Of a stretch of DNA of 64,000 nt, positions 1-64,000 are shown one piece after another. Positions within the stretch are counted from its first letter, which is position 1, and the number at the start of each line of letters is the position of its first letter. The DNA comes from Desulfolutivibrio sulfoxidireducens (GTDB lineage: Bacteria > Desulfobacterota > Desulfovibrionia > Desulfovibrionales > Desulfovibrionaceae). The translations under genes were made by a program, and so were the position numbers. The notes beneath the pieces are model-generated. The model was not told the DNA's origin and did no database searches. It saw nothing but the letters and a program-made list of their open reading frames with translations. The DNA lies in the NCBI RefSeq assembly GCF_013376475.1, contig NZ_CP045508.1, positions 248,001 to 312,000 of the forward strand, in the 5' to 3' direction.

Positions 1-114
1 GTTGGTCCCGGACCGCTGTAGGCCGACGAACGCAAGGATATGGGTCTGGAAATACAGGGAATCATCCAGGCGTCCCCATCCCGGAAAGCCGGGAAAAAAA
101 ACAGGGAACCGCGT

Positions 115-1770
115 ATGGCCCGCACAACGATTCGCGAGAGACTTTTCGCACCATGCATCCTTCCGTTTGTGGCGCTGGCCTGGACCTTGTGCCTGGGCGC
201 TGGCGCGGCCCGGGCCGCGCCGGTCTGGCATGTCGTCGAGGAAGGGTGTTATGCGCGGCAACAGGACGCCCTGGCGGCCTTTGACCGTCTCGGCCTGGCC
301 GTGGCCGGCGACTCGGCCGCCTTCCTTCGGGTGGAACGGCTGGACGCCTGGTTCTGCCTGCGCCTTGGCGCGGAGCGGACCGAGACGGGTGCCCGGGAGA
401 TGGTGCGCGACAATCGGCAGGCGTTGCGGAAAGCCGTGGTGATCGAGGCCATGGCCCTGCCGGAGCGGGTCGTGGCCGGCATGGCCCCGGGCATGGTCCG
501 GCCCGTGACGGCGGCGGCCCAGCCGGCGTCCCGGACGGTCGAGGCCGCTCCCGTGACCGGTCCCGCTCCCGCAGCCGTTCCCGCCCCGCTGGCGGTCACG
601 ACCGAACCCGGGCCAGGGGAAAGCCCGGCCGGTCCGTTCCCCCAAAACGACCCGGCGGAGGTCGTCGAGATTTCCCTGGCCGGTCCGGACGCCCTGAAAG
701 CGGCTTCCCCGGTCCCGGTCGTGACGGAGGCCCCGGCCCAGGCCGCCGAGACCGGCCTGGCCCCAGGCCCCGCGCATCTTGTGCCCCGCGCCCCGGACCT
801 CCCCGTGGTCCCGGCGGTGCTGGCGGTCCCGGAGACGACCGTGCCGGACGTGCTTTTGGCGGCGGTCCAGGACAGCCCGGCCGCCGGACAGGCCAAGGGC
901 GGCCAGGACGCGTCCGCGGATCCGGCGGCGGGCGGCCTTGCCGACCGCTACGCCGGGATGTTGTGGCTTGGGGCCAAGCTTGCGGCCGTGGTCCTGGTCC
1001 TCGGACTGGGGGCGGTGATCTGGCGTCGTCGTCGCGCGGTCCACGCGGCCCCGGCGGCCGTGACCGGGAACGGGACGGCCGGGGACGACCGGTTTGCCGA
1101 ACCCGGCGGACTGCCCCGCCTGTCCGAAGCCGACGAGCGCCGCCTGCAGGAAAACCTGGACGAGCTGGCCATGGTGCAAAGCAACATCTTAAGCTCCCAA
1201 AACGGCAACACGATCAAATCCATCTACGTGACCAGTTGCTCCAACGAGGAGGGCAAGACCACGGCGGCCATCAACATGGCCCATGGCCTGTCCATCAACA
1301 AGAACCGGGTGCTCCTGGTCGATGGCAATCCGCGCGCGCCCATGCTGCACAAGCGCTACCACGTCGAACTGTCCCCCGGTCTTGCCGGATGGCTGGCCGG
1401 ATATGACGGGGCACGGGAGGGGCTTGTCCGGTCCACGTTTTATCCCCACCTGAGCCTAGTCACCTTCGGGGCCAGCACCCTGGGCCGTCCCAATCTTTTG
1501 GTCGAGAACAGCCTGTCGCGGTTTTTGCGGGAGTATGCGGACGACTTCGACTACATCATCATGGACGGCCATTCCATGACCGGCTCGGACACCGGCATGG
1601 TGGCCTCGATATTCGACGCCGTGGTCATTGTCGCCCAGTGCGAGAAGACCAAGTGGGAGGTCGTCAAGCAGGCGGCCCAGAAAATGACGCTCATGGGCGG
1701 CAAGGTGTTGGGGGTGGTGTTGAACAGGCGCAAGTACTACGTTCCAGACTTCATCTACAAAGCGGTATGA
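115..1770 (+). CDS. P-loop tyrosine-kinase-like exopolysaccharide protein with SPOR-like periplasmic domain
   Basis: The protein has 551 residues. It starts at the ATG after an AGGGA ribosome site, because this start gives a clean signal peptide ending in an ARAAP-type site; a GTG/ATG further upstream would add a non-conserved leader. A SPOR-like segment follows (about residues 40-120), then a long Pro/Ala-rich linker, one membrane segment (about 282-304) and a basic stop-transfer. The C-terminal half is a ParA/BY-kinase P-loop domain: Walker A residues 374-383 (SCSNEEGKTT), an A' motif LLVDGNPRAP, and Walker B IIMDGH near 478. It lacks the Tyr-rich tail of classical BY-kinases, although three tyrosines sit near the C-terminus. 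It overlaps the next gene by ATGA, so it probably acts with Wza and Wzz in polymer export. Kinase activity is inference. Confidence 0.85.
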   Translation: MARTTIRERLFAPCILPFVALAWTLCLGAGAARAAPVWHVVEEGCYARQQDALAAFDRLGLAVAGDSAAFLRVERLDAWFCLRLGAERTETGAREMVRDNRQALRKAVVIEAMALPERVVAGMAPGMVRPVTAAAQPASRTVEAAPVTGPAPAAVPAPLAVTTEPGPGESPAGPFPQNDPAEVVEISLAGPDALKAASPVPVVTEAPAQAAETGLAPGPAHLVPRAPDLPVVPAVLAVPETTVPDVLLAAVQDSPAAGQAKGGQDASADPAAGGLADRYAGMLWLGAKLAAVVLVLGLGAVIWRRRRAVHAAPAAVTGNGTAGDDRFAEPGGLPRLSEADERRLQENLDELAMVQSNILSSQNGNTIKSIYVTSCSNEEGKTTAAINMAHGLSINKNRVLLVDGNPRAPMLHKRYHVELSPGLAGWLAGYDGAREGLVRSTFYPHLSLVTFGASTLGRPNLLVENSLSRFLREYADDFDYIIMDGHSMTGSDTGMVASIFDAVVIVAQCEKTKWEVVKQAAQKMTLMGGKVLGVVLNRRKYYVPDFIYKAV

Positions 1771-2891
1771 CCATGAACGCACTCGCACGGGATTCAGGCG
1801 CCGTTTGCCGCGTCGCGGCGCTCATCGGGATGCTGGCCGCCCTGGCCATGGTCGCCGCATGCGTGGGATCGCCCAGGGCCCTGCCGAAAAAAACCGAAAA
1901 AGAGATCGAGAGTTCCACCTTCAGCTTCGACATGGGGACATACCCGGCCAAGAATCAGCTCTTTCCGGCATACTCCATCGCCCCGGGCGATCTCCTGGAC
2001 ATCCTGTTCCAGATCAGCGTGGCCCAGAGCATGGACAAGTTCCGCATCGGCATCGACCATCAGGTGACGGTCAAGTTCGTGAACTCGCCGGAGATCAACG
2101 AGACCCAGCACGTGCAGCCCGACGGCCGGATCACCCTGCCCTATGTGGGCCAGGTCACCGTGGTGGGCAAGACCATCGACGAGCTGACCCAGGAGCTTAC
2201 GGGCATGTATTCCAAGACCTTCAAGAATCCGGAATTGTACGTCATGGTTCCGGAGTTCAGCACGGCCATCAAGGAACTCAAGGCGGACCTGCACACCGCC
2301 TCGCGGGGTTTAAGCCGCCTGGTGACCGTGCGGCCGGACGGCTACGCCACGTTTCCGCTGCTTGGCGACGTGTTCGTGGCCACCAGGACCGTGCCTGAGG
2401 CCAACGCCGACCTCGACGCCCTGTACGCCACGAAGATGCCCGGCCTGCACGTCGACCTGTTCCTGGAGAAGACCCACGGCGCGGTGGTCTACGTCATGGG
2501 CGAGGTCAAAACCTCCGGGGCCTATCCCTTCGAACGGCCCATCTCCGTGTTCGAGGCCATCTCCCTGGCCGGCGGACACCTGGAGAACGCCCGCCTGGAC
2601 AACATCGTCGTGATGCGTCGCGACAAAGGCAAGGTGTCCGTGCGCCGGGTGGACCTGGACAAGATGCTCGCGGCCAGCAAGGACGCCGAATACTTCTACC
2701 TAAGGCCCGACGACCTGGTCTACGTGCCCAAGACCACCATCTCCTCCCTGGCCCAGGCCATGACGCACCTGCGGGACATCATCTGGTTCAGAGGCTGGAG
2801 CCTGAACGGGGACCTCTTGACCGACGGCGTGTTCTACAACCGCAGGTCTCAGGAGAATGTCGAGACCGTGACCGTGACGGTTCCGGAATAG
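1767..2891 (+). CDS. Wza-like outer-membrane polysaccharide export lipoprotein
   Basis: This is a polysaccharide export (OPX/Wza family) protein of 374 residues. The ATG overlaps the stop of the upstream gene and begins a lipoprotein signal peptide with lipobox MVAAC, so Cys32 would be lipidated. The poly-export domain follows (around YSIAPGDLLDILF and QPDGRITLPYVGQVTV), and then SLBB-type beta-grasp repeats (VVYVMGEVKTSGAYPF). Family members form the outer-membrane or periplasmic channel through which Wzy-made polymer leaves the cell, docking on the Wzz-type protein encoded next. Length and domain order are normal for the family. Confidence 0.92.
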   Translation: MTMNALARDSGAVCRVAALIGMLAALAMVAACVGSPRALPKKTEKEIESSTFSFDMGTYPAKNQLFPAYSIAPGDLLDILFQISVAQSMDKFRIGIDHQVTVKFVNSPEINETQHVQPDGRITLPYVGQVTVVGKTIDELTQELTGMYSKTFKNPELYVMVPEFSTAIKELKADLHTASRGLSRLVTVRPDGYATFPLLGDVFVATRTVPEANADLDALYATKMPGLHVDLFLEKTHGAVVYVMGEVKTSGAYPFERPISVFEAISLAGGHLENARLDNIVVMRRDKGKVSVRRVDLDKMLAASKDAEYFYLRPDDLVYVPKTTISSLAQAMTHLRDIIWFRGWSLNGDLLTDGVFYNRRSQENVETVTVTVPE

Positions 2892-3019
2892 GGAAAAAGG
2901 CCATGGCCCGGGGCGGCGGCTGGCGCGAGGGCCGCGCCGGGCCGGCCGCTCCCGGGCGCGCGGCCCGGGCGATACGACACGGTAGGCCTTTGCACATCGA
3001 AACGAAACGGAGAACCTCC

Positions 3020-4405
3020 ATGCGGCCGACGGAAGAATACCTGCGGGACCTGACCCTGATCGTGTTTGCCAGAAAGCGGATCATCCTCGGCACCACGGCG
3101 GCGTTTGTGTGCGCGGCGGTGCTGATCACCCTTTTTTGGCCGCCGACTTATACCGCCACCGGAACCGTCCTGGTCAAGAGCCGCCAGTTGAGCAAAAGTC
3201 CCCAGACCATCGAGTCGACCCAGATTAGGGTCTGGGAGGTGGATCTGGCCACCATGACCACGGAGATGAAGATCCTGACCTCCAAGGAACTGATCGAAGA
3301 GACCCTGGACGATCTCAACGGTCGGGGAGAGCTGCGGGAGGGGGAACGTCTGGACCATGAAGCCCTCATGGGCATGGTCTCCACGGTCATGGGCAACATC
3401 ACGGCCACCATCGTGCCCGCCTCGAACATCATCGAGGTCTCCCTTAAGGGAAAAAACGCCAAGGACACCAAGGCTGTCCTCAACGAGCTGTTGAACAAGT
3501 ACATCTCGTTTCGGTCCGGGATATACAATCCGGAAAAGGCCTCGCTGTTTTTCAAGGGAGAGGCGGACACCTTCGAGTCGGGCCTGCGTTCCATGGACAA
3601 GGAGAAGTTGGACCTGGCCGACGCGATCAGATCCGCCGATCCGGCCCTTGAAATACAAAACAATCTCGATCTGAGAAAAACCCTTGAACAGCAGCTTGAC
3701 ACGGCGAGACAGGAATTGAACAACCTGGGATTGACTGTGAGCCACCTCGAAAAGCAGCTTGAAGATCGGGATATACAGTTCTTCTCGTCGATAGAGAATA
3801 GCGCGATCAACCTTTTAAGCGCCAAGCTTCAGGACGTCTATCTCGAAAAGACAAATCTTCTGCGGACCTTTACCGAGCAGAGCGACAGGGTGAAAAGCGT
3901 GGGGGAGCAGATCGAGATGCTCTACGCGTCGCTTAAGGAGGAGGTGACCTCCTATATCGGAACCCTGCGCAACAGGATGAAAATCGCTAACGATCAAGTG
4001 ACGTTACTCGAGGGGAGAATAAACTACTTGACACAACGCAACATCGACCTGCATAAAATTTTGGTGGAGCAACAGCGTTTGAGCAATCAGGAGCAGGTGC
4101 TCGCGCAATCGTATCAGGTTTTCGCCACGCGCAGCGAGGAAGCGCGCATCTCCTCGGCGTCGACGGTGGACAGTCTCTTCTCCATCAGCATCATCGGACG
4201 GCCGGTCCTTCCGACGCAGCCTTCCTTCCCCAGGGCCGAGATCGTGATCCCCCTGGGGCTGATTATCGGATTTATCCTTGGCTTGAGCCTGGGCTTTTTC
4301 GTCGAGTACTTCGACTATACGTTCAAAAGCCCCTCGGACACCATGCGCTATGCCGGCATGGGGACACTGTTTTCGATTCCGGATTGGAGCGGTCGGTCGG
4401 TATGA
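3020..4405 (+). CDS. Wzz-type chain-length determinant / polysaccharide co-polymerase
   Basis: The protein has 461 residues and Wzz topology. A membrane helix at about residues 21-40 is followed by a periplasmic region with a long coiled coil (about 200-370), and a second helix lies near 407-430 before a short cytoplasmic tail. The start is the ATG preceded by GGAGAACC; the reading frame is open further upstream, but that part is Arg/Gly-rich and not family-like. No kinase domain is fused, so the P-loop protein at 115-1770 is the likely partner. It would control polymer length and bridge Wzy to Wza. Its stop overlaps the sugar transferase start (ATGA), implying translational coupling. Confidence 0.9.
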   Translation: MRPTEEYLRDLTLIVFARKRIILGTTAAFVCAAVLITLFWPPTYTATGTVLVKSRQLSKSPQTIESTQIRVWEVDLATMTTEMKILTSKELIEETLDDLNGRGELREGERLDHEALMGMVSTVMGNITATIVPASNIIEVSLKGKNAKDTKAVLNELLNKYISFRSGIYNPEKASLFFKGEADTFESGLRSMDKEKLDLADAIRSADPALEIQNNLDLRKTLEQQLDTARQELNNLGLTVSHLEKQLEDRDIQFFSSIENSAINLLSAKLQDVYLEKTNLLRTFTEQSDRVKSVGEQIEMLYASLKEEVTSYIGTLRNRMKIANDQVTLLEGRINYLTQRNIDLHKILVEQQRLSNQEQVLAQSYQVFATRSEEARISSASTVDSLFSISIIGRPVLPTQPSFPRAEIVIPLGLIIGFILGLSLGFFVEYFDYTFKSPSDTMRYAGMGTLFSIPDWSGRSV

Positions 4406-5523
4406 GCCTGAAGCTGGTCGAAACGGTTCGCGTGGAGCCGAAAGACGTCTGTTTCCCGCCCCCTGGGGACAGGGATCTCCAGACCGGCTTTTATCGGGGC
4501 GGATATGCCGAGCATCCCAAATGGTCCGGCTGGATCATCGAGCTTTTCAACAGAGCCCTGGCTTTTTTTCTCATCCTCGCCTGCCTGCCCCTGTTCGTGG
4601 CCATCGGGCTGGCCGTCAAATGGAAGGTGGGCGGGGCCATCTTCTACCGGGGAACCCGGATGGGGCTCGGGAAAAAGCCCTTTTACATGTACAAGTTCCG
4701 GACCCTGCCCATGGGGACCCAGAGGGATCTGGGCTCGGCCATGGTCTCGGAAAAAAAACTGGCCCTAAGTCCCTTCGTGCGGCTTTTGCGCGACACCCGG
4801 CTGGACGAGCTTCCCCAATTGTTCAACATCCTTACGGGCGACATGGATTTCGTCGGCCCGCGCCCCATGCGGCCGGAGATCTACGAGGCGGTGTGCGGGA
4901 GCATTCCCAATTTCGACCTGCGCTTCTCGGTGCGCCCCGGTCTGATCGGTTTTTCACAGCTTTTCACCCCGCACAGCACCCCAAAACGACTGCGGGCCAT
5001 CATCGACAACCGCTTCATCCTCATCAAACGGAAATTCTATTGGGATATCTTCATTGTCTTTTATACCGGGGCCGTCTTGCTCAAGGCCATCGTGGTCAAG
5101 AGCTCCATGATTTTCTACCGGTGCATCATTCAGGAGAAAATCCTGAAGATATATCGGGAAAAACGCCGTTTTGAGCGAATGACCCCTGAAAACTCCTCCA
5201 TTTTTTTTGTATGTCCACGCAAGGAGGCCGAAGGTGGCAGCATCGTATCCCGGCTCATCGATATCAACGAGGCCTTCTGCAAAATCGACACCAATTGCGG
5301 ATTGGATAATGCAGAGTTTCAATTTTATATCATGCGACGCCTGAAAGCAAAAAACAAAAGAGGATTCAAGCGGAAAAAGGCTCAATGTGTAGGGGTTATC
5401 TACAAAGAGTTCATCAATGAAGCTGACGTGCTTAAATATTCTTATGTCATAGAATATAAAGCTATCTCTCCTTTTAATAATTATATCATCGAGAAGTATT
5501 TTTTGCGCAAAAGCATCATTTAG
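4402..5523 (+). CDS. priming sugar-phosphate transferase (WcaJ/WbaP type) with appended PilZ-like tail
   Basis: The protein has 373 residues. Its core is a bacterial sugar transferase (PF02397 type): a membrane hairpin at about 45-75, the MYKFRT motif, then a DTRLDELPQLFNIL and DFVGPRP block at about 132-156. This enzyme would move a sugar-1-phosphate onto undecaprenyl phosphate to start each repeat unit. Unlike the usual family, about 115 extra residues follow the catalytic domain (from about 259). That tail is encoded by visibly AT-rich DNA (5180-5520) and has a beta-rich pattern resembling a PilZ domain without the RxxxR c-di-GMP motif. The ATG is chosen over an in-frame TTG at 4384 because it overlaps the wzz stop. 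Confidence 0.88.
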   Translation: MSLKLVETVRVEPKDVCFPPPGDRDLQTGFYRGGYAEHPKWSGWIIELFNRALAFFLILACLPLFVAIGLAVKWKVGGAIFYRGTRMGLGKKPFYMYKFRTLPMGTQRDLGSAMVSEKKLALSPFVRLLRDTRLDELPQLFNILTGDMDFVGPRPMRPEIYEAVCGSIPNFDLRFSVRPGLIGFSQLFTPHSTPKRLRAIIDNRFILIKRKFYWDIFIVFYTGAVLLKAIVVKSSMIFYRCIIQEKILKIYREKRRFERMTPENSSIFFVCPRKEAEGGSIVSRLIDINEAFCKIDTNCGLDNAEFQFYIMRRLKAKNKRGFKRKKAQCVGVIYKEFINEADVLKYSYVIEYKAISPFNNYIIEKYFLRKSII

Positions 5524-5650
5524 CACAGGGCCGTGTCCGGCTGGGACTTTTCCCTGTCGACCATGCGCCCTCCCGTCCCCGCAAAACAGCTTCCCAGGCA
5601 TCCGCGACACGGCCCGCCAGGCCGCGCCAGCCTGGACAAGGACGCCGTCC

Positions 5651-6628
5651 ATGCGCTTTTCCATCGTCATCCCGGCCTTCAACGAATCCGCCGTGATCGC
5701 CCGATGTCTCGATTCCGTGCATCGCGCCGCCCGGGACATGGGGCCGGTCGACGTGTGGGTGGTGGACAACGGCTCCACCGACGACACCGTGGCCGTTGCC
5801 AGGCGGGCCGGGGCCCAGGTGGTGGAAAACGCCACAGGCCGGCGAAAGACCATCGCGGCCCTGCGCAACGAGGGCGCGGCCCGGGCCGGGGGGGACATCC
5901 TGGCCTTTCTGGACGCGGACATGCTGGTGCCAACGAACTGGCTTACGGCCGCGGCGGCGCGCTACGCCTCCGGATTCGGCGGCATCCTGGGCTTCGTGGG
6001 CAGGACCCCGGACTCGGCCGGCCTGGTGGCCAGGGCCTGGGGGGATCGGCTTTTTCGCAAGCGCCGCACGGTCATGGCCGTGGACTACCTGCCCGGCCGC
6101 AACATGATCATGCCCGCCAGCCTGTTCCGGGCTCTGGGAGGTTTTGACGCCTCCCTGGCCACCGTCGAGGACAAGGACCTGACCATGCGCGCGGTGCGGG
6201 CCGGGTACGAGGTGCTCTCCAGCCCCGAGGCCCCGGTGGAGCATCTGGGGTACGAGAGCGGGTTCGCCGAGTTCGTGGCCAAGGAATACTGGCGCCAGGG
6301 CAACACCCTGGCGGTCCTGCGCAAGCGGGGGCTGACCCTTCGCGGGCTGCGAAACCCGCTTTTGAGCCTCTTTCACCTGGCCATGCCCCTTGTGGCCCTG
6401 ACCTTTCTCCTGGCCGGCCGGCCGGGGACGGCCCTTGTCTGGGGCCTTTTATGGCCCGTGCCCGCCCTTGTTTTGTCCCTGCGCGACGTCGGCCGCGAGG
6501 ACCCGCTTTTCGGTATGGTCTTTTTCCTGACCTTCGTGCGCTGGATCGTGGCCGGGGTGGCCCTTTTGCGCCAACTCCCCGCCCTTTTTCGCCCTGCGGC
6601 CAGGGATGACGCCAGGGGGAGCGATTGA
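5651..6628 (+). CDS. family 2 glycosyltransferase
   Basis: The protein has 325 residues with a GT-A fold. It has the N-terminal nucleotide-sugar site IVIPAFNES, then VVDNGSTDDT, and the metal-binding DAD near residue 89 (FLDADM). An ED pair (ATVEDKDL) serves as the probable catalytic base region. Two hydrophobic segments at the C-terminus (about 230-300) suggest membrane attachment. An AAGGA site precedes the ATG. It follows the priming transferase after a 127-base gap with no evident gene, and it would add one of the sugars of the repeat unit on the cytoplasmic face. The sugar donor cannot be read from the sequence. Confidence 0.9.
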   Translation: MRFSIVIPAFNESAVIARCLDSVHRAARDMGPVDVWVVDNGSTDDTVAVARRAGAQVVENATGRRKTIAALRNEGAARAGGDILAFLDADMLVPTNWLTAAAARYASGFGGILGFVGRTPDSAGLVARAWGDRLFRKRRTVMAVDYLPGRNMIMPASLFRALGGFDASLATVEDKDLTMRAVRAGYEVLSSPEAPVEHLGYESGFAEFVAKEYWRQGNTLAVLRKRGLTLRGLRNPLLSLFHLAMPLVALTFLLAGRPGTALVWGLLWPVPALVLSLRDVGREDPLFGMVFFLTFVRWIVAGVALLRQLPALFRPAARDDARGSD

Positions 6629-7287
6629 ACCCAAGGAGGCAACGGTCGGGACCGGCGTGTCTGGCGTGGCTGGCCAAGGCCGCGTCCAGGGCGGCCCGCC
6701 TTGTTTTTCGCCGTGAGCGCAACACCCTGGCCGTCCTGGACCTGCGCGGTGACGCGGCCGCCCGGCTGCCCGGCCCGGCCGACGGGGTTTCCTGCCGGGA
6801 GATGGTCCCGGACGATCTGGAGACGGCCGGCTTCGCCTGTTTCGGTTCCGAACGCCTGAAGCGGGCTCGGGACCGGTTCGGCGCGTCCCGGGGGGTGCTT
6901 GTCTCCGTTTCCGGCCGACCGGCGGGCTGGGCCTTCGTGACCACGGCCCCACGCCCCCGGGAGGGCTGGCCGCCTTTTGTCTATGCCGTGACCCCGCCGT
7001 CGGGGACGGCCTACGTGTTCGACGTCTTCGTCGTGCCCGGGCATCGCGGCCTGGGCCTGGGCCGGGAGCTTGTGGCCTGCTGCGCCCGGCTGGCGGCGAA
7101 GGACGGCCTTTGGGGGCTGTTTCTGACCTACTCCCATCCGGCCATGGCCAGGATCGTGTCCGGGATGGGTTTTCGCCAGGCGGGGACGCTGTGGTACCGC
7201 CGGGTGTTGTGGAGGGTCCGGACGGACGTGTCCGCCCTGGACCGGATCGGCCTTGCGCCGGCGAACGCCGGCGAACGGGGGGGATGA
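6625..7287 (+). CDS. GNAT-family N-acetyltransferase
   Basis: The protein has 220 residues. It starts at a TTG whose bases overlap the TGA of the glycosyltransferase; an AGGGGGAG site sits correctly in front of it. The C-terminal part is a GNAT fold with the acetyl-CoA loop in VVPGHRGLGLGRELV and a terminal GMGFRQAG strand. It probably acetylates a sugar or carrier intermediate in the exopolysaccharide pathway, because it is embedded between glycosyltransferase and CelD-type genes and overlaps the next gene by ATGA. The substrate is unknown. Confidence 0.82.
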   Translation: MNPRRQRSGPACLAWLAKAASRAARLVFRRERNTLAVLDLRGDAAARLPGPADGVSCREMVPDDLETAGFACFGSERLKRARDRFGASRGVLVSVSGRPAGWAFVTTAPRPREGWPPFVYAVTPPSGTAYVFDVFVVPGHRGLGLGRELVACCARLAAKDGLWGLFLTYSHPAMARIVSGMGFRQAGTLWYRRVLWRVRTDVSALDRIGLAPANAGERGG

Positions 7288-8450
7288 TGGCCACGGAAAC
7301 GGCCGGCGGCGCCGAGGGCCCGCCCCTGGACAGGGGGCCGCTTTCCACGCGGGTGGTCTCGGATCGCGGCGAGTTCGCGGCCATGGCCCGGGACTGGAAC
7401 GCCCTTTTGACCGCCTCGGAAAGCGATGTCCCGTTTCTGACCCACCAATGGTTGAGCGCCTGGCTGGACATCTACGGCCGGGACGTGGGGCTCTTCGTGG
7501 TGCTGGCCGAGGACGCGGCCGGACTGGCCGGAATCGTCCCGCTGTATGTGCAGCGGCGGCCCACCCTGGCCGGAGAGGCCACAGTCCTGCGGTTTCTCGG
7601 CGACCGGGATTGCGGCGCGGACTTTCTGGGCGTGATCCTGCGGCCGGACCGCGAGGCCGAGACCGCCGCCGCCCTGGCCGGGCATCTGGCCCGGGACCAG
7701 GCCTGGCACGTCCTGGTCCTGGACCACGCGGACGCGAGGTCGCGGTCGTTCACCCTGTTTTCGGAGGGGTTGCGCTCGGCCGGGGTGAAGGCCTCCCGGG
7801 CCTTTGGCAACGTCTGCCCGCACATGTCGTTGCCCGACTCCTTCACGGCCTTTCTGGATCTGCCCGACTGCGTCTTCAAGCGCATCATCGCCAAGGATGC
7901 CGCCCGATTCTGGAAAAAACACCGCATGCGGTACGCGCCCGGCTTTGCCGCCGAAGAGTTCGACCCCGTCCTGAACCGGCTTTTCGAAACCCATGTCCAG
8001 CGGTTCATGCGGCGCGATGGGCACGATACCCTGGGAGACGCCCGGCGGCAGGCGTTCTACCGCGCCGTGGCGCTCCTTTTTCACGAACAGGGCTGGCTCA
8101 AGCTGACGGCCATGGAGGTCGAGGGGACCCTCGAGGCCGTGGATTTCGGGTTTTTGTACCACGGGGCGTACTATTCCCTGCAAGGCGGCATCAGCCGGGC
8201 GGGGCTGGCGCTGAAGGCCGGGAACATCCAGACCTTTTCCCTCCTGGGCGACATCGCGGGCACGGCCCGGGAATTCCATTACCTGCGCGGCGAGGAACTC
8301 TATAAGTACCAGTGGGGCTGTGAGAGCCTGATGACCGTGCGGCTTTCGGCCTTCCGGGGCTGGCCGGGCCGGGCCTTCGGACTCGCCCGGGCGGCGCGCG
8401 GCGCGGTAAAAACCGTCAAACGGGCCATCCGGCCGAAACGGGAGTCCTGA
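7284..8450 (+). CDS. CelD/BcsL-type acetyltransferase-fold (GNAT-6) protein
   Basis: The protein has 388 residues. It resembles the CelD/BcsL (FemAB-like, GNAT domain 6) family of exopolysaccharide loci, recognisable from PFLTHQWLSAWLDIYG near the N-terminus and the EVEGTLEAVDFGFLYHGAYY strand pattern in the second half. No signal peptide or membrane segment is seen, so it is probably cytoplasmic. Two ATGs are adjacent; the first overlaps the upstream stop. It is a paralogue of the next gene, with the same PFLTH(Q/D)WL motif and similar length. Acyl or aminoacyl transfer to the polymer precursor is inferred from the family. Confidence 0.8.
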   Translation: MMATETAGGAEGPPLDRGPLSTRVVSDRGEFAAMARDWNALLTASESDVPFLTHQWLSAWLDIYGRDVGLFVVLAEDAAGLAGIVPLYVQRRPTLAGEATVLRFLGDRDCGADFLGVILRPDREAETAAALAGHLARDQAWHVLVLDHADARSRSFTLFSEGLRSAGVKASRAFGNVCPHMSLPDSFTAFLDLPDCVFKRIIAKDAARFWKKHRMRYAPGFAAEEFDPVLNRLFETHVQRFMRRDGHDTLGDARRQAFYRAVALLFHEQGWLKLTAMEVEGTLEAVDFGFLYHGAYYSLQGGISRAGLALKAGNIQTFSLLGDIAGTAREFHYLRGEELYKYQWGCESLMTVRLSAFRGWPGRAFGLARAARGAVKTVKRAIRPKRES

Positions 8451-8453
8451 CGC

Positions 8454-9611
8454 ATGCCGCATGCGCCGAACGATCCGGGCAAGGGCTCGGCCGGCCGGGC
8501 CGCCTCCCCCCCTGGGGAAACGCCGTCCGCGGGGCCCCGCGCCAGGTGGGTGACCGAGGTCGGGGCATGGCGGGACATGGCCCGAGCCTGGGACGAGCTT
8601 GCGGCCCTGGCCCGACCGGACAATCCCTTCCTGACCCACGACTGGCTCATGGCCTGGTGGGAGGTTTACGGGGTCGGGCGAAGGCTGGCTCTGGCCGTGG
8701 TCGAGGACGGGGAGCGCCTCATGGGCGTTGCGCCCTTGTGGTCCGGCCGGCGCGGCCAGGCCGGGGTGGCCCTGCGGACCCTGTCGTACCTGGGCGGGGA
8801 TTTTGGCGGCGCGGAATACCTGGACTTCCTGGTCCCGGTCGGCGGGGAGAAGCCCTTTTTCGCGGCCCTGGTCCGACTCATGGACGGGTCCGGCCATGAC
8901 CGGCTGTGCCTGGAGCGCCACGACGCCGCCTCGCGCAGCCACGTCTATCTCAAGGTGGCCCTGGCGAACCGGCCTGTGATGTATCAGACCGGACTGGGTT
9001 ACACCTACCCCTGCCTGACCGTGCCCGAAACCCGCCGGGATTTCGAGACGTCGCCCCTGGCGGCCTGGGCCGGGGCGGGGGAACAGACCGGGAGGATTCG
9101 GATTTTTTCGGACGTTCCCGCGGACCGCCGCGAAGAGGCCCTGGCCCGGCTTTGCGACCTGCACCAGGCCCAGGCGGCCCGGCGCGGGGACCAGGGGGCC
9201 TTCGACGACCCGCGCAAGCGGTCGTTTTACGCGGCCCTGGCCGGGCGGCTGGCCGGAACCGGACGGCTGCGTCTTTCCGGCGTGCTTGTGGACGGGGAGT
9301 TTGCGGCCGTGGAGATCGGCATTGGCGCGGGCGCGGCCCACTTCGCCCTGGAGTCCGGGGCCTCGCCCGAGGCGGAAAGCCTCGGCCTGGATCGGCTTCT
9401 GACCGCCAGCCTGTTCGGCTCCCTGGTCGGCCGGGCCTCCTCGTACACCTCGCTCAAATACCACGACCCCCACATTCGGACGTTGCCCTTCGTCATGCGG
9501 CCGACCCTGCGCCTGGATGCTTTTTTCGGGGCCAGGGGCCGGGCCGCGGCGGCGCTCAAGGCCCTGGCCGGGCTTAGCCGGGAGGCCCTGGGTTTTCTTA
9601 CGGGAAAATGA
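8454..9611 (+). CDS. CelD/BcsL-type acetyltransferase-fold (GNAT-6) protein, second copy
   Basis: The protein has 385 residues and is the tandem paralogue of the upstream gene. It shares the NPFLTHDWLMAWWEVYG motif and a second-half block VDGEFAAVEIGIGAG that matches the acyl-CoA-binding half of the GNAT-6 fold. It starts only three bases after the preceding stop, so it is certainly co-transcribed. It is the last gene of the plus-strand half of the locus and ends 16 bases from the converging deacetylase gene. Two divergent copies suggest modification of two positions or two different acyl donors; this is inference. Confidence 0.8.
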   Translation: MPHAPNDPGKGSAGRAASPPGETPSAGPRARWVTEVGAWRDMARAWDELAALARPDNPFLTHDWLMAWWEVYGVGRRLALAVVEDGERLMGVAPLWSGRRGQAGVALRTLSYLGGDFGGAEYLDFLVPVGGEKPFFAALVRLMDGSGHDRLCLERHDAASRSHVYLKVALANRPVMYQTGLGYTYPCLTVPETRRDFETSPLAAWAGAGEQTGRIRIFSDVPADRREEALARLCDLHQAQAARRGDQGAFDDPRKRSFYAALAGRLAGTGRLRLSGVLVDGEFAAVEIGIGAGAAHFALESGASPEAESLGLDRLLTASLFGSLVGRASSYTSLKYHDPHIRTLPFVMRPTLRLDAFFGARGRAAAALKALAGLSREALGFLTGK

Positions 9612-9627
9612 CCGCGCGCCGTGTCTG

Positions 9628-10662
9628 TCAGAAAAGGCCGGCCAGGGCGGCCTGGAACATGGCCGGGCTGAAACGGCCCATGGGGCTTTTAAAGCGCGGC
9701 TCGCACACGTTGACCCGGGGCAGGGCCAGGGGATCGGCGTCCGGGCCGAGGCGGGCCCGGGTCACGGCGCAGCCCGTCACGTAACCCGCGTCCCGGGCCG
9801 CCGCGCGCACCCGGGCGTCATGGTCGCCCTTGGGATAGGCCAGGGCGGTCACGTCCAGTCCGGTTTCGGCGGCGATGCGGTCCCTCGACAGGACAAGTTC
9901 CCGGGCCAGGTCGTCGTCCGCCAGGGTGGTCATCCGGGCGTGGGACAGGCCGTGGCTGCCGGGCGCGACCCCGGCCCGGGCCATCTCCCGGACCTGGTCC
10001 CAGGTCACGAAGCCGTGCCCCGCCGCGTCCATCTCCGGATGTCCCAGGGCCACGTCCAGGTCCGCCAGCCAGGCCTCGCGCGCGGTCCCGTCCGCCTCCC
10101 AGGCCGCCCGGACCGCCCGTTCCACGTCACGGCCCGGCCCGGGTCCGAACATCGCCCCCGGGGCGCGGCCAGCCAGGTCCCGGCCCCGGGGGCTGGTCCA
10201 CAACCCTTGTTTTTCGGCCTCTCCCAGAAGAAAGCGCAGCCGCTCGGGAAAAAAGACCCGCCGGGCGCCCACGAAATCCACCGTAAGGAACACGGTGGCC
10301 GGGATACCGTGGCGGGTGAGCACGGGCAGGGCGTGGCGGTGGGTGTCCTCCCAGCCGTCGTCGAAGGTCACGGCCACCGTGCCTGGCGGCGGCATGCGGC
10401 CCTCGGCCAGATGCCTGGCCAGTTCGTCAAGGGGCATGGGCCGGCGGCGCGCGGCCAGGAAGGCCATCTGGGCCGCGAAGCTGTCGGCCAGGGTGACGAT
10501 GTACGGGGAACTGTGGCAGTTTTGGGCCTCGTCCGGGGTCAGGACGCGGTGATACATGAGGATCACCGGCCGTCCGGCCCCGGGGAGGCGGTCCGCGCCC
10601 ACGGCCGTGGCCGCGCGGCACAGCCCCCATTTCACCAGACGCTTCAGTCCGCCGTGGAGCAT
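9628..10662 (-). CDS. polysaccharide deacetylase (NodB/CE4 domain)
   Basis: The protein has 344 residues with a carbohydrate esterase 4 fold. The NodB motif 1 is TFDDG (Asp101/Asp102) and the metal-binding motif 2 appears as SHGLSH. ILMYHRV near the N-terminus is the typical entry strand. It has no clear signal peptide, unlike many secreted deacetylases, so it may act in the cytoplasm or at the inner membrane. The start is placed at the ATG that overlaps the end of the upstream glycosyltransferase gene; a longer open frame upstream is Arg/Pro-rich shadow sequence. It would remove N- or O-acetyl groups from the polymer or an intermediate. Confidence 0.87.
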   Translation of the reverse strand: MLHGGLKRLVKWGLCRAATAVGADRLPGAGRPVILMYHRVLTPDEAQNCHSSPYIVTLADSFAAQMAFLAARRRPMPLDELARHLAEGRMPPPGTVAVTFDDGWEDTHRHALPVLTRHGIPATVFLTVDFVGARRVFFPERLRFLLGEAEKQGLWTSPRGRDLAGRAPGAMFGPGPGRDVERAVRAAWEADGTAREAWLADLDVALGHPEMDAAGHGFVTWDQVREMARAGVAPGSHGLSHARMTTLADDDLARELVLSRDRIAAETGLDVTALAYPKGDHDARVRAAARDAGYVTGCAVTRARLGPDADPLALPRVNVCEPRFKSPMGRFSPAMFQAALAGLF

Positions 10663-11738
10663 GGACCGCTCCCCTCCAGATAGGCCGCCACGCGCCGGGC
10701 CTGTCGTCGTTTTTGCGGCGAGAGGGCGAGGTACGCCAGTCCGCGCCCGGTGGCCGCCACCCGGGCCGCAAAGGCCAGGGCCTCGATGCCGGGCACGAGG
10801 AAGCGGGCCGCCAGCCTGGTGTCCCGGGCCTGGTCGCCCGCGCCGACGGGCCTGGCCGCCAGGGCGCGCAGGGTCTTTCGGGACTGCCTGGCGGCCTCGG
10901 CCAGGAAGGCGAGTCCAGCCACCGCGAAAAACCAGGGTTGGAGAAGTCCGGCGCAGGTCAGGGCCGCCAGGACGCTGGCCGGAAGGCTTCGCCGCACAAG
11001 GACGGGCCAGGGCGCGAAGGCCCGGAACCGGCTGAACTGGTGCCGGAAATGGCGCTCGACGATCCGCCATAGTCCCGGCCCGAGTTGCCAGGATATTCTG
11101 GCCCCCGGGGCGAAGGCGAAGCGCCCGCCGGACCGGCTGATCTTTTGCACGAAAAGGGGGTCCGCCCCGAAACGCGGCCACTCGGGGAACCCGCCCGCAG
11201 CCTCCCACACCCGGCGCATGTAGGCCACGCCGGCCCCGCCGGCGGCGGCCTTGGAGGTCCGGCCCAGGCCCTCGGGATCGAGTTCCCCGACGCGCAGGAC
11301 CGGTCCGCGAAACAGCGAGGCCCCGTAGATGGCCCCCATATCCACGTCACGGCCAAATATTCGCGCCGGAACGGGCATGACCTCCACCGCGCCGGTGACG
11401 TAATCGGCCCGGCCCTCCTCCAAAGGGCGGCGCAGGGCCTCGAGCCAGCCCGGGGAGGGCAGGTTGCCGCCGTCGATCTGGGCGATGATCCCGGCATCGG
11501 CGGCCAGGGCCACGGCCAGGTTGCGGCCCCGGCCGGGCATGGCCCCGGGGGCCTCGATCAGGGTCACCCGGGGGTCGGCGGCGGCCAGGGCGCGCAGGAT
11601 GTCCGGGGTGGCGTCGTCGGACCCGGCGTCCACGAAGACGATGCGGTCCTCTGGCCGGGCCTGGACGCAAAGGGCCTCGGCCAGCGCGCGGAGTCCCCGG
11701 GCCTCGTTTTTGACCGGAACGACAATGGCCGCGCGCAT
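10644..11738 (-). CDS. family 2 glycosyltransferase, membrane-anchored
   Basis: The protein has 364 residues. It starts at the ATG behind a strong GGAGG site. The GT-A domain shows IVVPVKNEARGL, FVDAGSDDATPD and, in place of the usual DxD, an IDGGN segment. The C-terminal third has hydrophobic helices (around LLQPWFFAVAGLAFLAEAA). It lies one base downstream of the flippase gene and overlaps the deacetylase gene by 19 bases. The atypical DGG metal motif is worth noting, but it occurs within otherwise normal family 2 spacing. The transferred sugar is unknown. Confidence 0.86.
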   Translation of the reverse strand: MRAAIVVPVKNEARGLRALAEALCVQARPEDRIVFVDAGSDDATPDILRALAAADPRVTLIEAPGAMPGRGRNLAVALAADAGIIAQIDGGNLPSPGWLEALRRPLEEGRADYVTGAVEVMPVPARIFGRDVDMGAIYGASLFRGPVLRVGELDPEGLGRTSKAAAGGAGVAYMRRVWEAAGGFPEWPRFGADPLFVQKISRSGGRFAFAPGARISWQLGPGLWRIVERHFRHQFSRFRAFAPWPVLVRRSLPASVLAALTCAGLLQPWFFAVAGLAFLAEAARQSRKTLRALAARPVGAGDQARDTRLAARFLVPGIEALAFAARVAATGRGLAYLALSPQKRRQARRVAAYLEGSGPCSTAD

Positions 11739-11739
11739 C

Positions 11740-13086
11740 CTAGGACCTCCGCCGGTCAAGGAGGGACCGGATCCGCCCGGCCAGAAACGCACGCTCCGTC
11801 CGTCCGGGAAAAAGCATGGCGGCAAGCCGGGTCCCGGTTTTCCTGGACACGAAACCCAGCAGGCAGACGCAGGACAGGCCGTAGGCCGCCGACGAGGCCA
11901 TGGCCGCGCCGGCCGGGCCGTGCTCCGGGATCAGAAGGACGTTCAGGCCCAGATTGAGGACCATGGCGGCCACGGAGACCAGGGAGATGAATCCCGGTCG
12001 GCCAAGGCCCAGCACGTCGGTTTTCAGGAAATCGTACAGGCTAAGGGCCAGAACGCCGGGCAAAAGCAGGATCATGGGCCACAGGCTCGGGGAGAAGTCC
12101 CGGCCGAAAAGGACCAGGATGGCCGGTTTGGCGGCCACGGCCGCGCAAAGGCAGATCACGGCCATGACCGGCAGGACGTGGGCGATGACCAAGGGGGAGA
12201 AACGCCGTCCGGCCTCGTCGTCCATGCCCAGGCGGATGGGCAGAAACGGCGTGGACACGGTCTCGGACACGGCCAGGATGATCTCGGCCAGGCTCACGGC
12301 CGCGGCGTAGTAGCCCACGGCCTCGGCCCCCCAGTAGTGGGCCAGAAACAGCACGTCCACCCGGCGCGATATGCTGTTGGCGAACTGGCTGACCGTGCCC
12401 CGCAGCCCGAAGCGCAGGGCCTGTCCGGCAAGAGCGGGGCGCACCCGGGGCGGCCCGCCGGCCAGGCCCCGCAGCCTGCCGAAGGCCAGAATCCCGACCA
12501 CGGCCAGGGACACGGGCCAGGAATACAGGCTGGCGGTCAGCGTGTCCCCGGTCAGCAGGAAAAGGCCGAGCATCACGGCCATGGGCAGGGTGGAAAAGAC
12601 GACCTTGAGGACGTTCAGGAAATGGATGGCCTTGTAGGCCATAAGCAGGTCGATGCCCAGGTTGTGGAAGAGAAGGAGCGGGATGGAGGCCAACACGAAG
12701 CCGTGAATGGTGTCCGCGCCGTCCAGGGTGAGCAACCCCGCCGCCTGGAGACGGTACAGGCCGACCCCCACCAGGCACAACACCCCGCCGTGGACCAGGG
12801 CGAAGGCCAGGATGTTGCCCAGCAGGGCGCGTGGATCGGCCTTTTTTTTGGCCGCCAGGTAGACCGACCCCAGGCCGAAGCCCAGATTGCCGAAGCTGAC
12901 CACCAGGGTGGGCACGGTCATGAGCAGCCCGTAGACGCCCCGGCCCTCGGGGCCCAGAAGCCGGGTGAACAGGACGTTCTTGGCCAAGCGCAGCGCAAAG
13001 AGCAGGCCCGTGGCCAAAAGACCCGAGGCGGCGAAGGTCCCGAGTTGGGAGAGGTGCGTTGTGGCCTGTTCCCGGTGTCCGCTCAC
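11740..13086 (-). CDS. wzx: Wzx-type polysaccharide flippase (MATE/MVF superfamily)
   Basis: The protein has 448 residues, and about 12-14 hydrophobic helices cover almost its whole length, as expected for an O-antigen or exopolysaccharide flippase. The N-terminal helix with NVLFTRLLGPEGRGVYGL is characteristic of the family. The start is a GTG that overlaps the stop of the upstream glycosyltransferase (GTGA); the frame is open further upstream, but that sequence is an antisense shadow. It should flip the undecaprenyl-linked repeat unit across the inner membrane to the Wzy polymerase encoded upstream. Confidence 0.9.
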   Translation of the reverse strand: MSGHREQATTHLSQLGTFAASGLLATGLLFALRLAKNVLFTRLLGPEGRGVYGLLMTVPTLVVSFGNLGFGLGSVYLAAKKKADPRALLGNILAFALVHGGVLCLVGVGLYRLQAAGLLTLDGADTIHGFVLASIPLLLFHNLGIDLLMAYKAIHFLNVLKVVFSTLPMAVMLGLFLLTGDTLTASLYSWPVSLAVVGILAFGRLRGLAGGPPRVRPALAGQALRFGLRGTVSQFANSISRRVDVLFLAHYWGAEAVGYYAAAVSLAEIILAVSETVSTPFLPIRLGMDDEAGRRFSPLVIAHVLPVMAVICLCAAVAAKPAILVLFGRDFSPSLWPMILLLPGVLALSLYDFLKTDVLGLGRPGFISLVSVAAMVLNLGLNVLLIPEHGPAGAAMASSAAYGLSCVCLLGFVSRKTGTRLAAMLFPGRTERAFLAGRIRSLLDRRRS

Positions 13087-14222
13087 GGCCGCCCCCGGCC
13101 GGTGGCGAGTTCCTCGTACAGGGCCATGAGTTTTTTCGTGCGTTCGGCGAAGGAGAAATCCCGCTCCACCGTGGCCTTTCCGTTCTCGGCCAGCCGCCTT
13201 GCCAGCCCGGGCTCGTCCTTGAGCCGGGCCACGGCCGCGGCCAGGCCTTCCACATCCCCGGACGGCCGCAGAAGGCCGTTTTCGCCGTCGCGGACCAGGT
13301 CGGACACTCCGCCCACGCTGGTGGCCACCACAGGCGTCTCCATGGCCATGGCCTCGAGCAGGGTGTTGGGCAGCCCCTCGGTCAGGGACGGGGACAGCAG
13401 GCAGTCCAGGCCCGCGTAATACCCGCGCATGGCCTCGGCATCGAGCCGGCCGTAAAAGGCCACCTTCCCGGCGAGCCCGGGATCGGCGGCCATCCGTCGG
13501 GCGTCGGCCTCCTGGGGGCCGGTCCCGGCCATGGCGAAGCGGATGGAGGGGTCGGCGGCCAGGAGCCGCTTGGCCGTCGCGAGGAAGATCAGGGGACCCT
13601 TTTCGTGGCGCAGGCGTCCGGAGAAGCCCACGACAAAGGGCCGGGAGGGATCGCGCCGGGCGGGGGGTGCGTTTTCGCGCCGCCACCAGGCGGTGTCGAC
13701 GGCATTGTGCATGAGCACGATGTTTTTGGCCCGGTAGCGGCGGGCCTCGGCGGCGATGGCCCGGGACACGGCGATGACCGCGTGAAAGGCGGGCAGGGCG
13801 AGTTTGTCCAGGCGGACGTAGAGGGCGCTTTTGGCGCTGCCCTGGTGGGCCACCCAGCCGTGCAGGGTGGTCACCCGGCGAAGGCGGGGGAAAAAGGGGG
13901 CCAGGCCAAGGGTGAGAAGATCGGTCTTGGGGTCGTGGGCATGCAGGATGTCGGCCCGAAGCGACCGGAGCAGCGCGGCCAGGGCCCGGGCCTGGCCCAG
14001 GTCGAAGACGGCCCGGCCGGAGAATTCGTGGAAGCTCGCCCCGACCTTTCGGGCCAGGTCTCGCGTCGGGTCCAGGTCCTGGCCGTTTTTGCGCAGGTAG
14101 GCCACGTGATAGTCGACGCGGCGGGGATCGATGGCCGCGACGGTGTTGAAGATGGTTTTTTCGGGACCGCCGCCGCCGCCGGAGGAGGCCCGCAGGTGCA
14201 GGACCACGATCCTACCCGGCAT
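13083..14222 (-). CDS. family 4 (GT-B) glycosyltransferase
   Basis: The protein has 379 residues in two Rossmann halves. The N-terminal half has a glycine-rich SGGGGGPEKTIFN loop. The C-terminal half has the diagnostic EX7E motif (EGLPNTLLE) followed by AMAMETPVVATSVGG, and FSGRLRHEKGP marks the start of the donor-binding domain. It is a retaining GT-B enzyme of the GT4 family and would add a sugar to the lipid-linked repeat unit in the cytoplasm. It is coupled to the flippase gene by a GTGA overlap and preceded by a short gap after the secreted protein gene. Confidence 0.92.
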   Translation of the reverse strand: MPGRIVVLHLRASSGGGGGPEKTIFNTVAAIDPRRVDYHVAYLRKNGQDLDPTRDLARKVGASFHEFSGRAVFDLGQARALAALLRSLRADILHAHDPKTDLLTLGLAPFFPRLRRVTTLHGWVAHQGSAKSALYVRLDKLALPAFHAVIAVSRAIAAEARRYRAKNIVLMHNAVDTAWWRRENAPPARRDPSRPFVVGFSGRLRHEKGPLIFLATAKRLLAADPSIRFAMAGTGPQEADARRMAADPGLAGKVAFYGRLDAEAMRGYYAGLDCLLSPSLTEGLPNTLLEAMAMETPVVATSVGGVSDLVRDGENGLLRPSGDVEGLAAAVARLKDEPGLARRLAENGKATVERDFSFAERTKKLMALYEELATGRGRP

Positions 14223-14249
14223 GGGGCGCTCCCGGGCCGTGGGGCGGGG

Positions 14250-15260
14250 TCATTTCAGGGTCCTCGTGGCCAGGGGGCAGGCAAGGACCCGGAAGGCCGA
14301 GGCCGGGATTTTGGCCAGCTCGTTTTTGAGGTTGAAGGGATTCCAGGCCGCGCCGTCGGGTCCCATGTTCTGGAGATAGATTTGGAAGGTCTTGGAGGAC
14401 AGCCCGACGATCAGGCCGTAGCGCTGCATGGCCCGGACCAGGGGTTTGACCTTCTCGGACAGGCCCAGGGCGTCCAGGTCGAGGCCGGGATCGAGCGCAA
14501 GGCGCGCGCCCATGGGGATGGAGTCCGGGCCGACGGCCTTGCCGTCGCTGCGCGAGGCCGGCGGGCACAGTTCCAGGAGACCGCCCGGGGTCGAGGATTG
14601 GCGGGTGGTGGGCAGGCCGCAGATCAGGGCGTGATTGATGGTTCCGGAGAGGAATTCGGCGTGGGTCACCAGGCCGGCCACGAAGGGAACGCCCGAGGCC
14701 ACGGCCCCGGCCGTCCACCAGGAGGGGCCCGAAAAGGGGGGCAGCACGCCCGATCCGCGCAGATCCCAGATGAAGATGCGGCTGGCCGAGACCAGGCGTC
14801 CGCCGTCCATCCGGGCCTGGGAGAGTTCCCAGGCCTTCCCCTGGCCCGGGTCCATCAGGAGGAGATGGCCGTCGGCGGCCGGATCGGGCCAGATGCCCGG
14901 GGGCATGGGCACCGGGACCTTGCCGTCGCCGTCCTCGTCCATGCTCGGGTGTAGTTCGCCCTTGTGGGAGGGCACGGCCACGGTCTCGCAGGCCTTGGAA
15001 TCGACGACGAAAAGCGGGGCGGTCCACTTGCGAAACGAGCAGGTCAGGGGGCCGGCGGTCTGAAAAAGGGTCTGGATCATGGCCGGCGAGTCCGGGAAGG
15101 CCGGGGCGTTGGCGGCGATGGGCGTGTTCCAGGGCGAATCGGCGGAGAAGGGCCGGTAGCCTTGGGGCGGATTCATGCCCGAAAGGCACTGACCGGCCCC
15201 GGCCGGGCCGGGGACCGCGAAAATCGCCAAAAGGGCCAGGATGATCGCGCGAAGAGGCAT
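14250..15260 (-). CDS. secreted protein of unknown function in the exopolysaccharide operon
   Basis: The protein has 336 residues. It begins with a Sec signal peptide (ILALLAIFAVPGPAGAG), then a Cys, so periplasmic or extracellular location is likely. I do not recognise a named domain. Visible landmarks are SADSPWNTPI near the N-terminus, an acidic DEDGDGK segment that resembles a calcium loop, Trp-rich FIWDLRGSG and PSWWTAGA segments, and NHALICGLP. The overall pattern recalls secreted carbohydrate-active proteins that bind or trim polymer, but I cannot assign a reaction. It lies one base from the upstream glycosyltransferase gene, so it belongs to the same transcript. Confidence 0.8.
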   Translation of the reverse strand: MPLRAIILALLAIFAVPGPAGAGQCLSGMNPPQGYRPFSADSPWNTPIAANAPAFPDSPAMIQTLFQTAGPLTCSFRKWTAPLFVVDSKACETVAVPSHKGELHPSMDEDGDGKVPVPMPPGIWPDPAADGHLLLMDPGQGKAWELSQARMDGGRLVSASRIFIWDLRGSGVLPPFSGPSWWTAGAVASGVPFVAGLVTHAEFLSGTINHALICGLPTTRQSSTPGGLLELCPPASRSDGKAVGPDSIPMGARLALDPGLDLDALGLSEKVKPLVRAMQRYGLIVGLSSKTFQIYLQNMGPDGAAWNPFNLKNELAKIPASAFRVLACPLATRTLK

Positions 15261-15261
15261 G

Positions 15262-16455
15262 TCACGTCCCTTCCTTTTCGCCTTTTTTGGGGGTCCAGGC
15301 CACGATCACCCTGCCCCGTGCGAAGTCGAGGACGCCCAGGGCCGTGCCCAGGTTGCCCACAAGAAAATACCAGGCGGTCTCGGCCAGCCTGGCCAGCTTT
15401 TTGGACCGCCGGGCAAGGCCCGCGGACAGATGCGACAGGGCCAGGAGCAAGAGCCCCAGTTGTCCCAGAAAAACAAGGGCGAACAGCCGGCTGCCCGGGG
15501 CCAGGACGGTGCTGGTCACGAAGACCCCGGCCAGAAAAAACGGCAGCCCCCGGCGCAGGGCCTTGTTGACGAACAGGGCCGGGGCGTACCACCCGAACCG
15601 GCGCGGGTCGAGAAGCTCCCGGCACAGGCGCATGCCCCGCAGGCTCCGGCACACGATGCGCCGCCGGCGTTCCACCTCGTGGGCCTCGTCGCGCGAGGGC
15701 GTGCGCACCGTGGCCACGGCCCTGGGGGCGTAGACGAAGCGCAGGCCCTGGCGGACCACGTCCAGGCAGGCATAGAGGTCGTCGGTCACCCCGTCGGGAA
15801 TCCCCCGGAAGACCGCGCGGCGCACGGCGTAGAGCTTGCCGTCGTTGGAGGTCAGGCTGCCCAGGCGCGATTCCGCCTCCTTGATGGCCCTGTCGAAGTC
15901 GAAATAAGCGCTCTGGGCCTGGCGCAGTTTCCCGGCATCCCGGCCGATCACGCGCCGGCCGCACACCCCGCCCACGGCCGGATCGGCGAAGGGCCGCACC
16001 AGTTCGGTCAGGGCGTCCGGGGAAAGGGCCGAGTCGGCGTCGGCAAAGACCAGGATGTCGCCCCTGGCCAGGGCCGTGGCCTGGCCCAGGCAGCGGGCCT
16101 TGCCCTGATGGGCGCCGCCCGAGGCGGCCACGATGCGCGGCGCGTCGTCCGATGCGGTCGGCGTTGTGGTCACGGCGGCAGCGGCGGCGGCAAAGGCCTC
16201 GCTTTGGCCGTCCTCGTAGAGGAGCAGTTCCCTTTTTTCGGCCGGATAGTCCAGGGCGCGAAAGTGGGCCGCGGCCGGGGCCACGAAGGCGGCCGCGTCG
16301 CGCATGACGGTGATCACGCTGACCATCGGCGGCGGGAGGTTTCGTGGGGTCCAGGGGCGCGGCCGCAGGCGGGCGGCCAGGCCGACGACCGCCGGATACA
16401 GGAGAAGGGGCGCCGCCGCGCCGAAGAGGCACAGGAAAAAAATCAGCCTAGCCAT
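15262..16455 (-). CDS. membrane family 2 glycosyltransferase
   Basis: The protein has 397 residues with an N-terminal membrane helix (first 30 residues), a GT-A domain with VSVITVMRDAA and the DxD motif in FADADSAL, then a TDDLYACL acidic motif. An RRRRIV segment lies where processive enzymes have QxxRW. Two or three hydrophobic segments follow at the C-terminus (about 300-370). It resembles the BcsA/IcaA-like class of membrane glycosyltransferases more than the short soluble ones in this locus. It overlaps the polymerase gene by eight bases. The product sugar is unknown. Confidence 0.88.
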   Translation of the reverse strand: MARLIFFLCLFGAAAPLLLYPAVVGLAARLRPRPWTPRNLPPPMVSVITVMRDAAAFVAPAAAHFRALDYPAEKRELLLYEDGQSEAFAAAAAAVTTTPTASDDAPRIVAASGGAHQGKARCLGQATALARGDILVFADADSALSPDALTELVRPFADPAVGGVCGRRVIGRDAGKLRQAQSAYFDFDRAIKEAESRLGSLTSNDGKLYAVRRAVFRGIPDGVTDDLYACLDVVRQGLRFVYAPRAVATVRTPSRDEAHEVERRRRIVCRSLRGMRLCRELLDPRRFGWYAPALFVNKALRRGLPFFLAGVFVTSTVLAPGSRLFALVFLGQLGLLLLALSHLSAGLARRSKKLARLAETAWYFLVGNLGTALGVLDFARGRVIVAWTPKKGEKEGT

Positions 16456-17839
16456 GGCTCGTTTCGTTCGGAGAGGCGTTTTTTTGGGCCAGAGTCAGGG
16501 CGACCTGGGACAGGCCCAGGGACATCCAGAAGTATTTGTGGGTCATGCTGCTCAACATGAAGAAATAGACCAGCAGCGAGAGGAACGACACCAGGTAGGA
16601 TCTGGTCAAAGAGGCCATGGCCGCATCGCCCTGGCCATCGAGGCGCCGGGCGGCGCCAAGGAAATTGGCGAAACAGCGGCCGATGATGATCAAAAAGGCC
16701 GCGATCCCCAGGATTCCCGTGCCCGTGCCGATTTCGACGTAGGTGTTGTGGGCGTCGCGGCCCACGTCGGTCGCCCCGCCATAGGCCAGGGCCTGCTCGG
16801 ACCGGGCGTAGATCAGGTTGAACATGCCGGGGCCCTGGCCCAAGAACGGCGCGCTTCGGAACACGTCCCAGGCCACGTCCAGGTAGGACATGCGCCGGGT
16901 GATGGAGTGGTCGGCCGCATGCCCGATGCTCATCTGCCTCTGCCAGTATTCGGGGGGGATACTGGCCAGGATGACCGCGGCCACGACCAGGAGCGAGGCC
17001 CCCACGACGCCCAGTTCCCGGGGCTTGAGCCGGGTGGCCAGCCGCAGTCCGGAAAGAAGGAGCACAAGGCCAAGGACCACCGCGCCGCTACGGGAGAAGG
17101 TGAACACCACGGCCAGGACGTTGAGCATGAAAAGCGCGATGTTGCCGGCCCGGGCCAGGGACGATTTGGCGAAGAAGACGCGGTGCAGGATCAGGGGGAT
17201 GACGAAGATGACCATGCAGGCGAAGTGGTTCGGGTTCCCGGCCGTGCCCACAGCCCGCTTGAGGCTCTGGGCGGTGACGTCCATGGCGAACATTTCGATG
17301 TTGAAGACGTAGCCGACGATGGACAAAAACGAGCTTATGGAGACGCTGGCCACCAGGACGGTGACCAGACCGTGTTCGTAGCGGTGGCGGTCGATGATGA
17401 GCAGGGTCATGGCGAAAACGATGTAGGCCGTGAGCAGGCCGCGAAGCTCGTCCAGGGACAGGGGGAAAAACGGGGAGACCAGGGCCGCGACGAGGTTTAT
17501 CACGCCGAAGGCGATGAACCATTTCCAGAATGTGGAACCAAGGGGGATGGGTTCGCCTTTGCGGAACAGGAAGTGGAAGGCGACGACCAGCACCAGGGCC
17601 GCGCCGGCGAGCTTGGAGATGGTCAGGAAGTTGTAGGATTCCGTCAGTCCTCGGTATGCGGAGAACGGGATGAAGAAAATGATCAGATAGTAGGGGATGG
17701 CGGGGCGTTTGAAGAAGGCGAAGGCGACGGGCAGGGCCAATATGGGGACGATGGCCAGGAAATAGTATTGGGTTGTGAGCAGGACGAGGCTTGTGCCCGC
17801 CAGGGCCAGGAACAGGAGAAGATTGTGGATTTTTCGCAT
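16448..17839 (-). CDS. wzy: O-antigen ligase / Wzy-like polymerase
   Basis: The protein has 463 residues with about 11 hydrophobic helices and one larger soluble loop between about residues 290 and 380 containing YLDVAWDVFRSAPFLGQGPG, VGRDAHNTYVEIG and a conserved-looking His. This is the signature of the Wzy/WaaL (PF04932) family. In this setting it should polymerise repeat units in the periplasm. It is the first gene of the minus-strand operon; a TATAAAAT sequence in the intergenic space upstream may be its -10 element. Confidence 0.88.
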   Translation of the reverse strand: MRKIHNLLLFLALAGTSLVLLTTQYYFLAIVPILALPVAFAFFKRPAIPYYLIIFFIPFSAYRGLTESYNFLTISKLAGAALVLVVAFHFLFRKGEPIPLGSTFWKWFIAFGVINLVAALVSPFFPLSLDELRGLLTAYIVFAMTLLIIDRHRYEHGLVTVLVASVSISSFLSIVGYVFNIEMFAMDVTAQSLKRAVGTAGNPNHFACMVIFVIPLILHRVFFAKSSLARAGNIALFMLNVLAVVFTFSRSGAVVLGLVLLLSGLRLATRLKPRELGVVGASLLVVAAVILASIPPEYWQRQMSIGHAADHSITRRMSYLDVAWDVFRSAPFLGQGPGMFNLIYARSEQALAYGGATDVGRDAHNTYVEIGTGTGILGIAAFLIIIGRCFANFLGAARRLDGQGDAAMASLTRSYLVSFLSLLVYFFMLSSMTHKYFWMSLGLSQVALTLAQKNASPNETSHG

Positions 17840-18118
17840 GTGTGGTGGACGGTTCCCGGTGAGGCATGGTCTCGGAAGAGCCGTCGGTCCGCCGGTTCGG
17901 CCGGGATGTCGGCTCGCTCGTCGTATCGGATTTTATACGAGGCAACCGCGCCGAGCGCAACGGGTATTTCGCGCGGGGTGGACCTTGCCGGGCCAGTCCC
18001 GTAGAGTGCGATACGGATTGCGCGCAACGCGCCGCGCCGGCGGGTCATGCCCGAGGGAGATGCGCCATGCCAGCGGCCCCCGGCGATCCCGGCAAGTCCC
18101 CGAAGGAGTCCCCTGATC
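17840..18118. promoter_or_regulatory. divergent promoter region between wzy operon and umuDC, with an inverted repeat
   Basis: These 279 bases hold no gene. An inverted repeat TCGTAT-N8-ATACGA lies at 17921-17940. Read on the minus strand its centre contains TATAAAAT, a good -10 candidate for the wzy operon, so a repressor bound there could block exopolysaccharide transcription. I see no canonical LexA site in front of umuD; the inverted repeat does not match the LexA motifs known to me. An AAGGAG at 18103-18108 serves umuD. Confidence 0.4.
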
Positions 18119-18559
18119 ATGAAACCCGTTTTGCCCGGCCTTGAGATCCTGGGCTTTGAAAAACGCGCGGATATGCCCCTGCCGCTCTACCTGGCCACGG
18201 TTTCGGCCGGATTCCCGTCCCCGGCCGAGGACTACATCGACACCAGGCTCGACCTCAACGAGCACTTGGTCAAACACCCCGCGGCCACCTTCTTCGTGCG
18301 CGTCCACGGCCACTCCATGACCGACGCGGGCATCGTCCCGGGCGACATCCTGGTGGTGGACCGGGCCGTGGAGCCCAGAAACGGCGGCATCGTCATCGCC
18401 GCCCTGGACGGCGAGCTCACGGTCAAGCGCCTTGAGAAATCCAGGGGGCGGGTGCTGCTTGTGCCGGAGAACCGGGAGTTTGTGCCCACGGAGATCACCC
18501 CGGAACGCGGCTTCGAGATATGGGGCGTGGTCACCTACGTCATCCACAAGGCCTCGTGA
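18119..18559 (+). CDS. umuD: UmuD-like S24 self-cleaving protein of translesion polymerase V
   Basis: The protein has 146 residues. The start is the ATG 11 bases after AAGGAG; an upstream in-frame ATG would add 24 non-conserved residues. It has no HTH domain, which separates it from LexA. The self-cleavage site is Ala30-Gly31 (VSAGF). The catalytic Ser66 lies in VHGHSM and Lys103 in LTVKRL, matching the Ser/Lys dyad of S24 peptidases. After RecA-stimulated cleavage it would join UmuC to form DNA polymerase V. It lies directly upstream of umuC. Confidence 0.93.
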
Positions 18560-18681
18560 CCGCATACGGCATGGGCGCGGGCGAAACCGGGGCACGTCGC
18601 GCGGAGACCGTGTTCCTTCAAGAACGGACGCGCGCATCCGGAGCGTCGGGCGACCGCGTCGTGCGCCTCTCGGGGAACTGT

Positions 18682-19956
18682 ATGCCCACCTTCGCCCTGG
18701 TCGACTGCAACAACTTCTACGTCTCCTGCGAGCGGGTCTTTTGTCCGGCCCTGGCGAACCGGCCCGTGGTGGTCCTGTCCAACAACGACGGCTGCATCGT
18801 GGCCCGTTCGCCCGAGGCCAAGGCCCTGGGCATCGGCATGGGCCAGCCCGCCTTCCAGTGCGCGGACGTCCTGCGCGCCCACGACGTGGCTGTTTTTTCC
18901 TCCAACTACGCCCTTTACGGCGACATGTCCGCCCGGGTCATGGACACCCTGGCCGGTTTCGCCCCGGCCATGGAGATGTATTCCATCGACGAGGCCTTTC
19001 TGGATTTGACCGGGCTGGCCGACGCGGCCGGACTCGCCCGGCGCATGCGGGACACGGTTCGGCGCTGGACGGGCATCCCCGTGTCCGTGGGGCTTGGTCC
19101 CACCAAGACCCTGTCCAAGATCGCCAACCGGCTGGCCAAGAAGGACCCGGCCCACGGCGGGGTCCTGGATCTGGCCGGCCGGGATGTGGAGGGCCTTCTC
19201 GAAGGCGTGGACGTGGAGGACGTGTGGGGGATCGGTCGCCGCCGCGCGGCCATGCTGCGCGGGGCCGGGGTGCGCTCGGCCCTGGATTTCGCCCGGCTGC
19301 CCCGGGAGTTCGTACGCCGGCGGATGACCGTCACGGGGCTGCACACCCTGCTCGAGCTTCAGGGGGTGTCCTGCCTGGACATGGAACAGGCCCCGGCCCC
19401 GCCCAGGTCCGTGATGTCCTCGCGGTCCTTTGGCCGGCCGGTGACGGAGATCGGGGAGATGCGCGAGGCCGTGGCCTTTCATGCCGCCCGGGCCGCCGAG
19501 CGGCTGCGGGCCAGGGGATGCGTGGCCGCCGGCATCCAGGTCTTTGTCCAGACCAGCCGGTTCGCCTCCGGGCAGGCGGGCCACGCCGCGTCCGAGTGCG
19601 CGGCCTTTTTCGCGCCCACGGCGGGGTCCCCGGAGATCATCCGGCTGGGGCTTCGGGTTGTGGAGCGCATTTTCAGACCCGGTTTTCGCTACACAAAGGC
19701 CGGAGTTTTGCTTGGCGGCGTCGAGCCGGCCGCATCGCAACAGGCCAGCCTCCTGGAGTCCCCCCGGGACACGGCCCGCTCCCGGGCGCTCATGCGGGTG
19801 GTGGATGGCGTCAACGCCCGCCACGGCCGCGACGTTTTGACCTTCGCCGCCACGGGCGTGGCCCGGCCGTGGCGCATGCGGCAGGACCGCCGCTCGCCGC
19901 GCTACACCACGGCCTGGGACGAAATCCCCGTGGTCCGGGCGGTCCGGGCGGGCTGA
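18682..19956 (+). CDS. umuC: UmuC, catalytic subunit of Y-family DNA polymerase V
   Basis: The protein has 424 residues, almost exactly the E. coli UmuC length. I chose the ATG giving [17 protein letters not shown] at the N-terminus; the frame stays open upstream but would add 54 unrelated residues. Y-family motifs are clear: the DCNNFY metal site, VVLSNNDGC, and the second acidic site [11 protein letters not shown] helix-hairpin-helix segment ([15 protein letters not shown]) and the conserved C-terminal [13 protein letters not shown] follow. It performs error-prone bypass synthesis of damaged DNA together with UmuD'. The intergenic space after umuD is 122 bases. Confidence 0.95.
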
Positions 19957-20005
19957 AAAGGCCCCCGGGGGATCGCGGCGTTTTTTCCGGTCCCGGCCCG
20001 CGGTC

Positions 20006-20461
20006 CTACTCCGTATAGGGCCGCCGCCCCGACCACCTGGCCCACAGGACCACGCCAAGCAGGACCACGGCCAAAAACAGGTGCGACCAGTCCACCAGCA
20101 TGACCGTCACCTCGCCCATGTACACGCTTTGCAGGTTCTTGATCATGCGCACCGCGCCGGTGGCGACGAGCCCCGCGTACAGGGCCACCCGGACCATGCC
20201 CGAGCCGGTCAGGGGATGCCCGGAACGCCAGGTCAAAAAGCGGGAGGCGGCCAGATACGCGCCCAGGAACAGGAACACGGCGGCCAGGGCGTAGTGAAGC
20301 ATGTGGGTGAACACGAAATCGCCAAGCCAGCCGAAGCCCGGGACGTCGGCGATGTAGTAGCGGCTGAATATCGGCATCTGGGCCACGCCGGTCAGCCCCA
20401 GCCCGAAGACCGTCACGGCGAAGGCCCGTTTCATCCAGGGGGACACGGGGCGGCTATCCAT
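20006..20461 (-). CDS. four-helix cytochrome b-like membrane subunit
   Basis: The protein has 151 residues with four hydrophobic helices. Histidines in FTHMLHYALA and WSHLFLA are placed as possible heme b ligands, as in small membrane quinone-reacting subunits. The ATG follows GAGGAG and overlaps the ferredoxin gene stop by eight bases. It is therefore the likely membrane anchor and electron exit or entry of a two-subunit periplasmic redox module with the upstream Tat-exported ferredoxin. Heme content and quinone reactivity are inferred from topology. Confidence 0.78.
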   Translation of the reverse strand: MDSRPVSPWMKRAFAVTVFGLGLTGVAQMPIFSRYYIADVPGFGWLGDFVFTHMLHYALAAVFLFLGAYLAASRFLTWRSGHPLTGSGMVRVALYAGLVATGAVRMIKNLQSVYMGEVTVMLVDWSHLFLAVVLLGVVLWARWSGRRPYTE

Positions 20462-21431
20462 TGTTTTTCTCCTCGGCGTCCCGGGCGCGTTTTCCGGCCC
20501 GAAGCACCGCCCCGGCCACGGCGGCGATGGGGGCCACCACCACGGCGGCGGCCAGGCTCGATTCGAAGGACATGGCGTCGGCCACGGGCTTAAGCGTGGG
20601 GCGGCCCGGTCCCGGGGGCGAGGCGGCCTCGATGAGCTCGAAGGGCACGGGGGAGACGTAGATGGTGTTGGTGCCGCCGTTTTCCGTCTCGCCGTAGATG
20701 AAGCCGTTTATGGACGCGGCCAGTTCGTGGGCCTTTTTCACGATTTCGTCCCGGGGGCCGATCTGTTGCACCTCGTTGGGGCAGGCCTCGATGCAGGCCG
20801 GCACGCCGCCGGCCCGGACCCGGTCGTAACAGCGGTCGCACTTGTACATGACCCCGTTCCCGGCCAACGACGGCAACAGGTCCAGGTACAGCCCGACGCC
20901 GGTCTGGCGCTGGGGGATGGACCAGGGGCACACGGTCTTGCACTTGGCTCCGCCCAGGCAGATGTCGGTGTTGATGCGCACGGACCCGTTTTCGGTCTTG
21001 GCCGCCGCGCCCCAGGGACACAGGTTGGCGCAGGGGGGCTTTTGGCAGTGCATGCAGCGCCTGGGCATGTGCACGTCCAAGGTCCTGCCCTGGTAGGTGA
21101 CGGCGGCCGACTGGATGAACAGCCAGTTATACGGGGTAAGACGGTCTTCCACGTCGCGTTTGTCCGACCAGTCCTCCACCTTGACCCGGCTCGGATACAT
21201 GGGGGGGTAGGGCTTCTCGGGCTCGGGATAGCGTGCGGCGTTGGCCTCGTGGCAGGCCTGGACGCAGGCCCCGCAGCCGATACACTTGGAGAGATCGAAC
21301 AGGGTGGCCAGGACCTGGTCCTTCCCGTCCGCCCCGTTGGCCGCGGTCGGTGCGGCCAGGCCGGGCACGGCGGCGGTGGCGGCGGCGGCCCCGGCGAGTC
21401 CGAGGGTTTTCAAGAAGGTGCGTCGTTTCAC
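20454..21431 (-). CDS. Tat-exported four-cluster ferredoxin subunit (HmcB/FdhB-like)
   Basis: The protein has 325 residues and starts with GTG behind AAGGA. A twin-arginine leader (KRRTFLK) precedes an Ala-rich hydrophobic stretch. Four cysteine groups for [4Fe-4S] clusters follow: CIGCGACVQAC, CMHCQKPPCANLC, CLGGAKCKTVC and CDRCYDRV...CIEAC. A C-terminal hydrophobic helix (about 295-315) could anchor it in the membrane. The layout matches ferredoxin subunits of Hmc-type and formate-dehydrogenase-like complexes of sulfate reducers. No catalytic molybdenum subunit or multiheme cytochrome is adjacent, so it probably serves another partner. The HesB-like gene upstream may help load its clusters. 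Confidence 0.88.
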   Translation of the reverse strand: MKRRTFLKTLGLAGAAAATAAVPGLAAPTAANGADGKDQVLATLFDLSKCIGCGACVQACHEANAARYPEPEKPYPPMYPSRVKVEDWSDKRDVEDRLTPYNWLFIQSAAVTYQGRTLDVHMPRRCMHCQKPPCANLCPWGAAAKTENGSVRINTDICLGGAKCKTVCPWSIPQRQTGVGLYLDLLPSLAGNGVMYKCDRCYDRVRAGGVPACIEACPNEVQQIGPRDEIVKKAHELAASINGFIYGETENGGTNTIYVSPVPFELIEAASPPGPGRPTLKPVADAMSFESSLAAAVVVAPIAAVAGAVLRAGKRARDAEEKNNG

Positions 21432-21530
21432 GGATGGATCCTTGTTTTGTGATGGGGCCGGCGCCGGCCGTCCCCACCTGGTTGCCGGCGGGAGTCCTTG
21501 CCGACCGTGTACCGGGTATGCGGCGTCATG

Positions 21531-21887
21531 TCAGCACCCGGAGCCGAAGTGCTGGCTTTGCAATTGAAAATGTCCCGCCGCGTCCAGATCGATGCCCACC
21601 AGGCCGATATCCTGGGATACGAATCTGTTGATGCATATCCGGAAGCGACCGCACGGGACAACGATATCGTCAGGGGCCGGTTCGTCCAGAACCAGGCCGA
21701 GCTTGGGGCCGAATCAGCCGGGGGTGGCGATGACCCGCACATGGCGCGTTTGCTCGTCCGGGAACAGCCCCTCCAGCTCGTGCAAGGCGTTCGGGCTTAT
21801 GCGGACGAACTCTTCCTCCTCCGGGCCGGCGTTCGCGGCCGGGGTGCGATCCGAAACGTCGTCGCGGTGGTCGTGCGGCATTGTCAT
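21531..21887 (-). CDS. HesB/IscA-like selenoprotein (in-frame UGA read as selenocysteine 58)
   Basis: Conventional reading stops at codon 58, but the frame continues to a second TGA giving 118 residues. The ATG has a GGGAG site six bases upstream. After VRVIATPG the UGA at 21716-21714 is followed by FGPKLGLVLDEPAPDDIV, the usual A-type iron-sulfur carrier sequence in which the position of the UGA holds the first conserved Cys. The chain ends in GSGC. A hairpin at 21677-21695 fits a bacterial SECIS element. HesB-like selenoproteins are a known family. The gene lies about 100 bases upstream of the four-cluster ferredoxin and is probably co-transcribed with it. Standard gene callers would miss or truncate it. 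Confidence 0.82.
21677..21695 (-). promoter_or_regulatory. bacterial SECIS hairpin inside the HesB-like gene
   Basis: Counting from the UGA, 25 bases separate it from a five-base apical loop (TGGAC) closed by a seven-pair stem CTGGTTC/GAACCGG with one G-U pair. The spacing (16-37 expected), stem length and a G in the first two loop positions all satisfy the published bacterial SECIS rules. It would recruit SelB and Sec-tRNA to the UGA. Confidence 0.7.
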
Positions 21888-21966
21888 GGCGTCTCCCGTT
21901 TGCTAAGAGGATAAGCGCCGATTCGGCGGCGGCGACCCCTTCCTACCCTGACGGACGCACAAGACA

Positions 21967-21980
21967 TTGACCGCGATCAA
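21967..21980. promoter_or_regulatory. FNR-type operator in the HesB / Crp-Fnr divergent region
   Basis: TTGACCGCGATCAA differs by one base from the FNR consensus TTGAT-N4-ATCAA. It is 20 bases before the Crp/Fnr gene and 80 bases from the HesB-like start on the other strand, so it could allow autoregulation and control of the redox operon. The site is visible; the binding protein is inferred from its neighbour. Confidence 0.6.
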
Positions 21981-22000
21981 CACCAGGACGTGATTTGTCC

Positions 22001-22705
22001 ATGCCCGACCCAGCGCTTCTCTTGGTTCTCAAATCCTCGCCATTTTTCCAGGAACTGCCGGCCGGCCAACTGGAACGCCTGGCCCGGGGGGCCGTGGCCC
22101 GGACCTATGCCGCCAGGGCCCGGGTGGCCTCGGAGAGCGAGGCCGTGCGCGGTTTTTTTTTGGTGCTTACGGGCAAGGTGAAGCTTTTCAAGCTCTCGGA
22201 GGACGGCAAGGAGCAGACCCTCTACGTCTTCGGTCCGGGCGAGCCCTTTTGCCTGGGTTCGCTTTTCGGGGAGGGCCGTTTTCCGGCCCATGCCCAGACG
22301 CTGGCGCGCAGCCGGCTGGTGTTTTTCTCCGGCGAGGTCCTGGAGGACATGGCCCGGCGGGACCCCTCGATCCTCTTTCACTTCCTGCGGGTGGTGTCCA
22401 GGCGGCTCAAGGAGGCCATGGAAATGATCGAGTCCTTGTCGCTTCGGGGCCTGCCCGGGCGCATCGCCGGTTTTTTGCTGCACGCCCGGGAAGAGGACCG
22501 GGACGGCCGGCGTCTGGTGGCCCTGGGGATCAGCCAGCGGGAGTTGGCCAAGATCGTGGGGGCCACGCCCGAGGCCTTGTCCCGGGCGCTTGGGCGCATG
22601 GGCCGCCAGGGCCTGGTGCGGGTGAGCGGCCGGGAGATCGAGATTCGCGATCGGGCGGGTCTTGCGGCCGTGGCGGCCTCGGACCGGGAGGGGCCGGGGC
22701 GGTGA
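22001..22705 (+). CDS. Crp/Fnr-family transcription regulator
   Basis: The protein has 234 residues. It has a cyclic-nucleotide-type beta barrel (about 10-125; GKVKLFKLSEDGKEQTLYVF, GEPFCLGSLF), a dimerisation helix and a C-terminal winged HTH (about 165-215) with the recognition segment ISQRELAKIVGATPEALSRAL. There is no N-terminal Cys cluster for an oxygen-sensing [4Fe-4S] centre, so it is closer to DNR/HcpR-like members than to FNR itself. A TTG at 21995 has better Shine-Dalgarno spacing and is an alternative start. It is divergent from the HesB-ferredoxin operon and probably controls it through the FNR-like box between them. Confidence 0.88.
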   Translation: MPDPALLLVLKSSPFFQELPAGQLERLARGAVARTYAARARVASESEAVRGFFLVLTGKVKLFKLSEDGKEQTLYVFGPGEPFCLGSLFGEGRFPAHAQTLARSRLVFFSGEVLEDMARRDPSILFHFLRVVSRRLKEAMEMIESLSLRGLPGRIAGFLLHAREEDRDGRRLVALGISQRELAKIVGATPEALSRALGRMGRQGLVRVSGREIEIRDRAGLAAVAASDREGPGR

Positions 22706-22839
22706 TTCCCGGCCAAGGATCGAGGGGGCTCCCGTAGGGACCTGTTGCGTGTTTGGGCGGACGATGTCGCGGGAGGGCGGATCGGACCGGGGCCTTTTTC
22801 AGGGACGGGCCAAAGACAATCTCCTCCCGCCGTCTTTCG

Positions 22840-24015
22840 TCACTTGACCAGGCCCACGCTGAAAAGGGCCACGTCGTCCACGCCGCATGGCCGCGAGGCC
22901 ATGCGCCTGGGGTCCATGGCCATGCCTCGCAGAAACCTTCCGGTAACGTCCCCGCCCTTGGACACGCCGTCGATGAATACCGCCCCCAGTTGGTAGACGT
23001 AGATGGTGTTGCGGCCCGACATCTGAGGCCGTGATGGATCGTAGAAGGGGATGAGGGCCACCCGTGGGCTTTTCATCGGATCGGAGAACTTGCTGCCGGT
23101 GATGGCCTTTGCGGTATCGTCCCAGGCGGCGTCGGGGTCCGCGGCCAGAAGTTCGTCCAGCCCCTGGTTGGTGGGGCCGACCATGTTCCCGGGCTCGATC
23201 TGTAGTTCGTCCCCGTCTCTGACGAGGGTGTTGTTGGATCCCGTGCATCCGGCGATGTTGAGCCGGTAGACCGAGGCCCCGGTTTCCGGCGTGCCCCGGT
23301 TGACCGGGGGGAAGTCCACGGGATTGAAGTGGCCTGGGACCACGGTGTCATGGCTGTCGCCGAGCTTGAGCAGGATGGTGGTGCCGAGGTCCTGGTTGCC
23401 GTAGCCGAGGACCACCACCGAGGCCAGCTCGCAGGCGCTTTGGGGGTCGAACGCCCCGTTGTCGCGGTATTTGGGGTTTGCGTCGCAACTGTCGTTCCAG
23501 GTAAACTTGGCTGGAGGGGAAAAGGGCTTGAGGCAACGCGTCTGGTCCGAACAGAAAAGCGAGGCCCTGGCCGTGGCCGAGAGGTCCTGGGTGTTCCACC
23601 CGAGGATGCCTCCCAGGGCCAGGTCCACGGTGTTGCCTCGGGCCTGGGAACGTCCGGCCGTGACCTCCACGGCGTCGGCCGATCCGGTCTCGACCGCCGT
23701 ATCCCCCTTGTAAAAGACCACATCCGCGTTCGTGACGGCCACGGCCGCGTTGTCCTTCTCCCCGAGGTTTTCCTGTCCGAAACGCACAGCCGTTTGCGTC
23801 GCGGCGGCCATGCTCCCTCCGGAGCGCACCAGTTCGGCGGCCCCGGCCAGGGCGGCCGCGTCGGCGGCGTTTTGCAACTGGCTGCGTTTGTGCTGCAAAA
23901 AGCCGTAGTCCACGGCCATGGTGCCCATCCCGGCCAGCAGGACCAGGACCAGGGCCCCGAGGATCATGATGGAGCCGGTCTCGCGGGATGCGACGGAGGT
24001 GTCTGGCCGGGACAT
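22840..24015 (-). CDS. TadG-like Flp pilus assembly / pilin-like surface protein
   Basis: The protein has 391 residues. The ATG follows AAGGAG; an open frame upstream is shadow. The N-terminal segment (GSIMILGALVLVLLAGMGTMAVDYG followed by an HKRSQLQNAADAAALAGA helix) is the TadG/TadE-type prepilin-like anchor. The remainder is a secreted domain with paired cysteines (CSDQTRC, CGVDD) and no recognisable vWA motif. It ends the three-gene Tad-type operon. None of the Tad ATPase, platform or secretin genes is in the window, so the secretion apparatus must be elsewhere if these are functional. Confidence 0.82.
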   Translation of the reverse strand: MSRPDTSVASRETGSIMILGALVLVLLAGMGTMAVDYGFLQHKRSQLQNAADAAALAGAAELVRSGGSMAAATQTAVRFGQENLGEKDNAAVAVTNADVVFYKGDTAVETGSADAVEVTAGRSQARGNTVDLALGGILGWNTQDLSATARASLFCSDQTRCLKPFSPPAKFTWNDSCDANPKYRDNGAFDPQSACELASVVVLGYGNQDLGTTILLKLGDSHDTVVPGHFNPVDFPPVNRGTPETGASVYRLNIAGCTGSNNTLVRDGDELQIEPGNMVGPTNQGLDELLAADPDAAWDDTAKAITGSKFSDPMKSPRVALIPFYDPSRPQMSGRNTIYVYQLGAVFIDGVSKGGDVTGRFLRGMAMDPRRMASRPCGVDDVALFSVGLVK

Positions 24016-24029
24016 GGAGGGACTCCTTC

Positions 24030-24434
24030 TCAGTAGAGTTGTTGCGTGGTGGCGGAGGAAACGACGCGGGTCATGTTCTGGGTGAAATTCCCCCACGGGA
24101 TGATGACCATGGCCGAGGTGTCGTAGGTGATGGTCACGGTCACCGGTTCCGACGACGCGCGTGATCCTTGGGTGTCGATCTGGGTGCGAGAAACGTCGTA
24201 TCCGGCGTTTTGGACGTATTGCAACACCGCCCCGTCGACATCCTGGCTGCGCGAGGCGGCCATGGCTCCCTCCCGGGCCGCCCGGGTCATGATGTTCTGG
24301 GCATGCAGCAACTGCCCGAAATCCACGATCCCGATGAGCAGCGGGATGAAGAGGAAGGTCAAAAGCAGGGCCAGTTCGACGCATACCGATCCGCGTTGCT
24401 GGTCGATGCGGGTCTTTTCCGGGCGCATGGTCAT
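24030..24434 (-). CDS. TadE-like minor pseudopilin
   Basis: The protein has 134 residues: a short basic leader, then RGSVCVELALLLTFLFIPLLIGIVDFG with the E-containing prepilin-like hydrophobic helix of TadE family proteins (PF07811), then a small soluble domain. The ATG overlaps the stop of the upstream TadE gene (ATGA). It is 15 bases upstream of the tadG-like gene. It probably works with the other two proteins in a Flp/Tad surface appendage. Confidence 0.85.
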   Translation of the reverse strand: MTMRPEKTRIDQQRGSVCVELALLLTFLFIPLLIGIVDFGQLLHAQNIMTRAAREGAMAASRSQDVDGAVLQYVQNAGYDVSRTQIDTQGSRASSEPVTVTITYDTSAMVIIPWGNFTQNMTRVVSSATTQQLY

Positions 24435-24844
24435 GGCTCCACGGTCATGGCGGCCGATGCCGCGACATTTTGGGGAAAGAGTTGGGTTCCCAGGAAGCCT
24501 GGCAAGACAAGGGGGGTGAAGGGCATGGTCGCGGTGACGGTGACCACGGTCCCTGGCGTCCGGGTTTCGGGGGCGACGGAAACCGCGACCTGTCCCCCGG
24601 TCCCCGTGGTTATGGGATCGCGCAGGGCTGTTTCCACAATCCGGGTGATCTGTTCATCGGTTGCCGCGGGCAGGACCGCCGTTCTGGCGGCGTCGGCCAC
24701 CGCTGCGGTGACGGCGGCGCGGATGAAGAAAAAGCGTCCGTAGTCAATGATGCCGAATACCACCGTCAGAAAGACCGGCAGCAGAAGGGCCATCTCCACG
24801 ACCGAGGCGCCTTTTTGGCGGTGTTGCGATGAAGCCGTCCGCAT
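24431..24844 (-). CDS. TadE-like minor pseudopilin
   Basis: The protein has 137 residues. The leader QHRQKGASVVEMALLLPVFLTVVFGIIDYG is a textbook TadE N-terminus with Glu in the hydrophobic helix. The soluble C-terminal part has no cysteines. It is the first gene of the tadE-tadE-tadG set. Upstream (24845-25025) is a 181-base gap that presumably carries the promoter; I saw no clear -10/-35 pair. Confidence 0.86.
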   Translation of the reverse strand: MRTASSQHRQKGASVVEMALLLPVFLTVVFGIIDYGRFFFIRAAVTAAVADAARTAVLPAATDEQITRIVETALRDPITTGTGGQVAVSVAPETRTPGTVVTVTATMPFTPLVLPGFLGTQLFPQNVAASAAMTVEP

Positions 24845-25025
24845 GCCCGTGCCTGCCTGTCACTGGTTCTGTACCTGTACCATGACAGATAACGGCAGTG
24901 CGATGGCTCGTCCATGGGGTCGATCACGCATGCGGTGGGGGAAAACCCTCATGAGGGTGGGGCGTTACGGGAGGCCTTCCCGGCCTCTTGAGCGTGCGTC
25001 CGGCGCGAACGGAATCCGGGTCCGT

Positions 25026-25466
25026 TCAGTCCGGCAGGGTGAACCGCATGGCCTGGACCGGCCCTTTCAGGATCTGGAGGGCGAGGATGCGGATGCGGGC
25101 GACCCGGGATTCGGGACGTTCCAGGATGCCTCCCAGGGAGCCGAGGCGTCCGGCCAGGAGGGCCTTGGCGGCCGCCTCCCCGGACGGATCGTGGAATGGG
25201 CGGAGGCGTCCGGAGATGGTCACGGCTGTGAGGGCGTCACGGCCGAGGTCCGGGAGGGCCTCGCGGTTGTCAACAAGGATGCTGACGTCTGGATTTTCCT
25301 GAATATTCCGCCACTTGCGGGTTTCGGGCAGGGTCGCCAGGAGCAGATGGCGACGTTCATGGTCCATGGCGTAGCCCATGAGGGAACAGTGTGGGACGCC
25401 CCCCGCCGCGGTGGCCAAGACGCACAGGTCATGCGCGGCCAGAAATTCCAGGATGTCGTCGAGCAT
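25026..25466 (-). CDS. pyridoxamine 5'-phosphate oxidase-fold flavin protein
   Basis: The protein has 146 residues forming a split-barrel FMN-binding fold. The conserved pattern is the N-terminal helix, then LCVLATAAGGVPHCSLMGYAMD, then KWRNIQENPDVSILVDN. Such proteins are usually FMN- or heme-binding oxidoreductases of unknown substrate. An ACGGAGG site precedes the ATG. It lies 79 bases downstream of the FeoA-like gene in the same orientation and may be the tail of the ferrosome-type operon or a separate gene. Confidence 0.83.
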   Translation of the reverse strand: MLDDILEFLAAHDLCVLATAAGGVPHCSLMGYAMDHERRHLLLATLPETRKWRNIQENPDVSILVDNREALPDLGRDALTAVTISGRLRPFHDPSGEAAAKALLAGRLGSLGGILERPESRVARIRILALQILKGPVQAMRFTLPD

Positions 25467-25544
25467 GCCGCCCTCCGTGAGGGATGCCCCCCCGCCCCGG
25501 TCCCTTGGCCGCCGTTGGGGCTGTCCTGGCGGCTTGTGAGGGGG

Positions 25545-26261
25545 TTATTGCCTGGGCGCGACCAGGATCCTGTCGGCGTCTTTTTCCTGGAAATACAGGC
25601 GCAGCCCGTCGCTTGTGGCGCAGACCACGGGATTGTGCCGGCCCAGGCGCATGACCTGTCCGGCCGTGACGCTTGTGAGCGACAGGCGGGTGCCGGGCTT
25701 GATGTGCAGGGAATCGAAGGTCGCCCTGGCGTTTTCCCCGGCCAGGATGTGGGTGACCACGAAGTCCTCGCCGACCCCCACGCCGCAGAACTGGACCTGT
25801 CCGGTCGGGGTCTGGCCCAAAAGTTTGGAGGCCTGCCCCTCGCCCAGGCGCACCCGGGTCTTGCCGTCCACCAGGACGTTGTAGGCCATGGGCGGCAGCC
25901 GGCGCACAAAGGTGATGCGGTCGTTTTCCTTGAGCCCCAGGGCCTCGATGGACTGGGCGAAGCGGTCCTGGCCGATGATGCCCTCCACATGCCCGGTCTC
26001 GCCCGGTTTGCATTCCAGAAGGGGCAGACGGCGGTCGTCGTCGAGATGCACCACCATCTTGGCCGCCCAGGAGCCGCTTAAGACCGCCTCGCCCAAGGGG
26101 CCGCGAACCTTGACCGGTTCCACGGCCACGGACTCGCCAAGGCGCATGAGCGAGGTGCCCACGAACACTCCCAGACGGCCCATGCGCGCGCCGAATCCCT
26201 GGCCCACGATTTTTCCCACGGTCAGAGGGATTCCCAGGGGAGCCTTGGTCAAGGGGGTCAC
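25545..26261 (-). CDS. FeoA-domain protein of the ferrosome-like operon
   Basis: The protein has 238 residues and starts with a GTG that overlaps the stop of the P1B ATPase gene. The middle part (about 78-150) is a FeoA/SH3-like domain: LLECKPGETGHVEGIIG, then IEALGLKENDRITFVR. The sequences before and after (PVKVRGPLGEAVLSG; LHIKPGTRLSLTSVTAG) look like further beta-barrel units, so it may carry two or three FeoA-like repeats. FeoA domains accompany ferrous iron transport, which agrees with the Fur box at the operon head and the neighbouring metal ATPases. Confidence 0.78.
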   Translation of the reverse strand: MTPLTKAPLGIPLTVGKIVGQGFGARMGRLGVFVGTSLMRLGESVAVEPVKVRGPLGEAVLSGSWAAKMVVHLDDDRRLPLLECKPGETGHVEGIIGQDRFAQSIEALGLKENDRITFVRRLPPMAYNVLVDGKTRVRLGEGQASKLLGQTPTGQVQFCGVGVGEDFVVTHILAGENARATFDSLHIKPGTRLSLTSVTAGQVMRLGRHNPVVCATSDGLRLYFQEKDADRILVAPRQ

Positions 26262-28417
26262 GATGCCACCTCCTGCGTGGAGAGACTCGGATGGGCTGAT
26301 TTTTCGGCCCTGTCCAGGGGGCGGCCGGCGGCCATGGCCGCATAGCCGAGAATGCCCACAGTGCTGACGTTGTGCAAAAGGGCCGAGGCCAGGGGAGAGA
26401 GCCCGGAGCCGGCCATGAACAGGATAAGCGAATTGAGTCCGATGGTCGAATAAAAGCAGTGCTTGACGATCGTGTTGGTGCGCATGGCCGCCTTTTTGGC
26501 TGTGGGCAGGGCGTGCAGGTCCTCGCTCAAAAGCAGGACCTGGGCCGCCTCCCGGGCCAGGTCCGCGCCATTGGGCATGCAGATGCCCACATCGGCGGTC
26601 ATAAGCGCCGGGGCGTCGTTGACCCCGTCGCCCACGTAGGCCAGCTTGCGGCCGGACTTTTTGAGTTCGGCCACGATGGCCGCCTTGTCCTCGGGCTTGA
26701 GCTCGTGGTGGATCTCGTCGATCTGCGGGAGCTGCCGGGCCAGGGCGTTGGCCGTCTCGCGGTGGTCGCCGGTTAAGACCACCACCCGGGTGATGCCGGC
26801 CGCCTTGAGGGCGTCCAGCACGGCCCCGGCCTCGGGGCGCGGATCGTCGCGCAGGGCGATGATTCCCAGGAGGGTCTTCTCCCTGGCCACATAGAGCAGG
26901 GATTTGCCCTGGCGGCGCAGGTCGTGGGCGGCCTGGTCGCAGGCCTCGCAGGGCACGCCCTCGTCCTCGGCGATGAAGTGGTGGCTGCCGACCAGCACGT
27001 TTTGGCCGTCGATGGTCGCGGACACGCCGTGGGCCACGATGAAGTCCACCCGGCTGATGGGCGGCAGGGGCAGCTTGCGGGCCTTGGCCTCGCGCACCAC
27101 GGCCCGGGCCACGGGATGGTCGTAGTGTTCCTCGGCCCCGGCGGCCAGGCTCAAAAGTTCCTCAGGCCCCAGTCCGTCGGCGGGCAGCAGGTCCGTGACC
27201 GCGATCTCGCCCGTGGTCAGGGTGCCGGTCTTGTCGAAGACGATGGTGTCCACGTCGTGGAGGGCGTCCAGGGCCGAGGCGCCCTTGAGCAGCACCCCGG
27301 CCTTGCCCGCGGCGTACATGCCGGACCTGACGGCCACGGGGCTGGCCAGCTTGACCGCGCAGGAGAAGTCCACGGTGAGCACCGAGGCGGCCCGGTTCAT
27401 GTCCCGGGAGGTGACGAGCTTGATCCCGGCCAGGGCCAGGGTCAGGGGCACGAGCTTGTCGGCCAGTTCGGAGCTTTTGGTCTGGGTCTTGGACTTGCCG
27501 CGCAGGGACTGCTCGATGAAGCGGCTGATGCGGGCCAGGGAGGTCTCCGAGCCCACCCGGTCCACGGTGATCAGAAGCCGCCCCTCCTCCACCACGGACC
27601 CGGAGATGACCGTGTCCCCGGGCCTGATGTGCACGGGCACGGACTCGCCGGAGATGGAGCTTTGATTGACCGAGGCCTCGCCCTCGGCCACGACGCCGTC
27701 GATGGGGATCAGCTCCCCGGCCCCGCAGACCACCACATCGCCCGCCTGGACCTGGGAGGCCGGAATCTCGCTCTCCACCCCGTCCCGGACCACCCACAGG
27801 GTCTCGGCCTGGGGGCGCAGCAGGCCCTTGAGCAGGGCTGTGGAGCGTTTTTCCGTGCTGTCTTCGAGATAGCGGCCCAGGGCCAGCAGGGTGGTGATGG
27901 CCCCGGCCGTGAAATAGTGGCCGCGAAGCAGCGACAGGGTGATGGCCGCGCCGTCCAGGACCTCGACCTTAAGGCCCCTGGTGACCAGGGTCTCGGCCCC
28001 CTGGACGATGGTTGGCAGGCCGACGCCCCAGCTCACGGCGGCCTTGGCCGGATACGGCAGGCCCGTGGCGGCCAGGGTCAAAAGGCCTTTGGCGGCCACG
28101 TCGCCCAGGCTCACGCGGCTGTCGGCGGCCCGGCCGCAGTGGTAGGCCTCGTCCGGGACATCCTCCAGTCGCGCGGCCAGCCGTCGCCAGGTCTCGGCCC
28201 GGCCGTCGTGGGCCACGACCAGGGCCTTGCCCCGGGCGTTGATCCGGACCTCGTCCACCCCGGGCACGGCCTCGACCATGGCCTGGAAGTAGCCCGCGTC
28301 AAAGGACGGATCGCCAAAAAGCGGCGAGGTGAGGCGCACCCGGCAGGGCAGGACGTGGGCCACGGTGAACCGGCCCACGTCCTGCCCGACCATGACGCGT
28401 TCGGGTGTTTCGTTCAT
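26258..28417 (-). CDS. fezB: P1B-type (SCA motif, P1B-6-like) metal-transporting ATPase, FezB-like
   Basis: The protein has 719 residues. The ATG overlaps the preceding gene stop; an extra 15-residue open leader upstream is not conserved. Core P-type motifs are intact: SGES (actuator), DKTGT (phosphorylation), DHP, TGD and GDGVND. The membrane metal site is not CPC: the residues are Ser352-Cys353-Ala354 in VDFSCAVKLASP, the SCA type assigned to subgroup P1B-6. The N-terminus carries Arg16, eight residues, then CRVR, like the arginine motif reported for ferrosome FezB/FezC proteins. Such ATPases load iron into ferrosome vesicles. The symbol is by family and context, not by alignment. Confidence 0.82.
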   Translation of the reverse strand: MNETPERVMVGQDVGRFTVAHVLPCRVRLTSPLFGDPSFDAGYFQAMVEAVPGVDEVRINARGKALVVAHDGRAETWRRLAARLEDVPDEAYHCGRAADSRVSLGDVAAKGLLTLAATGLPYPAKAAVSWGVGLPTIVQGAETLVTRGLKVEVLDGAAITLSLLRGHYFTAGAITTLLALGRYLEDSTEKRSTALLKGLLRPQAETLWVVRDGVESEIPASQVQAGDVVVCGAGELIPIDGVVAEGEASVNQSSISGESVPVHIRPGDTVISGSVVEEGRLLITVDRVGSETSLARISRFIEQSLRGKSKTQTKSSELADKLVPLTLALAGIKLVTSRDMNRAASVLTVDFSCAVKLASPVAVRSGMYAAGKAGVLLKGASALDALHDVDTIVFDKTGTLTTGEIAVTDLLPADGLGPEELLSLAAGAEEHYDHPVARAVVREAKARKLPLPPISRVDFIVAHGVSATIDGQNVLVGSHHFIAEDEGVPCEACDQAAHDLRRQGKSLLYVAREKTLLGIIALRDDPRPEAGAVLDALKAAGITRVVVLTGDHRETANALARQLPQIDEIHHELKPEDKAAIVAELKKSGRKLAYVGDGVNDAPALMTADVGICMPNGADLAREAAQVLLLSEDLHALPTAKKAAMRTNTIVKHCFYSTIGLNSLILFMAGSGLSPLASALLHNVSTVGILGYAAMAAGRPLDRAEKSAHPSLSTQEVAS

Positions 28418-28644
28418 GCGCGATGTCCCCGGGAATCGGTGTCGCGTTGGTACAGGCTCCAATGCCAGTAGGAGAAGCCCACCAGGGCCAGCCCGGAGAA
28501 CAGGTGCACGTTGCGCACCGTCTGTCCGGTCTGGCCGCCCATGCGCTCCATGAATCCCGTGGCCAGAAGCGTGCCCAGGGATACGGCCATGCCGACCTTG
28601 GCCAGTTCACGCTTGCCGCGCAGGGTCTCAGGTTTTGTCCGCAT
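28414..28644 (-). CDS. small two-helix membrane protein of the ferrosome-like operon
   Basis: The protein has 76 residues with two hydrophobic segments (about 17-33 and 47-62) and a short charged tail. His and Trp residues in VRNVHLFSGLALVGFSYWHW resemble small cytochrome-b-like or DUF4405-type helices, so heme or metal binding is possible but unproven. It overlaps genes on both sides: its start lies inside the 28628-28933 gene and its stop overlaps the fezB start. This tight packing shows it is a real gene of the operon. Confidence 0.75.
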   Translation of the reverse strand: MRTKPETLRGKRELAKVGMAVSLGTLLATGFMERMGGQTGQTVRNVHLFSGLALVGFSYWHWSLYQRDTDSRGHRA

Positions 28645-28933
28645 CGCCTTTCATGCTCATTTCGGCCTTGATATCGTGGATTTGTTCCTTGACCTCTTCA
28701 ATGCCGCCCTGGACCGAGCTCCACACGGAGACCACGCCCTTGACCAGGGCCTTTTGCACCTTTTCGTTGGTCAGAAGGTAGGTCAGGCCGGCGCCGAGCA
28801 GGGCGCCCTTGAGGTATCCGGGGTCGGAGAAGGCCAGCCAGCCCTGACTCCAGGACGTGGTCGACGGATAGCCGGCGGCGGTGGTCTGGGCGTATCCGCC
28901 GTCGGTGGGGGGATACTGGGGATGGTGCGACAT
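28628..28933 (-). CDS. Gly-zipper membrane protein with YLKGALLGAGLTYLLTN domain
   Basis: The protein has 101 residues. A Pro/Tyr/Ser-rich N-terminus of about 35 residues precedes one glycine-zipper membrane helix (KGALLGAGLTYLLTNEKVQ), then an amphipathic helix and a short charged coiled coil (EEVKEQIHDIKAEM). The same helix block occurs at the C-terminus of the repeat protein at 29439-30656, so the two are related. Proteins of this form occur in ferrosome clusters, where they are thought to be membrane or cargo components. That function is inference. Confidence 0.75.
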   Translation of the reverse strand: MSHHPQYPPTDGGYAQTTAAGYPSTTSWSQGWLAFSDPGYLKGALLGAGLTYLLTNEKVQKALVKGVVSVWSSVQGGIEEVKEQIHDIKAEMSMKGDADKT

Positions 28934-28946
28934 CCGGGACGCTCCT

Positions 28947-29363
28947 TTACCCCTTGGCCGGGGCTTTGGCGGTTTCCGTCTTGGCGGTGGTCTTGGCGGC
29001 GGGCTTGGCCGCGGCCTTGGCGGCCTTGGCCTTGATGACCGCCAGTCCGGTCACGCCGTCGTAGATGTACTTGGTGCCGATCCCGACGGCGGCCATGGCC
29101 GCCAGTCCCAGGATGCTGGAGCGGAAAAAGGTCCCGGCCACGGCCCCGACGGCGGTGGCCAGTCCGGTGCCCACGGCCTCCTTGAGGATGTGTCCGGCGG
29201 CGGCCTCGCGGGTCATGTCGCCTTCCTTGACCTGGCGCAGATCCTTGGCAGCGGCCACGGTGCCGCCGATGACGGCCCCGGCCAGTCCCATGGCGGTGAC
29301 GGCGCCCACGGGCAGGGCGGCCGGACGGATCGGATAGGTCTGGGTTTTCTGCTGTATGGACAT
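28947..29363 (-). CDS. Gly/Ala-rich membrane protein with Lys-Ala-Pro tail
   Basis: The protein has 138 residues. Two glycine-zipper hydrophobic stretches (around VGAVTAMGLAGAVIGGTVAAA and GTGLATAVGAVAGTFF to LGLAAMAAVGIG) are separated by a charged linker. The last 30 residues are a low-complexity AK/AP/TK tail resembling histone-H1-like or magnetosome-associated tails. An AAGGAAGG site precedes the ATG. A basic tail next to a metal organelle cluster could bind phosphate, polyphosphate or mineral, but this is speculation. No named domain was recognised. Confidence 0.75.
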   Translation of the reverse strand: MSIQQKTQTYPIRPAALPVGAVTAMGLAGAVIGGTVAAAKDLRQVKEGDMTREAAAGHILKEAVGTGLATAVGAVAGTFFRSSILGLAAMAAVGIGTKYIYDGVTGLAVIKAKAAKAAAKPAAKTTAKTETAKAPAKG

Positions 29364-29438
29364 AAAGAGGTCCCTTCCTTGTCGTTGACGTTGATGTCGT
29401 GGTGATCGGGCCTGACGCGGTATGGGGGGATTCCCCGG

Positions 29439-30656
29439 TTATTCGCCGCCGGCCTTGGCCCCGCCGAAGATGGCCGAGAAGGTGTCGCCCATGGCGGATT
29501 TCACGGCGCTGTTGGTCAAAAGAAAGGTCACGGCCGCGCCCACGATGGCGCCCTTCCAGAAGTGGGTGCCCGTGGAGGTCAGAAAGGCCGCGATCTTGGA
29601 GGGATCGGCCTTGCCCTGCATCAGGTCGTTGCACAGTTCGATCATCTGGCCGTAGCGGTATTCCAGGTGCTTGGGGTCCTCGCTCGGCGAGCCCGCCCCG
29701 AAGCCGGGGAATCCGAAAAAGCCGGGCTGGGCCTGGGAGGCGGTCTGTTCCTCATGGCCGCCGTGGCCGCCGTGGCAATTGCAATGGCCTTTTTTGCCCT
29801 CGCCTTCCTCATGGTCGTGGGGCGCGCCGGCGGCCATTTCCGGGCCGGGCGTCGGGCCGTATTGCGGCGCGTACTGCGGTCCCTGGGGCGCGGCGTAGTG
29901 CGGGGCGTACTGCGGCGCGCCGAACTGGGGAGCCGCCTGAGGTCCCTGATAGGCGTATTGCGGTCCCTGTGGCGCGGCGTACTGCGGCCCCTGGGGAGGC
30001 GCGGCGTGCGGGGCGTACTGCGGCGCCTGGGGCGCGCCGTACTGCGGGGCGGCCTGAGGTCCCTGATAGGCGTATTGCGGCCCCTGTGGCGCGGCGTACT
30101 GCGGCCCCTGGGGAGGCGCGGCGTGCGGGGCGTACTGGGGCGCCTGGGGCGCGCCGTACTGCGGGGCGGCCTGCGGCCCCTGATAGGCGTACTGCTGGCC
30201 GAGGCCGGCCTCGGCCCTGGGCGGCTCGGGCTGGGCCGGGGCCTGAGAGTACCCCTTGGCGTAGCCGCTGGGGCCCTGGGAGACGTAGCCTTTGGGACCT
30301 TCCTGGACCGGGGCCTGGACCGGGGCCTTGGGCGCCTCGGGCTGGAAAGGGGCCTGGGCCTGGATCGGGGCCTGGACCGGCGGCTGTTCCTGGCCCTTGG
30401 CCGGGTTTTGGCCCATGTACCGGTTTTGCCCTTCTTCTTCCTTGTGGTCCTCGGCGCGGGATTCGGCCGCTGCCGCCGTCATCGGCTCGCCCGCCTGGGG
30501 AGAGCCGACCGGCCCGACAGGGCCAACCGGGCCGGGCTGGGCGTACCCGCCAGTTTCCGCCTCGGGTGCGTAGCCGGCCAGGACGCCGCCGGGCATGGGC
30601 ATGCCCGTGACGGCGTACGCCGGGGCGTACCCTTCCTGATACGTCGTGTTTTCCAT
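29439..30656 (-). CDS. Pro/Gln/Tyr-repeat protein with C-terminal Gly-zipper membrane helix
   Basis: The protein has 405 residues. The N-terminal 280 or so residues are low complexity: Pro/Gly/Ala/Gln, then tandem repeats built on QGPQYA and APQYGAPQAPQ with a 39-residue period (117 bases; almost three copies). A His/Gly/Glu cluster follows (DHEEGEGKKGHCNCHGGHGG), a likely metal-binding spot, and then a folded C-terminus with FWKGAIVGAAVTFLLTNSAV, the same block as in the 28628-28933 protein. The composition is prion-like and may drive self-association, suggesting a scaffold for vesicle or organelle assembly. An AGGAG site precedes the ATG. Confidence 0.8.
   Translation of the reverse strand: MENTTYQEGYAPAYAVTGMPMPGGVLAGYAPEAETGGYAQPGPVGPVGPVGSPQAGEPMTAAAAESRAEDHKEEEGQNRYMGQNPAKGQEQPPVQAPIQAQAPFQPEAPKAPVQAPVQEGPKGYVSQGPSGYAKGYSQAPAQPEPPRAEAGLGQQYAYQGPQAAPQYGAPQAPQYAPHAAPPQGPQYAAPQGPQYAYQGPQAAPQYGAPQAPQYAPHAAPPQGPQYAAPQGPQYAYQGPQAAPQFGAPQYAPHYAAPQGPQYAPQYGPTPGPEMAAGAPHDHEEGEGKKGHCNCHGGHGGHEEQTASQAQPGFFGFPGFGAGSPSEDPKHLEYRYGQMIELCNDLMQGKADPSKIAAFLTSTGTHFWKGAIVGAAVTFLLTNSAVKSAMGDTFSAIFGGAKAGGE
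29870..30195. repeat. 117-bp in-frame tandem repeat
   Basis: The segment repeats with a 117-base period: the same CCCTGATAGGCGTA phrase starts at 29944, 30061 and 30178. It is an exact multiple of three and encodes the 39-residue Pro-Gln-Tyr unit of the surrounding gene. Copies are close to identical, so copy number may vary between strains. Confidence 0.9.
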
Positions 30657-30668
30657 TCTCGATCTCCT

Positions 30669-30986
30669 CTAGGATTGAGGTGTCAGGCCAAAAGACGCGG
30701 ACAGTTCCCTGGCCATGTCGGCCGTACGATCCGGGTCTTTGTTGGTGAAAAAGTCTTCCACGCGGGCGGGGTCGAGCCGGGCCGGGTCGTATTCCAGGAC
30801 CAGTGACCGGGCTAAAACATTGATCCGGGCGCGAAACGCGCCGTTTCCCTTTTCGGCCAGGGCGGCCAGGGCCTTGGCCTTGGGATGATGGCGGACGGCC
30901 GGATCGAGTTTGAGCCGGATGCGTCCGGGCACGTGGTGGGCCACGGCGATGAACCGCTTGAGTTCCACGATGTCCTCGATGTTCAT
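30669..30986 (-). CDS. small GRIR-motif (HMA-like) protein of the ferrosome-like operon
   Basis: The protein has 105 residues. The N-terminus contains Arg11, nine residues, then GRIRLKL, close to the Arg-X8-GRxR motif reported for ferrosome proteins and also seen in both ATPases of this operon. The following part (INVLARSLVLEYDP) has the beta-alpha-beta pattern of a heavy-metal-associated fold but no CxxC, so it is not a copper chaperone. No membrane segment is seen. It overlaps the second ATPase gene stop by ATGA. It may be a targeting or adaptor subunit of the organelle. Confidence 0.72.
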   Translation of the reverse strand: MNIEDIVELKRFIAVAHHVPGRIRLKLDPAVRHHPKAKALAALAEKGNGAFRARINVLARSLVLEYDPARLDPARVEDFFTNKDPDRTADMARELSASFGLTPQS

Positions 30987-33160
30987 GCGTCCTCTCCGGA
31001 TGTCGCGGCCGGGAGGGGGATGGCCGGGCGGTATGTCAAAAGCCGCGAGGAATTGGCCAGGACCCCCAGGGTGTGCACGATATGCAACAGCCCGGCGGCC
31101 ACCGGCGAGAGAACCCCCAACGCCCCGGCCAATGCCCCGCCGAGGTTGGTGGAGGTGGCGATCCAGAAGTTCTGGCGGGCCACGCGCAGGGTCTGGCGGC
31201 TCAAGTCGCGCACGTAGAGGATGTCGGCCAGATCGTCCTTGACCAGGGCGATGTCCGCGGCCTCGATGGCCACGTCCGAGCCGCCCGCGCTCATGGCGAT
31301 GCCGATGTCGGCGTCGGCCAGGGCCAGGGCGTCGTTGATGCCGTCGCCGACCATGATCACCCGGTTGGTCCCGTTTTTCAGCTCGCGCACGATGTCCGCC
31401 TTTTGCTCGGGCAAGACGCTGTGCCGGCATTCCTCGATGCCCAGGGATCGGCACAGGGTGACGGCCGTGTTCTCGGTGTCCCCGGTGACCAGGGCCACCT
31501 TGGAGACCCCGGTGCGGTACAACTCGCGTACCGTGGCGGCGGCGTCCGGGCGCAGCTCGTTGGCAAACCCCAGGGCGGCCAGGACCGTGTCGTTTTTGGC
31601 CAGAAAGATGATCGTCAGCCCCCGTTCGCCCAGGGCCGTGACCCGCTGTGCGGCTCCTCCCGTGTCGATGCCGGCCTCGTCCAGGTAGCGGCGGTTGCCC
31701 AGGCGGATGACGTCGGTACCGAACACGGCCCGCACGCCCTTGCCCAGGGTGAAGTCGCATTCGATGTGCGAGATGGGGTCGATGCCCCGGGACACGGCCT
31801 CGTGCTTGACGGCCAGGGCCAGGGGATGGTGGTTGTGCATCTCCGCCGAATAGGCCCACAAGAGAAGCTCGTCCTCGGACAGCTCCGAGAAATTGAGGAT
31901 TTCCTCGATGCGCGGCTGGTTGGTGGTCAGGGTGCCGGTCTTGTCGAAGCACACCACCTCGGCCTTGCCCACCTCCTCCAGGTACCGGCCGCCCTTGATC
32001 AGGATGCCGCGTCTGGCCGCGGCGGACAGGGCGGAACTGATGGCCGTGGAGGCCGAAAGGACCGTGGCGCAGGGGCAGGCCATGACCAGAAGCACGGTGA
32101 AGGCCCGCCACAGGCTGCCGGTCAGGACAAGGGTGCCCAGGGTCGTCCACATGCCGATGCGCAACAGCCTTCGGGCCAGATCGTCGCCCGTGGTCTCGAT
32201 GGGGGCCTTGTTCTCCAGGGAGTCCTCCACCAGGCGCATGATCCGGGCCAGGTAGGTGGCGTCTCCCACGCATTCGGCCCGGACGTGGATGATGCCCTGG
32301 CGCACGTAGGCCCCGGCGAAGACCTTGTGTCCGGTGGTCCGCAGTTCCGGTTCGGCCCGGCCGGTGATGGGCGATTCGTCCACCAGGGCCTGGCCGGAGA
32401 TGACCAGGCCGTCCACGGAGATTTTTTCGCCCGTGTGCAGGACCACGATGTCCCTCGGCCTGACCGCGGACACAGGCACCTCCACCTCCACCTCGCCGGC
32501 CAGGATGAAGGTGTTTTTGGCCGTAAGATCCAGGATGGCCGAGATGGAGCGTCGGGCGCGTTCGGCCACGTAGGCCTTGAGGGTCTCGGCGCCGGCGTGG
32601 ATCCACAGGATCTCCAGGGCCGTGACCGCCTGTCCGGCGGCGGCGGCGGCCACGCACCCGGCGGCCAGAAAGCCCTCCATGGTGAAGCGCTTCTGTCTGG
32701 CGTGGCGCAGGGATTCGCGCAAAAGCGGCACGGCGGCGGCCAGGGCCACCAGCCCCAGGGGCGAGAGCAGGGTCTGGGCCACGGTGCCCTTGAGCACCAC
32801 CTCCTTGACGAAGACGTAGGACATGGCCCCGGTCAAGGACAGAAAGCGGGCGAGCTGGCGCCCCACAGACGACCGGGGTTTCTCGGCCGGGCAGACGCAG
32901 GCCGGGGCCTTGCGCTCGGGAAGCCGGTTCTCGGCCCGCCCGGGCATCACGGCCCGCACGGCCTCGACGATGGCCGTCTGGCTGGAACGTTTCGGGTCGT
33001 AGCGCACCACCAGGGCGGCGCAGGCCTGGTTGACGCGGGAGTCGAGGACCCCGGGGAGGTTCGCGCAGGCGTTCTTGGCCGTGGCCAGGAGCGATTTCGG
33101 GCGCAGGGCCAGGCGCAGACGTCCGGGCAGGGCGTGTTTGATGCGAAGGGTGGCGTTCAT
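30983..33160 (-). CDS. second P1B-type ATPase (CPC motif) with altered actuator motif
   Basis: The protein has 725 residues and is the first gene of the operon. An HMA-like N-terminus without CxxC carries PGRLRL. The membrane motif is ACPC, the Cu/Zn-type site. DKTGT, HHP and GDGIND are present. The actuator loop reads ITGRAEP: the TGE glutamate needed to dephosphorylate the enzyme is Arg268. Either this pump works differently or it is a regulatory, transport-dead partner of the FezB-like ATPase. The ATG has no clear Shine-Dalgarno; a TTG at 33277 is a weaker alternative that would lie inside the Fur box. Confidence 0.85.
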   Translation of the reverse strand: MNATLRIKHALPGRLRLALRPKSLLATAKNACANLPGVLDSRVNQACAALVVRYDPKRSSQTAIVEAVRAVMPGRAENRLPERKAPACVCPAEKPRSSVGRQLARFLSLTGAMSYVFVKEVVLKGTVAQTLLSPLGLVALAAAVPLLRESLRHARQKRFTMEGFLAAGCVAAAAAGQAVTALEILWIHAGAETLKAYVAERARRSISAILDLTAKNTFILAGEVEVEVPVSAVRPRDIVVLHTGEKISVDGLVISGQALVDESPITGRAEPELRTTGHKVFAGAYVRQGIIHVRAECVGDATYLARIMRLVEDSLENKAPIETTGDDLARRLLRIGMWTTLGTLVLTGSLWRAFTVLLVMACPCATVLSASTAISSALSAAARRGILIKGGRYLEEVGKAEVVCFDKTGTLTTNQPRIEEILNFSELSEDELLLWAYSAEMHNHHPLALAVKHEAVSRGIDPISHIECDFTLGKGVRAVFGTDVIRLGNRRYLDEAGIDTGGAAQRVTALGERGLTIIFLAKNDTVLAALGFANELRPDAAATVRELYRTGVSKVALVTGDTENTAVTLCRSLGIEECRHSVLPEQKADIVRELKNGTNRVIMVGDGINDALALADADIGIAMSAGGSDVAIEAADIALVKDDLADILYVRDLSRQTLRVARQNFWIATSTNLGGALAGALGVLSPVAAGLLHIVHTLGVLANSSRLLTYRPAIPLPAATSGEDA

Positions 33161-33275
33161 GGCGTGAGCGGTGTCCGGATACTTTTCAGGCGGCGGGTTT
33201 ACGAAAACAGACAAGCGTGGCCAGGGCGGCGTTTCCGGCCGCGCCGCGCCGGCGCCGGCCAACTCTGTCGAATCC

Positions 33276-33294
33276 AATAATGATTTCCATTCTC
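33276..33294 (-). promoter_or_regulatory. Fur box upstream of the ferrosome-like operon
   Basis: On the minus strand GAGAATGGAAATCATTATT matches the 19-base Fur consensus GATAATGATAATCATTATC at 15 of 19 positions. It lies 116 bases upstream of the second ATPase start and overlaps a TTGTCA that could be a -35 element. Iron-dependent repression of the operon is the expected outcome. Confidence 0.75.
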
Positions 33295-33324
33295 ATGACA
33301 AAGGGCAACTATCCCATATTTTTT

Positions 33325-33498
33325 GTCCGCGCAAGGGGTTTTGCGCCAGAGGTCCGGGTTGGCACTGAGAGATGATCGCCGTCCGGCGCGACGTCCGGCG
33401 AGACGGTTTCGCGCCGGACGTCCGGGCTGGCCATGAGAGATGACTGTCGTCAGGCGTGTCGTCCGCAAGACGGTTTCGCGCCGGACGTCCGGGCGGGT
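33325..33498. repeat. 68-bp imperfect tandem repeat, about 2.6 copies
   Basis: Units begin at 33325, 33393 and 33461 with GTCCGnnnnAnnnGGTTT and contain GCGCCGGACGTCCGGG followed by GAGAGATGA. The exact 68-base spacing and internal CCGGACGTCCGG palindrome are clear. The array fills the space between the glnA stop and the Fur box; together with the promoter it accounts for the 355 bases from 33161 to 33515 without a gene. It may act as a terminator or be a degenerate repeat element. Confidence 0.8.
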
Positions 33499-33515
33499 TT
33501 CCGAGGGCTGCCGCG

Positions 33516-34859
33516 TCAGAGTTGCTGCAGATATTCTTTTATTTCATATTTTGTGACCAACGTGTTGTACTCGCTGCAATCGATCATTTTGTTCCGATAC
33601 AATTTTTCGTGGATGTGATCGCCGAGGGTTTCCCTTACGAGGGTGCTCGACCCCATTTCCTGGGCCGCCTCGTACAGACTGTCCGGAAGGGAGCCGATAC
33701 CATGTGTAACGAGCGCCTTGTGATCCATTTCGTAAATATTCGACTCCACGGGATCAGGCAGATCATATCCCTCCTCAAGGCCTTTGAAACCGGCCGCGAG
33801 CATGACGGCAAAGGCAAGATAGGGATTGCACGCCGGATCGGGGCTGCGCAATTCGACCCTGGTGGCGTTTTCCTTGCCGGGTTTGTACATCGGCACGCGG
33901 ACGAGGGTGGACCGGTTCCGACGGGCCCAGGCGATATATGTCGGGGCCTCGTACCCGGGGACGAGCCGTTTGTAGGAATTAACCCATTGATTGGTGACAC
34001 AGCATATTTCTCTGGAGTGTGTTAACAGTCCCGCTATGTATCCTTTTGCCTCCTTGCTCAAATGATACGTGTCCGAGGCATCGAAAAAGACGTTCTTCCC
34101 GTTTTTGAACAAGGACTGATGCACGTGCATGCCGCTGCCGTTTATCCCGAAGATGGGCTTGGGCATAAAAGACGCGTAGCATCCATGCCTGGCCGCGATC
34201 TCCTTGCAGATGATCCGGTACGTGACAGCGATGTCGGCCATCCTCAAGGCCTCTTGATATCTCAGGTCTATCTCGTGCTGACTGCTGGCCACCTCGTGGT
34301 GGCTGTACTCGACCTCGATGCCCATGTCCTCCAGGGCGCAGATGATCTCCCGCCTGATTTTGACCCCCAAATCCACGGGAGGGGCGTCGAAATACCCGCC
34401 GACGTCCAGCGGAACCGGCTGCGTGCGTGATGCAAAGAGAAAGAACTCGAGTTCCGGTCCCAGATAAAAGGTATATCCGCTTTCCGACGCCTTTTTTAAG
34501 ACCTTCTTCAAAATATACCGGCTGTCTCCCTCGTAAGGCGTCAGATCGGGCTTGAGAATGTCGCAGAACACCCGGGCGACCAGATACTCCTCGTTCCGCC
34601 ACGGAAGAATCTGAAAGGTTGACGGTTCCGGCATCGCGAGCATGTCGGATTCCTCCACCCGGGCGAAGCCGTGGATCGAGGATCCGTCGAAGCCCATGCC
34701 TTCGCCGAAGGCCGCGGGCAGCTCTCGCGCTGTGACCTCGAAACTCTTCAGGTCCCCAAGGACATCGACGAACCAGAACTGAATGAACCGGACATTGTGT
34801 TCCCGGACGACCTTCATGACGTCCGCCGGCGTTTTCAGGTCAAAAACCATGTCTTTCAT
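33516..34859 (-). CDS. glnA: glutamine synthetase, type I (alpha-like)
   Basis: The protein has 447 residues and starts at the ATG of KDMVFDLKTPADVMKVV. Active-site blocks are present: FGEGMGFDGSSIHGF, HHEVASSQHEI, and NGSGMHVHQS. The length and absence of the insert and adenylylation tyrosine region point to the GSI-alpha subtype, which is feedback-inhibited rather than adenylylated. It assimilates ammonium into glutamine. It is downstream of, and on the same strand as, the glutamate-synthase-like gene (92-base gap), so the pair can act as a GS-GOGAT unit. Confidence 0.93.
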   Translation of the reverse strand: MKDMVFDLKTPADVMKVVREHNVRFIQFWFVDVLGDLKSFEVTARELPAAFGEGMGFDGSSIHGFARVEESDMLAMPEPSTFQILPWRNEEYLVARVFCDILKPDLTPYEGDSRYILKKVLKKASESGYTFYLGPELEFFLFASRTQPVPLDVGGYFDAPPVDLGVKIRREIICALEDMGIEVEYSHHEVASSQHEIDLRYQEALRMADIAVTYRIICKEIAARHGCYASFMPKPIFGINGSGMHVHQSLFKNGKNVFFDASDTYHLSKEAKGYIAGLLTHSREICCVTNQWVNSYKRLVPGYEAPTYIAWARRNRSTLVRVPMYKPGKENATRVELRSPDPACNPYLAFAVMLAAGFKGLEEGYDLPDPVESNIYEMDHKALVTHGIGSLPDSLYEAAQEMGSSTLVRETLGDHIHEKLYRNKMIDCSEYNTLVTKYEIKEYLQQL

Positions 34860-34951
34860 TGTCCCTTTCCCCTCACGTCCCTGTTTCGACGGTCATGCGG
34901 CAAGGGCCAGCCCCCAAAACCCCTGATGGGGACTGGCCTCCCGCGACATTT

Positions 34952-36592
34952 TCAGGAATTCAGCAGGTTTTTGGCGACCTCATCCTGGACGTCGGTGATG
35001 AACGGAATCTTGGTTTCCAGTTCCGTCTCACGGTTGGCCGAGGCGATGTCGCTACGGCTGATATCCTTGATGGAATGCTTTCTCGCCCCGGCGAGGAGTT
35101 GCTGCAATCCGGCCGAAAGCTTGTCGGCCAGCGACCAGATGGCCATGGCGCCGTAAGGAACCTCCTTGATTCCCTGGCTCCCGACCTTTTTCAGGATGTC
35201 GTAATAACCGGAAAAAATCTGTTCCGGACTCTCTCCCACCTCCCGGATCGATTTGGGGAGCGTGGCCCAGTTGCCGTGCACCGCTTCCCGGCGTTCGGGA
35301 TGCAGGGCGCCCTCGATGTTCGCCCCGAGGAAACCGGGAATCATCACCCCGCGCCCCATACAGATCATCTTGACGTACGGGGCCCCGAGGGCCAGGGCCT
35401 TGAACATGTGATCCTCGCGAGCCAGGCCGCCGGCAAAGGAGAGGTCCACCACCTTTTTGCCCTTGGCCGCAAGCAGGGAGGCGTATTCGTAGGCCTTGGA
35501 ATGCAGCAGGATGGACGGCACGCCCCAGGTTTCCATCATGTTCCACGGGCTCATGCCGGTTCCGCCCCCGGAGCCGTCGATGGTCAAAAGATCAAGATTG
35601 GCCTCGCTGGCGAACTTGATGGCCATGGCCAGGGCCTCCATCCCATAGGAGCCCGTCTTCAGGGAAATATGCCTGAACCCGAGCTTGCGCAGGTAATCCA
35701 CCGACAGCATGAAGTTTTCCTTCACCTGGTCGGCATTGGCGAGGCTGGTGTATCCAAGGCGGCTGTGGCGGGCGAAGCTCTTGATGGCGCGCTGTCTGAA
35801 GGCGTTTTGGACCTCTTCCTTTTCCGGATCGGGATCCACGAGATAGCCGCGTTTCTTGAGGAAGTTGGCGTAATCGAGGTTGGTGACCTCGATCTCCCCG
35901 CCGATGTTCTTCGCACCCTGGCCCCACTTGAGTTCGATGAAGACCTTGTCCCCATATTTGTCGATCACATACTCCGCGACGCCGTTTCGGGTGTCCTCCA
36001 CGTTGAGCTGGATAATGATCGCCCCATGCCCGTCATGAAATCGCATGTAGGTTTCAACGCGCCGGTCCAGTTCGGGTGATTTGGAAATCTTTCCATTTTG
36101 AATTTCCGATTTCCTGTCCACGCCAACGACATTTTCCCCGACCACGATGGGAATGCCCACCAGGGCACAGCCGATAGCGAACGATTCCCAGTACTTCGCC
36201 GCGATGAACGTGGAGCCGAGGGCCCCGGTCATCAGGGGGAGCCTGGCGGTCGTTTTCTCTTCGCAACCGAACTCCGTCTCCAGGCTCACATTGGTGAAGA
36301 GGCATTCATCCGAATCGTTGGGCTTGCATTTCCCGTTTCCACTCCACCCGTAATTATATCCCTGGATTCGCATCGCATTATATGAAACCCCAAGATGGGT
36401 CGTGTTCCCGCTTCCCGCGGTAACCAATCCAAAATCCCTTGGGTAAAGCATGCTGCGGCCCTTGAAGCTTGACATCCAGGTTTCACATTTCCCCGTACAA
36501 TCAGCCCGGCACAACGTGCACAATCCGGACTCCGTGGAGTTCCCCCTGTTTACAGTCCCTAACACATCATTTGATTTTTGTACCTGAGACAT
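34952..36592 (-). CDS. FMN-binding glutamate synthase-like protein with N-terminal Cys cluster
   Basis: The protein has 546 residues. The ATG follows AGGAGG; the frame remains open upstream but through the operator array. The body is the FMN/synthase domain of GltB (TIDGSGGGTGMSPW, LSFAGGLAREDHM, MGRGVMIPGFLG). It has no amidotransferase domain, so it is an archaeal-type stand-alone synthase or an ammonia/amine-handling relative. A cysteine cluster at residues 25, 28, 32 and 36 (CTLCRADCTGKC) sits before it and may bind an iron-sulfur cluster. A TATACAAT on the minus strand near 36625-36632 is the best -10 candidate; palindrome S1 would then be centred near -46. Confidence 0.87.
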   Translation of the reverse strand: MSQVQKSNDVLGTVNRGNSTESGLCTLCRADCTGKCETWMSSFKGRSMLYPRDFGLVTAGSGNTTHLGVSYNAMRIQGYNYGWSGNGKCKPNDSDECLFTNVSLETEFGCEEKTTARLPLMTGALGSTFIAAKYWESFAIGCALVGIPIVVGENVVGVDRKSEIQNGKISKSPELDRRVETYMRFHDGHGAIIIQLNVEDTRNGVAEYVIDKYGDKVFIELKWGQGAKNIGGEIEVTNLDYANFLKKRGYLVDPDPEKEEVQNAFRQRAIKSFARHSRLGYTSLANADQVKENFMLSVDYLRKLGFRHISLKTGSYGMEALAMAIKFASEANLDLLTIDGSGGGTGMSPWNMMETWGVPSILLHSKAYEYASLLAAKGKKVVDLSFAGGLAREDHMFKALALGAPYVKMICMGRGVMIPGFLGANIEGALHPERREAVHGNWATLPKSIREVGESPEQIFSGYYDILKKVGSQGIKEVPYGAMAIWSLADKLSAGLQQLLAGARKHSIKDISRSDIASANRETELETKIPFITDVQDEVAKNLLNS

Positions 36593-37089
36593 TCCATCCT
36601 CCTCATATTTTTTTGAGCACAAAAAATTGTATACATGGACGATACCGCAGGGTTGTTGTCGTATATTTCCGATACCTGTACGCATTGGACGATCATGTAC
36701 ATCCATGTCGTATTTTTCCGACACGCCATGAGCCGAAAATGAGAACACCACAACTTTGTCGTATTTTTCTGACAGTATGCGGAGACGAAGAAGAGATATC
36801 CACACCATTCTTGTCGTATTTTTCTGACAATATGTGGAGAAGAAGAAGAGATATCCACAGTCGTGTCGTATTTTTCCGACATCTTTTGCGGAATGTGATC
36901 CTGTGTTTGTGGACAGGCCCTGGCGTGGGGGAGGAATACGCCAACGACCGAGGCCGCGGCGTCCTTCAGCGGGATGGGCATGGGCATGTGGACGTGGTCG
37001 GGAGCATGATGTCCCGCCTTCACGCCGCGCGGCGGGCCTCCTGTTTGACCGGGCATGGGCGCCGTGCTAGGTGTCCAAAACGCAAGAAG
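36593..37089. promoter_or_regulatory. divergent regulatory region with five phased 18-bp palindromes
   Basis: This stretch has no gene. It carries TGTCGTATTTTTCYGACA-type palindromes at 36657-36674 (degenerate), 36706-36723, 36757-36774, 36812-36829 and 36864-36881. Spacing is 49, 51, 55 and 52 bases, about five helical turns. The intervening DNA repeats a GAAGAAGAGATATCCACA phrase. A weak sigma-54-like element (GG-N10-GC) lies at 36910-36924 pointing to the regulator operon. An array like this would let one regulator bind cooperatively on a single DNA face; the regulator is not identified. Confidence 0.75.
36706..36881. repeat. four near-identical 18-bp palindromes (operator array)
   Basis: The four best copies of TGTCG-N8-YGACA sit at 36706, 36757, 36812 and 36864. 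Their central TATTTTTC is invariant, so they keep the same orientation. Invariance over the spacer suggests selection or recent duplication. Confidence 0.85.
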
Positions 37090-37497
37090 ATGTGTCCCGA
37101 CGACGCCATGAACAAACCCACGATCCTCGTGCTCGACAATGAAGACATGGTCCGCGCCCTGCTCACGGACTTCTTCACGGACAACGGGCACATGGTCCAT
37201 GCCGCGGCCAGCGCCGGGGACGCCCTGGTGGAACTGGCCAGAAGGCCCTTCGACGTGGCCGTGGTGGAGTACGGTCCGGGGGACATGGACGGGGAGGCCT
37301 TCATGGCCATGGCCCGGGAGATGCGACCGGACCTGTGCTACATTGTGCATGCCGGTTCCCTGGACGGCCTCCCGCCGCATCACGCCGATTTCGAGCACGA
37401 CCGGGTGCTGGGCGTTTTGTTCCGGCCCGTGCGCGACCTGAACCTCTTCCTGGACCTTTTGCGGCATCCTCCCTGTCCGGCCCGCTTGCGAAAGTGA
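37090..37497 (+). CDS. stand-alone receiver protein with Glu at the phosphorylation site
   Basis: The protein has 135 residues forming one receiver (REC) domain and nothing else. The acidic pocket DNED is present, but the phospho-acceptor position reads VVEYGPGDMDG, so Glu60 replaces Asp, and the usual KP is RP (LFRPVRD). It may be locked in an active-like state or act as a phosphorylation-independent partner. The ATG at 37108 is an equally good start; neither has a strong ribosome site. The kinase gene follows seven bases later, so the three regulatory genes form one operon. Confidence 0.75.
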   Translation: MCPDDAMNKPTILVLDNEDMVRALLTDFFTDNGHMVHAAASAGDALVELARRPFDVAVVEYGPGDMDGEAFMAMAREMRPDLCYIVHAGSLDGLPPHHADFEHDRVLGVLFRPVRDLNLFLDLLRHPPCPARLRK

Positions 37498-37504
37498 CCG
37501 GATC

Positions 37505-39127
37505 ATGGCCCGCATTCTGCTTGTCGAGGATGAACCCCTGTTGCGAGTGTCCATGGCCGACCACCTGGCCGACCAGGGCCATGAGGTGTTTCCGGCCTGG
37601 GACGGCCTGACCGGGCTTGGGGTGTTCGAGGCCGAAAGCCCGGACCTGGTCCTTCTGGACCTGTTCGTCCCGGGCCTGTCCGGGCTAGATCTTCTGGCCC
37701 GGGCCAGACGGCTTCGGCCGGACGTGCCCATCATCATCGTGTCCGGGGCCGGCGGCATGGCCGAGGTCATCACCGCCCTGCGCCTGGGGGCTGTGGACTT
37801 CCTGACCAAGCCCATGGCCGACCTGGAGATACTGGACCACGCCGTGGCCAGGGCCTTGGAGCGGGCCGAGTTTTTCGTCCAGCGCCGCCGCTACGCGCTC
37901 GAGCTCGAGCGCCAGGTGAACGAGCGCACCAGCGAGCTGGCCCGGGCCAACGCGGCCCTGCGGGAAAGCCAGTCCCTGTTCCAGGAGCTGGTGGAAAACA
38001 TCCGGGGCATCTTCTGGGTGCGGGACCTGGACGGTGATCGGCTGCTCTACGTCAGCCCGGCCTGCGACGCGATCCTGGGCGGGCCGTGTCGGGATATCCT
38101 CCGGGACGCGGAGGCCTTTCTGGAGTACGTGCACCCCGAGGACAGGGCTGTGCTGCGTGAGGTGACCCGCAACAGGCGGTCGAAGACCGCCCAGTCCCTG
38201 ACCTATCGTTTTCAGCGCCCCGACGGACGGACGGTGTGGATATCCTCCAGGCGTTTTCCCATCTTCGACGAGACCGGGCGGATGGTCCGGCTGGCCGGGG
38301 TGGCCGAGGACGTCACGGACAGGATTGAGGCCGAGGCCGAGAGCCGGGAGAAGGATCGCCACCTGGTGCAGGCCGACAAGATGATCGCCCTGGGCATCAT
38401 GGCCGCCGGGGTGGCCCATGAGATCAACAATCCCAATCACCTCATCGGGCTCAACGCCGCCACCCTGGCCGCCCTGCTTCCCCGGCTGCGGGAATCGGCC
38501 GCATCCGGAGGAGCCGGTGGCGCCGGGGACGCCCCGCCCGATGTGGACCGGGAGGAGGCGTGGAAAATGGCCCAAGCCCTGGTGTCCGGCATCGCCGCCG
38601 GTTCCGGGCGCATCACCGGGATCGTGCGCCGCATGAAGGAATTCGCCCGGCCCGATGACGGGGCCATGGACCAGCCCGTTGACCTGCGCCAGGTGGTGGA
38701 ACAGGCCCTGGAATTGGTCCGCAACCGGATCGACAAGGCCACCCGGAGCCTGGTCGTGGATATGCCGCCGGAGCCGCTTATGGTGCGCGGCAGCCGCAAC
38801 CGGCTCGAACAGGTGGTGGTCAACCTGCTTTTGAACGCGGCCGAGGCCCTGCCCTCCCCGGAAAAAGGCATCCGGGCCGCCCTGTGGGAGGCCGGCCGGA
38901 CCGTGGTCCTGACCGTGCGCGACCAGGGAACGGGCATCGAGCCGGGAATCCTGCGACGCATCGCGGACCCGTTTTTCACCACCAAGAGGGAGAAGGGCGG
39001 CCTGGGCCTGGGGCTGTCCGTGTCCATGAACATCGTCAAGGCCCTGGGAGGGGAACTGGTCTTTCACTCCCGGCCCGGCCAGGGAACCCTGGCCACCCTG
39101 ACCCTGCCCGTGGCGGAGGCGTCGTGA
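37505..39127 (+). CDS. REC-PAS-histidine kinase hybrid
   Basis: The protein has 540 residues. It opens with a complete receiver domain (residues 1-120, VEDE pocket, Asp52, TKP lysine), then a coiled linker, a PAS domain (about 155-270), and a dimerisation helix with His305 in GVAHEINNPNH. A GHKL ATPase domain closes it (NLLLNAAEALPSP, DQGTGI, GLGLGLS). There are no membrane segments, so it senses a cytoplasmic signal or receives phosphate from another kinase. Its stop overlaps the sigma-54 activator start by GTGA, making the two a cognate pair. Confidence 0.9.
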   Translation: MARILLVEDEPLLRVSMADHLADQGHEVFPAWDGLTGLGVFEAESPDLVLLDLFVPGLSGLDLLARARRLRPDVPIIIVSGAGGMAEVITALRLGAVDFLTKPMADLEILDHAVARALERAEFFVQRRRYALELERQVNERTSELARANAALRESQSLFQELVENIRGIFWVRDLDGDRLLYVSPACDAILGGPCRDILRDAEAFLEYVHPEDRAVLREVTRNRRSKTAQSLTYRFQRPDGRTVWISSRRFPIFDETGRMVRLAGVAEDVTDRIEAEAESREKDRHLVQADKMIALGIMAAGVAHEINNPNHLIGLNAATLAALLPRLRESAASGGAGGAGDAPPDVDREEAWKMAQALVSGIAAGSGRITGIVRRMKEFARPDDGAMDQPVDLRQVVEQALELVRNRIDKATRSLVVDMPPEPLMVRGSRNRLEQVVVNLLLNAAEALPSPEKGIRAALWEAGRTVVLTVRDQGTGIEPGILRRIADPFFTTKREKGGLGLGLSVSMNIVKALGGELVFHSRPGQGTLATLTLPVAEAS

Positions 39128-40563
39128 GCCGGGTCTATCCCGAGTGCCCCGTGCTTTTGGTGGACGACGAGGAGTTACTTCTTCAAGCCCTGTCCATGGC
39201 CCTTTCGGTCCAGGGGGTCACCAATCTGCTGACGAGCTCTTCGGTGGATCGGGCGTTGGATCTGGCGGCGAAGGGCCGGGTGTGCGCCGTGCTGCTCGAC
39301 GTGATCATGCCCGGGATGCGCGGCGAGGAGGTGCTGGGACGCATCCTCGAGATCGATCCGGACCTGCCGGTGATCATGCTCACGGGTGTGGACGACGTGG
39401 ACACGGCCGTGACCTGCATGCGCCGGGGGGCCTACGACTACCTGCTCAAGCCCGTCGATCCCCGGCGCATCGCGGACACCCTGCGCCTGGCCCTGGAGAC
39501 CAGGCGGCTGCGACGCGAGAACGCGGACCTGGCCCGGTCGTTTCTGGCCGACGGCCCCGAGCGGCCCGAGGCCTTTGCCGGGTTCGTCACCCAAAGCCCC
39601 CTGGTGCGCCGCATCTTCCGCTATGCCGAGGCCGTGGCCCAAAGCGGCGAGCCCGTGTTGATCACCGGGGAGACCGGGGTGGGCAAGGAGCTTCTGGCCC
39701 GGGCCATCCATGACCTCAGCGGCCGGGACGGGGAATTCGTGGCCGTGAACCTGGGGGGCTTGGACGACGAGAGCTTTTCCGACACCCTGTTCGGCCACGC
39801 CCGGGGGGCCTACACCGGGGCGGACCGGCCCCGGGACGGCCTCATGGAGAAGGCGGCCGGGGGCACGCTTTTTTTCGACGAGGTGGGCGATCTGTCGCCG
39901 CACTGCCAGGTGCGGCTTTTGCGGGTCCTCCAGGAACGGGAATACCGCCCTCTGGGCTGCGACCTGCCCCGGCCGCTACGGGCGCGCATCCTGGCCGCCA
40001 CCAACCATCCCGTCGCCGAACTCAGGGAGGGCGGGACGTTTCGCAAGGACTTCTATTTTCGTCTGGCCTCCCATGTGATCACCCTGCCGCCCCTGCGGGA
40101 GCGTCCCGAGGACATCCCTCTTCTGGTCGCGTTCTTCGCGGACCAGGCCGCGACCACCTACGGCAAAAAAAGGCCGGTGATCGATCCCCGGGTGGGGCGC
40201 ATGCTCATGGGGCACGATTTTCCCGGCAACGCCCGGGAACTTCGGGGCATGGTCTTCGACGCCATGGGCCGGTGCGGGGAAGGCCGGCTGTCTCCGGACC
40301 TTTTCGCGGACGCCGTGCGCCACGGGGAACCGGGCCGGGCCAGCCCGTCCTCGGCCGGGCCGGCCGGTCCGGGTCCAACCGGCGGCTGCTTCGCCGACTG
40401 GCCGGTCCTGCCCACCCTGCGCCAGGCCACCCGGGCCCTGGTGGCCGAGGCCCTGGCCCGGGGAGGCAGCCAGCGGCGGGCGGCGGCGCTTCTGGGCATC
40501 AGCCCCCAGGCCCTGTGCGAACGCCTCAGGCGCGATGCCGCCGGGCTGGTCAAGAAATCCTGA
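39124..40563 (+). CDS. NtrC-family sigma-54-dependent response regulator
   Basis: The protein has 479 residues and starts with GTG overlapping the kinase stop. A receiver with Asp59 (LLDVIMPG) is followed by an AAA+ domain: Walker A GETGVGKE, the sigma-54 contact loop as GAYTGA (Tyr for Phe, an accepted variant), Walker B GTLFFDEV, and an arginine-finger region. The C-terminal Fis-type HTH is GSQRRAAALLGISPQALCERL. All parts needed to activate sigma-54 promoters are present. It is the best candidate to bind the palindrome array upstream of this operon. Its targets probably include the operon itself or the glutamate-synthase gene. Confidence 0.9.
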   Translation: MSRVYPECPVLLVDDEELLLQALSMALSVQGVTNLLTSSSVDRALDLAAKGRVCAVLLDVIMPGMRGEEVLGRILEIDPDLPVIMLTGVDDVDTAVTCMRRGAYDYLLKPVDPRRIADTLRLALETRRLRRENADLARSFLADGPERPEAFAGFVTQSPLVRRIFRYAEAVAQSGEPVLITGETGVGKELLARAIHDLSGRDGEFVAVNLGGLDDESFSDTLFGHARGAYTGADRPRDGLMEKAAGGTLFFDEVGDLSPHCQVRLLRVLQEREYRPLGCDLPRPLRARILAATNHPVAELREGGTFRKDFYFRLASHVITLPPLRERPEDIPLLVAFFADQAATTYGKKRPVIDPRVGRMLMGHDFPGNARELRGMVFDAMGRCGEGRLSPDLFADAVRHGEPGRASPSSAGPAGPGPTGGCFADWPVLPTLRQATRALVAEALARGGSQRRAAALLGISPQALCERLRRDAAGLVKKS

Positions 40564-40809
40564 TCCGTCAAGAAATCCGAATCTCGTTTCGCTTCGCGGC
40601 GACCTTGGCCGCAACGTCCCCTTGCCGCAACAGGGCATCAAGAAACCCTGATGCGTCCCCGGGTCCTCCTGTCCCGCGCCGCGCCGGCGTCGGCCGGGAG
40701 CCGCGCCACGTGGCGGGTTTCCCGGGAGGTCCCGGCCGGCGGCCCGAGATTTGCTAAGAGCGCCGTCCGGGGCGGCCCGAGCCGCCGAATACCGCAAGGA
40801 GACACGCGC

Positions 40810-43182
40810 ATGGAGATGAAAAACAGCCTGAGCCTGCGTCTTTTGCTCATGGTGGTGTCGCTTTTGGTGCTCTCGTTCGCCGGAATCATCTGGTACGTGA
40901 ACATGGCCAGCTACCGCCTGGCTTATTCGGACCAGTTGACCAACGTGCAAGACCTGTCCCGGGTCACGGCCATGGCCCTGGAGGACCATGTGCGGACCGA
41001 CCTGCGGCTGGCCGAGAGCCTGGCCGCGCAACCGGCCGTGATCGCCGCCCTGGAGGCGGGCCAGGACCCGGGCGAGGCGGCCCAGGCCATCTTCAAGGCC
41101 ATCCAGTCCACCGAGCCGGATATCTGGTCGTTTTTTGCCTTTGATAGAAACGGAAAGCTTCTGGCCGGTGTGAACAGCTCCGGCCGGGACGATCGGGGAG
41201 TGGACAAGAAACAGCATCCGGTGGTGCGGGAGGTCCTTTCGGGCAAGGCCAAGGTCGTGGACCAGGAGATGACCCTGGCCGAGGCCGGCCGCCCGGTGTT
41301 TCGGCTGGCCGTGGCCGTGAAAAACCTCAACGGCGAGGTCGTGGGCGGGGTGCAGATGGCGGCCGGCCTGAATGGCTTCGCCTCCCGGTACATCAATCCG
41401 GTGAAGATCGGGGAAAACGGCTATCTCTACCTCATGGACAAGGACGGCAGGGTCCTGATCCACCCCAAGGACCAGTCCAGGGTGCTCAAGGATTCCGACC
41501 AGGCCTTCACCGGGGAGATCGTGGCCAAAAAAAACGGGAATCTGGCCTACGAATACAAGGGCGAGAAAAAGATGGCCGCCTTCGACGACGTGCCCGTCAC
41601 GGGCTGGATCGTGGCCGCCAGCGCCACCGAGGCCGAGATGCTGGCCGAGGCCATTTCCCTGCGGGACATGGTCACCGTGATCGGCGCGGCGGCCTGTCTG
41701 GCGGTGGCCGTGGTCATCTTCCTGTCCATCCGGGGCATGGTGGTCCGGCCGCTTCTGGCCGTGCAGCGCTTCGCCCGGGACATCGCCGAGGGCAATTTCG
41801 GCACGGAGCTGTCGGGACGGTTTTCCTGCGAACTGAAGCTTCTGGCCGAGGACGTGCGGCGGATGAAGAACAAGATCAAGGCCGAACTGAGCTTCGCCAA
41901 GGGGGTGCTCGGCGGGTTCACCCTGCCCTGCGCCGTGTTCGACAAGGACAATAAGGCCACCTTCGTCAACCCCCCCATGCTGGCGGCCCTGGACCGTAAC
42001 GAACGCCCCGAGAACTGTCTGGGCTGGACCTCGGGCCAGCTTACCCATGACGATCCCGGCCGGGAGACCCTCTCGGCCCAGGCCCTCCGGGCCAACCAGC
42101 GGCTCCAGGCCGAGACGGAACACACCACCCGCGCCGGCAAAAAGAAGATCTTCGACGAGACCTCCACGCCCATCACGGACATGGACGGCAACCCCCTGGG
42201 CACCCTGGCCGTATGGTTCGAGCTCACGGACATCCGGGCCCAGCAGGCGCTCATCCAGGCCCAGAAGGACAAGATCGCCGAGGCCGCGGACATGGCCACG
42301 GACGTCTCCGGCCGCCTGTCCACGGCCACCGAACAGTTGGCGGCCCAGATCGAGGAGTCCAGCCGGGGCACGGAGAACCAGAAGGAGCGCATCGCCGAGA
42401 CGGCCGCGGCCCTGGAGCAGATGAACGCCTCCATCCTGGAGGTGGCCAAAAACTCCTCCAACGCGGCGGAAAACGCCGAGAAGGCCAAGGACAAGGCCGA
42501 GCACGGCGTTACGGTGGTGCAAAAATCCATCCAGGCCATCGAGGCCATGCGCGAGCGGGTCCGGGAGATGACCACCAGCGTGGGCGACCTGGGCCGTCAG
42601 GCCGAGGGCATCGGCAACATCATCGGGATCATCTCGGACATCGCCGACCAGACCAATCTTTTGGCCTTAAACGCCGCCATCGAGGCCGCCCGGGCCGGCG
42701 AGGCCGGTCGGGGTTTCGCCGTGGTGGCCGACGAGGTCAGAAAGCTCGCGGAAAAGACCATGTCCGCCACTCAGGAGGTGGGCACGGCGGTGACCGCCAT
42801 CCAGGACGGCACCAAAAAAAGCATCGGCATCATGGAGCGCGCGGTCCACGACGTGCAGGAGAGCGTGGACATGTCGGGCCGGGTGGGCGAGTCTTTGGGC
42901 GAGATACTGACCGTCTCCCTGGCCACGGCGGACATGGTGCGCAACATCGCGGCCGCGGCCGAGGAACAGTCGGCCACCTCGGAGCAGATCACCCGCTCCA
43001 CCGACGAGATCAACACCGTCTCCAGCGAGACCTCCGACGCCATGAACCAGTCGGCCCAGGCCGTGTCCGATCTGGCCCGGATGGCCGAGGACCTCAAAAC
43101 CATCATCGGGGCCATGCGCGAGGACGAGGCCGGGAATGCGGTCCCCCGGGCGGCCCTGGGTCGGGGATCGACGCGGTCGTGA
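40810..43182 (+). CDS. methyl-accepting chemotaxis protein with dCache sensor
   Basis: The protein has 790 residues. The ATG follows GGAGA. Helix 1 (about 11-33) and helix 2 (about 285-305) flank a periplasmic double-Cache domain ([19 protein letters not shown]). HAMP, then a PAS-like domain ([18 protein letters not shown]) and a long signalling coiled coil follow. The hairpin tip [19 protein letters not shown] is canonical for CheA/CheW contact. Ligands of dCache domains are usually amino or organic acids; the ligand is unknown here. There is no C-terminal CheR tether. Three short direct repeats of (G/C)(T/A)TCAAGAAA lie in the 40540-40660 interval upstream. Confidence 0.93.
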
Positions 43183-43212
43183 TCCCGGCAGGCGGGCGCG
43201 GGGGGTGATGCC

Positions 43213-43240
43213 AAGGGCGGCGCCGCACGGGGCCGCCCTT
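43213..43240. terminator. bidirectional intrinsic terminator
   Basis: AAGGGCGGC and GCCGCCCTT pair across an 10-base loop, with a T-run after the stem on the plus strand and A-run equivalent on the other. It lies between converging genes, the chemoreceptor (ending 43182) and the sensor kinase (ending 43243). Confidence 0.75.
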
Positions 43241-43242
43241 TT

Positions 43243-46209
43243 TCACGGGGTCGCGGCGGGGGGCGGCGTCCGGGCGCCAGGCGGATGCGGGGGGAGGGCG
43301 AGGGTGAACACCGTCCCCACGTCGGTTCTGGACGAGACGGTCAGGCTGCCGCCGTGGTTTTCGGTGACGATGAACGAGGACACGGACAGCCCCAGGCCCG
43401 TGCCGGTCCCGGATTTCCTGGTGGTGAAAAAGGGCTCGAAGATGTGGGGCAGGACGGCTGGGGGGATGCCTGGGCCGTTGTCCTCGACCTCGATGGTCAT
43501 GAGGTCGTTTCGGACGAAGGTGCGCAGGGTGATGCACGGCATGGGGATGGCGGCCTCGGTCAGGGCCTGGGCCGCGTTGCGCAGAAGGTTCAAAACGACC
43601 TGCACGATCTGGTCGGGGGCGCAGTGGACCGGGGGCATGGCCGGGGTCAGGCGCTTGACGATGGTGATGTGCTTGAAGTCGTAGCCGGTTTTGGGATCGA
43701 ATTCGCTGGCGGCCAGGGCCAGGCCTTTGTCCACCAGGGCGTTGACGTCCGCCATCTCCCGGGCGGATTCCCGAACGCGGGAAAAACCCAGCATGCCGCG
43801 CACGATGCCGGCGGCCCGTTCCCCGGCCTCGCGGATGCCATCGAGATAAAGCAGGATGTGGCGCTCGCGCATGTAGTCCAGGACCCGGGCGAGATCGATG
43901 TCGTGGCGTTTCGCCGCCTCGGCGTTGGAGGCCATCCCCGGGTCCAGACGGCGCTGGATCCCCTGGGCCGATTGCAGGATGATGGCCAGGGGATTGTTGA
44001 TCTCGTGGGCCATGCCCGCGGCCAGACTCCCCAGGGAGGCCATTTTTTCGGTGCGGATCATGACCTCCCGCATTTTATTGCGTTGCGTGACGTCGCGGGC
44101 CAGGACCAGAGACAGATCGCCGTCGGAGGATGGCAGGGCGGTAAGCGACACCTCCACGTCCACCGGTTGCCCGTCCTTGCGCCGATGGACCCAGTCAAAG
44201 ACCTGATCCCCGTTGGCGGACCGGGTCAGGATGCGCGCGGCAAGCTCCGGGGACGGGACGCCGCCGGGCTGCCGGTGCGGCGAGAAGTCCCCGGGGCAGC
44301 GGCCCACGAGTTCCTCCCGGGAATAGCCCAGAAGGGCCGTGGTCGCGGGGTTGCAGTCCACGATGCGGTCCTGTTCAAGGATCATGATGGCGTCCGTGGC
44401 CGCATGGAACAGGGCCTGGTAGCGCAGTTCGCTTTCCTTGTGCCCGGTGATGTCCGTCACCGTCCCCACCAGGCGTACGGCCCGGCCCGATGCGTCGCGG
44501 GCCACGACCCTTCCCCGGCTTTGTATCCAGCGATCCCGCCCGGAAGGGTCCACGACGCGGTACTGGGCCTCGATGATGTCGTCGCGCGAAAGCCCTTCCT
44601 CCAGAGTGGCCAGGATCCGCTGCCGGTCCTTCGGGTGCAGTCGGGATCGCCAGGCATCAAGGACGTCCGGGACCTTGCCGGGCGGGAGCCCGAAGGTCTC
44701 CAGCCACCTGGGGCTCAGGAAGGCCGTGTTCGCGGCGGGGTTCCAGTCGTAGAAGCCGTCGTTGGTGGCGTCGAGGATGAGTGCCAGACGCTCCTCGCTC
44801 TCGGCCAGGCGTTTTCTGGCCAGGACCAGGCTGGTCACGTCCGTGGCCACGCCGGAGACCCCGGCCAGGGCCCCGTTTTCGTCGAACACGGGCGAGGCCA
44901 TGATGGAGGCGTGTTTCCCGGATATCTCGGCCAGGTAGCGGGTCTGTTCCCCGGCCAGCACCCGGGTCAGCCCGTTCATGACCGTCGGGTTGTCCCCGAA
45001 GAGGTCGGCCACGGGCCGCCCGGTCATCTCCCGGGCCGAGAGTCCGATCCGGGCCAGGGCCTTGCCCTCGATGTGGGCGATGGTTCCGTCCGGGGCGATC
45101 TGGAAGACCACGGCGTCGGCGTTGATAAGGACGTTGCGCAGGTGTAGATCCCTCTGCCGCAGGGCCTTTTCCACGGATTCGCGGCGGGTGAACTCGGCCT
45201 GAAGCTCCCGGGTCTTTTCCGCGATCCCGCGCGTAAGGCTGCGGGAAGAGAGGTGGAAGAGCACGGAGAGGGCCAGGGTTGCCAGGAACAGGCCGGTCAG
45301 GACGAAGACCGCCCAGGGCGGGGTGCGGGCATCCTGCCGCAGGGGCAGCCATTTTTGGATCAGGGCCTGTTTTTCCTGGGCCGGGAGGCGGGTCAGGGCC
45401 TTGTCCAGGATGGACCGCAGTTCGGGCCAGTCGCTACGCACGGCCATGCGCAGGGCGGATTCGTGGGTGATGGTCCCGGCCAGACGCAGGTTCGCCAGTC
45501 CGTCCTTTTCGATGAAATACGAGGCCACGCCCTGATTGCCCACAAAGGCCTCGACCTCGCCGAAGGCGACATCCCGGAGTCCTTCCTGGATGCTGTTCAC
45601 CAGAACGAGTTCCACTCCGGCCGGGCCGTTTTCCTGGAACTGGCGCTGGCCGTCATAGCCGCGCACCACGGCCGCGCGGTGTCCCGCCAGGTCCGCCAAG
45701 CCCCGGATGCGGCTCTCATTCGCGGACACGATGATGGCCACCGGGATGGAGACGTAGGGCTGGGTGAAAAGCAGGTACTGGGCGCGTTCCGGGGAATAGG
45801 CGATCTTGGCGGCCATGTCCGCCCGGCGTTCCTTCAGGGCGTCGAGCAGTTCCGGCCAATTCCGTGCGGGCGTCGGGACGAGGGTCAGGCCCGTGTCCTT
45901 CAGGGCGGCGTGCAAAAGGTCGGCGGCGAGGCCGGTGAAAGCCCCCTGGGAAAAAAATTCGAAGGGGGGGAATCCCGGGTCGAAGACCACCCGTATCTCG
46001 GGGTGGGCCTCGATGAACCGGCGTTCCGCATCGGTACGCTCCAAAGACGGCGGATCAGGCGCGGCGAGTGCAAAGGCGATCGGCAAGGACAGCGAGAAGA
46101 AGGCGATAAGAACGCAATGCGCCAGGGAAAAAAGGAGGAATGCGTGGACTCGCAACGCCCGTGCCGTGTTCGGGCCCGGTGCGCGGGTGGCTGGCGCAAA
46201 GAGGATCAT
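43243..46209 (-). CDS. sensor histidine kinase with periplasmic SBP-3 domain and three PAS domains
   Basis: The protein has 988 residues. It has a signal-anchor-like N-terminus, then a solute-binding-protein family 3 domain (about 50-290; VVFDPGFPPFEFF, YSPERAQYLLFTQPYVSIP) that senses an extracellular solute, and a membrane helix near 300-320. A coiled linker leads to three PAS/PAC domains (about 350-720), and a histidine kinase core has the His in GMAHEINNP and N- and G-boxes near the end (NLLRNAAQALT; GTGTGLGLSV). No response regulator is adjacent. I chose the ATG at 46209; a TTG 36 bases upstream is possible and neither has a clear ribosome site. Confidence 0.88.
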   Translation of the reverse strand: MILFAPATRAPGPNTARALRVHAFLLFSLAHCVLIAFFSLSLPIAFALAAPDPPSLERTDAERRFIEAHPEIRVVFDPGFPPFEFFSQGAFTGLAADLLHAALKDTGLTLVPTPARNWPELLDALKERRADMAAKIAYSPERAQYLLFTQPYVSIPVAIIVSANESRIRGLADLAGHRAAVVRGYDGQRQFQENGPAGVELVLVNSIQEGLRDVAFGEVEAFVGNQGVASYFIEKDGLANLRLAGTITHESALRMAVRSDWPELRSILDKALTRLPAQEKQALIQKWLPLRQDARTPPWAVFVLTGLFLATLALSVLFHLSSRSLTRGIAEKTRELQAEFTRRESVEKALRQRDLHLRNVLINADAVVFQIAPDGTIAHIEGKALARIGLSAREMTGRPVADLFGDNPTVMNGLTRVLAGEQTRYLAEISGKHASIMASPVFDENGALAGVSGVATDVTSLVLARKRLAESEERLALILDATNDGFYDWNPAANTAFLSPRWLETFGLPPGKVPDVLDAWRSRLHPKDRQRILATLEEGLSRDDIIEAQYRVVDPSGRDRWIQSRGRVVARDASGRAVRLVGTVTDITGHKESELRYQALFHAATDAIMILEQDRIVDCNPATTALLGYSREELVGRCPGDFSPHRQPGGVPSPELAARILTRSANGDQVFDWVHRRKDGQPVDVEVSLTALPSSDGDLSLVLARDVTQRNKMREVMIRTEKMASLGSLAAGMAHEINNPLAIILQSAQGIQRRLDPGMASNAEAAKRHDIDLARVLDYMRERHILLYLDGIREAGERAAGIVRGMLGFSRVRESAREMADVNALVDKGLALAASEFDPKTGYDFKHITIVKRLTPAMPPVHCAPDQIVQVVLNLLRNAAQALTEAAIPMPCITLRTFVRNDLMTIEVEDNGPGIPPAVLPHIFEPFFTTRKSGTGTGLGLSVSSFIVTENHGGSLTVSSRTDVGTVFTLALPPHPPGARTPPPAATP

Positions 46210-46476
46210 GCGGGAAGGGATATGATGGAACCATCGCCGATGCAAGGTAAACCGTCATGGAGAACGGGTGCGTCGGGGGATGCCGGAAAAGGCGCCGGGC
46301 TGGTCTTCCGGGCAAGACCGTCACACGGGTGTTTCGCTGGAGTGGCGTTTTCGCGATGGCGTTGCTTTCTTCCCCCGTTGCTCTTGACAGGGGAACGGTT
46401 TCCGTGCGCCATGCCCCGATTGGGCCGCACGGCCCGGATCGGAAACGCCGCGCCAGGCGAAACAGGCACCCCCACC

Positions 46477-47544
46477 ATGCGCCATCGTCTCAAGAAAATG
46501 TCCCGGCAGGCCGGCAAGGCCCTCGACGCCCTGGAATACACCGGCGACGTCCCGGTGCAAAAGACCCGCGTCACGGCGACCACCTACGGCCCGGACGGGG
46601 CGGAGACCGCCGTGATGACCGATCGGGAGATCCCCCGTGTCCCGTCCGGGGACGGTCCGGGCAAGGTCTGGATCGACGTGGCCGGACTCTCCCAGGCCGA
46701 GGAGATTCGCCGGGTCGGAGGTCTTTTCGGAGTCCATCCGCTCATCCTGGAGGACATCGTCCAGGTGGGGCAGCGCCCCAAGATCGAGGACCTGGAGGAC
46801 TATCTTTTCGTGATCGTCAAGGCCTGGCGCTACGACGGGTCGGCCAAGGAACTTTTCGAGAGCCAGGTCAGTTTCATCCTGGGGCAGAAGGCCCTGGTCA
46901 CCTTCCGGGAGGCCGACGTCCCGGCCTTCGAGGCGGTCCGGACACGCATCGCCTCGGGCAAGGGCCGGATCCGGAACATGGGCGCGGATTACCTGCTCTA
47001 CGCCCTGCTGGACTCCCTGGTGGACGAGCATTTTCTGGCCCTGGAAAAGGTGGGCGAGGACATCGAGGACCTGGGGGACAAGCTTCTGTCCGACCCGCGG
47101 CCCACGGACCTGGAGACCATCCACAAGCTCAAGCGGGAGACCATCTACCTGCGCAAAAGCGTGTGGCCGCTACGGGAGGTGGTCTCCCATCTAGCGGATG
47201 GGGAGAGCGCGTTGCTTCGTCCGGAAACGCGATTGTATTTTCGCGACCTCTACGAACACGTCATCCAGATCATGGACACGGTGGAGGGGCTGTTGGACAT
47301 CGTGGGCGGCATGGTGGACATCTACCTGTCCACCATCAGCTTTCGTTTAAACGCCATCATGAAGGTGCTCACGCTCATTTCCACGCTTTTTATGCCCATG
47401 ACCTTCGTGGCCGGGGTCTACGGCATGAACTTCAAGTTCATGCCCGAGTTGTCCTGGCCCCTGGGCTATCCCATGGCCATCGGGATCATGCTCCTCATGT
47501 CCGGCGGGCTTTTCACGTTTTTCAAATTGAAGAAATGGATATGA
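46477..47544 (+). CDS. corA: CorA-family magnesium/cobalt channel
   Basis: The protein has 355 residues. The cytoplasmic alpha/beta funnel is followed by the long stalk helix and two C-terminal membrane helices. The selectivity motif GMN is present (YGMNFKFMPE), and FMPMTFVAGVYGMN is characteristic. The tail ends FKLKKWI, a typical CorA basic end. The start is the ATG of RHRLKKMS; an ATG at 46411 would add 22 residues with no family match. It mediates Mg2+ uptake across the inner membrane. Confidence 0.93.
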   Translation: MRHRLKKMSRQAGKALDALEYTGDVPVQKTRVTATTYGPDGAETAVMTDREIPRVPSGDGPGKVWIDVAGLSQAEEIRRVGGLFGVHPLILEDIVQVGQRPKIEDLEDYLFVIVKAWRYDGSAKELFESQVSFILGQKALVTFREADVPAFEAVRTRIASGKGRIRNMGADYLLYALLDSLVDEHFLALEKVGEDIEDLGDKLLSDPRPTDLETIHKLKRETIYLRKSVWPLREVVSHLADGESALLRPETRLYFRDLYEHVIQIMDTVEGLLDIVGGMVDIYLSTISFRLNAIMKVLTLISTLFMPMTFVAGVYGMNFKFMPELSWPLGYPMAIGIMLLMSGGLFTFFKLKKWI

Positions 47545-47583
47545 AGGCCTCGACAACGCGGCGTTCCGGGCAGAGAGGGGAAC

Positions 47584-48345
47584 ATGTTTGACGACGTCAA
47601 ATTCAGCCTCATCGTTGTCGGGGCGGTGCTGGCCGCGGCCCTGGCGGTCTACCGGCTGCGCCGTGTGCGGCACCACGGCATGGACATGGGCCAGCGGAAT
47701 CTTTTGGCCACGAATTTCGGCTTTTTCTCGACCCTCTACACCTTTTTTCTGGGATTCGCCGTGGTGGTGTTGTGGCAGTCCTACAACCACGCCAGCACGC
47801 TGGTGGCTGCGGAAGCGGAAAATATTCTGGTGGAATACCGGATATCCTCGGAGATCGAGGAGGCCGGACCCTTTCGCCAAGCCTTGCTCGACTATGCGGG
47901 GATCGTCCAGGGAGCGGGCTGGGACCGCATGCGCCAGGAACAGACCGACGACGGGGCGGGCGCGGCCTTTGACCTGGTGTGGTCGAGCCTTCGCCGGTTG
48001 CGGCGGCAGCCGGCCTGCGATCCGGGGACCGGGAATGCCCTGCTGCGGCAGATGATCGAGATCGACGCCATGCGCAGCCAGCGGCTGCGTCTGGTGGACG
48101 GCAACCTCTACGCCCCCATCTGGGCGCTCATCTATCTCGGGGTGGCCTTCACCATCGCCGTATTCTATTTCGTCGACACGGGAAATCAACGAGCCGACAT
48201 CTTTTTCATGGTCATGATGCTGTGCATGATCTTGGGCAATATCTTTCTGCTCTACGAGCTCAATACCCCCTTCTCCGGGTTGATCTGCATCGGCCCGGAC
48301 TATTTCCAGGAAGCCTACGCGGTCATGAAGGCCTCGGGCGGCTAG
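47584..48345 (+). CDS. DUF4239-like (bestrophin-type) membrane protein
   Basis: The protein has 253 residues. Two N-terminal helices (about 5-25 and 47-68) and two C-terminal helices (about 180-200 and 210-230) surround a soluble helical region. FFLGFAVVVLWQSYNHASTLVAAEA has the look of DUF4239 proteins, a relative of bestrophin-type channels. It follows corA after 39 bases and may be co-transcribed. Function is not established for the family; ion channel activity is a guess by topology. Confidence 0.75.
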   Translation: MFDDVKFSLIVVGAVLAAALAVYRLRRVRHHGMDMGQRNLLATNFGFFSTLYTFFLGFAVVVLWQSYNHASTLVAAEAENILVEYRISSEIEEAGPFRQALLDYAGIVQGAGWDRMRQEQTDDGAGAAFDLVWSSLRRLRRQPACDPGTGNALLRQMIEIDAMRSQRLRLVDGNLYAPIWALIYLGVAFTIAVFYFVDTGNQRADIFFMVMMLCMILGNIFLLYELNTPFSGLICIGPDYFQEAYAVMKASGG

Positions 48346-48468
48346 GGTCGCGTTCGCGTTTTTCGTCGATGAAGTGGGGCGCGGCCATGAAGGACCGCGG
48401 CCGTCTGAGCCTGCCAGCCCATGGCGACGAATTTTGAGGTCGTGATACGAGCGGGCCGGCCTCCTCCC

Positions 48469-48888
48469 TCATTCCGGCCTGACCAGTCCGACGAGCCCGC
48501 CGTATCCCTCTTTTTCCATGTCCTCGACCGGGATGAACCGCAGGGCCGCCGAGTTGACGCAGTAGCGTTTTCCGGTCGGGGCCGGGCCGTCGTCGAACAC
48601 GTGGCCCAGGTGCGAGTCGGCCAGGGCGCTACGCACCTCGGTGCGCACGGTGAAAAGGCCCGTGTCCTCGCGTTCGGCCACGGCCCCGGGAACCACGGTC
48701 CGGGTGAAGCTCGGCCAGCCGGTCCCGGAGTCGAACTTGTCCCGTGAGCTGAAAAGCGGCTCCCCGGAGACCGCGTCCACATAGATGCCGGGCCGTTTTT
48801 CGTTCCAGTGGGCATTGTCAAAGGGCGGTTCCGTGGCGTTTTTCCGGGTGACGGCGAAGGCCAGGGGCGACAGGCGGGCGCGCAGTTC
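48469..48888 (-). CDS. msrB: methionine-(R)-sulfoxide reductase (MsrB) part of an interrupted MsrAB
   Basis: The MsrB homology starts at the very codon after the msrA TAG, in the same frame: [20 protein letters not shown] is the normal MsrB N-terminus. Catalytic Cys is in [11 protein letters not shown], and GTGWPSF and HLGHVFDDG are conserved. No ATG, GTG or TTG exists before a GTG at 48780, which would delete about 36 conserved residues; a CTG at 48885 is possible. In many bacteria MsrA and MsrB are one polypeptide, so this looks like a fusion cut by one amber codon. It would reduce the R epimer of methionine sulfoxide in the periplasm if expressed. Confidence 0.72.
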
Positions 48889-49581
48889 CTAGTCGTCAGG
48901 GCGGACGTACCCGGCGGCCGGACCGGGCTGCCCGCCGTCCGGACGGGGTGCCCCGGCCTGGCCCCAGACCGTCTCCAGGTACGGCCCGCGCCCCGAGGCC
49001 CGGTGGTAGGCGTCGTAGCCCACGGCGTTTTTGGCGTAATAGTTCTGGTGCTGTTCCTCGGCCGGATAAAACCGGGCCACGGGCCGCAGGGGTACGGCCA
49101 GGGGGGTCTTGAAGCGGCCCGAGGCGGCGATCTCGGCCATGACCGCCTCGGCGGTCTGTTTTTGGGCCTCTGTGGCATAAAAGATCGCGGTTTGGTACTG
49201 GCTGCCGCGATCCGCGAACTGGCCGTCCGGGTCCGAGGGATTGATGTTCCGGAAAAAGACCCGGACCAGATCTTCGTAGGAGAGTGTTGTGGAATCGTAG
49301 ATCACGCGCACGGCCTCCACGTGTCCGGTCCGGCCCGTGGACACGGATGCGTAGGTGGGATCGGGGTCATGGCCGCCGGTGTAGCCGGAGATCGCCTCCA
49401 GCACGCCGGGTGTGTTTTCCATGGCCGCTTCCAGGCACCAGAAGCAGCCTCCGGCGAATACGGCGCTTTCGGTCTTCGCGGGAAGGGTCATGGGATCCTC
49501 CGTCTGGGCGTTGCAGGGTGCGGCCGCCAGCAGCGACGCGGCGGCCAGAAAAAAGACGTACAGGGCGTTTGGCGGGGACAT
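48889..49581 (-). CDS. msrA: periplasmic methionine-(S)-sulfoxide reductase (MsrA)
   Basis: The protein has 230 residues. The start is the ATG behind AAGGA; it begins a signal peptide (LAAASLLAAAPCNA), so the enzyme is periplasmic. The active site is AGGCFWCLEAAM. The C-terminal RFYPAEEQHQNYYAKN is typical. It reduces methionine-S-sulfoxide in envelope proteins, using a thioredoxin-like donor. It ends at a TAG and is followed in frame by MsrB sequence, so this may be the first half of a natural MsrAB fusion. Confidence 0.9.
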   Translation of the reverse strand: MSPPNALYVFFLAAASLLAAAPCNAQTEDPMTLPAKTESAVFAGGCFWCLEAAMENTPGVLEAISGYTGGHDPDPTYASVSTGRTGHVEAVRVIYDSTTLSYEDLVRVFFRNINPSDPDGQFADRGSQYQTAIFYATEAQKQTAEAVMAEIAASGRFKTPLAVPLRPVARFYPAEEQHQNYYAKNAVGYDAYHRASGRGPYLETVWGQAGAPRPDGGQPGPAAGYVRPDD

Positions 49582-49901
49582 GGGGGTATCCTTTTCCCTG
49601 CCGGGGCGCGAAAAATGGCGTCCCGCCAGGGGTGGAGCCGGCAATTTTCGGCCGGGGAATGACCCGGCCGAAAACATGACTTCCATGGTAGGAAAATAGG
49701 TCGGGCGGCGGCAAAGTCAAAAGCCGGAGGCGGGAAAAAGTGGGGACGCCACGTCGCCGGGGCTTGGAAACCCGGTGATGGCGCCGGAACGGGGGAACCG
49801 GCCTCCGTGCGGGGTGAGGGGTCTTTCCTTTCAGGCGGAACCGGGGTGTGCATGGCCCCCCGCGACCCGGCGGGAATCTCCGGCCGTGGGCGGCGGGGAA
49901 G
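49582..49901. other. intergenic region upstream of msrA with a 12-bp perfect hairpin
   Basis: No gene is seen in these 320 bases. A perfect inverted repeat TTTTCGGCCGGG / CCCGGCCGAAAA (49645-49656 and 49663-49674, six-base loop) could terminate the RND-MarR transcript coming from the right, or act as an operator for msrA. The longer translated frames here are Arg/Pro-rich shadows. Confidence 0.5.
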
Positions 49902-50429
49902 CTACGGAGCAAACCGGCCGCGAATGGCCTGGAGCACCTCCAGGGCCACGGCGAGTTTGTCCTCGGGAATGCCCGCCAGGGCCTCCCGGTGCACGCGCAT
50001 GGCCATGGCATGGATGGTGTCGTCGTGTTCCAGTATCTTGGCGGTCAGCCGCACCTGGTTGCGCCGCCGGTCTTCGGGTGCGGGATCCCGGCGCACCCAG
50101 CCAAGTTTCTCCAGCCGGTCCAAAAGCCGCACCACAGTGGGGCACTCCACGAAAAGCCGGTCCGCGATCTCCCGCTGGGACAGGGGCTTGTCCGCCGTGG
50201 CCAGGGTGAAGATCACGCTCCAGGAGGCGCTGGACAGGCCCAAGGGCCGCAACTGTTCGTCGATCCTGGCCCGCCAGGTGCGCGCCACCTCGTACAGGGA
50301 GATGGCGAGGCGCTCCTCCGGTTCGGCGGCGACGCACAGGGGCAGGTCGATGTCGTCCCGCCCCCCGGGGCCGGCCGGGCCGCTCCAGGGGCGGGTCCCG
50401 GCCGGGTCGGTCGTGAGCGCGGCGCTCAC
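49902..50429 (-). CDS. MarR-family regulator of the RND efflux operon
   Basis: The protein has 175 residues. A winged HTH core (about 60-130) shows [33 protein letters not shown] and the wing [15 protein letters not shown], typical of MarR. An N-terminal 30-residue extension is Pro/Gly-rich. Its start overlaps the RND gene stop by ATGA, so it is the last gene of the pump operon and probably represses it, releasing DNA when a lipophilic drug or phenolic compound binds. The likely operator is the palindrome at 54852-54864. Confidence 0.9.
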
Positions 50430-53400
50430 GACCCGTCACCGGACCCGGAATCCTCCGGGCGGCTTCGGCGCGAAAGGCCGCCGAGCTGCATGATCAGCTT
50501 GAAAAAGACCGGGATGAAGAAGGGCGCCAGAAACGTGGCCCCGAGCATGCCGCCGATGACCCCGGTGCCGATGGCGTGGCGGCTATTGGCCCCGGCCCCG
50601 GTGCTGATGGCCAGGGGCAGGCAGCCCAGGACAAAGGCCAGGGAGGTCATGACGATGGGCCGGAAACGCAGGGTGGCCGCCTCGGTGGCCGCGTCGATCA
50701 GGCTTTTGCCCTGCTTGAGGCGCAAAACCGCGAACTCGACGATGAGGATGGCGTTTTTGGCGGCAAGACCGATCAGGGTCACCAGGGCGACCTGGAAATA
50801 GATGTCGTTGGAAAGGCCCCGGCCCCAGGTGGCCAGGATCGCGCCGAACAGGGCGAAGGGCACGGCCAGGACCACGGCCACGGGCAACGACCAGCGTTCG
50901 TACTGGGCGGCCAGGATGAGAAAGACCATGACGATGGCCAGGGCGAAGACCAGGGTCGAGGTCCCGGCCATGGCCTTTTCCTGGAAGGACGAGCCGGTCC
51001 AGGCCAGGGCGTAGTCGTCGGGCAGCGTTTCCCTGGCCACGGCCTCCATGGCGTCCAGGGCCTGCCCGGAGCTGTAGCCCGGGGCCGGGTCGCCCATGAG
51101 CTTGGCCGCCGGGAACACGTTGAAGCGCTCCATGACCTCGGGGCCGCTGGACTGGTCCACGGTGATCAGGGCCGTCAGCGGGATCATCTCGCCTTTTTTC
51201 GTTCTCACGAAGACGTCGCGCAAATCCTCGGGACGGTCGCGGAAGTCGGCCTCGGACTGCAGCATGACCCGGAAGGTGCGTCCGTACTTGTTGAAGTCGT
51301 TGACGTAGTAGGCCCCGAAGGTAGCCTGCATGACCTCGAAGACGTCGTTTACGGCCACGCCCAGGGCCTTGGCCTTCTGGCGGTCCAGGGTCACCTTGAT
51401 CTGGGGCACGTTGGCCCCGAAGGTGGTGGACACCCGGCCAAGTTCCGGACGTTTGCCCGCCGCGGCGATGAGCTTTTCGGTCATGGCCGCCAGATCCTTG
51501 GACGTGCCCTCGCCCCGGCTCTGCACATAGGCCTCGAAGCCGCCGGTGGTGCTCATGCCGGAGATGGGCGGCGGGTTGAAGGCCAGGGCCAGGCCTCTGG
51601 GCTGGGTCATGCCCCGGCCGAAGACCCGTTTGACCAGGTCAAACGAGCTGTGCCCCGGTTCCGTGCGCTGGGTCCAATCCTTCATGGGCAAAAAGGTGGT
51701 GCCGTAGTTGGAACGGCTGGCCCCGCTGATGAGGTCGTACCCGGCGAAGGTCATGACCTCCTTTACGTCCGGATCGGCCATGTGCATGGCGTCCAGGGCG
51801 TCGGTGACGGCCAGGGTGTTGCCCAGGGACGCGCCGTCGGGAAGGACGGTCAGGGCCAGGATGTAGCCCTGATCCTCGTCCGGCAAAAGGCCGCTGGGGA
51901 CGTGTGCGAAAAGCCAGTAGGTTCCGCCGCAGAGCGCCGCGAAAAGGATCAGGGCCACGGAGGTCCGGCGGATGAGGAAGCGCACGCCGGCGGTGTAGGC
52001 GGCGGTGATGCGGTCGAACAGGGTGTTGAAGGCCCGAAAGACCCGGTTGGGCTCGTGGTGGCCGGGTTTGAGCAGAAGGGCGCACAAAGACGGGGTAAGC
52101 GTCAGGGCCACCAGGCCGGAGATGGTCACGGACACGGCGATGGTGATGGCGAACTGCTTGTACATCTCGCCCGTGAGCCCGCCCAGAAAGGCCACGGGCA
52201 CGAACACGGCGCACAGGACCAACACGATGGCGATGACCGGCCCCGTGACCTGTTCCATGGCCCGGGCCGTGGCCTCGCGCGGCGAGAGCCCCCGGGTGCG
52301 CATGATGCGCTCCACGTTTTCGAGCACCACGATGGCGTCGTCCACCACGATGCCGATGGCCAACACCATGCCGAAGAGCGTCAGGGTGTTGATGGTGAAC
52401 CCCAGGGCGTACATGCCGGCGAAGGTGCCGATGATGGACACGGGCACGGCCAGGCAGGGGATGAGCGTGGCCCGGAAGTTCTGCAGGAACAGATAAACCA
52501 CCAGAAAGACCAGGATCATGGCCTCGATCAGGGTGTGCACCACCTCCTCGATGGACACCCGGACGAAGGTGGTGGTGTCGTAGGGGATGGAATAGGCGAT
52601 GCCCTCGGGAAAACGCGCGGACAGCTCGTCCATCTTGGCCTTGACCCTGTCGGCGGTGTCCAGGGCGTTGGCCCCCGGGGCCAGGAACACGCCAAGCGGC
52701 ACGGCCGGATTGCCGAAACGCTTGCCCACGAACCCGTAGTCCTTGGCCCCCAGTTCCACCCGGGCCACGTCTTTCAGGCGCAGGACGGAGCCGTCGGGAT
52801 CGGCGCGCACGATGATGTCTTCGAATTCCTCGGCCGTGGTCAGTCGGCCCTGGGTGGTGACCATGTAGTTGATGTCCACATGCCCGACCACGGGTTCCTG
52901 GCCGATGCGTCCGGCCGCGAACTGGGCGTTTTGCTCGGAGATGGCGGCGGCCACGTCGCCGGGGGTGAGCTTGAACTGGGCCAGCTTGTCGGGCCGCAGC
53001 CAGACGCGCATGGAATAGTCCTTGGCCCCGAAGATCTGGGCGTCGCCCACGCCCTCCAGGCGCTTGAGCTCGTCGAGGACGTTCACCAGGGCGTAATTGC
53101 TGATGTAGATGGCGTCGTAGCGGCCGCCCGGGGAGTCCATGGCCATGACCATGAGCATGCTGGAGGACTGTTTGGTGACGGTGACGCCCTGGCGGCGGAC
53201 CTCCTCGGGCAGGCTGGTCAGGGCGGACTGGACCCGGTTGTTGACGTTGATGGTGGCCTGGTCGGGGTCCGTGCCCACGGCGAAGGTCACCGAGATGGTC
53301 ATGGAGCCGTCGCCGGCGCTGGTGGACTTCATGTACAGCATGTCGTCCACGCCGTTGATCTGCTGCTCCAGGGGCGCGGCCACGGTGGCCGCGATGACCT

Positions 53401-53566
53401 CGGGGCTGGCCCCGGGGTAGCTTGTGGCCACGGCCACTTCCGGAGGGATGATGTCCGGGTACTGGGCGATGGGCAGCACCCGAAGGGCCACCAGCCCGGC
53501 CAGGGTGATGACCAGGGAGATGACCGTGGAGAAGATGGGGCGATTCAGGAAAAAACGCGAGATCAT
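50426..53566 (-). CDS. RND-type multidrug efflux transporter (HAE1/AcrB family)
   Basis: The protein has 1046 residues, the normal AcrB length. The start is an ATG overlapping the adaptor gene stop. The N-terminal helix with [20 protein letters not shown] and the PxPQYPDI-like segment [10 protein letters not shown] are family hallmarks; the proton-relay Asp pair lies in [18 protein letters not shown]. It exports hydrophobic compounds by proton antiport from the inner membrane through a tripartite channel. No TolC-type outer-membrane factor is in this operon, so a separately encoded one must be used. Confidence 0.95.
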
Positions 53567-54789
53567 TGGGCGGCCTCCGCCTTGCCGCCATCCGTGGCTG
53601 AGGCGACCGTCGTCGGCGCGGCCGGGTCGGGTCCCCCGGCCGTGCGTATGGTCACGGTCATGCCCGGGCGGACCTTGATGATGCCCTCGGTGATGATCCG
53701 TTCGCCGGGATCGAGGCCCTTTTCCAGGATGTAGCTGTTGCCCGTGGCCCGTCCCAGGACCACCGGCCGGGGAGCGACCACGCCCGAGGCATCCACCACC
53801 CAGACCATGGTGCCCTGCTGGGTGGTCAAGACCGCGCTCTGAGGCACGGTCATGGCGTCGCGAAGCGAGGCGCCTTCCAGGCGCACCCGGGCGAACTGGC
53901 CGGGCAGGATCGCGTTGTCCGGATTCGGAAACTCGGCCCGGACCTTGACCACGCCCGTGGTCGGGTCCACCTGGGTGTCGGTGAAGTTGATGCGGCCGGG
54001 ATGGGCGAAGACGGATCCGTCGGCGAGCAGAAGCCGGGCCTGGAACTCCCCATCCTGGGCGAAGGCGACCCGGCCCTCCTCGCGCAGTTTGCGAAGCCGC
54101 ATGTGCTCGGGACCGGGTACGGAGAAGTTGATGTAGACCGGGTCCAGACGGGAGATGGTGGTCAAGAGGCTGCTTTCTCCCGAGGCCACGATCAGACTGC
54201 CCTCGGACCGGGCCTCCTTGCTGGTCATGCCCGAGATGGGGGCCTCCACCTTGGTGTAGCCGAGGTTGATGCGGGCCTCTTTGACCGACGCCTGGGCCGA
54301 GTCCACCTCGGCGGCGGCCGTCTCGAAGGAGGTCTGGGCGTCGTCGCGGTCCTTCTGGCTGACCACGTCGCCCTTGTAGAGCGTCTCCATGCGGGCCAGA
54401 TCGCGCCTGGCCTGGTTGAGCCTGGCCTCGGCCTGGGCCAGACGGCCCTGGGCCTGCTCCAGGGCGGCCTGCACCGGGGCTGGGTCGATCTCGAACATGA
54501 GTTCCCCCTGGCGCACCGGGGTCCCTTCCACATAGGTCCGGCGCAGGAGGATGCCGCCCACCCGGGCGCGGACCTCCACCTCCCGAGAGCCGGCGGTCTG
54601 GCCCATGTATTCCATGTCCAGGGGCAGATTCCCCCGGGTCACGGTCACGGCCACCACCTCGGGCGGGGGCATGGCCTGTCCGGCGTTTTCCTGGGCGGTG
54701 CTCTCGTTGCCGCAGCCGGAGAGCGGAACGAGGGACAACAGGGCGAGGCAACAGGCCATGGCGCAGGTGCGCAGGGATGTGGCGGTCAT
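53563..54789 (-). CDS. RND efflux periplasmic adaptor (AcrA/MexA family) lipoprotein
   Basis: The protein has 408 residues. The lipobox LSGC gives lipidation at Cys26. Domain order is membrane-fusion type: beta-barrel and lipoyl half ([27 protein letters not shown]), a helical hairpin coiled coil (about 105-170), the second lipoyl half ([17 protein letters not shown]), then the barrel ([22 protein letters not shown]). It is the first gene of the adaptor-pump-MarR operon and would bridge the inner-membrane pump to an outer-membrane channel. Confidence 0.93.
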
Positions 54790-54851
54790 GGAGGATCCTT
54801 GGGCGCTTCACGGGGTAAAGGAAGGAAACATGCTGCATCAATAATGAGCAA

Positions 54852-54864
54852 GCTAATTATTAGC
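54852..54864. promoter_or_regulatory. MarR-type palindromic operator upstream of the efflux operon
   Basis: GCTAATTATTAGC is a perfect 13-base palindrome centred on T; a flanking ATAATGAGC extends a second half-site-like AT tract. It lies 63 bases before the adaptor start, in an AT-rich island within GC-rich surroundings, where a MarR repressor would bind. Confidence 0.6.
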
Positions 54865-54909
54865 CGGCAAGGGACGGTCTTTATCCATGCTCCCCGGCTC
54901 TGTCAAGGA

Positions 54910-55851
54910 TTATTGGGCGGGCTTGGCCATGGGCCTGGTCCAGCTCGTCAGATAGGCCCCGTCGGCCTCCAGGCGCACCTTGGCCTGGCCCGTGCGCAGT
55001 TCGGAGCCGGTCCTGCCGCCGAACTCGTAGACCGAGACGGCCAGGGCGCCGTCGGGTGCGACGGCTGTGACGTCCATGATCCAGCGCACGTTCTGGTGGG
55101 GGAAGTCCGGATCGTCCCACAGGAACCGGCCCGAGCCCATGGGGGCCTCCACCAGGCCGCGCCCGGAAAAAAGCAGCCCCGGGACCAGATCGTGGGAAAA
55201 CCGGACCATGGTGAAGGAACTCACGGACACGTCGGACTGGGGATCCTGGGCCAGGACCTCGATCATGCCGTCGCCGTCCAGGTCGCCGGCGGCCTGGGGC
55301 CAGTAGGAGCCGAAGTCCCGGCAGAAAAAGACCAGGGGGTCGGTCCCGGCGCCCTGGGTGGGGCCGCGCCAGAGGATCTTCCCGGCCGCGTCGGTCAGGG
55401 TGGCCTGGGCGTCGCCGCCTAAAAGCGAGGGCACGTCGCGCAGGACCAGGGCCGCGATGTCCTGGCGGCCCTTCGGGATCACCGGGAAGGTCCGGACGGC
55501 GTCCGAGGGGCACATGACGAAGTCGCGGTTGGCCGGGTCCTTGAGATAGGCGTCCTCGGCGCGCAGGACGCTTCCCGGCACCCAGCCCGTGCGGCCGTCC
55601 TGGGTGCGCACGTTGGCCCATTTCCCCTGTCGCGCCAGCACGGTCGCCAGCTCTCCCCGAAGGAGGGCGCCAAGGCTTGCGGCCTTGGCGTCGGCGGCGG
55701 CCCGCAGGTCGTGGCCGTCGTCGGCCACCACGAGGCGGCCGGCCCCCATAGGGTCGGCGGCCAGGGCCGTCCGGGTCGGGGAGAGGGCCGGGAAGGCGGC
55801 CAGGCAGGCCAGGAGGCACAGGGTGGCGGACAGGCGCGATGACGGCGGCAT
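54910..55851 (-). CDS. secreted SH3-domain protein of unknown function
   Basis: The protein has 313 residues. The ATG follows GAGGAA. A signal peptide (LCLLACLAAFPALS) precedes a bacterial SH3-like domain (about 38-95: RAAADAKAASLGALLRGEL, KWANVRTQDGRTGWVPG). The rest is beta-rich with a DLDGDG calcium-loop-like motif typical of VCBS/FG-GAP blades (AAGDLDGDGMIEVLAQD). No catalytic motif is recognised. It may be an envelope sensor or binding protein. It lies just downstream of the lactonase-like gene in the same direction, ten bases away. Confidence 0.75.
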   Translation of the reverse strand: MPPSSRLSATLCLLACLAAFPALSPTRTALAADPMGAGRLVVADDGHDLRAAADAKAASLGALLRGELATVLARQGKWANVRTQDGRTGWVPGSVLRAEDAYLKDPANRDFVMCPSDAVRTFPVIPKGRQDIAALVLRDVPSLLGGDAQATLTDAAGKILWRGPTQGAGTDPLVFFCRDFGSYWPQAAGDLDGDGMIEVLAQDPQSDVSVSSFTMVRFSHDLVPGLLFSGRGLVEAPMGSGRFLWDDPDFPHQNVRWIMDVTAVAPDGALAVSVYEFGGRTGSELRTGQAKVRLEADGAYLTSWTRPMAKPAQ

Positions 55852-55861
55852 GGGCGGTTCC

Positions 55862-56605
55862 TCAGATGGTTTCCATGGTGGCGAAGGAGGGTTCGTGCAG
55901 CGGCAGGACGATATCCGCCGCGTCGCGGACCTTTTTGACGATATCGTAGGCCTCGTAGGCGTTGACGTGGGTGCCCGGGGGGATGACCTCCATCTCCATG
56001 GCCCGCACCTCCTTTGGTGGATAGAAATTCTCCAGGATGGTGCAAAAGCCGGTGATGGCCGCCAAGCCCTTGTCCGTGTCCACGAAGACGGTAAGCCCTC
56101 CCTCGGTGTGGGCCGGGGTGTGCATGACCCGGATGCCGGGCAGGATCTCCCGGTCGCCGGTGACCACCTCGATCTGGCCGTTCTCCTCCACATCCAGGAT
56201 GTAGTCCTCGAGATAGCGGAAATCCAGGGGATGGGGGTCGTGGATGTGGACCAGTTCCTTTTCGTGGACGAAGAACCGGGCATTGACGCATTTGGCGTCG
56301 TTTTCGCAGTGGTCGTTGTGCAGGTGGGTGTGGATGACCACGTCGATGGCCTCGGGGGTAAGCCCGTATTTGGCCAATCCCTGCTCGAAGGTGTATATTT
56401 TCCCTCCAAGCGCCTTTTCCCGATCCTCGGTGACCACGGGCATCATCTCGCCGGTGTCCACGAGGACCTTTTTGTCGCCGCCCTCCAGATACCAGCAATA
56501 GATGGGGATGATGTACGGCGTGCCGTAGCCGTGCTGGTAGGTCATCATGCCCTTGTCGAAACGTTTGGTGCCCATGACGATGGGATGGATTTTCCAGGCG
56601 GCCAT
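55862..56605 (-). CDS. metallo-beta-lactamase-fold hydrolase (AHL lactonase-like)
   Basis: The protein has 247 residues. The ATG follows AAGGA. The metal motif HTHLHNDHCEND is the HxHxDH signature, with further His in TPAHTEGGL and a C-terminal His (LPLHEPSF). The length, PIYCWYLEGGDKKVLVDTG and overall layout resemble N-acyl-homoserine lactonases and related lactonases. It could quench quorum signals or hydrolyse another lactone; no signal peptide is seen, so it is cytoplasmic. It is upstream of, and probably co-transcribed with, the SH3 protein. Confidence 0.85.
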   Translation of the reverse strand: MAAWKIHPIVMGTKRFDKGMMTYQHGYGTPYIIPIYCWYLEGGDKKVLVDTGEMMPVVTEDREKALGGKIYTFEQGLAKYGLTPEAIDVVIHTHLHNDHCENDAKCVNARFFVHEKELVHIHDPHPLDFRYLEDYILDVEENGQIEVVTGDREILPGIRVMHTPAHTEGGLTVFVDTDKGLAAITGFCTILENFYPPKEVRAMEMEVIPPGTHVNAYEAYDIVKKVRDAADIVLPLHEPSFATMETI

Positions 56606-56829
56606 GGCCGTGTCCTTTGTGTTGTGGCGATGCGGCCGACCGGGAGGTGGCCGGGGGGAACATGCGTCATTCGTGTATCGTAAAGGGGAAAACCCGGCAA
56701 GGCGGACCTGGAAATGTCCCGACCCGGAAACTTTGGCCGGCCGATCTAAAGAACGGGGCAAAGGCGGCCGATAAGTCCGTAAAATCCCTTGTGCGCTTAA
56801 AAAACGGGATTGAACAAAAGGAAAGCGCC

Positions 56830-57024
56830 ATGACCACGACCTCCATATCGGATATTCCCGAGCCCACGTCCGCCGTGCGGCGAAACCAGGTGCTCATGGA
56901 CTACATGCAGGTTCGCAGCGATGCGCGAAAGACCCATCAGGACGAGTCCATGGCCGTGGCCACGACCAAGGAGTCGCTTCTTGAGAGTTCGCTCAAGGGG
57001 GCCATGGTGAACGAGCAGGGATGA
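56830..57024 (+). CDS. small soluble protein of unknown function
   Basis: The protein has 64 residues, starting at an ATG behind AAGGAAAG. It has no membrane segment and no cysteine. It is hydrophilic and helical (RRNQVLMDYMQVRSDARKTHQ; KESLLESSLKGAMV). An AT-richer tract (56775-56820) in front may carry its promoter. I do not recognise a family. Good ribosome site and codon pattern are the support; conservation was not checked. Confidence 0.55.
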   Translation: MTTTSISDIPEPTSAVRRNQVLMDYMQVRSDARKTHQDESMAVATTKESLLESSLKGAMVNEQG

Positions 57025-57061
57025 AGCCATGACCGGGACGGGCCGCCCGGGCGGGACAAAA

Positions 57062-57262
57062 TTACGCCGTGACGTTGGCGATGCGGCCTGTCTGGGCCTC
57101 CATGATCAGGTCGCGCGCGGTGTGTGGTGTGGTCTGGTCCGTGGTCCGGGCGACGGCCGGGGAAACGGGACGGATGGAGAAGGGTTGCCGGCCCGGCGCG
57201 TCCAGGGAGTGAGACCAGGCGATGGACGTATAGCCATGTGAGAAGCCGGGGAGAAAGCTCAT
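57062..57262 (-). CDS. possible small protein of unknown function
   Basis: The predicted protein has 66 residues, starting at the ATG behind GAGGAACC. It is neutral to basic with a C-terminal IMEAQTGRIANVTA. It has no cysteines, signal peptide or membrane helix. The longer plus-strand frame covering it is a shadow. The support is only the ribosome site and an unbroken frame; it could be non-coding. Confidence 0.4.
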   Translation of the reverse strand: MSFLPGFSHGYTSIAWSHSLDAPGRQPFSIRPVSPAVARTTDQTTPHTARDLIMEAQTGRIANVTA

Positions 57263-57318
57263 GGCGAGGGTTCCTCGAAAAGCGGGGGACGGCCGGGCGC
57301 GGCCGTCCCCCGCGGTTT

Positions 57319-57735
57319 TCACTTGATGGCCGGTTGTCCCAGGCGCATCAGGTTTTCCATGACGGCGGTCATGGCGGCCTTTTGTTCCGGGGTGGTCAGG
57401 GCCGGGGCGATCTGCTCGGCCATGCGGGCCATCTGCACCACCTTGTCGGCCACCAGGACCTGGCGGACCTCTTCGGGCAGGCGCGCGGCGCGTTCCTCCA
57501 CAGCGGCCATCCTGGTCTCCATGGCGGCCATGGCCTGAATCTTCTGGTCCAGGGTCGACACCTTGGCGTCCATGCCGAAATAGGCCGCCCCGGCCATGAG
57601 GATGGCCAAAAGGGCCAGGGCCAGGCCGGCCCGGGCGGCCCCGGCGGTCTCCCTCTCCACGGTCTTGGGGTTGTCGGCCTCTTTGCCCACCTCGTCTCCG
57701 TACAGCGCGTGAATACGTTTTTCCATGCCTAACAT
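57319..57735 (-). CDS. single-helix membrane protein with periplasmic coiled coil
   Basis: The protein has 138 residues. I chose the second ATG because GGAGG sits eight bases before it; an ATG 15 bases upstream overlaps that ribosome site. A charged N-terminus (about 1-33) is followed by one membrane helix (AGLALALLAILMAGAAYFGM) and a heptad-rich segment (VSTLDQKIQAMAAMETRMAAVEERAARL). It has no recognised domain name. Similar small proteins are common in Desulfovibrionaceae with no assigned role. Confidence 0.75.
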   Translation of the reverse strand: MLGMEKRIHALYGDEVGKEADNPKTVERETAGAARAGLALALLAILMAGAAYFGMDAKVSTLDQKIQAMAAMETRMAAVEERAARLPEEVRQVLVADKVVQMARMAEQIAPALTTPEQKAAMTAVMENLMRLGQPAIK

Positions 57736-57857
57736 GGTGGTATCCTCCATAATGGAAGTGTTGATGCTGTCACGCTATCGTAACTCGAAGCGCAAGGCAA
57801 TGGGAACGAGGGGGCGGGGGGTGAAGATGTGGTGGGCTTTGCCCCCCACGCCCCCCA

Positions 57858-58043
57858 GCGGGGGCATCATGCCCCCGCACCCCTGACACGCCCGGGCTCC
57901 TGGTCGGGCGCGATGCGCCCGACCAGGAGCCCGGGCGAGGTCAGTGAGCATGGCCCGAGGCCCTGACCGGGGCATTCTTGCCTCCGTACCAGCCGTATTC
58001 CCTTGGCATTTCCCCGGCGCGTCGCGCCGGGGAAATGCCAAGG
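57858..58043. repeat. three long perfect hairpins in tandem
   Basis: Perfect inverted repeats lie at 57858-57878 (10-bp arms, one-base centre), 57890-57936 (22-bp arms, GAT centre) and 58001-58043 (20-bp arms, GTC centre). The 419-base gap from 57736 to 58154 holds no gene; these hairpins and the tandem repeat after them fill it. The very tight three-base loops and perfect arms exceed what a terminator needs. They may be REP-like or attC/rolling-circle-like extragenic elements. Confidence 0.85.
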
Positions 58044-58090
58044 AATCGGGGGGTCCGGGGGGAATGATTTCCCCCGGGCGGGGTCCGGGG

Positions 58091-58154
58091 CGGCAGCCCC
58101 GGCACGCCGGGGGGGGCGGCAGCCCCGGCACGCCGGGGGGGGCGGCAGCCCCGG
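58091..58154. repeat. 26-bp GC-rich tandem repeat
   Basis: CGGCAGCCCCGGCACGCCGG begins at 58091 and 58117, with a partial copy at 58143, a 26-base period. The array abuts the glnS stop codon. Each unit can fold on itself (GCCCCGGCACGCCGGGG-like). Confidence 0.9.
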
Positions 58155-59852
58155 TTATTTTTTGGCGATCTTGGCCCAGGAGTCCTTGAGGGCCACGGAG
58201 CGGTTGAAGACGGGCTTGGAGGGCGTCGAGTCGCGGTCCATGCGGAAGTAGCCCAGGCGTTCGAACTGGAAGACGTCGCCGGGTTTGGCCGAGGCCAGGC
58301 TGGGTTCGATCATGGCTGTGGGCACGATTTCCAGGGAATTGGGGTTCAGGAACGTTTTGAAGTCCTGTGGGCCTTCGGCGGGGCATTCCTTGGTGAACAG
58401 GCGGTCGTAGAGCCGGACCTCGGCCGGGAGGGCGTGGGCGGCCGAGACCCAGTGCAGGGTGCCGCGCACCTTGCGGCCGTCCGAGGACCAGCCGCCCTTG
58501 GTGGCCGGATCGTGGACGCAGTGGATGGCGGTTATCTCGCCGGTTTCGGGGTCTTTGTCGAAGCCGGTGCAGGTCACGTAGTAGGCGTGTCGCAGGCGCA
58601 CCTCGGCGCCGGGGGCCAGCCGGTACCATTTTTTCGGCGCTTCCTCGCAAAAGTCGTCGCGTTCGACGAAAAGTTCGCGGGTGAAGGGCACGGGACGGGC
58701 GCCCATGGCTGGGTCCTCGGGGTGGTAGGGGAAGTCGATGTGTTCGAGGGAGTTTTCCGGGTAGTTCTCGATGACGAGTTTCACGGGACGCAGGACGGCC
58801 ATGACCCGTTTGGCGCGGCGGTTCAAGTCCTCGCGCAGGCAGTGTTCGAGAAGGGCCATATCCACGAGGTTGTCGGCCTTGGAGATGCCGATGCGGTCGC
58901 AGAAGTCGCGCAGGGCCTCGGGCGTGTAGCCCCGGCGGCGCACGCCGCACAGGGTGGGCAGGCGCGGGTCGTCCCAGCCCGAGACGTGTCCCTCGGCGAC
59001 GAGCTGGATGAGCTTGCGCTTGCTTAAAACGGTATAGCCCAGGTTCAGGCGGGCAAACTCGATCTGCTGGGGGTGGCAGGGGGCGGGGATGTTGTCCAGG
59101 ACCCAGTCGTAGAGGGGCCGGTTGTTCTCGAATTCGAGGGAGCACAGGGAATGGGTGACGCCTTCCAGGGCGTCGGAGATGCAGTGGGTGTAGTCGTACA
59201 TCGGGTAGATGCGCCAGGCCTCGCCGGTGCGGTGGTGATGCACGTGTTTGATGCGATAGAGGGTGGGGTCGCGCAGGACGATATTGGGGCTGGCCATGTC
59301 GATCTTGGCCCGCAGGACCCGGGCGCCGTCGGGGAATTCGCCGGCGCGCATACGGCGGAAGAGGTCGAGGTTTTCCTCGGGGGTGCGATTGCGGTAGGGG
59401 CTTTCCTTGCCGGGTTCGGTGAGGGTTCCCCGGTAGGCGCGGATGTCCTCGGCCGAGAGGTCGTCGACGTAGGCCTTGCCGGTTGTGATCAGGTGCTCGG
59501 CGAACTGGTAGAGCTTTTCGAAGTAGTCCGAGGCATAGAAGAGCCGGTCGTCCCAGGAAAAGCCCAGCCAGCGCACGTCTTCCTTGATGGAATCGACGTA
59601 TTCCACCTCTTCCTTGCTGGGGTTGGTGTCGTCGAAGCGCAGGTTGCACTTGCCGCTGAATTCCTTGGCGATGCCGAAGTTTAAGCAGATGGATTTGGCG
59701 TGTCCGATGTGCAGGTAGCCGTTGGGTTCGGGGGGGAAGCGGGTGTGGACGCGGCCGCCCCATTTTCCAGTACGGTTGTCCTCGTCGATGATGGTCCGGA
59801 TGAAGTCCCGGGAGGGGGCGGATTCTTTCTTTTCGATATCTGGGGCGGCCAT
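58155..59852 (-). CDS. glnS: glutaminyl-tRNA synthetase
   Basis: The protein has 565 residues, normal for GlnRS. The ATG follows GAGGTT; a longer open frame upstream is not conserved. Class I motifs are clear: HIGH in [15 protein letters not shown], and KMSKS as [24 protein letters not shown] is diagnostic of the Gln/Glu group and [20 protein letters not shown] of GlnRS. It charges tRNA-Gln with glutamine directly. It sits alone between the hairpin region and a divergent signalling gene. Confidence 0.96.
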
Positions 59853-60156
59853 GGGGAACCTCTTCGTTTCGGTGGTGGGGCGGGTCGCGTGGCCCCGGCG
59901 GATCGCGGCGGCATGCCGCGACGGGGCGAAAAGAATAGAAGAACTCGGGCGTGGGGTCAAACGAGGGGATCGAGTCGAGGGGGCCGAGGCAGGGGAGGCG
60001 CTGCCGGGCGGATTTTAGCAGACAAAAATGTTGCGATACGAGACAAATTCGTGGGCGCTCCCCTGGACGGGCGATCCAACTCCAAGCATTTCATGGAATT
60101 GACAAATTGGTAAAATTCTTGCTAGGCCAGCCCATCCGACTCAAGGCGACGCCCTC
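59853..60156. other. divergent intergenic region glnS / GGDEF-EAL gene
   Basis: No gene is seen in 304 bases. An AT-rich stretch near 60090-60125 contains TTGACA (60099-60104) 17 bases before CTAGGC, a poor -10, so I do not call a promoter. The rest looks like ordinary GC-rich spacer. Confidence 0.4.
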
Positions 60157-62697
60157 ATGACTCATACCGCATCCGATCCGACCGACCCGGCCTTCCCGGC
60201 CCCCTCGCGGGGCGTTTCCGACACCCTGTTCCGCAACCTGTTTCTGGGCTCGCCCAACGCCGTGGTCCTGCGCGACGCCCTGGGAAAGGTGCTCCTGGCC
60301 AACCCGGCCTTCGAGCGGCTTTTCGGGTACGAGGCGCGGCGGATAGTGGGCCTGGACCTGGCCGGCCTGGTCCAACCCGAGGGACTCCCGGCGAACGACC
60401 CGGCCGAATGGATCGAGTGCCGGACCCGGGAGCATCGCGAGACCGTGCGCGGACGGCGCGACGGATCCCTGGCCCACGTGACCGTGGTCTGCATCCCGGC
60501 CACGGGGAAACCTTCCGAGACGGGGTCGACCATCGCACAGGACGTGTTCGTCATCTACCGGGACATCGCCATCCGCAAGCAGACCGAGGAGCTTCTGCGC
60601 GGGGCCGAGCGCAAGTACCGTTCCATCTTCGAAAACGCCGTGGAGGGCATCTTCCAGACCACCCCGGCCGGGCGCTACCTGGACGTCAACCCCTCCCTGG
60701 CCCGCATCTACGGCTTCGACGCGCCCCGCGAACTCATCGAGCACTTCAAGGACATCAAAAACGAGCTGTACGTGGACCCGGGGCGGCGCGACGACTTTGT
60801 GCGCATCATGGACCAGAGCCACGAGGTCTGGAACTTCGAATCGCGGGTGCGCAAAAAGGGCGGCGAGATCATCTGGATCAGCGAGAACGCCCGGGCCATC
60901 TTCAACGAGGCGGGCGGCATCGACCACTACGAGGGCACGGTGGTGGACATCACCAAGCGCAAGCGGGCCGAGGAGGCCCTGGAGGCGCAACGGGCCTTTT
61001 TTCGCCAGCTTTTCGAGAACTCGCCCCAGGCCATCGTGCTCATCGACGAAAAGCGCAACGTCCTGGACGCCAACAAGGGCTTCGAGGAGCTTTTCGGGTA
61101 CCGGGCCGAGGACATTCAGGGCTTCGGGGTGCGCGCGTTCATCGTGCCCGAGGATCTCCTGACCGAATGCGAGAACGTCCGGGCGGCCATCCTGGCCGGC
61201 AACACGGTGCAGAAGGAGACCTCCCGCCGCCACCGCGACGGCCGGCTGATCCCCGTGTCCATGATCGGGTTTCAGGTCAGAAGCGGGGACGCGGCCGGGG
61301 GCGTGGTCTACATCTACCAGGACATCTCCGAGCGCAAGTCCTTCGAGGAGCAGATCACCCATCAGGCCTTCCACGACGCCCTGACCGGACTGCCCAACCG
61401 CAGCCTGTTCGCCGAGCGCCTGGAGCGGGCCCTGGCCCGGGGCAAGCGCCGGGGCGAGTACCAGTATGCCGTGCTGATGATCGACCTCAACAAGTTCAAG
61501 GCGGTCAACGACAGCCTGGGACATGCCGCCGGCGACCTGCTGCTGGTGGAGATCGCCACGCGGATACGCTCCTGCATGCGTTCCGTGGACACCGTGGCCC
61601 GTCTGGGCGGGGACGAATTCGCGGTGATCCTGGAGGAATTCCGGGCCAAGCGCGAGGTCATCAATGTGGCCGAGCGCATCCAGGAGTCCTTGCGCCGTCC
61701 GTGCCTGGTGTGCGGCGGCGAGGTCTTTCCCGGGGCCAGCATCGGCATCGTGTTGCGCACCAAGGAATACACGTCCTCCGAGGACATCCTGCGCGACGCG
61801 GACATCGCCATGTACCGGGCCAAGGAGCTTAGCCGCTCGTACATGATCTTCGACCGCAGGATGCACAAGGAGATTCTGGAGACCATAAGCCTTGAGGCCG
61901 AGTTGCGCGAGGCCCTGGCCCACGGCGACATGGTCCTGCACTACCAGCCCATCGTCAACGTGGACAGCCGGGGGCTTGAGGGCTTCGAGGCCCTGGTGCG
62001 CTGGAACCATCCCACCCGGGGCATCGTGCCGCCGGGCAAGTTCATCCCCCTGGCCGAGGAAACCGGCATCATCCTGCCGCTTGGCCGGTGGGTCATCACC
62101 GAGGCCTGCCGCCAGCTCGGCCACTGGCAGCGGACCATCCCCGGGGCCGAGCGCCTAAGCGTCAGCGTCAACGTCTCCTGCCGCCAGTTCGGGCGCGACG
62201 GGCTGGTGGAGCATGTGGCCCAGGTATTGGAGGAGACGGGCCTCGATCCGTCGCTGCTCAAGCTCGAAATCACCGAATCCGTGCTCATGCGGGACACCGG
62301 GCACTCCATACACGAGCTCAATCGCCTCAAGGCCCTGGGCGTGCGCATCGCCGTGGACGACTTCGGCACGGGCTATTCTTCCCTCGCCTACCTGCGCCAA
62401 CTGCCTATCGATCTCTTGAAGATCGACCGGTCCTTCATCAGCGGCTCGGACAATCCCGAGGACAATATCCAGATCGTCAGGTCCATCATCTCCCTGGCCC
62501 GCAACCTGGGCCTTACGGTCATCGCCGAGGGCGTGGAGCGCGAGGACCAGTTCGCCCGACTGCAAAGCGTGCACTGCGACAAGGCCCAGGGCTACATGTT
62601 CTCCCGGCCCGTGGATGTCGGCGCGGCCGAGCGGTATATCCGCGACAGCCTGAGCCGGTCGTCCGAGGTCTGGCCCCCGGATTCGTCGCGTTCCTGA
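60157..62697 (+). CDS. PAS-PAS-PAS-GGDEF-EAL c-di-GMP turnover protein
   Basis: The protein has 846 residues. Three PAS domains (about 25-145, 150-275, 285-405) precede a GGDEF domain with an intact RLGGDEF signature and an EAL domain with EGFEALVRW, ESVLMRD, DDFGTGYSS and AEGVE catalytic motifs. Both enzymatic halves look active, so it could make or degrade c-di-GMP depending on the PAS signal. There is no membrane segment, so the sensing is cytoplasmic. The c-di-GMP link to the PilZ-like tail of the sugar transferase is only suggestive. Confidence 0.93.
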   Translation: MTHTASDPTDPAFPAPSRGVSDTLFRNLFLGSPNAVVLRDALGKVLLANPAFERLFGYEARRIVGLDLAGLVQPEGLPANDPAEWIECRTREHRETVRGRRDGSLAHVTVVCIPATGKPSETGSTIAQDVFVIYRDIAIRKQTEELLRGAERKYRSIFENAVEGIFQTTPAGRYLDVNPSLARIYGFDAPRELIEHFKDIKNELYVDPGRRDDFVRIMDQSHEVWNFESRVRKKGGEIIWISENARAIFNEAGGIDHYEGTVVDITKRKRAEEALEAQRAFFRQLFENSPQAIVLIDEKRNVLDANKGFEELFGYRAEDIQGFGVRAFIVPEDLLTECENVRAAILAGNTVQKETSRRHRDGRLIPVSMIGFQVRSGDAAGGVVYIYQDISERKSFEEQITHQAFHDALTGLPNRSLFAERLERALARGKRRGEYQYAVLMIDLNKFKAVNDSLGHAAGDLLLVEIATRIRSCMRSVDTVARLGGDEFAVILEEFRAKREVINVAERIQESLRRPCLVCGGEVFPGASIGIVLRTKEYTSSEDILRDADIAMYRAKELSRSYMIFDRRMHKEILETISLEAELREALAHGDMVLHYQPIVNVDSRGLEGFEALVRWNHPTRGIVPPGKFIPLAEETGIILPLGRWVITEACRQLGHWQRTIPGAERLSVSVNVSCRQFGRDGLVEHVAQVLEETGLDPSLLKLEITESVLMRDTGHSIHELNRLKALGVRIAVDDFGTGYSSLAYLRQLPIDLLKIDRSFISGSDNPEDNIQIVRSIISLARNLGLTVIAEGVEREDQFARLQSVHCDKAQGYMFSRPVDVGAAERYIRDSLSRSSEVWPPDSSRS

Positions 62698-62843
62698 TCT
62701 TCCTGCCGTTCCCGGTCCGCCGTCACCCCGGGACGAAAAACCGCCGGTGCATTTTTTTGCGCAACATGTGCATTCCGCCCTCAAGTATCCGAAAGATTGT
62801 CCGATAAAATACGAAAATTTTGCACATGTGAAAGGAGCGAGCT
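62698..62843. promoter_or_regulatory. promoter region of the first FlxA-like gene
   Basis: It contains GTGCATTTTTTTGCGCAACATGTGCA near 62747-62772 in pieces and TTTTGCACATGTG at 62818-62830, just before the AAAGGAG ribosome site. The TGCACATGTG core recurs upstream of the paralogous gene at 63832. A shared regulator is likely. Confidence 0.5.
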
Positions 62844-63311
62844 ATGCCTACCGATATTTCCGCTCTAACGGGTTTTACGCTGTCGACTTCGGTAACTGGG
62901 GCGGCTCAAGGGGATGGTTCTCCGAACGACAAGGCTTCCGGGGGCATCTTAGCCGCTTCCGGCGACACGGTGTCCATCTCCGAGGAGGGGAAAAAGCTGG
63001 CCTCGTCCTCGGAGGCGTTCGCCGTCGCGCAGGGGGCTTCCGAGGCCGACGACGACGAAGACTCCACTGCGGCCAAGGTCAAGCAACGGATCAAGGATGT
63101 TCAGGCGAGAATCAAGGAGATCCAGGAACAGATTCGCGCGGTCGAGGAGGAGAACCTGTCCGAGGAGCAGAAAGAGCGGAAAATCCAAATGCTGCAGGAG
63201 CAACTGGTCCAGTACCAGTCCCAGTTGGCGGAGTTGCAGAAGAAACTGACCGGTTCCTCCCGGGCCCCTGGCGGGACACCGGCCGAGGGCATGTCCTCGT
63301 CCCTGACCTGA
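62844..63311 (+). CDS. FlxA-like coiled-coil protein
   Basis: The protein has 155 residues with AAAGGAG before the ATG. A Ser/Thr/Gly/Ala-rich disordered N-terminus ends in GDTVSISEEGKKLA, a motif shared with the next gene (GDTVTISAEGLRLA). The C-terminal half is a strong coiled coil (KQRIKDVQARIKEIQEQIRA; KIQMLQEQLVQYQSQLAELQ). It has no signal peptide and no Cys. It resembles FlxA-type proteins, sometimes flagellum-linked, but the role is unproven. A strong terminator follows. Confidence 0.8.
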   Translation: MPTDISALTGFTLSTSVTGAAQGDGSPNDKASGGILAASGDTVSISEEGKKLASSSEAFAVAQGASEADDDEDSTAAKVKQRIKDVQARIKEIQEQIRAVEEENLSEEQKERKIQMLQEQLVQYQSQLAELQKKLTGSSRAPGGTPAEGMSSSLT

Positions 63312-63334
63312 GCGGCTCCTGACCACGCTTCCGG

Positions 63335-63371
63335 CGGCCCCGCAACGTCACGGCGCGGGGCCGTTTTTTTT
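63335..63371 (+). terminator. intrinsic terminator after the FlxA-like gene
   Basis: CGGCCCCGC (63335-63343) pairs with GCGGGGCCG (63355-63363), followed by eight T (63364-63371). It is a classic rho-independent structure 24 bases after the stop. Confidence 0.9.
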
Positions 63372-63831
63372 GTGAAGGGGGGGCGTTCAAGACACGTTCT
63401 CACCGGACCGGGGCGAACGTTTCGGCTTGCGTGGGATCGATCCGGACGGCCTCGCCTTTTCCCTGACCCGCCACGAGAGTTTCCTTGGGCGAGGGCTTTC
63501 ACGTCCCTCTTCCGGAACATCGCATCGCTGATTTTGAATCATGATCGGAAGTCCCTCTTGTGCAAAAAATACATGTGCACGTTGCACATGTGCAGAATGA
63601 ACGTGTGCACTATGCACATGTACCCCATGAAGGCTGATCCATGTCGGCGGGATCTGAACAGGCTTGGTTGTGAATCAGGAGCCAAAACGTCTGCCGAGCC
63701 AATCCATAAAAGGCGTTTCGCATCAATAAAAATGGTTTTTTGAAAAGAATACCATGCTCTGGGGCTAAAGCTTTTGTCATCGCGTCCGATAAGAGCTGTA
63801 AATTTCCACCATTTTTCTCAGGGGGTTCATC
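63372..63831. promoter_or_regulatory. regulatory region with paired TGTGCA palindromes
   Basis: No gene is seen in these 460 bases. A 19-base palindrome CATGTGCACGTTGCACATG lies at 63572-63590 and a second TGTGCACTATGCACA at 63604-63618; centres are 30 bases apart, about three helical turns. A half site TTGTGCA is at 63559. These resemble the motif before the paralogue at 62844. The last 200 bases are AT-richer and should hold the promoter for the gene at 63832. Confidence 0.7.
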
Positions 63832-64000
63832 ATGGGATTCGAAATTTCCGCCAGCACCTACGAAACGACCGCGCTTCTCTCGGGAGCATCCCAGACCGCA
63901 GCCAGCGGGAGCGCTGACGAAAGCGGCTCCTCCGGGACCACAACCACCTCGGACTCCGGGGACACCGTGACCATCTCCGCCGAGGGTTTGCGCCTGGCCT
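63832..64000 (+). CDS. FlxA-like paralogue, cut by the window end
   Basis: Only the first 56 codons are present; AGGGGG precedes the ATG. The N-terminus (GFEISASTYETTALLSG) and the GDTVTISAEGLRLA block match the gene at 62844, so the two are paralogues with a shared Ser/Thr-rich start. The coiled-coil part, if present, lies beyond the window. Confidence 0.75.
   Translation, partial: MGFEISASTYETTALLSGASQTAASGSADESGSSGTTTTSDSGDTVTISAEGLRLA

Follow-up and report, generated by a model that had tools for sequence, protein, structure and literature searches.

HesB-like selenoproteins have been predicted for some twenty years, and a 2006 publication names Desulfovibrio vulgaris and D. desulfuricans as carrying them (PMC1794560). 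In Methanococcus maripaludis, mutagenesis and 75Se labelling led to the identification of one, whose function is called unclear (PMC11097638). For bSECIS hairpins, published rules ask for a loop of 3–9 nt, a G at loop position 1 or 2, a spacing of 16–37 nt and an MFE of -7.5 or lower (PMC13188914). In the octaheme-cytochrome (Ohc) complex of Desulfovibrio, ohcB can remain without the other members (PMC4641369).

We analysed a window of 64,000 nucleotides, that is, the whole stretch of DNA presented here, in which a gene named HesU here (Table 1) lies on the minus strand. Its identity as a selenoprotein gene, which includes a candidate bSECIS hairpin, is strongly supported. That HesB-like selenoproteins were already known was acknowledged in a preliminary description of this DNA, and rightly so: the family is established (PMC1794560), and the host holds a second member. 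We regard HesU not as a new class of selenoprotein, but as a divergent, rare form of this one.

Table 1. Features of the HesU locus (positions in the window).
Feature	Position	Strand	Details
Small membrane protein	20006..20461	-	151 aa; overlaps the end of the ferredoxin gene; His56 and His127 invariant
Tat-exported multi-cluster ferredoxin, HmcB/OhcB-like	20454..21431	-	15 Cys; RRTFLK signal
HesB-like selenoprotein gene (HesU)	21531..21887	-	118 aa; Sec58; stop TGA 21533-21531
bSECIS hairpin	21675..21698	-	Basis: fold, UGA versus Cys forms, compensatory changes
Hairpin core	Stem 21693-21689 / 21683-21679; loop 21688-21684	-	5-bp stem GGUUC/GAACC; loop UGGAC
Sec UGA, codon 58	21714..21716	-	Within UxGP motif; invariant in four genomes
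Palindromic Crp/FNR-type site	21967..21980	.	TTGATCGCGGTCAA (read on -); regulator/HesU intergenic region
Divergent Crp/FNR-family regulator	21995..22705	+	PF00027 and PF13545

Results

The HesU frame begins with an ATG at 21887, just 5' of which lies a Shine-Dalgarno-like stretch (GGGAG), and is open on the minus strand to 21531 when TGA is read as U, with a single in-frame UGA. Its translation (MTMPHDHRDD...RHVRVIATPGUFGPKLGLVLDEPAPDD...QHFGSGC) contains the UxGP motif at the first A-type Cys position, as PGUFGP. An A-type frame running through a UGA at the first Cys had been proposed in the preliminary description, and both the coordinates and the conservation of orthologues past the UGA agree with this proposal. 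The UGA is kept in the orthologues of two congeneric genomes (G094 and G093, 67–68% identical to HesU in one comparison and 63–68% in another) and of a genome from another genus (G338, 36% and 31% in the same two comparisons). In a small, three-way comparison, dN of the orthologues was 0.17–0.26 before the UGA and 0.12–0.22 after it, and exceeded 2.3 past the second TGA; because conservation collapses there, the second TGA is the true stop. Homologues with a true stop and unconserved downstream sequence had been named as evidence that would speak against a selenoprotein; those found are instead conserved beyond the UGA. The pN/pS ratios themselves (0.3–0.8) indicate only moderate constraint. 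C79 and C85 are not conserved, which leaves Sec58 and Cys118 as the sole conserved Sec/Cys residues in the four-genome alignment. We also considered the second, C-terminal UGA as a Sec codon and rejected it, the sequence beyond being unconserved.

The host genome, a single contig of 4.16 Mb, was searched for the Sec machinery, as had been suggested earlier, and all four components are present: selA (610.3 bits), selB (379.5 bits), selD (336.6 bits) and the tRNA-Sec gene selC (84.1 bits). The selD gene itself contains an in-frame TGA.

The hairpin described previously, with its apical loop 25 bases from the UGA, is borne out by folding and by family conservation: a loop of 5 nt with G at position 2 starts 25 nt past the UGA, in agreement with the bSECIS rules of PMC13188914. 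The whole 47-nt fold has an energy of -15.1 kcal/mol, and the best constrained hairpin -14.2 kcal/mol. Such folding energies are not unusual for GC-rich DNA (50 of 200 shuffles fold equally well), UGA and Cys forms are not told apart by constrained hairpin energies (p 0.23), and an Rfam scan of 21400-22000 returned chance-level matches only. The hairpin is unusual by its position and conservation rather than its energy, and pairing at a fixed position is the one test that separates the two forms. For it we compared 106 distinct members of the family, drawn mainly from Desulfovibrionales. With G-U pairs accepted, every stem position pairs in 49 of 49 UGA forms and in 4 of 57 Cys forms, with a Fisher p of 3e-24 that is optimistic as the sequences are related; 48 of the 49 UGA stems are Watson-Crick throughout, and slid-position controls of stem pairing fail. 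The tandem type has GGCUC/GAGCC as its stem, the HesU clade GGUUC/GAACC and two Clostridia-type loci UGUUC/GAACA, with compensated changes from C-G to U-A and from G-C to U-A, and there are no broken pairs in 22 rows. With the peptide fixed and local codon use assumed, a 5-bp Watson-Crick stem within LVLDEP has a chance of ~0.6%, mainly because GTT makes up 3% of local valine codons. UGA forms sharing the hairpin loop also occur in MAGs of Tissierellia (L124), Eubacteriales (L125) and Deltaproteobacteria (L123), the stem being compensated in L124 and L125; no ferredoxin was recognised among the listed neighbour ORFs of L123. UGA and Cys paralogues amount to a clean natural experiment, which shows selection on the hairpin to be confined to genes with a UGA at this codon.

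HesU scores below the curated cut-offs of all three related profiles: NF038090 (IscA_HesB_Se; E 3.8e-9, 36.8 bits, cut-off 85), TIGR01911 (HesB_rel_seleno; 16.3 bits, cut-off 66.35) and TIGR00049 (15.9 bits, cut-off 58.8); its orthologues likewise remain below those of NF038090 and TIGR01911. No Pfam family matches HesU, PF01521 has no members in the whole host genome, and no relatives were found in viral contigs. An AlphaFold2 model built from 48 relatives (pLDDT 86.5) predicts an IscA-like, A-type fold, with Cys118 in a low-confidence tail. Its match to IscA with a [2Fe-2S] cluster (1x0g) has a Z of 11.6 over 92 residues at 2.7 A, and those to E. coli IscA (1s98) and SufA (2d2a) have Z values of 10.6 and 10.4. 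The C-terminal CGC is altered to SGC (AGC in G338), which leaves one of the two classical C-terminal Cys residues, and the classical three-Cys cluster site (C...CGC) is therefore absent. Found in 4 of 348 genomes of the order Desulfovibrionales, the HesU clade of four rows is separate from the tandem type with support of 95/95, with G338 on a long branch. Tandem Sec/Cys HesB-like pairs are common in the family and show no obvious shared gene context in five loci inspected by eye. The host has a canonical pair of this kind, one UGA and one Cys form, at G000:C1:3482258-3482970 (L060, L050), ~3.2 Mb from HesU by record coordinates, with NF038090 scores of 117.6 and 120.7 bits.

The preliminary description also observed that HesU precedes a Tat-exported ferredoxin gene. 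This arrangement is real and kept in four genomes of two genera, the host (G000), G094, G093 and G338 sharing the order of divergent Crp/FNR-type regulator, HesU, Tat ferredoxin and 151-aa membrane protein. A TTGAT-N4-RTCAA palindrome lies at the same place between the regulator and HesU in 4/4 genomes and, with its flanking TG, is the sole exact copy in the host genome. In G338 a second copy precedes an octaheme gene. In G094 and G093 (L168 4002, L169 2189), a second TTGATCCGGATCAATG palindrome is close to Sulf_transp (YeeE/YedE-type) genes, which lie near apparent dsrO/dsrP and are a possible second member of the regulon.

The ferredoxin matches HmcB (NF045715, E 7.8e-44) and PF10518 (E 5.8e-4), in both cases below cut-off. 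Of the four clusters in its earlier description, three have full 4-Cys motifs, and the fourth motif has only three Cys (CLGGAKCKTVC); four clusters are likely, though not as four literal 4-Cys sites. His56 and His127 of the membrane protein, which are invariant in 31/31 homologues, are a putative ligand pair for heme b. This protein has no Pfam or NCBIfam match above a curated cut-off and occurs in about half of the order's genomes.

Counted via the membrane protein, the ferredoxin/membrane-protein module is present in 171 of 348 genomes of the order. HesU was beside it in none of 20 sampled loci, and the module was linked to genes for an octaheme cytochrome and a cytochrome b in 8 of these 20 and in G338, where the cluster runs on into an octaheme cytochrome with 8 CXXCH motifs and then a cytochrome b. 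At some linked loci a PAS-like regulator, identified by eye, is encoded divergently. We read the ferredoxin and the small membrane protein as a putative OhcB-like part of the octaheme-cytochrome complex, in keeping with the Ohc complex of Desulfovibrio (PMC4641369). In the host, genes for an octaheme cytochrome c (PF11783, 8 CXXCH) and an OhcC-like cytochrome b follow each other at G000:C1:3248958-3251344 (L166 3959-6345). The two genes are together and, by record coordinates, ~3 Mb away from the HesU operon, to which they are not linked; upstream of them there is no recognisable regulator site, and we read this locus as the split-off remainder of the Ohc cluster.

Discussion

Incorporation of Sec at codon 58 of HesU is, on the sequence evidence, almost certain. 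Were the UGA a real stop, with the conservation behind it accidental or left by a pseudogene, the hairpin energy, which taken alone is unexceptional (z -0.57), would be easily accommodated, but the likeness of dN before and after the UGA, the collapse of sequence conservation only past the second TGA, the conservation of the hairpin only among UGA forms and the complete Sec machinery of the genome make this exceedingly improbable.

For the function of HesU, we favour delivery of a cluster to the ferredoxin, or its repair, by way of Sec58 and Cys118, and assign a probability of roughly 0.4 to this mechanism as a whole. On the sequence evidence, UGA58 is decoded as Sec via the in-frame hairpin and host SelA, SelB, SelC and SelD. 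Acting at TTGAT-N4-RTCAA, the Crp/FNR-type regulator would lead to co-expression of HesU with the OhcB-like Tat ferredoxin and the membrane protein. An Fe-S cluster or its iron/sulfur precursor may be held or reduced in the cytoplasm by Sec58 and Cys118, probably across a dimer, and could then serve to fill or repair the ferredoxin prior to its export by Tat; once in the periplasm, the ferredoxin would work with OhcA, the octaheme cytochrome, and OhcC, the cytochrome b. Selenium-dependent delivery to the ferredoxin, as put forward in the preliminary description, is plausible, but it is not generally required, because many, indeed most, genomes of the order with the module lack HesU. More tentatively, HesU might be a dedicated selenium-dependent maturation factor for one exported respiratory Fe-S subunit. 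It would then be a specialised Sec-containing A-type carrier that a few sulfate reducers have joined to the OhcB branch and placed under Crp/FNR-type control, and, if true, this would provide HesB-like selenoproteins with their first defined client.

The residues conserved in HesU could also suit a redox enzyme with an A-type fold rather than a carrier, with a reversible selenenylsulfide between Sec58 and Cys118 that reduces disulfides, persulfides or oxidised clusters in the neighbourhood of the exported ferredoxin. In its favour, the protein has a single conserved Sec and a single conserved Cys, only one Cys is left of the C-terminal CGC pair, and most selenoproteins of prokaryotes are considered to have redox roles (PMC13188914, PMC9312934). 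We nevertheless find this doubtful, as the predicted fold is that of IscA, including its [2Fe-2S] form, and not thioredoxin-like, and as the position of Cys118 in the low-confidence tail of the model makes its pairing with Sec58 putative. A role unrelated to the ferredoxin, in the handling or sensing of iron, sulfur or selenium, with shared Crp/FNR-type control as the only link, seems somewhat less doubtful, though still unlikely. It would fit with the absence of HesU from most ferredoxin/membrane-protein loci, with the similar palindrome before a Sulf_transp gene near apparent dsrO/dsrP in G093 and G094, and with the second HesB-like selenoprotein and its tandem Cys paralogue, which are encoded elsewhere in the host away from any such ferredoxin. 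Against it, the genes stay in the same order and close together in two genera despite the low protein identity to G338, suggesting selection for a link between HesU and the ferredoxin. The conserved operon names a candidate client, the ferredoxin, and a candidate regulator, making the function of a HesB-like protein directly testable, and the presence in it of an exported Fe-S respiratory subunit hints at what HesB-like selenoproteins might serve.

As far as the literature shows, in a search of mainly open-access papers, what is new here is the divergent clade in 4 of 348 genomes and its OhcB-like operon with a regulator site. With the A-type carriers IscA, SufA and ErpA (PF01521, TIGR00049), HesU has its predicted fold in common, but it carries Sec for the first Cys and SGC for CGC. 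The UxGP motif with Sec for the first Cys is found equally in TIGR01911 HesB-like selenoproteins (PMC1794560, PMC13188914), with which HesU also shares a short tail whose last residue is its single Cys, as in the Clostridia-type loci L124 and L125. The tandem Sec/Cys IscA/HesB selenoproteins of Desulfovibrionales (NF038090), 26–41% identical to HesU, likewise agree in their UxGP Sec, their bSECIS and its distance, whereas HesU differs in having no Cys-rich C-terminal tail and no tandem Cys paralogue, and in being part of a ferredoxin operon. Compared with the Ohc complex of Desulfovibrio (PMC4641369), whose OhcB the ferredoxin resembles and whose octaheme and cytochrome b genes adjoin the ferredoxin gene in other genomes, the host operon is split from these two genes, has a Crp/FNR-type instead of a sigma54-dependent regulator, and has gained a selenoprotein.

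Follow-up and report, generated by a model that had tools for sequence, protein, structure and literature searches.

A membrane-anchored low-complexity protein of conserved composition in a putative ferrosome-type P1B6-ATPase cassette of Desulfolutivibrio sulfoxidireducens

The window analysed in this work is a stretch of 64,000 nucleotides of the Desulfolutivibrio sulfoxidireducens genome (contig NZ_CP045508.1, positions 248,001 to 312,000). It encodes a low-complexity, membrane-anchored protein of 405 amino acids with an ATG start (29439..30656 (-)), the greater part of which, about residues 1-327 (29676..30656 (-)), is an N-terminal tract rich in P, A, G, Q and Y. Both its composition and an AlphaFold model of the full protein (22-row alignment) mark this tract as disordered: residues 1-327 are predicted to be coil throughout, with block pLDDT values mostly of 41-55 and of 63 in the last block. 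Within the tract lies a 117-bp (39-aa) tandem repeat of 2.5 copies (29910..30200 (-); TRF, 93% matches), and the initial annotation had correctly described a 39-residue unit present almost three times: identical 39-mers occupy residues 155-193 and 194-232, and a partial, diverged third copy begins at residue 233. The two identical copies have five nucleotide differences, all five of them at third codon positions. The 39-residue period reaches a z of 8.8, where the highest of 40 shuffles gives 3.5, and none of the 40 other open reading frames of at least 150 amino acids in the window equals the protein in low complexity or in PQYGMHN content, so that neither the repeat nor the tract is to be ascribed to chance. 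The description 'prion-like', which had also been given, is a poor label, as the tract is rich in Q and Y but its N-terminal 320 residues contain 14.4% Q, 1.2% N and 18.1% P; prion-like domains are Q/N-rich and proline-poor.

A His/Cys cluster, PHDHEEGEGKKGHCNCHGGHGGHEEQ, follows the repeats as had been claimed (residues 279-304; 29745..29822 (-)), and the predicted membrane-helix domain is confirmed at the C-terminus. This conserved C-terminal domain of 83 (about 80) amino acids (29442..29690 (-)) contains the membrane helix FWKGAIVGAAVTFLLTN (residues 366-382; 29511..29561 (-)), located by the motif FWKGA.VGA and by AlphaFold, which places helices at residues 328-346, 352-361, 365-381 and 383-398 of the full protein and returns the same four for the C-terminal 83 residues alone (50 sequences; mean pLDDT 73.6, pTM 0.36). 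The membrane helix is short and moderately to marginally hydrophobic (Kyte-Doolittle 19-residue maximum 1.36), and the sequence and the AlphaFold model show neither a signal peptide nor any further hydrophobic segment N-terminal to residue 365. Pfam and NCBIfam, taken at their cut-offs, assign the protein to no family, nor does Pfam assign one to 15 of the C-terminal domains; there is likewise no NCBIfam match in three gammaproteobacterial members of the family, and a PDB sequence search with the C-terminal domain gave a best E of 0.28. Glycos_trans_3N scored 15.8-19.3 bits (cut-off 26) in five of the 15 domains and was rejected, as we take this match to be a coincidental resemblance in the helical part that precedes FWKG.

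The gene is the third of an operon transcribed in the order ATP1, HMA_2-type protein, low-complexity protein, MamC-like protein, TM2, ATP2 and FeoA-domain protein. ATP1 (30983..33277 (-)) is a P1B-type heavy-metal ATPase with CPC in TM4, and its true start is probably downstream of the TTG. The HMA_2-type protein (105 aa; 30669..30986 (-)) scores 29 bits with HMA_2, for which the curated cut-off is 30, and the FeoA-domain protein (238 aa; 25545..26261 (-)) scores 53.1 bits against a cut-off of 23. TM2 (101 aa; 28628..28933 (-)) is a short paralogue of the membrane domain of the low-complexity protein and carries a conserved tail, EE.KE...D..AE. ATP2 (26258..28462 (-)) is a second P1B-type ATPase, FezB-like, with the P1B6-type motifs DFSCAVKLASP in TM4 and LLHN in TM6. 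The MamC-like protein (138 aa; 28947..29363 (-)) matches NCBIfam MamC with E 7.7e-13 and 48.6 bits, the curated cut-off being 100.

A cassette of HMA_2, low-complexity protein, MamC-like protein, TM2 and an ATPase with P1B6 motifs occurs in Desulfobacterota, Gammaproteobacteria and Alphaproteobacteria. When genome contigs were scanned with an alignment of 15 sequences (pattern FWKGA.VG[AT]), the yield was 121 stretches; 87 of them were relatives, of which 80 were kept as loci, among Desulfovibrio relatives, Desulfobulbus, Desulfobacter, Chromatiaceae, Shewanella, Vibrio, Photobacterium, Kluyvera, Methyloligella and Paracoccus. Most of the 108 loci entered the set through the C-terminal domain, so that the presence of this domain is given by construction and that of the tract is not; related species among them are not independent, and open reading frames were called mechanically, some with N-termini that are too long (e.g. 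L053, L009). Pairs of loci from the same genome (L012/L063, L043/L065, L044/L064, L049/L067 and L051/L074) were removed from the counts over 103 or 104 loci, were partly removed from the Fur-site count, in which identical upstream regions were skipped, and are still inside the count of 113 cassettes with both paralogues. Near the low-complexity protein at 104 distinct loci we find the MamC-like protein 103 times, TM2 99, ATP2 97, HMA_2 72, ATP1 48 and the FeoA-domain protein 39 times. MamC-like protein, TM2 and ATP2 occur together on the same strand at 97 of these 104, and five of the remaining seven are contig ends; the membership of the low-complexity protein in the cassette is well supported.

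Within the Desulfovibrionaceae the C-terminal 83 residues find a match in 45 of 288 genomes (14 of 44 genera) and TM2 in 47, all 45 being among the 47; the two additional genomes, G185 and G189, carry the DUF6110 type, and in genomes G016 and G202 the match of the TM2 profile is the low-complexity protein itself. A TM2-like query was positive in 13 of 397 genomes of the Hyphomicrobiales; two of these (L206 and L207) are without a tract, and the others were scored as having one on one or both paralogues. These two TM2 searches are tests blind to the low-complexity region; in a gammaproteobacterial sample the TM2 profile was positive in 2 of 321 genomes, too few for such a test. None of 5426 E. 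coli genomes gave a match with 80% coverage, there being just a 60-base likeness to copA, and a search of plasmids gave one Vibrio record, which is without annotation.

The operon is preceded by a Fur-box-like site (33276..33294) with 15 matches of 19 to an E. coli consensus, which was used for all Fur-like scoring. It is the best Fur-like 19-mer of the window, and 20 random windows reach 13 at most. Of 96 regions upstream of cassettes, 36 have a site with at least 14 of 19 matches, as compared to 27 of 1028 regions upstream of other open reading frames at the same loci. FeoB is present at 29 of 103 distinct cassette loci, where about one would be expected by chance at this locus size (73 FeoB_C matches in 32 cassette genomes, or roughly 2.3 in each). 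The two FeoB genes of D. sulfoxidireducens are both far from the operon. The Fur-like boxes and the feoAB neighbours in relatives tie the cassette to iron.

The two parts of the low-complexity protein differ in what is conserved. FWKGA.VGA is invariant in 50 of 50 sequences of the C-terminal domain, and over 171 pairs from 19 representatives the alignment of the C-terminal 75 amino acids has a median z of 19.2, with every pair above 5. For the tracts of the same pairs the median z is 0.7, which is the level of composition-preserving shuffles, and nine pairs exceed 5. The composition of the tract is, by comparison, correlated across the 171 pairs (median 0.73, minimum 0.31). Very short N-termini were left out, a minimum of 60 residues ahead of the juxtamembrane region being required (95 of 99 proteins kept), and all 95 homologues hold a 100-residue window of at least 50% PQYGMHN, as do 63 of 1212 background open reading frames. 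Relative to background the tracts are enriched in P (3.1), Q (3.0), M (2.9), Y (2.8), G (1.8) and H (1.5) and depleted in L (0.08), I (0.12), R (0.17) and K (0.24), and this composition is kept also in loci of 38-46% G+C (Vibrio L132, L058 and L062). Internal periodicity beyond all shuffles is found in 33 of the 95 tracts. The 39-mer is private to the protein studied here, its best ungapped match elsewhere being 23 of 39 in a protein of the same genus, and it is a private duplication, one lineage's way of building a tract of lasting composition. The initial annotation was to be refuted by absence of the repeat tract from relatives that still make ferrosomes, and the outcome is divided: the 39-mer is absent from every relative, and a tract of the same composition is present in all 95 homologues. 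A long Lys/Glu-containing tail was also observed after the membrane helix of gammaproteobacterial versions (L103 9560-10333, L111 9437-10357 and L097 9614-10309), with the look, by eye, of an amphipathic helix; the Desulfovibrio versions are without it.

TM2 and the low-complexity protein share 35% identity over 40 residues by BLASTP and align with an hhalign probability of 98.3, and TM2 itself reads FWKGA in L071, L076, L087 and L108; these likenesses identify the two as paralogues. Across 113 cassettes with both paralogues, the tract lies on both in 79, on the FWKG protein only in 26, on TM2 only in seven and on neither in one, such that all but one of the 113 (112; five genomes counted twice) bear the tract on one paralogue or both. 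In the alphaproteobacterial loci L164, L166, L208, L209 and L210 the FWKG-type protein is about 80-110 residues long and the tract is on TM2, and we read from these gene pairs that the tract has moved from the FWKG protein to TM2 in several Alphaproteobacteria. L072, L084 and L131 were considered as further relocations and rejected, the first protein being read as 54-86 amino acids and L084 and L131 lying at contig ends. Neither paralogue of Paracoccus halophilus L120 has a tract, and none is found in the alphaproteobacterial L206 and L207, which were obtained without selection for the FWKG protein, or in the DUF6110-type cassettes L204 and L205.

The TM2 profile also finds proteins of the Desulfovibrionaceae genomes G185 and G189 (E 1.3e-7 and 1.5e-7), which score 31.8 and 18.4 bits, respectively, with Pfam DUF6110, so that the first passes and the second falls short of its cut-off of 26. 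An hhalign comparison of TM2 with three DUF6110-type proteins gave a probability of 74.5, and at E 0.1 Pfam DUF6110 is listed for none of 23 TM2 members. TM2 is, we suggest, homologous to DUF6110, that is, to PacL-like proteins encoded with P1B6 pumps. The DUF6110-type genes of L204 (3000-8000) and L205 (3000-6400), both from Desulfovibrionaceae, stand in a separate cassette, which consists of an HMA_2 protein (seen in L204), a short Cys-containing protein, a small membrane protein, the DUF6110-type protein and a P1B ATPase.

The nearest described system in terms of protein architecture is that of PacL. PacL1 is described as a membrane domain joined to repeats, a disordered stretch and a motif that binds metal (PMC9374683) and is proposed to be a scaffold of P-ATPase clusters (PMC9374683, PMC13043812), and DUF6110 proteins are described as related to DUF1490/PacL and as typically encoded with P1B6 ATPases (PMC9374683). 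The low-complexity protein resembles PacL1, PacL2 and PacL3 of Mycobacterium tuberculosis (DUF1490) in having a small Gly-motif membrane anchor, here FWKGA.VGA, as well as repeats, a disordered part, a candidate metal-binding motif and an adjoining gene for a P1B-type ATPase. It differs in that its disordered part precedes the membrane helix and consists of 200-350 residues of P, G, A, Q, M, Y and H, whereas PacL has Glu/Ala repeats. DUF1490 was rejected as its family, there being no Pfam match in the protein or in 15 C-terminal domains; DUF6110 has no match in these either, nor anywhere in the D. sulfoxidireducens genome.

The second likeness is to the fez clusters of ferrosomes. FezB is reportedly a P1B6 ATPase; FezA, a small membrane protein, is a DUF6110 protein in C. 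difficile, and FezC is a DUF4405-like cytochrome, present in D. magneticus. Shewanella has a six-gene fez operon. FezA and FezB, and no other Fez protein, are named as required for C. difficile ferrosomes (PMC12574912), and Rhodopseudomonas palustris CGA009 has six fez genes, RPA2333-2338 (PMC12016538). The cassette shares with these clusters a P1B6-type ATPase, Fur-type control, as judged from the box and upstream enrichment given above, and an occurrence in Desulfovibrio relatives, Shewanella and other Proteobacteria. LHN is found in TM6 of 101 of 114 ATP2-type ATPases, along with DYSCA.KL..P-like motifs in TM4, and HN in TM6 is given as a P1B6 feature in PMC9374683; the FezB-type feature of ferrosome clusters is hence found in the motifs of ATP2. 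The complete ATPases beside the DUF6110 genes of L204 and L205 have the same two motifs. Unlike fez clusters, the cassette is without FezC/DUF4405 in the window: DUF4405 was rejected as a neighbour of the operon, both matches in the genome (782702 and 3251087, the window being 248001-312000) being distant. A scan of nine genomes behind the loci did find DUF4405 matches, which speak for presence in the genome and not for nearness. We do not treat the absence of FezC as decisive, as it is not taken as defining for all ferrosome clusters. With its P1B6-like motifs, Fur-like box, feoAB in relatives and the likeness of TM2 to DUF6110, the 'iron-organelle operon' of the initial annotation is well supported as a ferrosome-type cassette.

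A third likeness, to magnetosomes, is through the next gene. A MamC relative is the neighbouring gene within the cassette, in the window and in L103, L097, L105, L081 and L165, and all six of these proteins match the NCBIfam MamC model at scores below its cut-off. Some of the genera with this neighbour are not known to be magnetotactic.

The cassette, the conservation pattern, the paralogy, the predicted disorder, the Fur-like site and the iron-gene neighbourhood were all computed here, and the reading that we prefer, at slightly less than an even chance, is that an iron-responsive P1B6-ATPase cassette of the ferrosome type has in this protein its low-complexity subunit, a brush or condensate that would cluster the pump and help to shape the membrane. 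With its short, Gly-rich membrane helix and an amphipathic helix on either side, the C-terminal domain would anchor the protein beside the pump while the N-terminal 200-350 residues remain unfolded, and selection would act on which residues these are (P, G, A, Q, M, Y and H, with almost no L, I, K or R) and not on their order. Dense tethering could then give a brush or soft condensate in which the ATPase complex is clustered, the steric pressure of the brush may bend or stabilise the pump-bearing membrane, and side chains of His, Met and Tyr, and of Cys in some lineages, might hold iron locally. Disordered domains are described as bending membranes through steric pressure (PMC4515776), and the long unfolded, membrane-tethered domains of the eukaryotic Epsin1 and AP180 offer a possible mechanism, although there is no homology and the analogy is physical only. 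The tethered low-complexity coat of the initial annotation is thus a plausible best reading, now in a sharper form, with a composition that is kept, a sequence that is free and a tract that is movable. Several points count against it, namely the marginal hydrophobicity of the membrane helix, the tract-less loci L120, L206, L207, L204 and L205, by which the tract is not universal, the lack of a FezC/DUF4405 gene in the cassette and of a feoB near the operon of D. sulfoxidireducens, and that no experiment linking the cassette to ferrosomes in any organism could be named; that the cassette would make ferrosomes in D. sulfoxidireducens is part of the preferred reading. The literature searched gave no earlier description of a disordered or low-complexity ferrosome protein, and Grant 2022 or its supplement may hold one.

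The side of the membrane on which the tract lies bears directly on this reading. In 97 proteins the flank on the C-terminal side has more K and R than that on the N-terminal side in 69, and the reverse is true in four; net charges are about -2.5 (N-flank) and +0.7 (C-flank) in the group of Gammaproteobacteria and others, and almost even, at -1.10 and -0.84, in the Desulfovibrionaceae. These charges lean towards a tract outside the cytosol and count against a cytosolic coat. They favour, by their positive-inside tendency, the rather unlikely but strongest alternative, that the tract is a lumenal mineral matrix, inside the vesicle and hence topologically periplasmic, which would bind and template an iron phase. 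The scarcity of K and R in the tract, its richness in M, Y and H and the neighbouring relative of the magnetosome gene mamC would suit such a matrix as well, while the almost even charges in the Desulfovibrionaceae do not. To move an N-terminal tail of 200-350 residues across a membrane without a signal peptide is unusual, and no such peptide or other hydrophobic segment precedes residue 365. We prefer a cytosolic brush because nothing visible would carry these residues across.

Somewhat less likely again is a PacL-like metallochaperone, in which the anchor and the His/Cys cluster (29745-29822) would feed the ATPase and the tract would be a passive linker. The architecture reported for PacL1 agrees with this, and the Cys pair recurs within the genus as well as in several further Desulfobacterota. 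Of 95 tracts, however, a close Cys pair is found in 18 (17 loci by the strict CxC pattern, as the one used also accepts directly adjacent Cys), at least two Cys in 23 and at least five His in 57, whereas the composition of the tract is kept in all 95. Metal binding by the cluster, which had been suggested previously, accordingly retains candidate ligands, but these are limited to certain lineages.

It is improbable that repeat slippage in G+C-rich genomes produced the tract as a neutral by-product and that the C-terminal domain alone does the work. The unconserved sequence of the tract, the significant periodicity in 33 of 95 and the existence of tract-less cassettes would be expected of slippage, but the composition is kept across classes and at low G+C, all but one of the 113 cassettes have a tract on one paralogue or the other, with relocation in Alphaproteobacteria, and the repeat copies differ at third codon positions only. 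An envelope or surface scaffold unrelated to the organelle is very improbable: low-complexity proteins of the P/Q/G/Y kind can serve a structural role at the cell surface, but here there is no signal peptide, the position beside a metal-pump cassette is conserved and a Fur-like site is present.

Returning to the tethered brush or condensate, the question that it touches is how lipid-bounded iron organelles get their shape and how their pumps get clustered. A tract whose composition is kept while its sequence turns over, and which in some lineages moves to the paralogue, suggests that its role is a physical one, as brush, condensate or matrix. We would extend this, tentatively and with the balance somewhat against us, to the proposal that in Proteobacteria and Desulfobacterota the ferrosome-type iron organelles have a membrane-tethered low-complexity polymer of their own, selected for its composition alone and movable between paralogous anchors, which would be a bacterial counterpart of disordered coats or biomineral matrices and give the organelle its shape or mineral environment. 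Three literatures, on ferrosome-type pumps, PacL effluxosome scaffolds and magnetosome MamC, are joined here by sequence.

Three further repeats were observed in the window. A 68-bp tandem repeat of 2.5 copies (33330-33494) lies between the Fur-like box and a glutamine-synthetase-like open reading frame (33516-34859), and a 55-bp tandem repeat of 2.3 copies (36757-36881) overlaps or lies upstream of a glutamate-synthase-like one (34952-36808), both frames being named by eye. At the end of the window there is a 15/30-bp repeat around ACATGTGCACAATGC (63571-63631).
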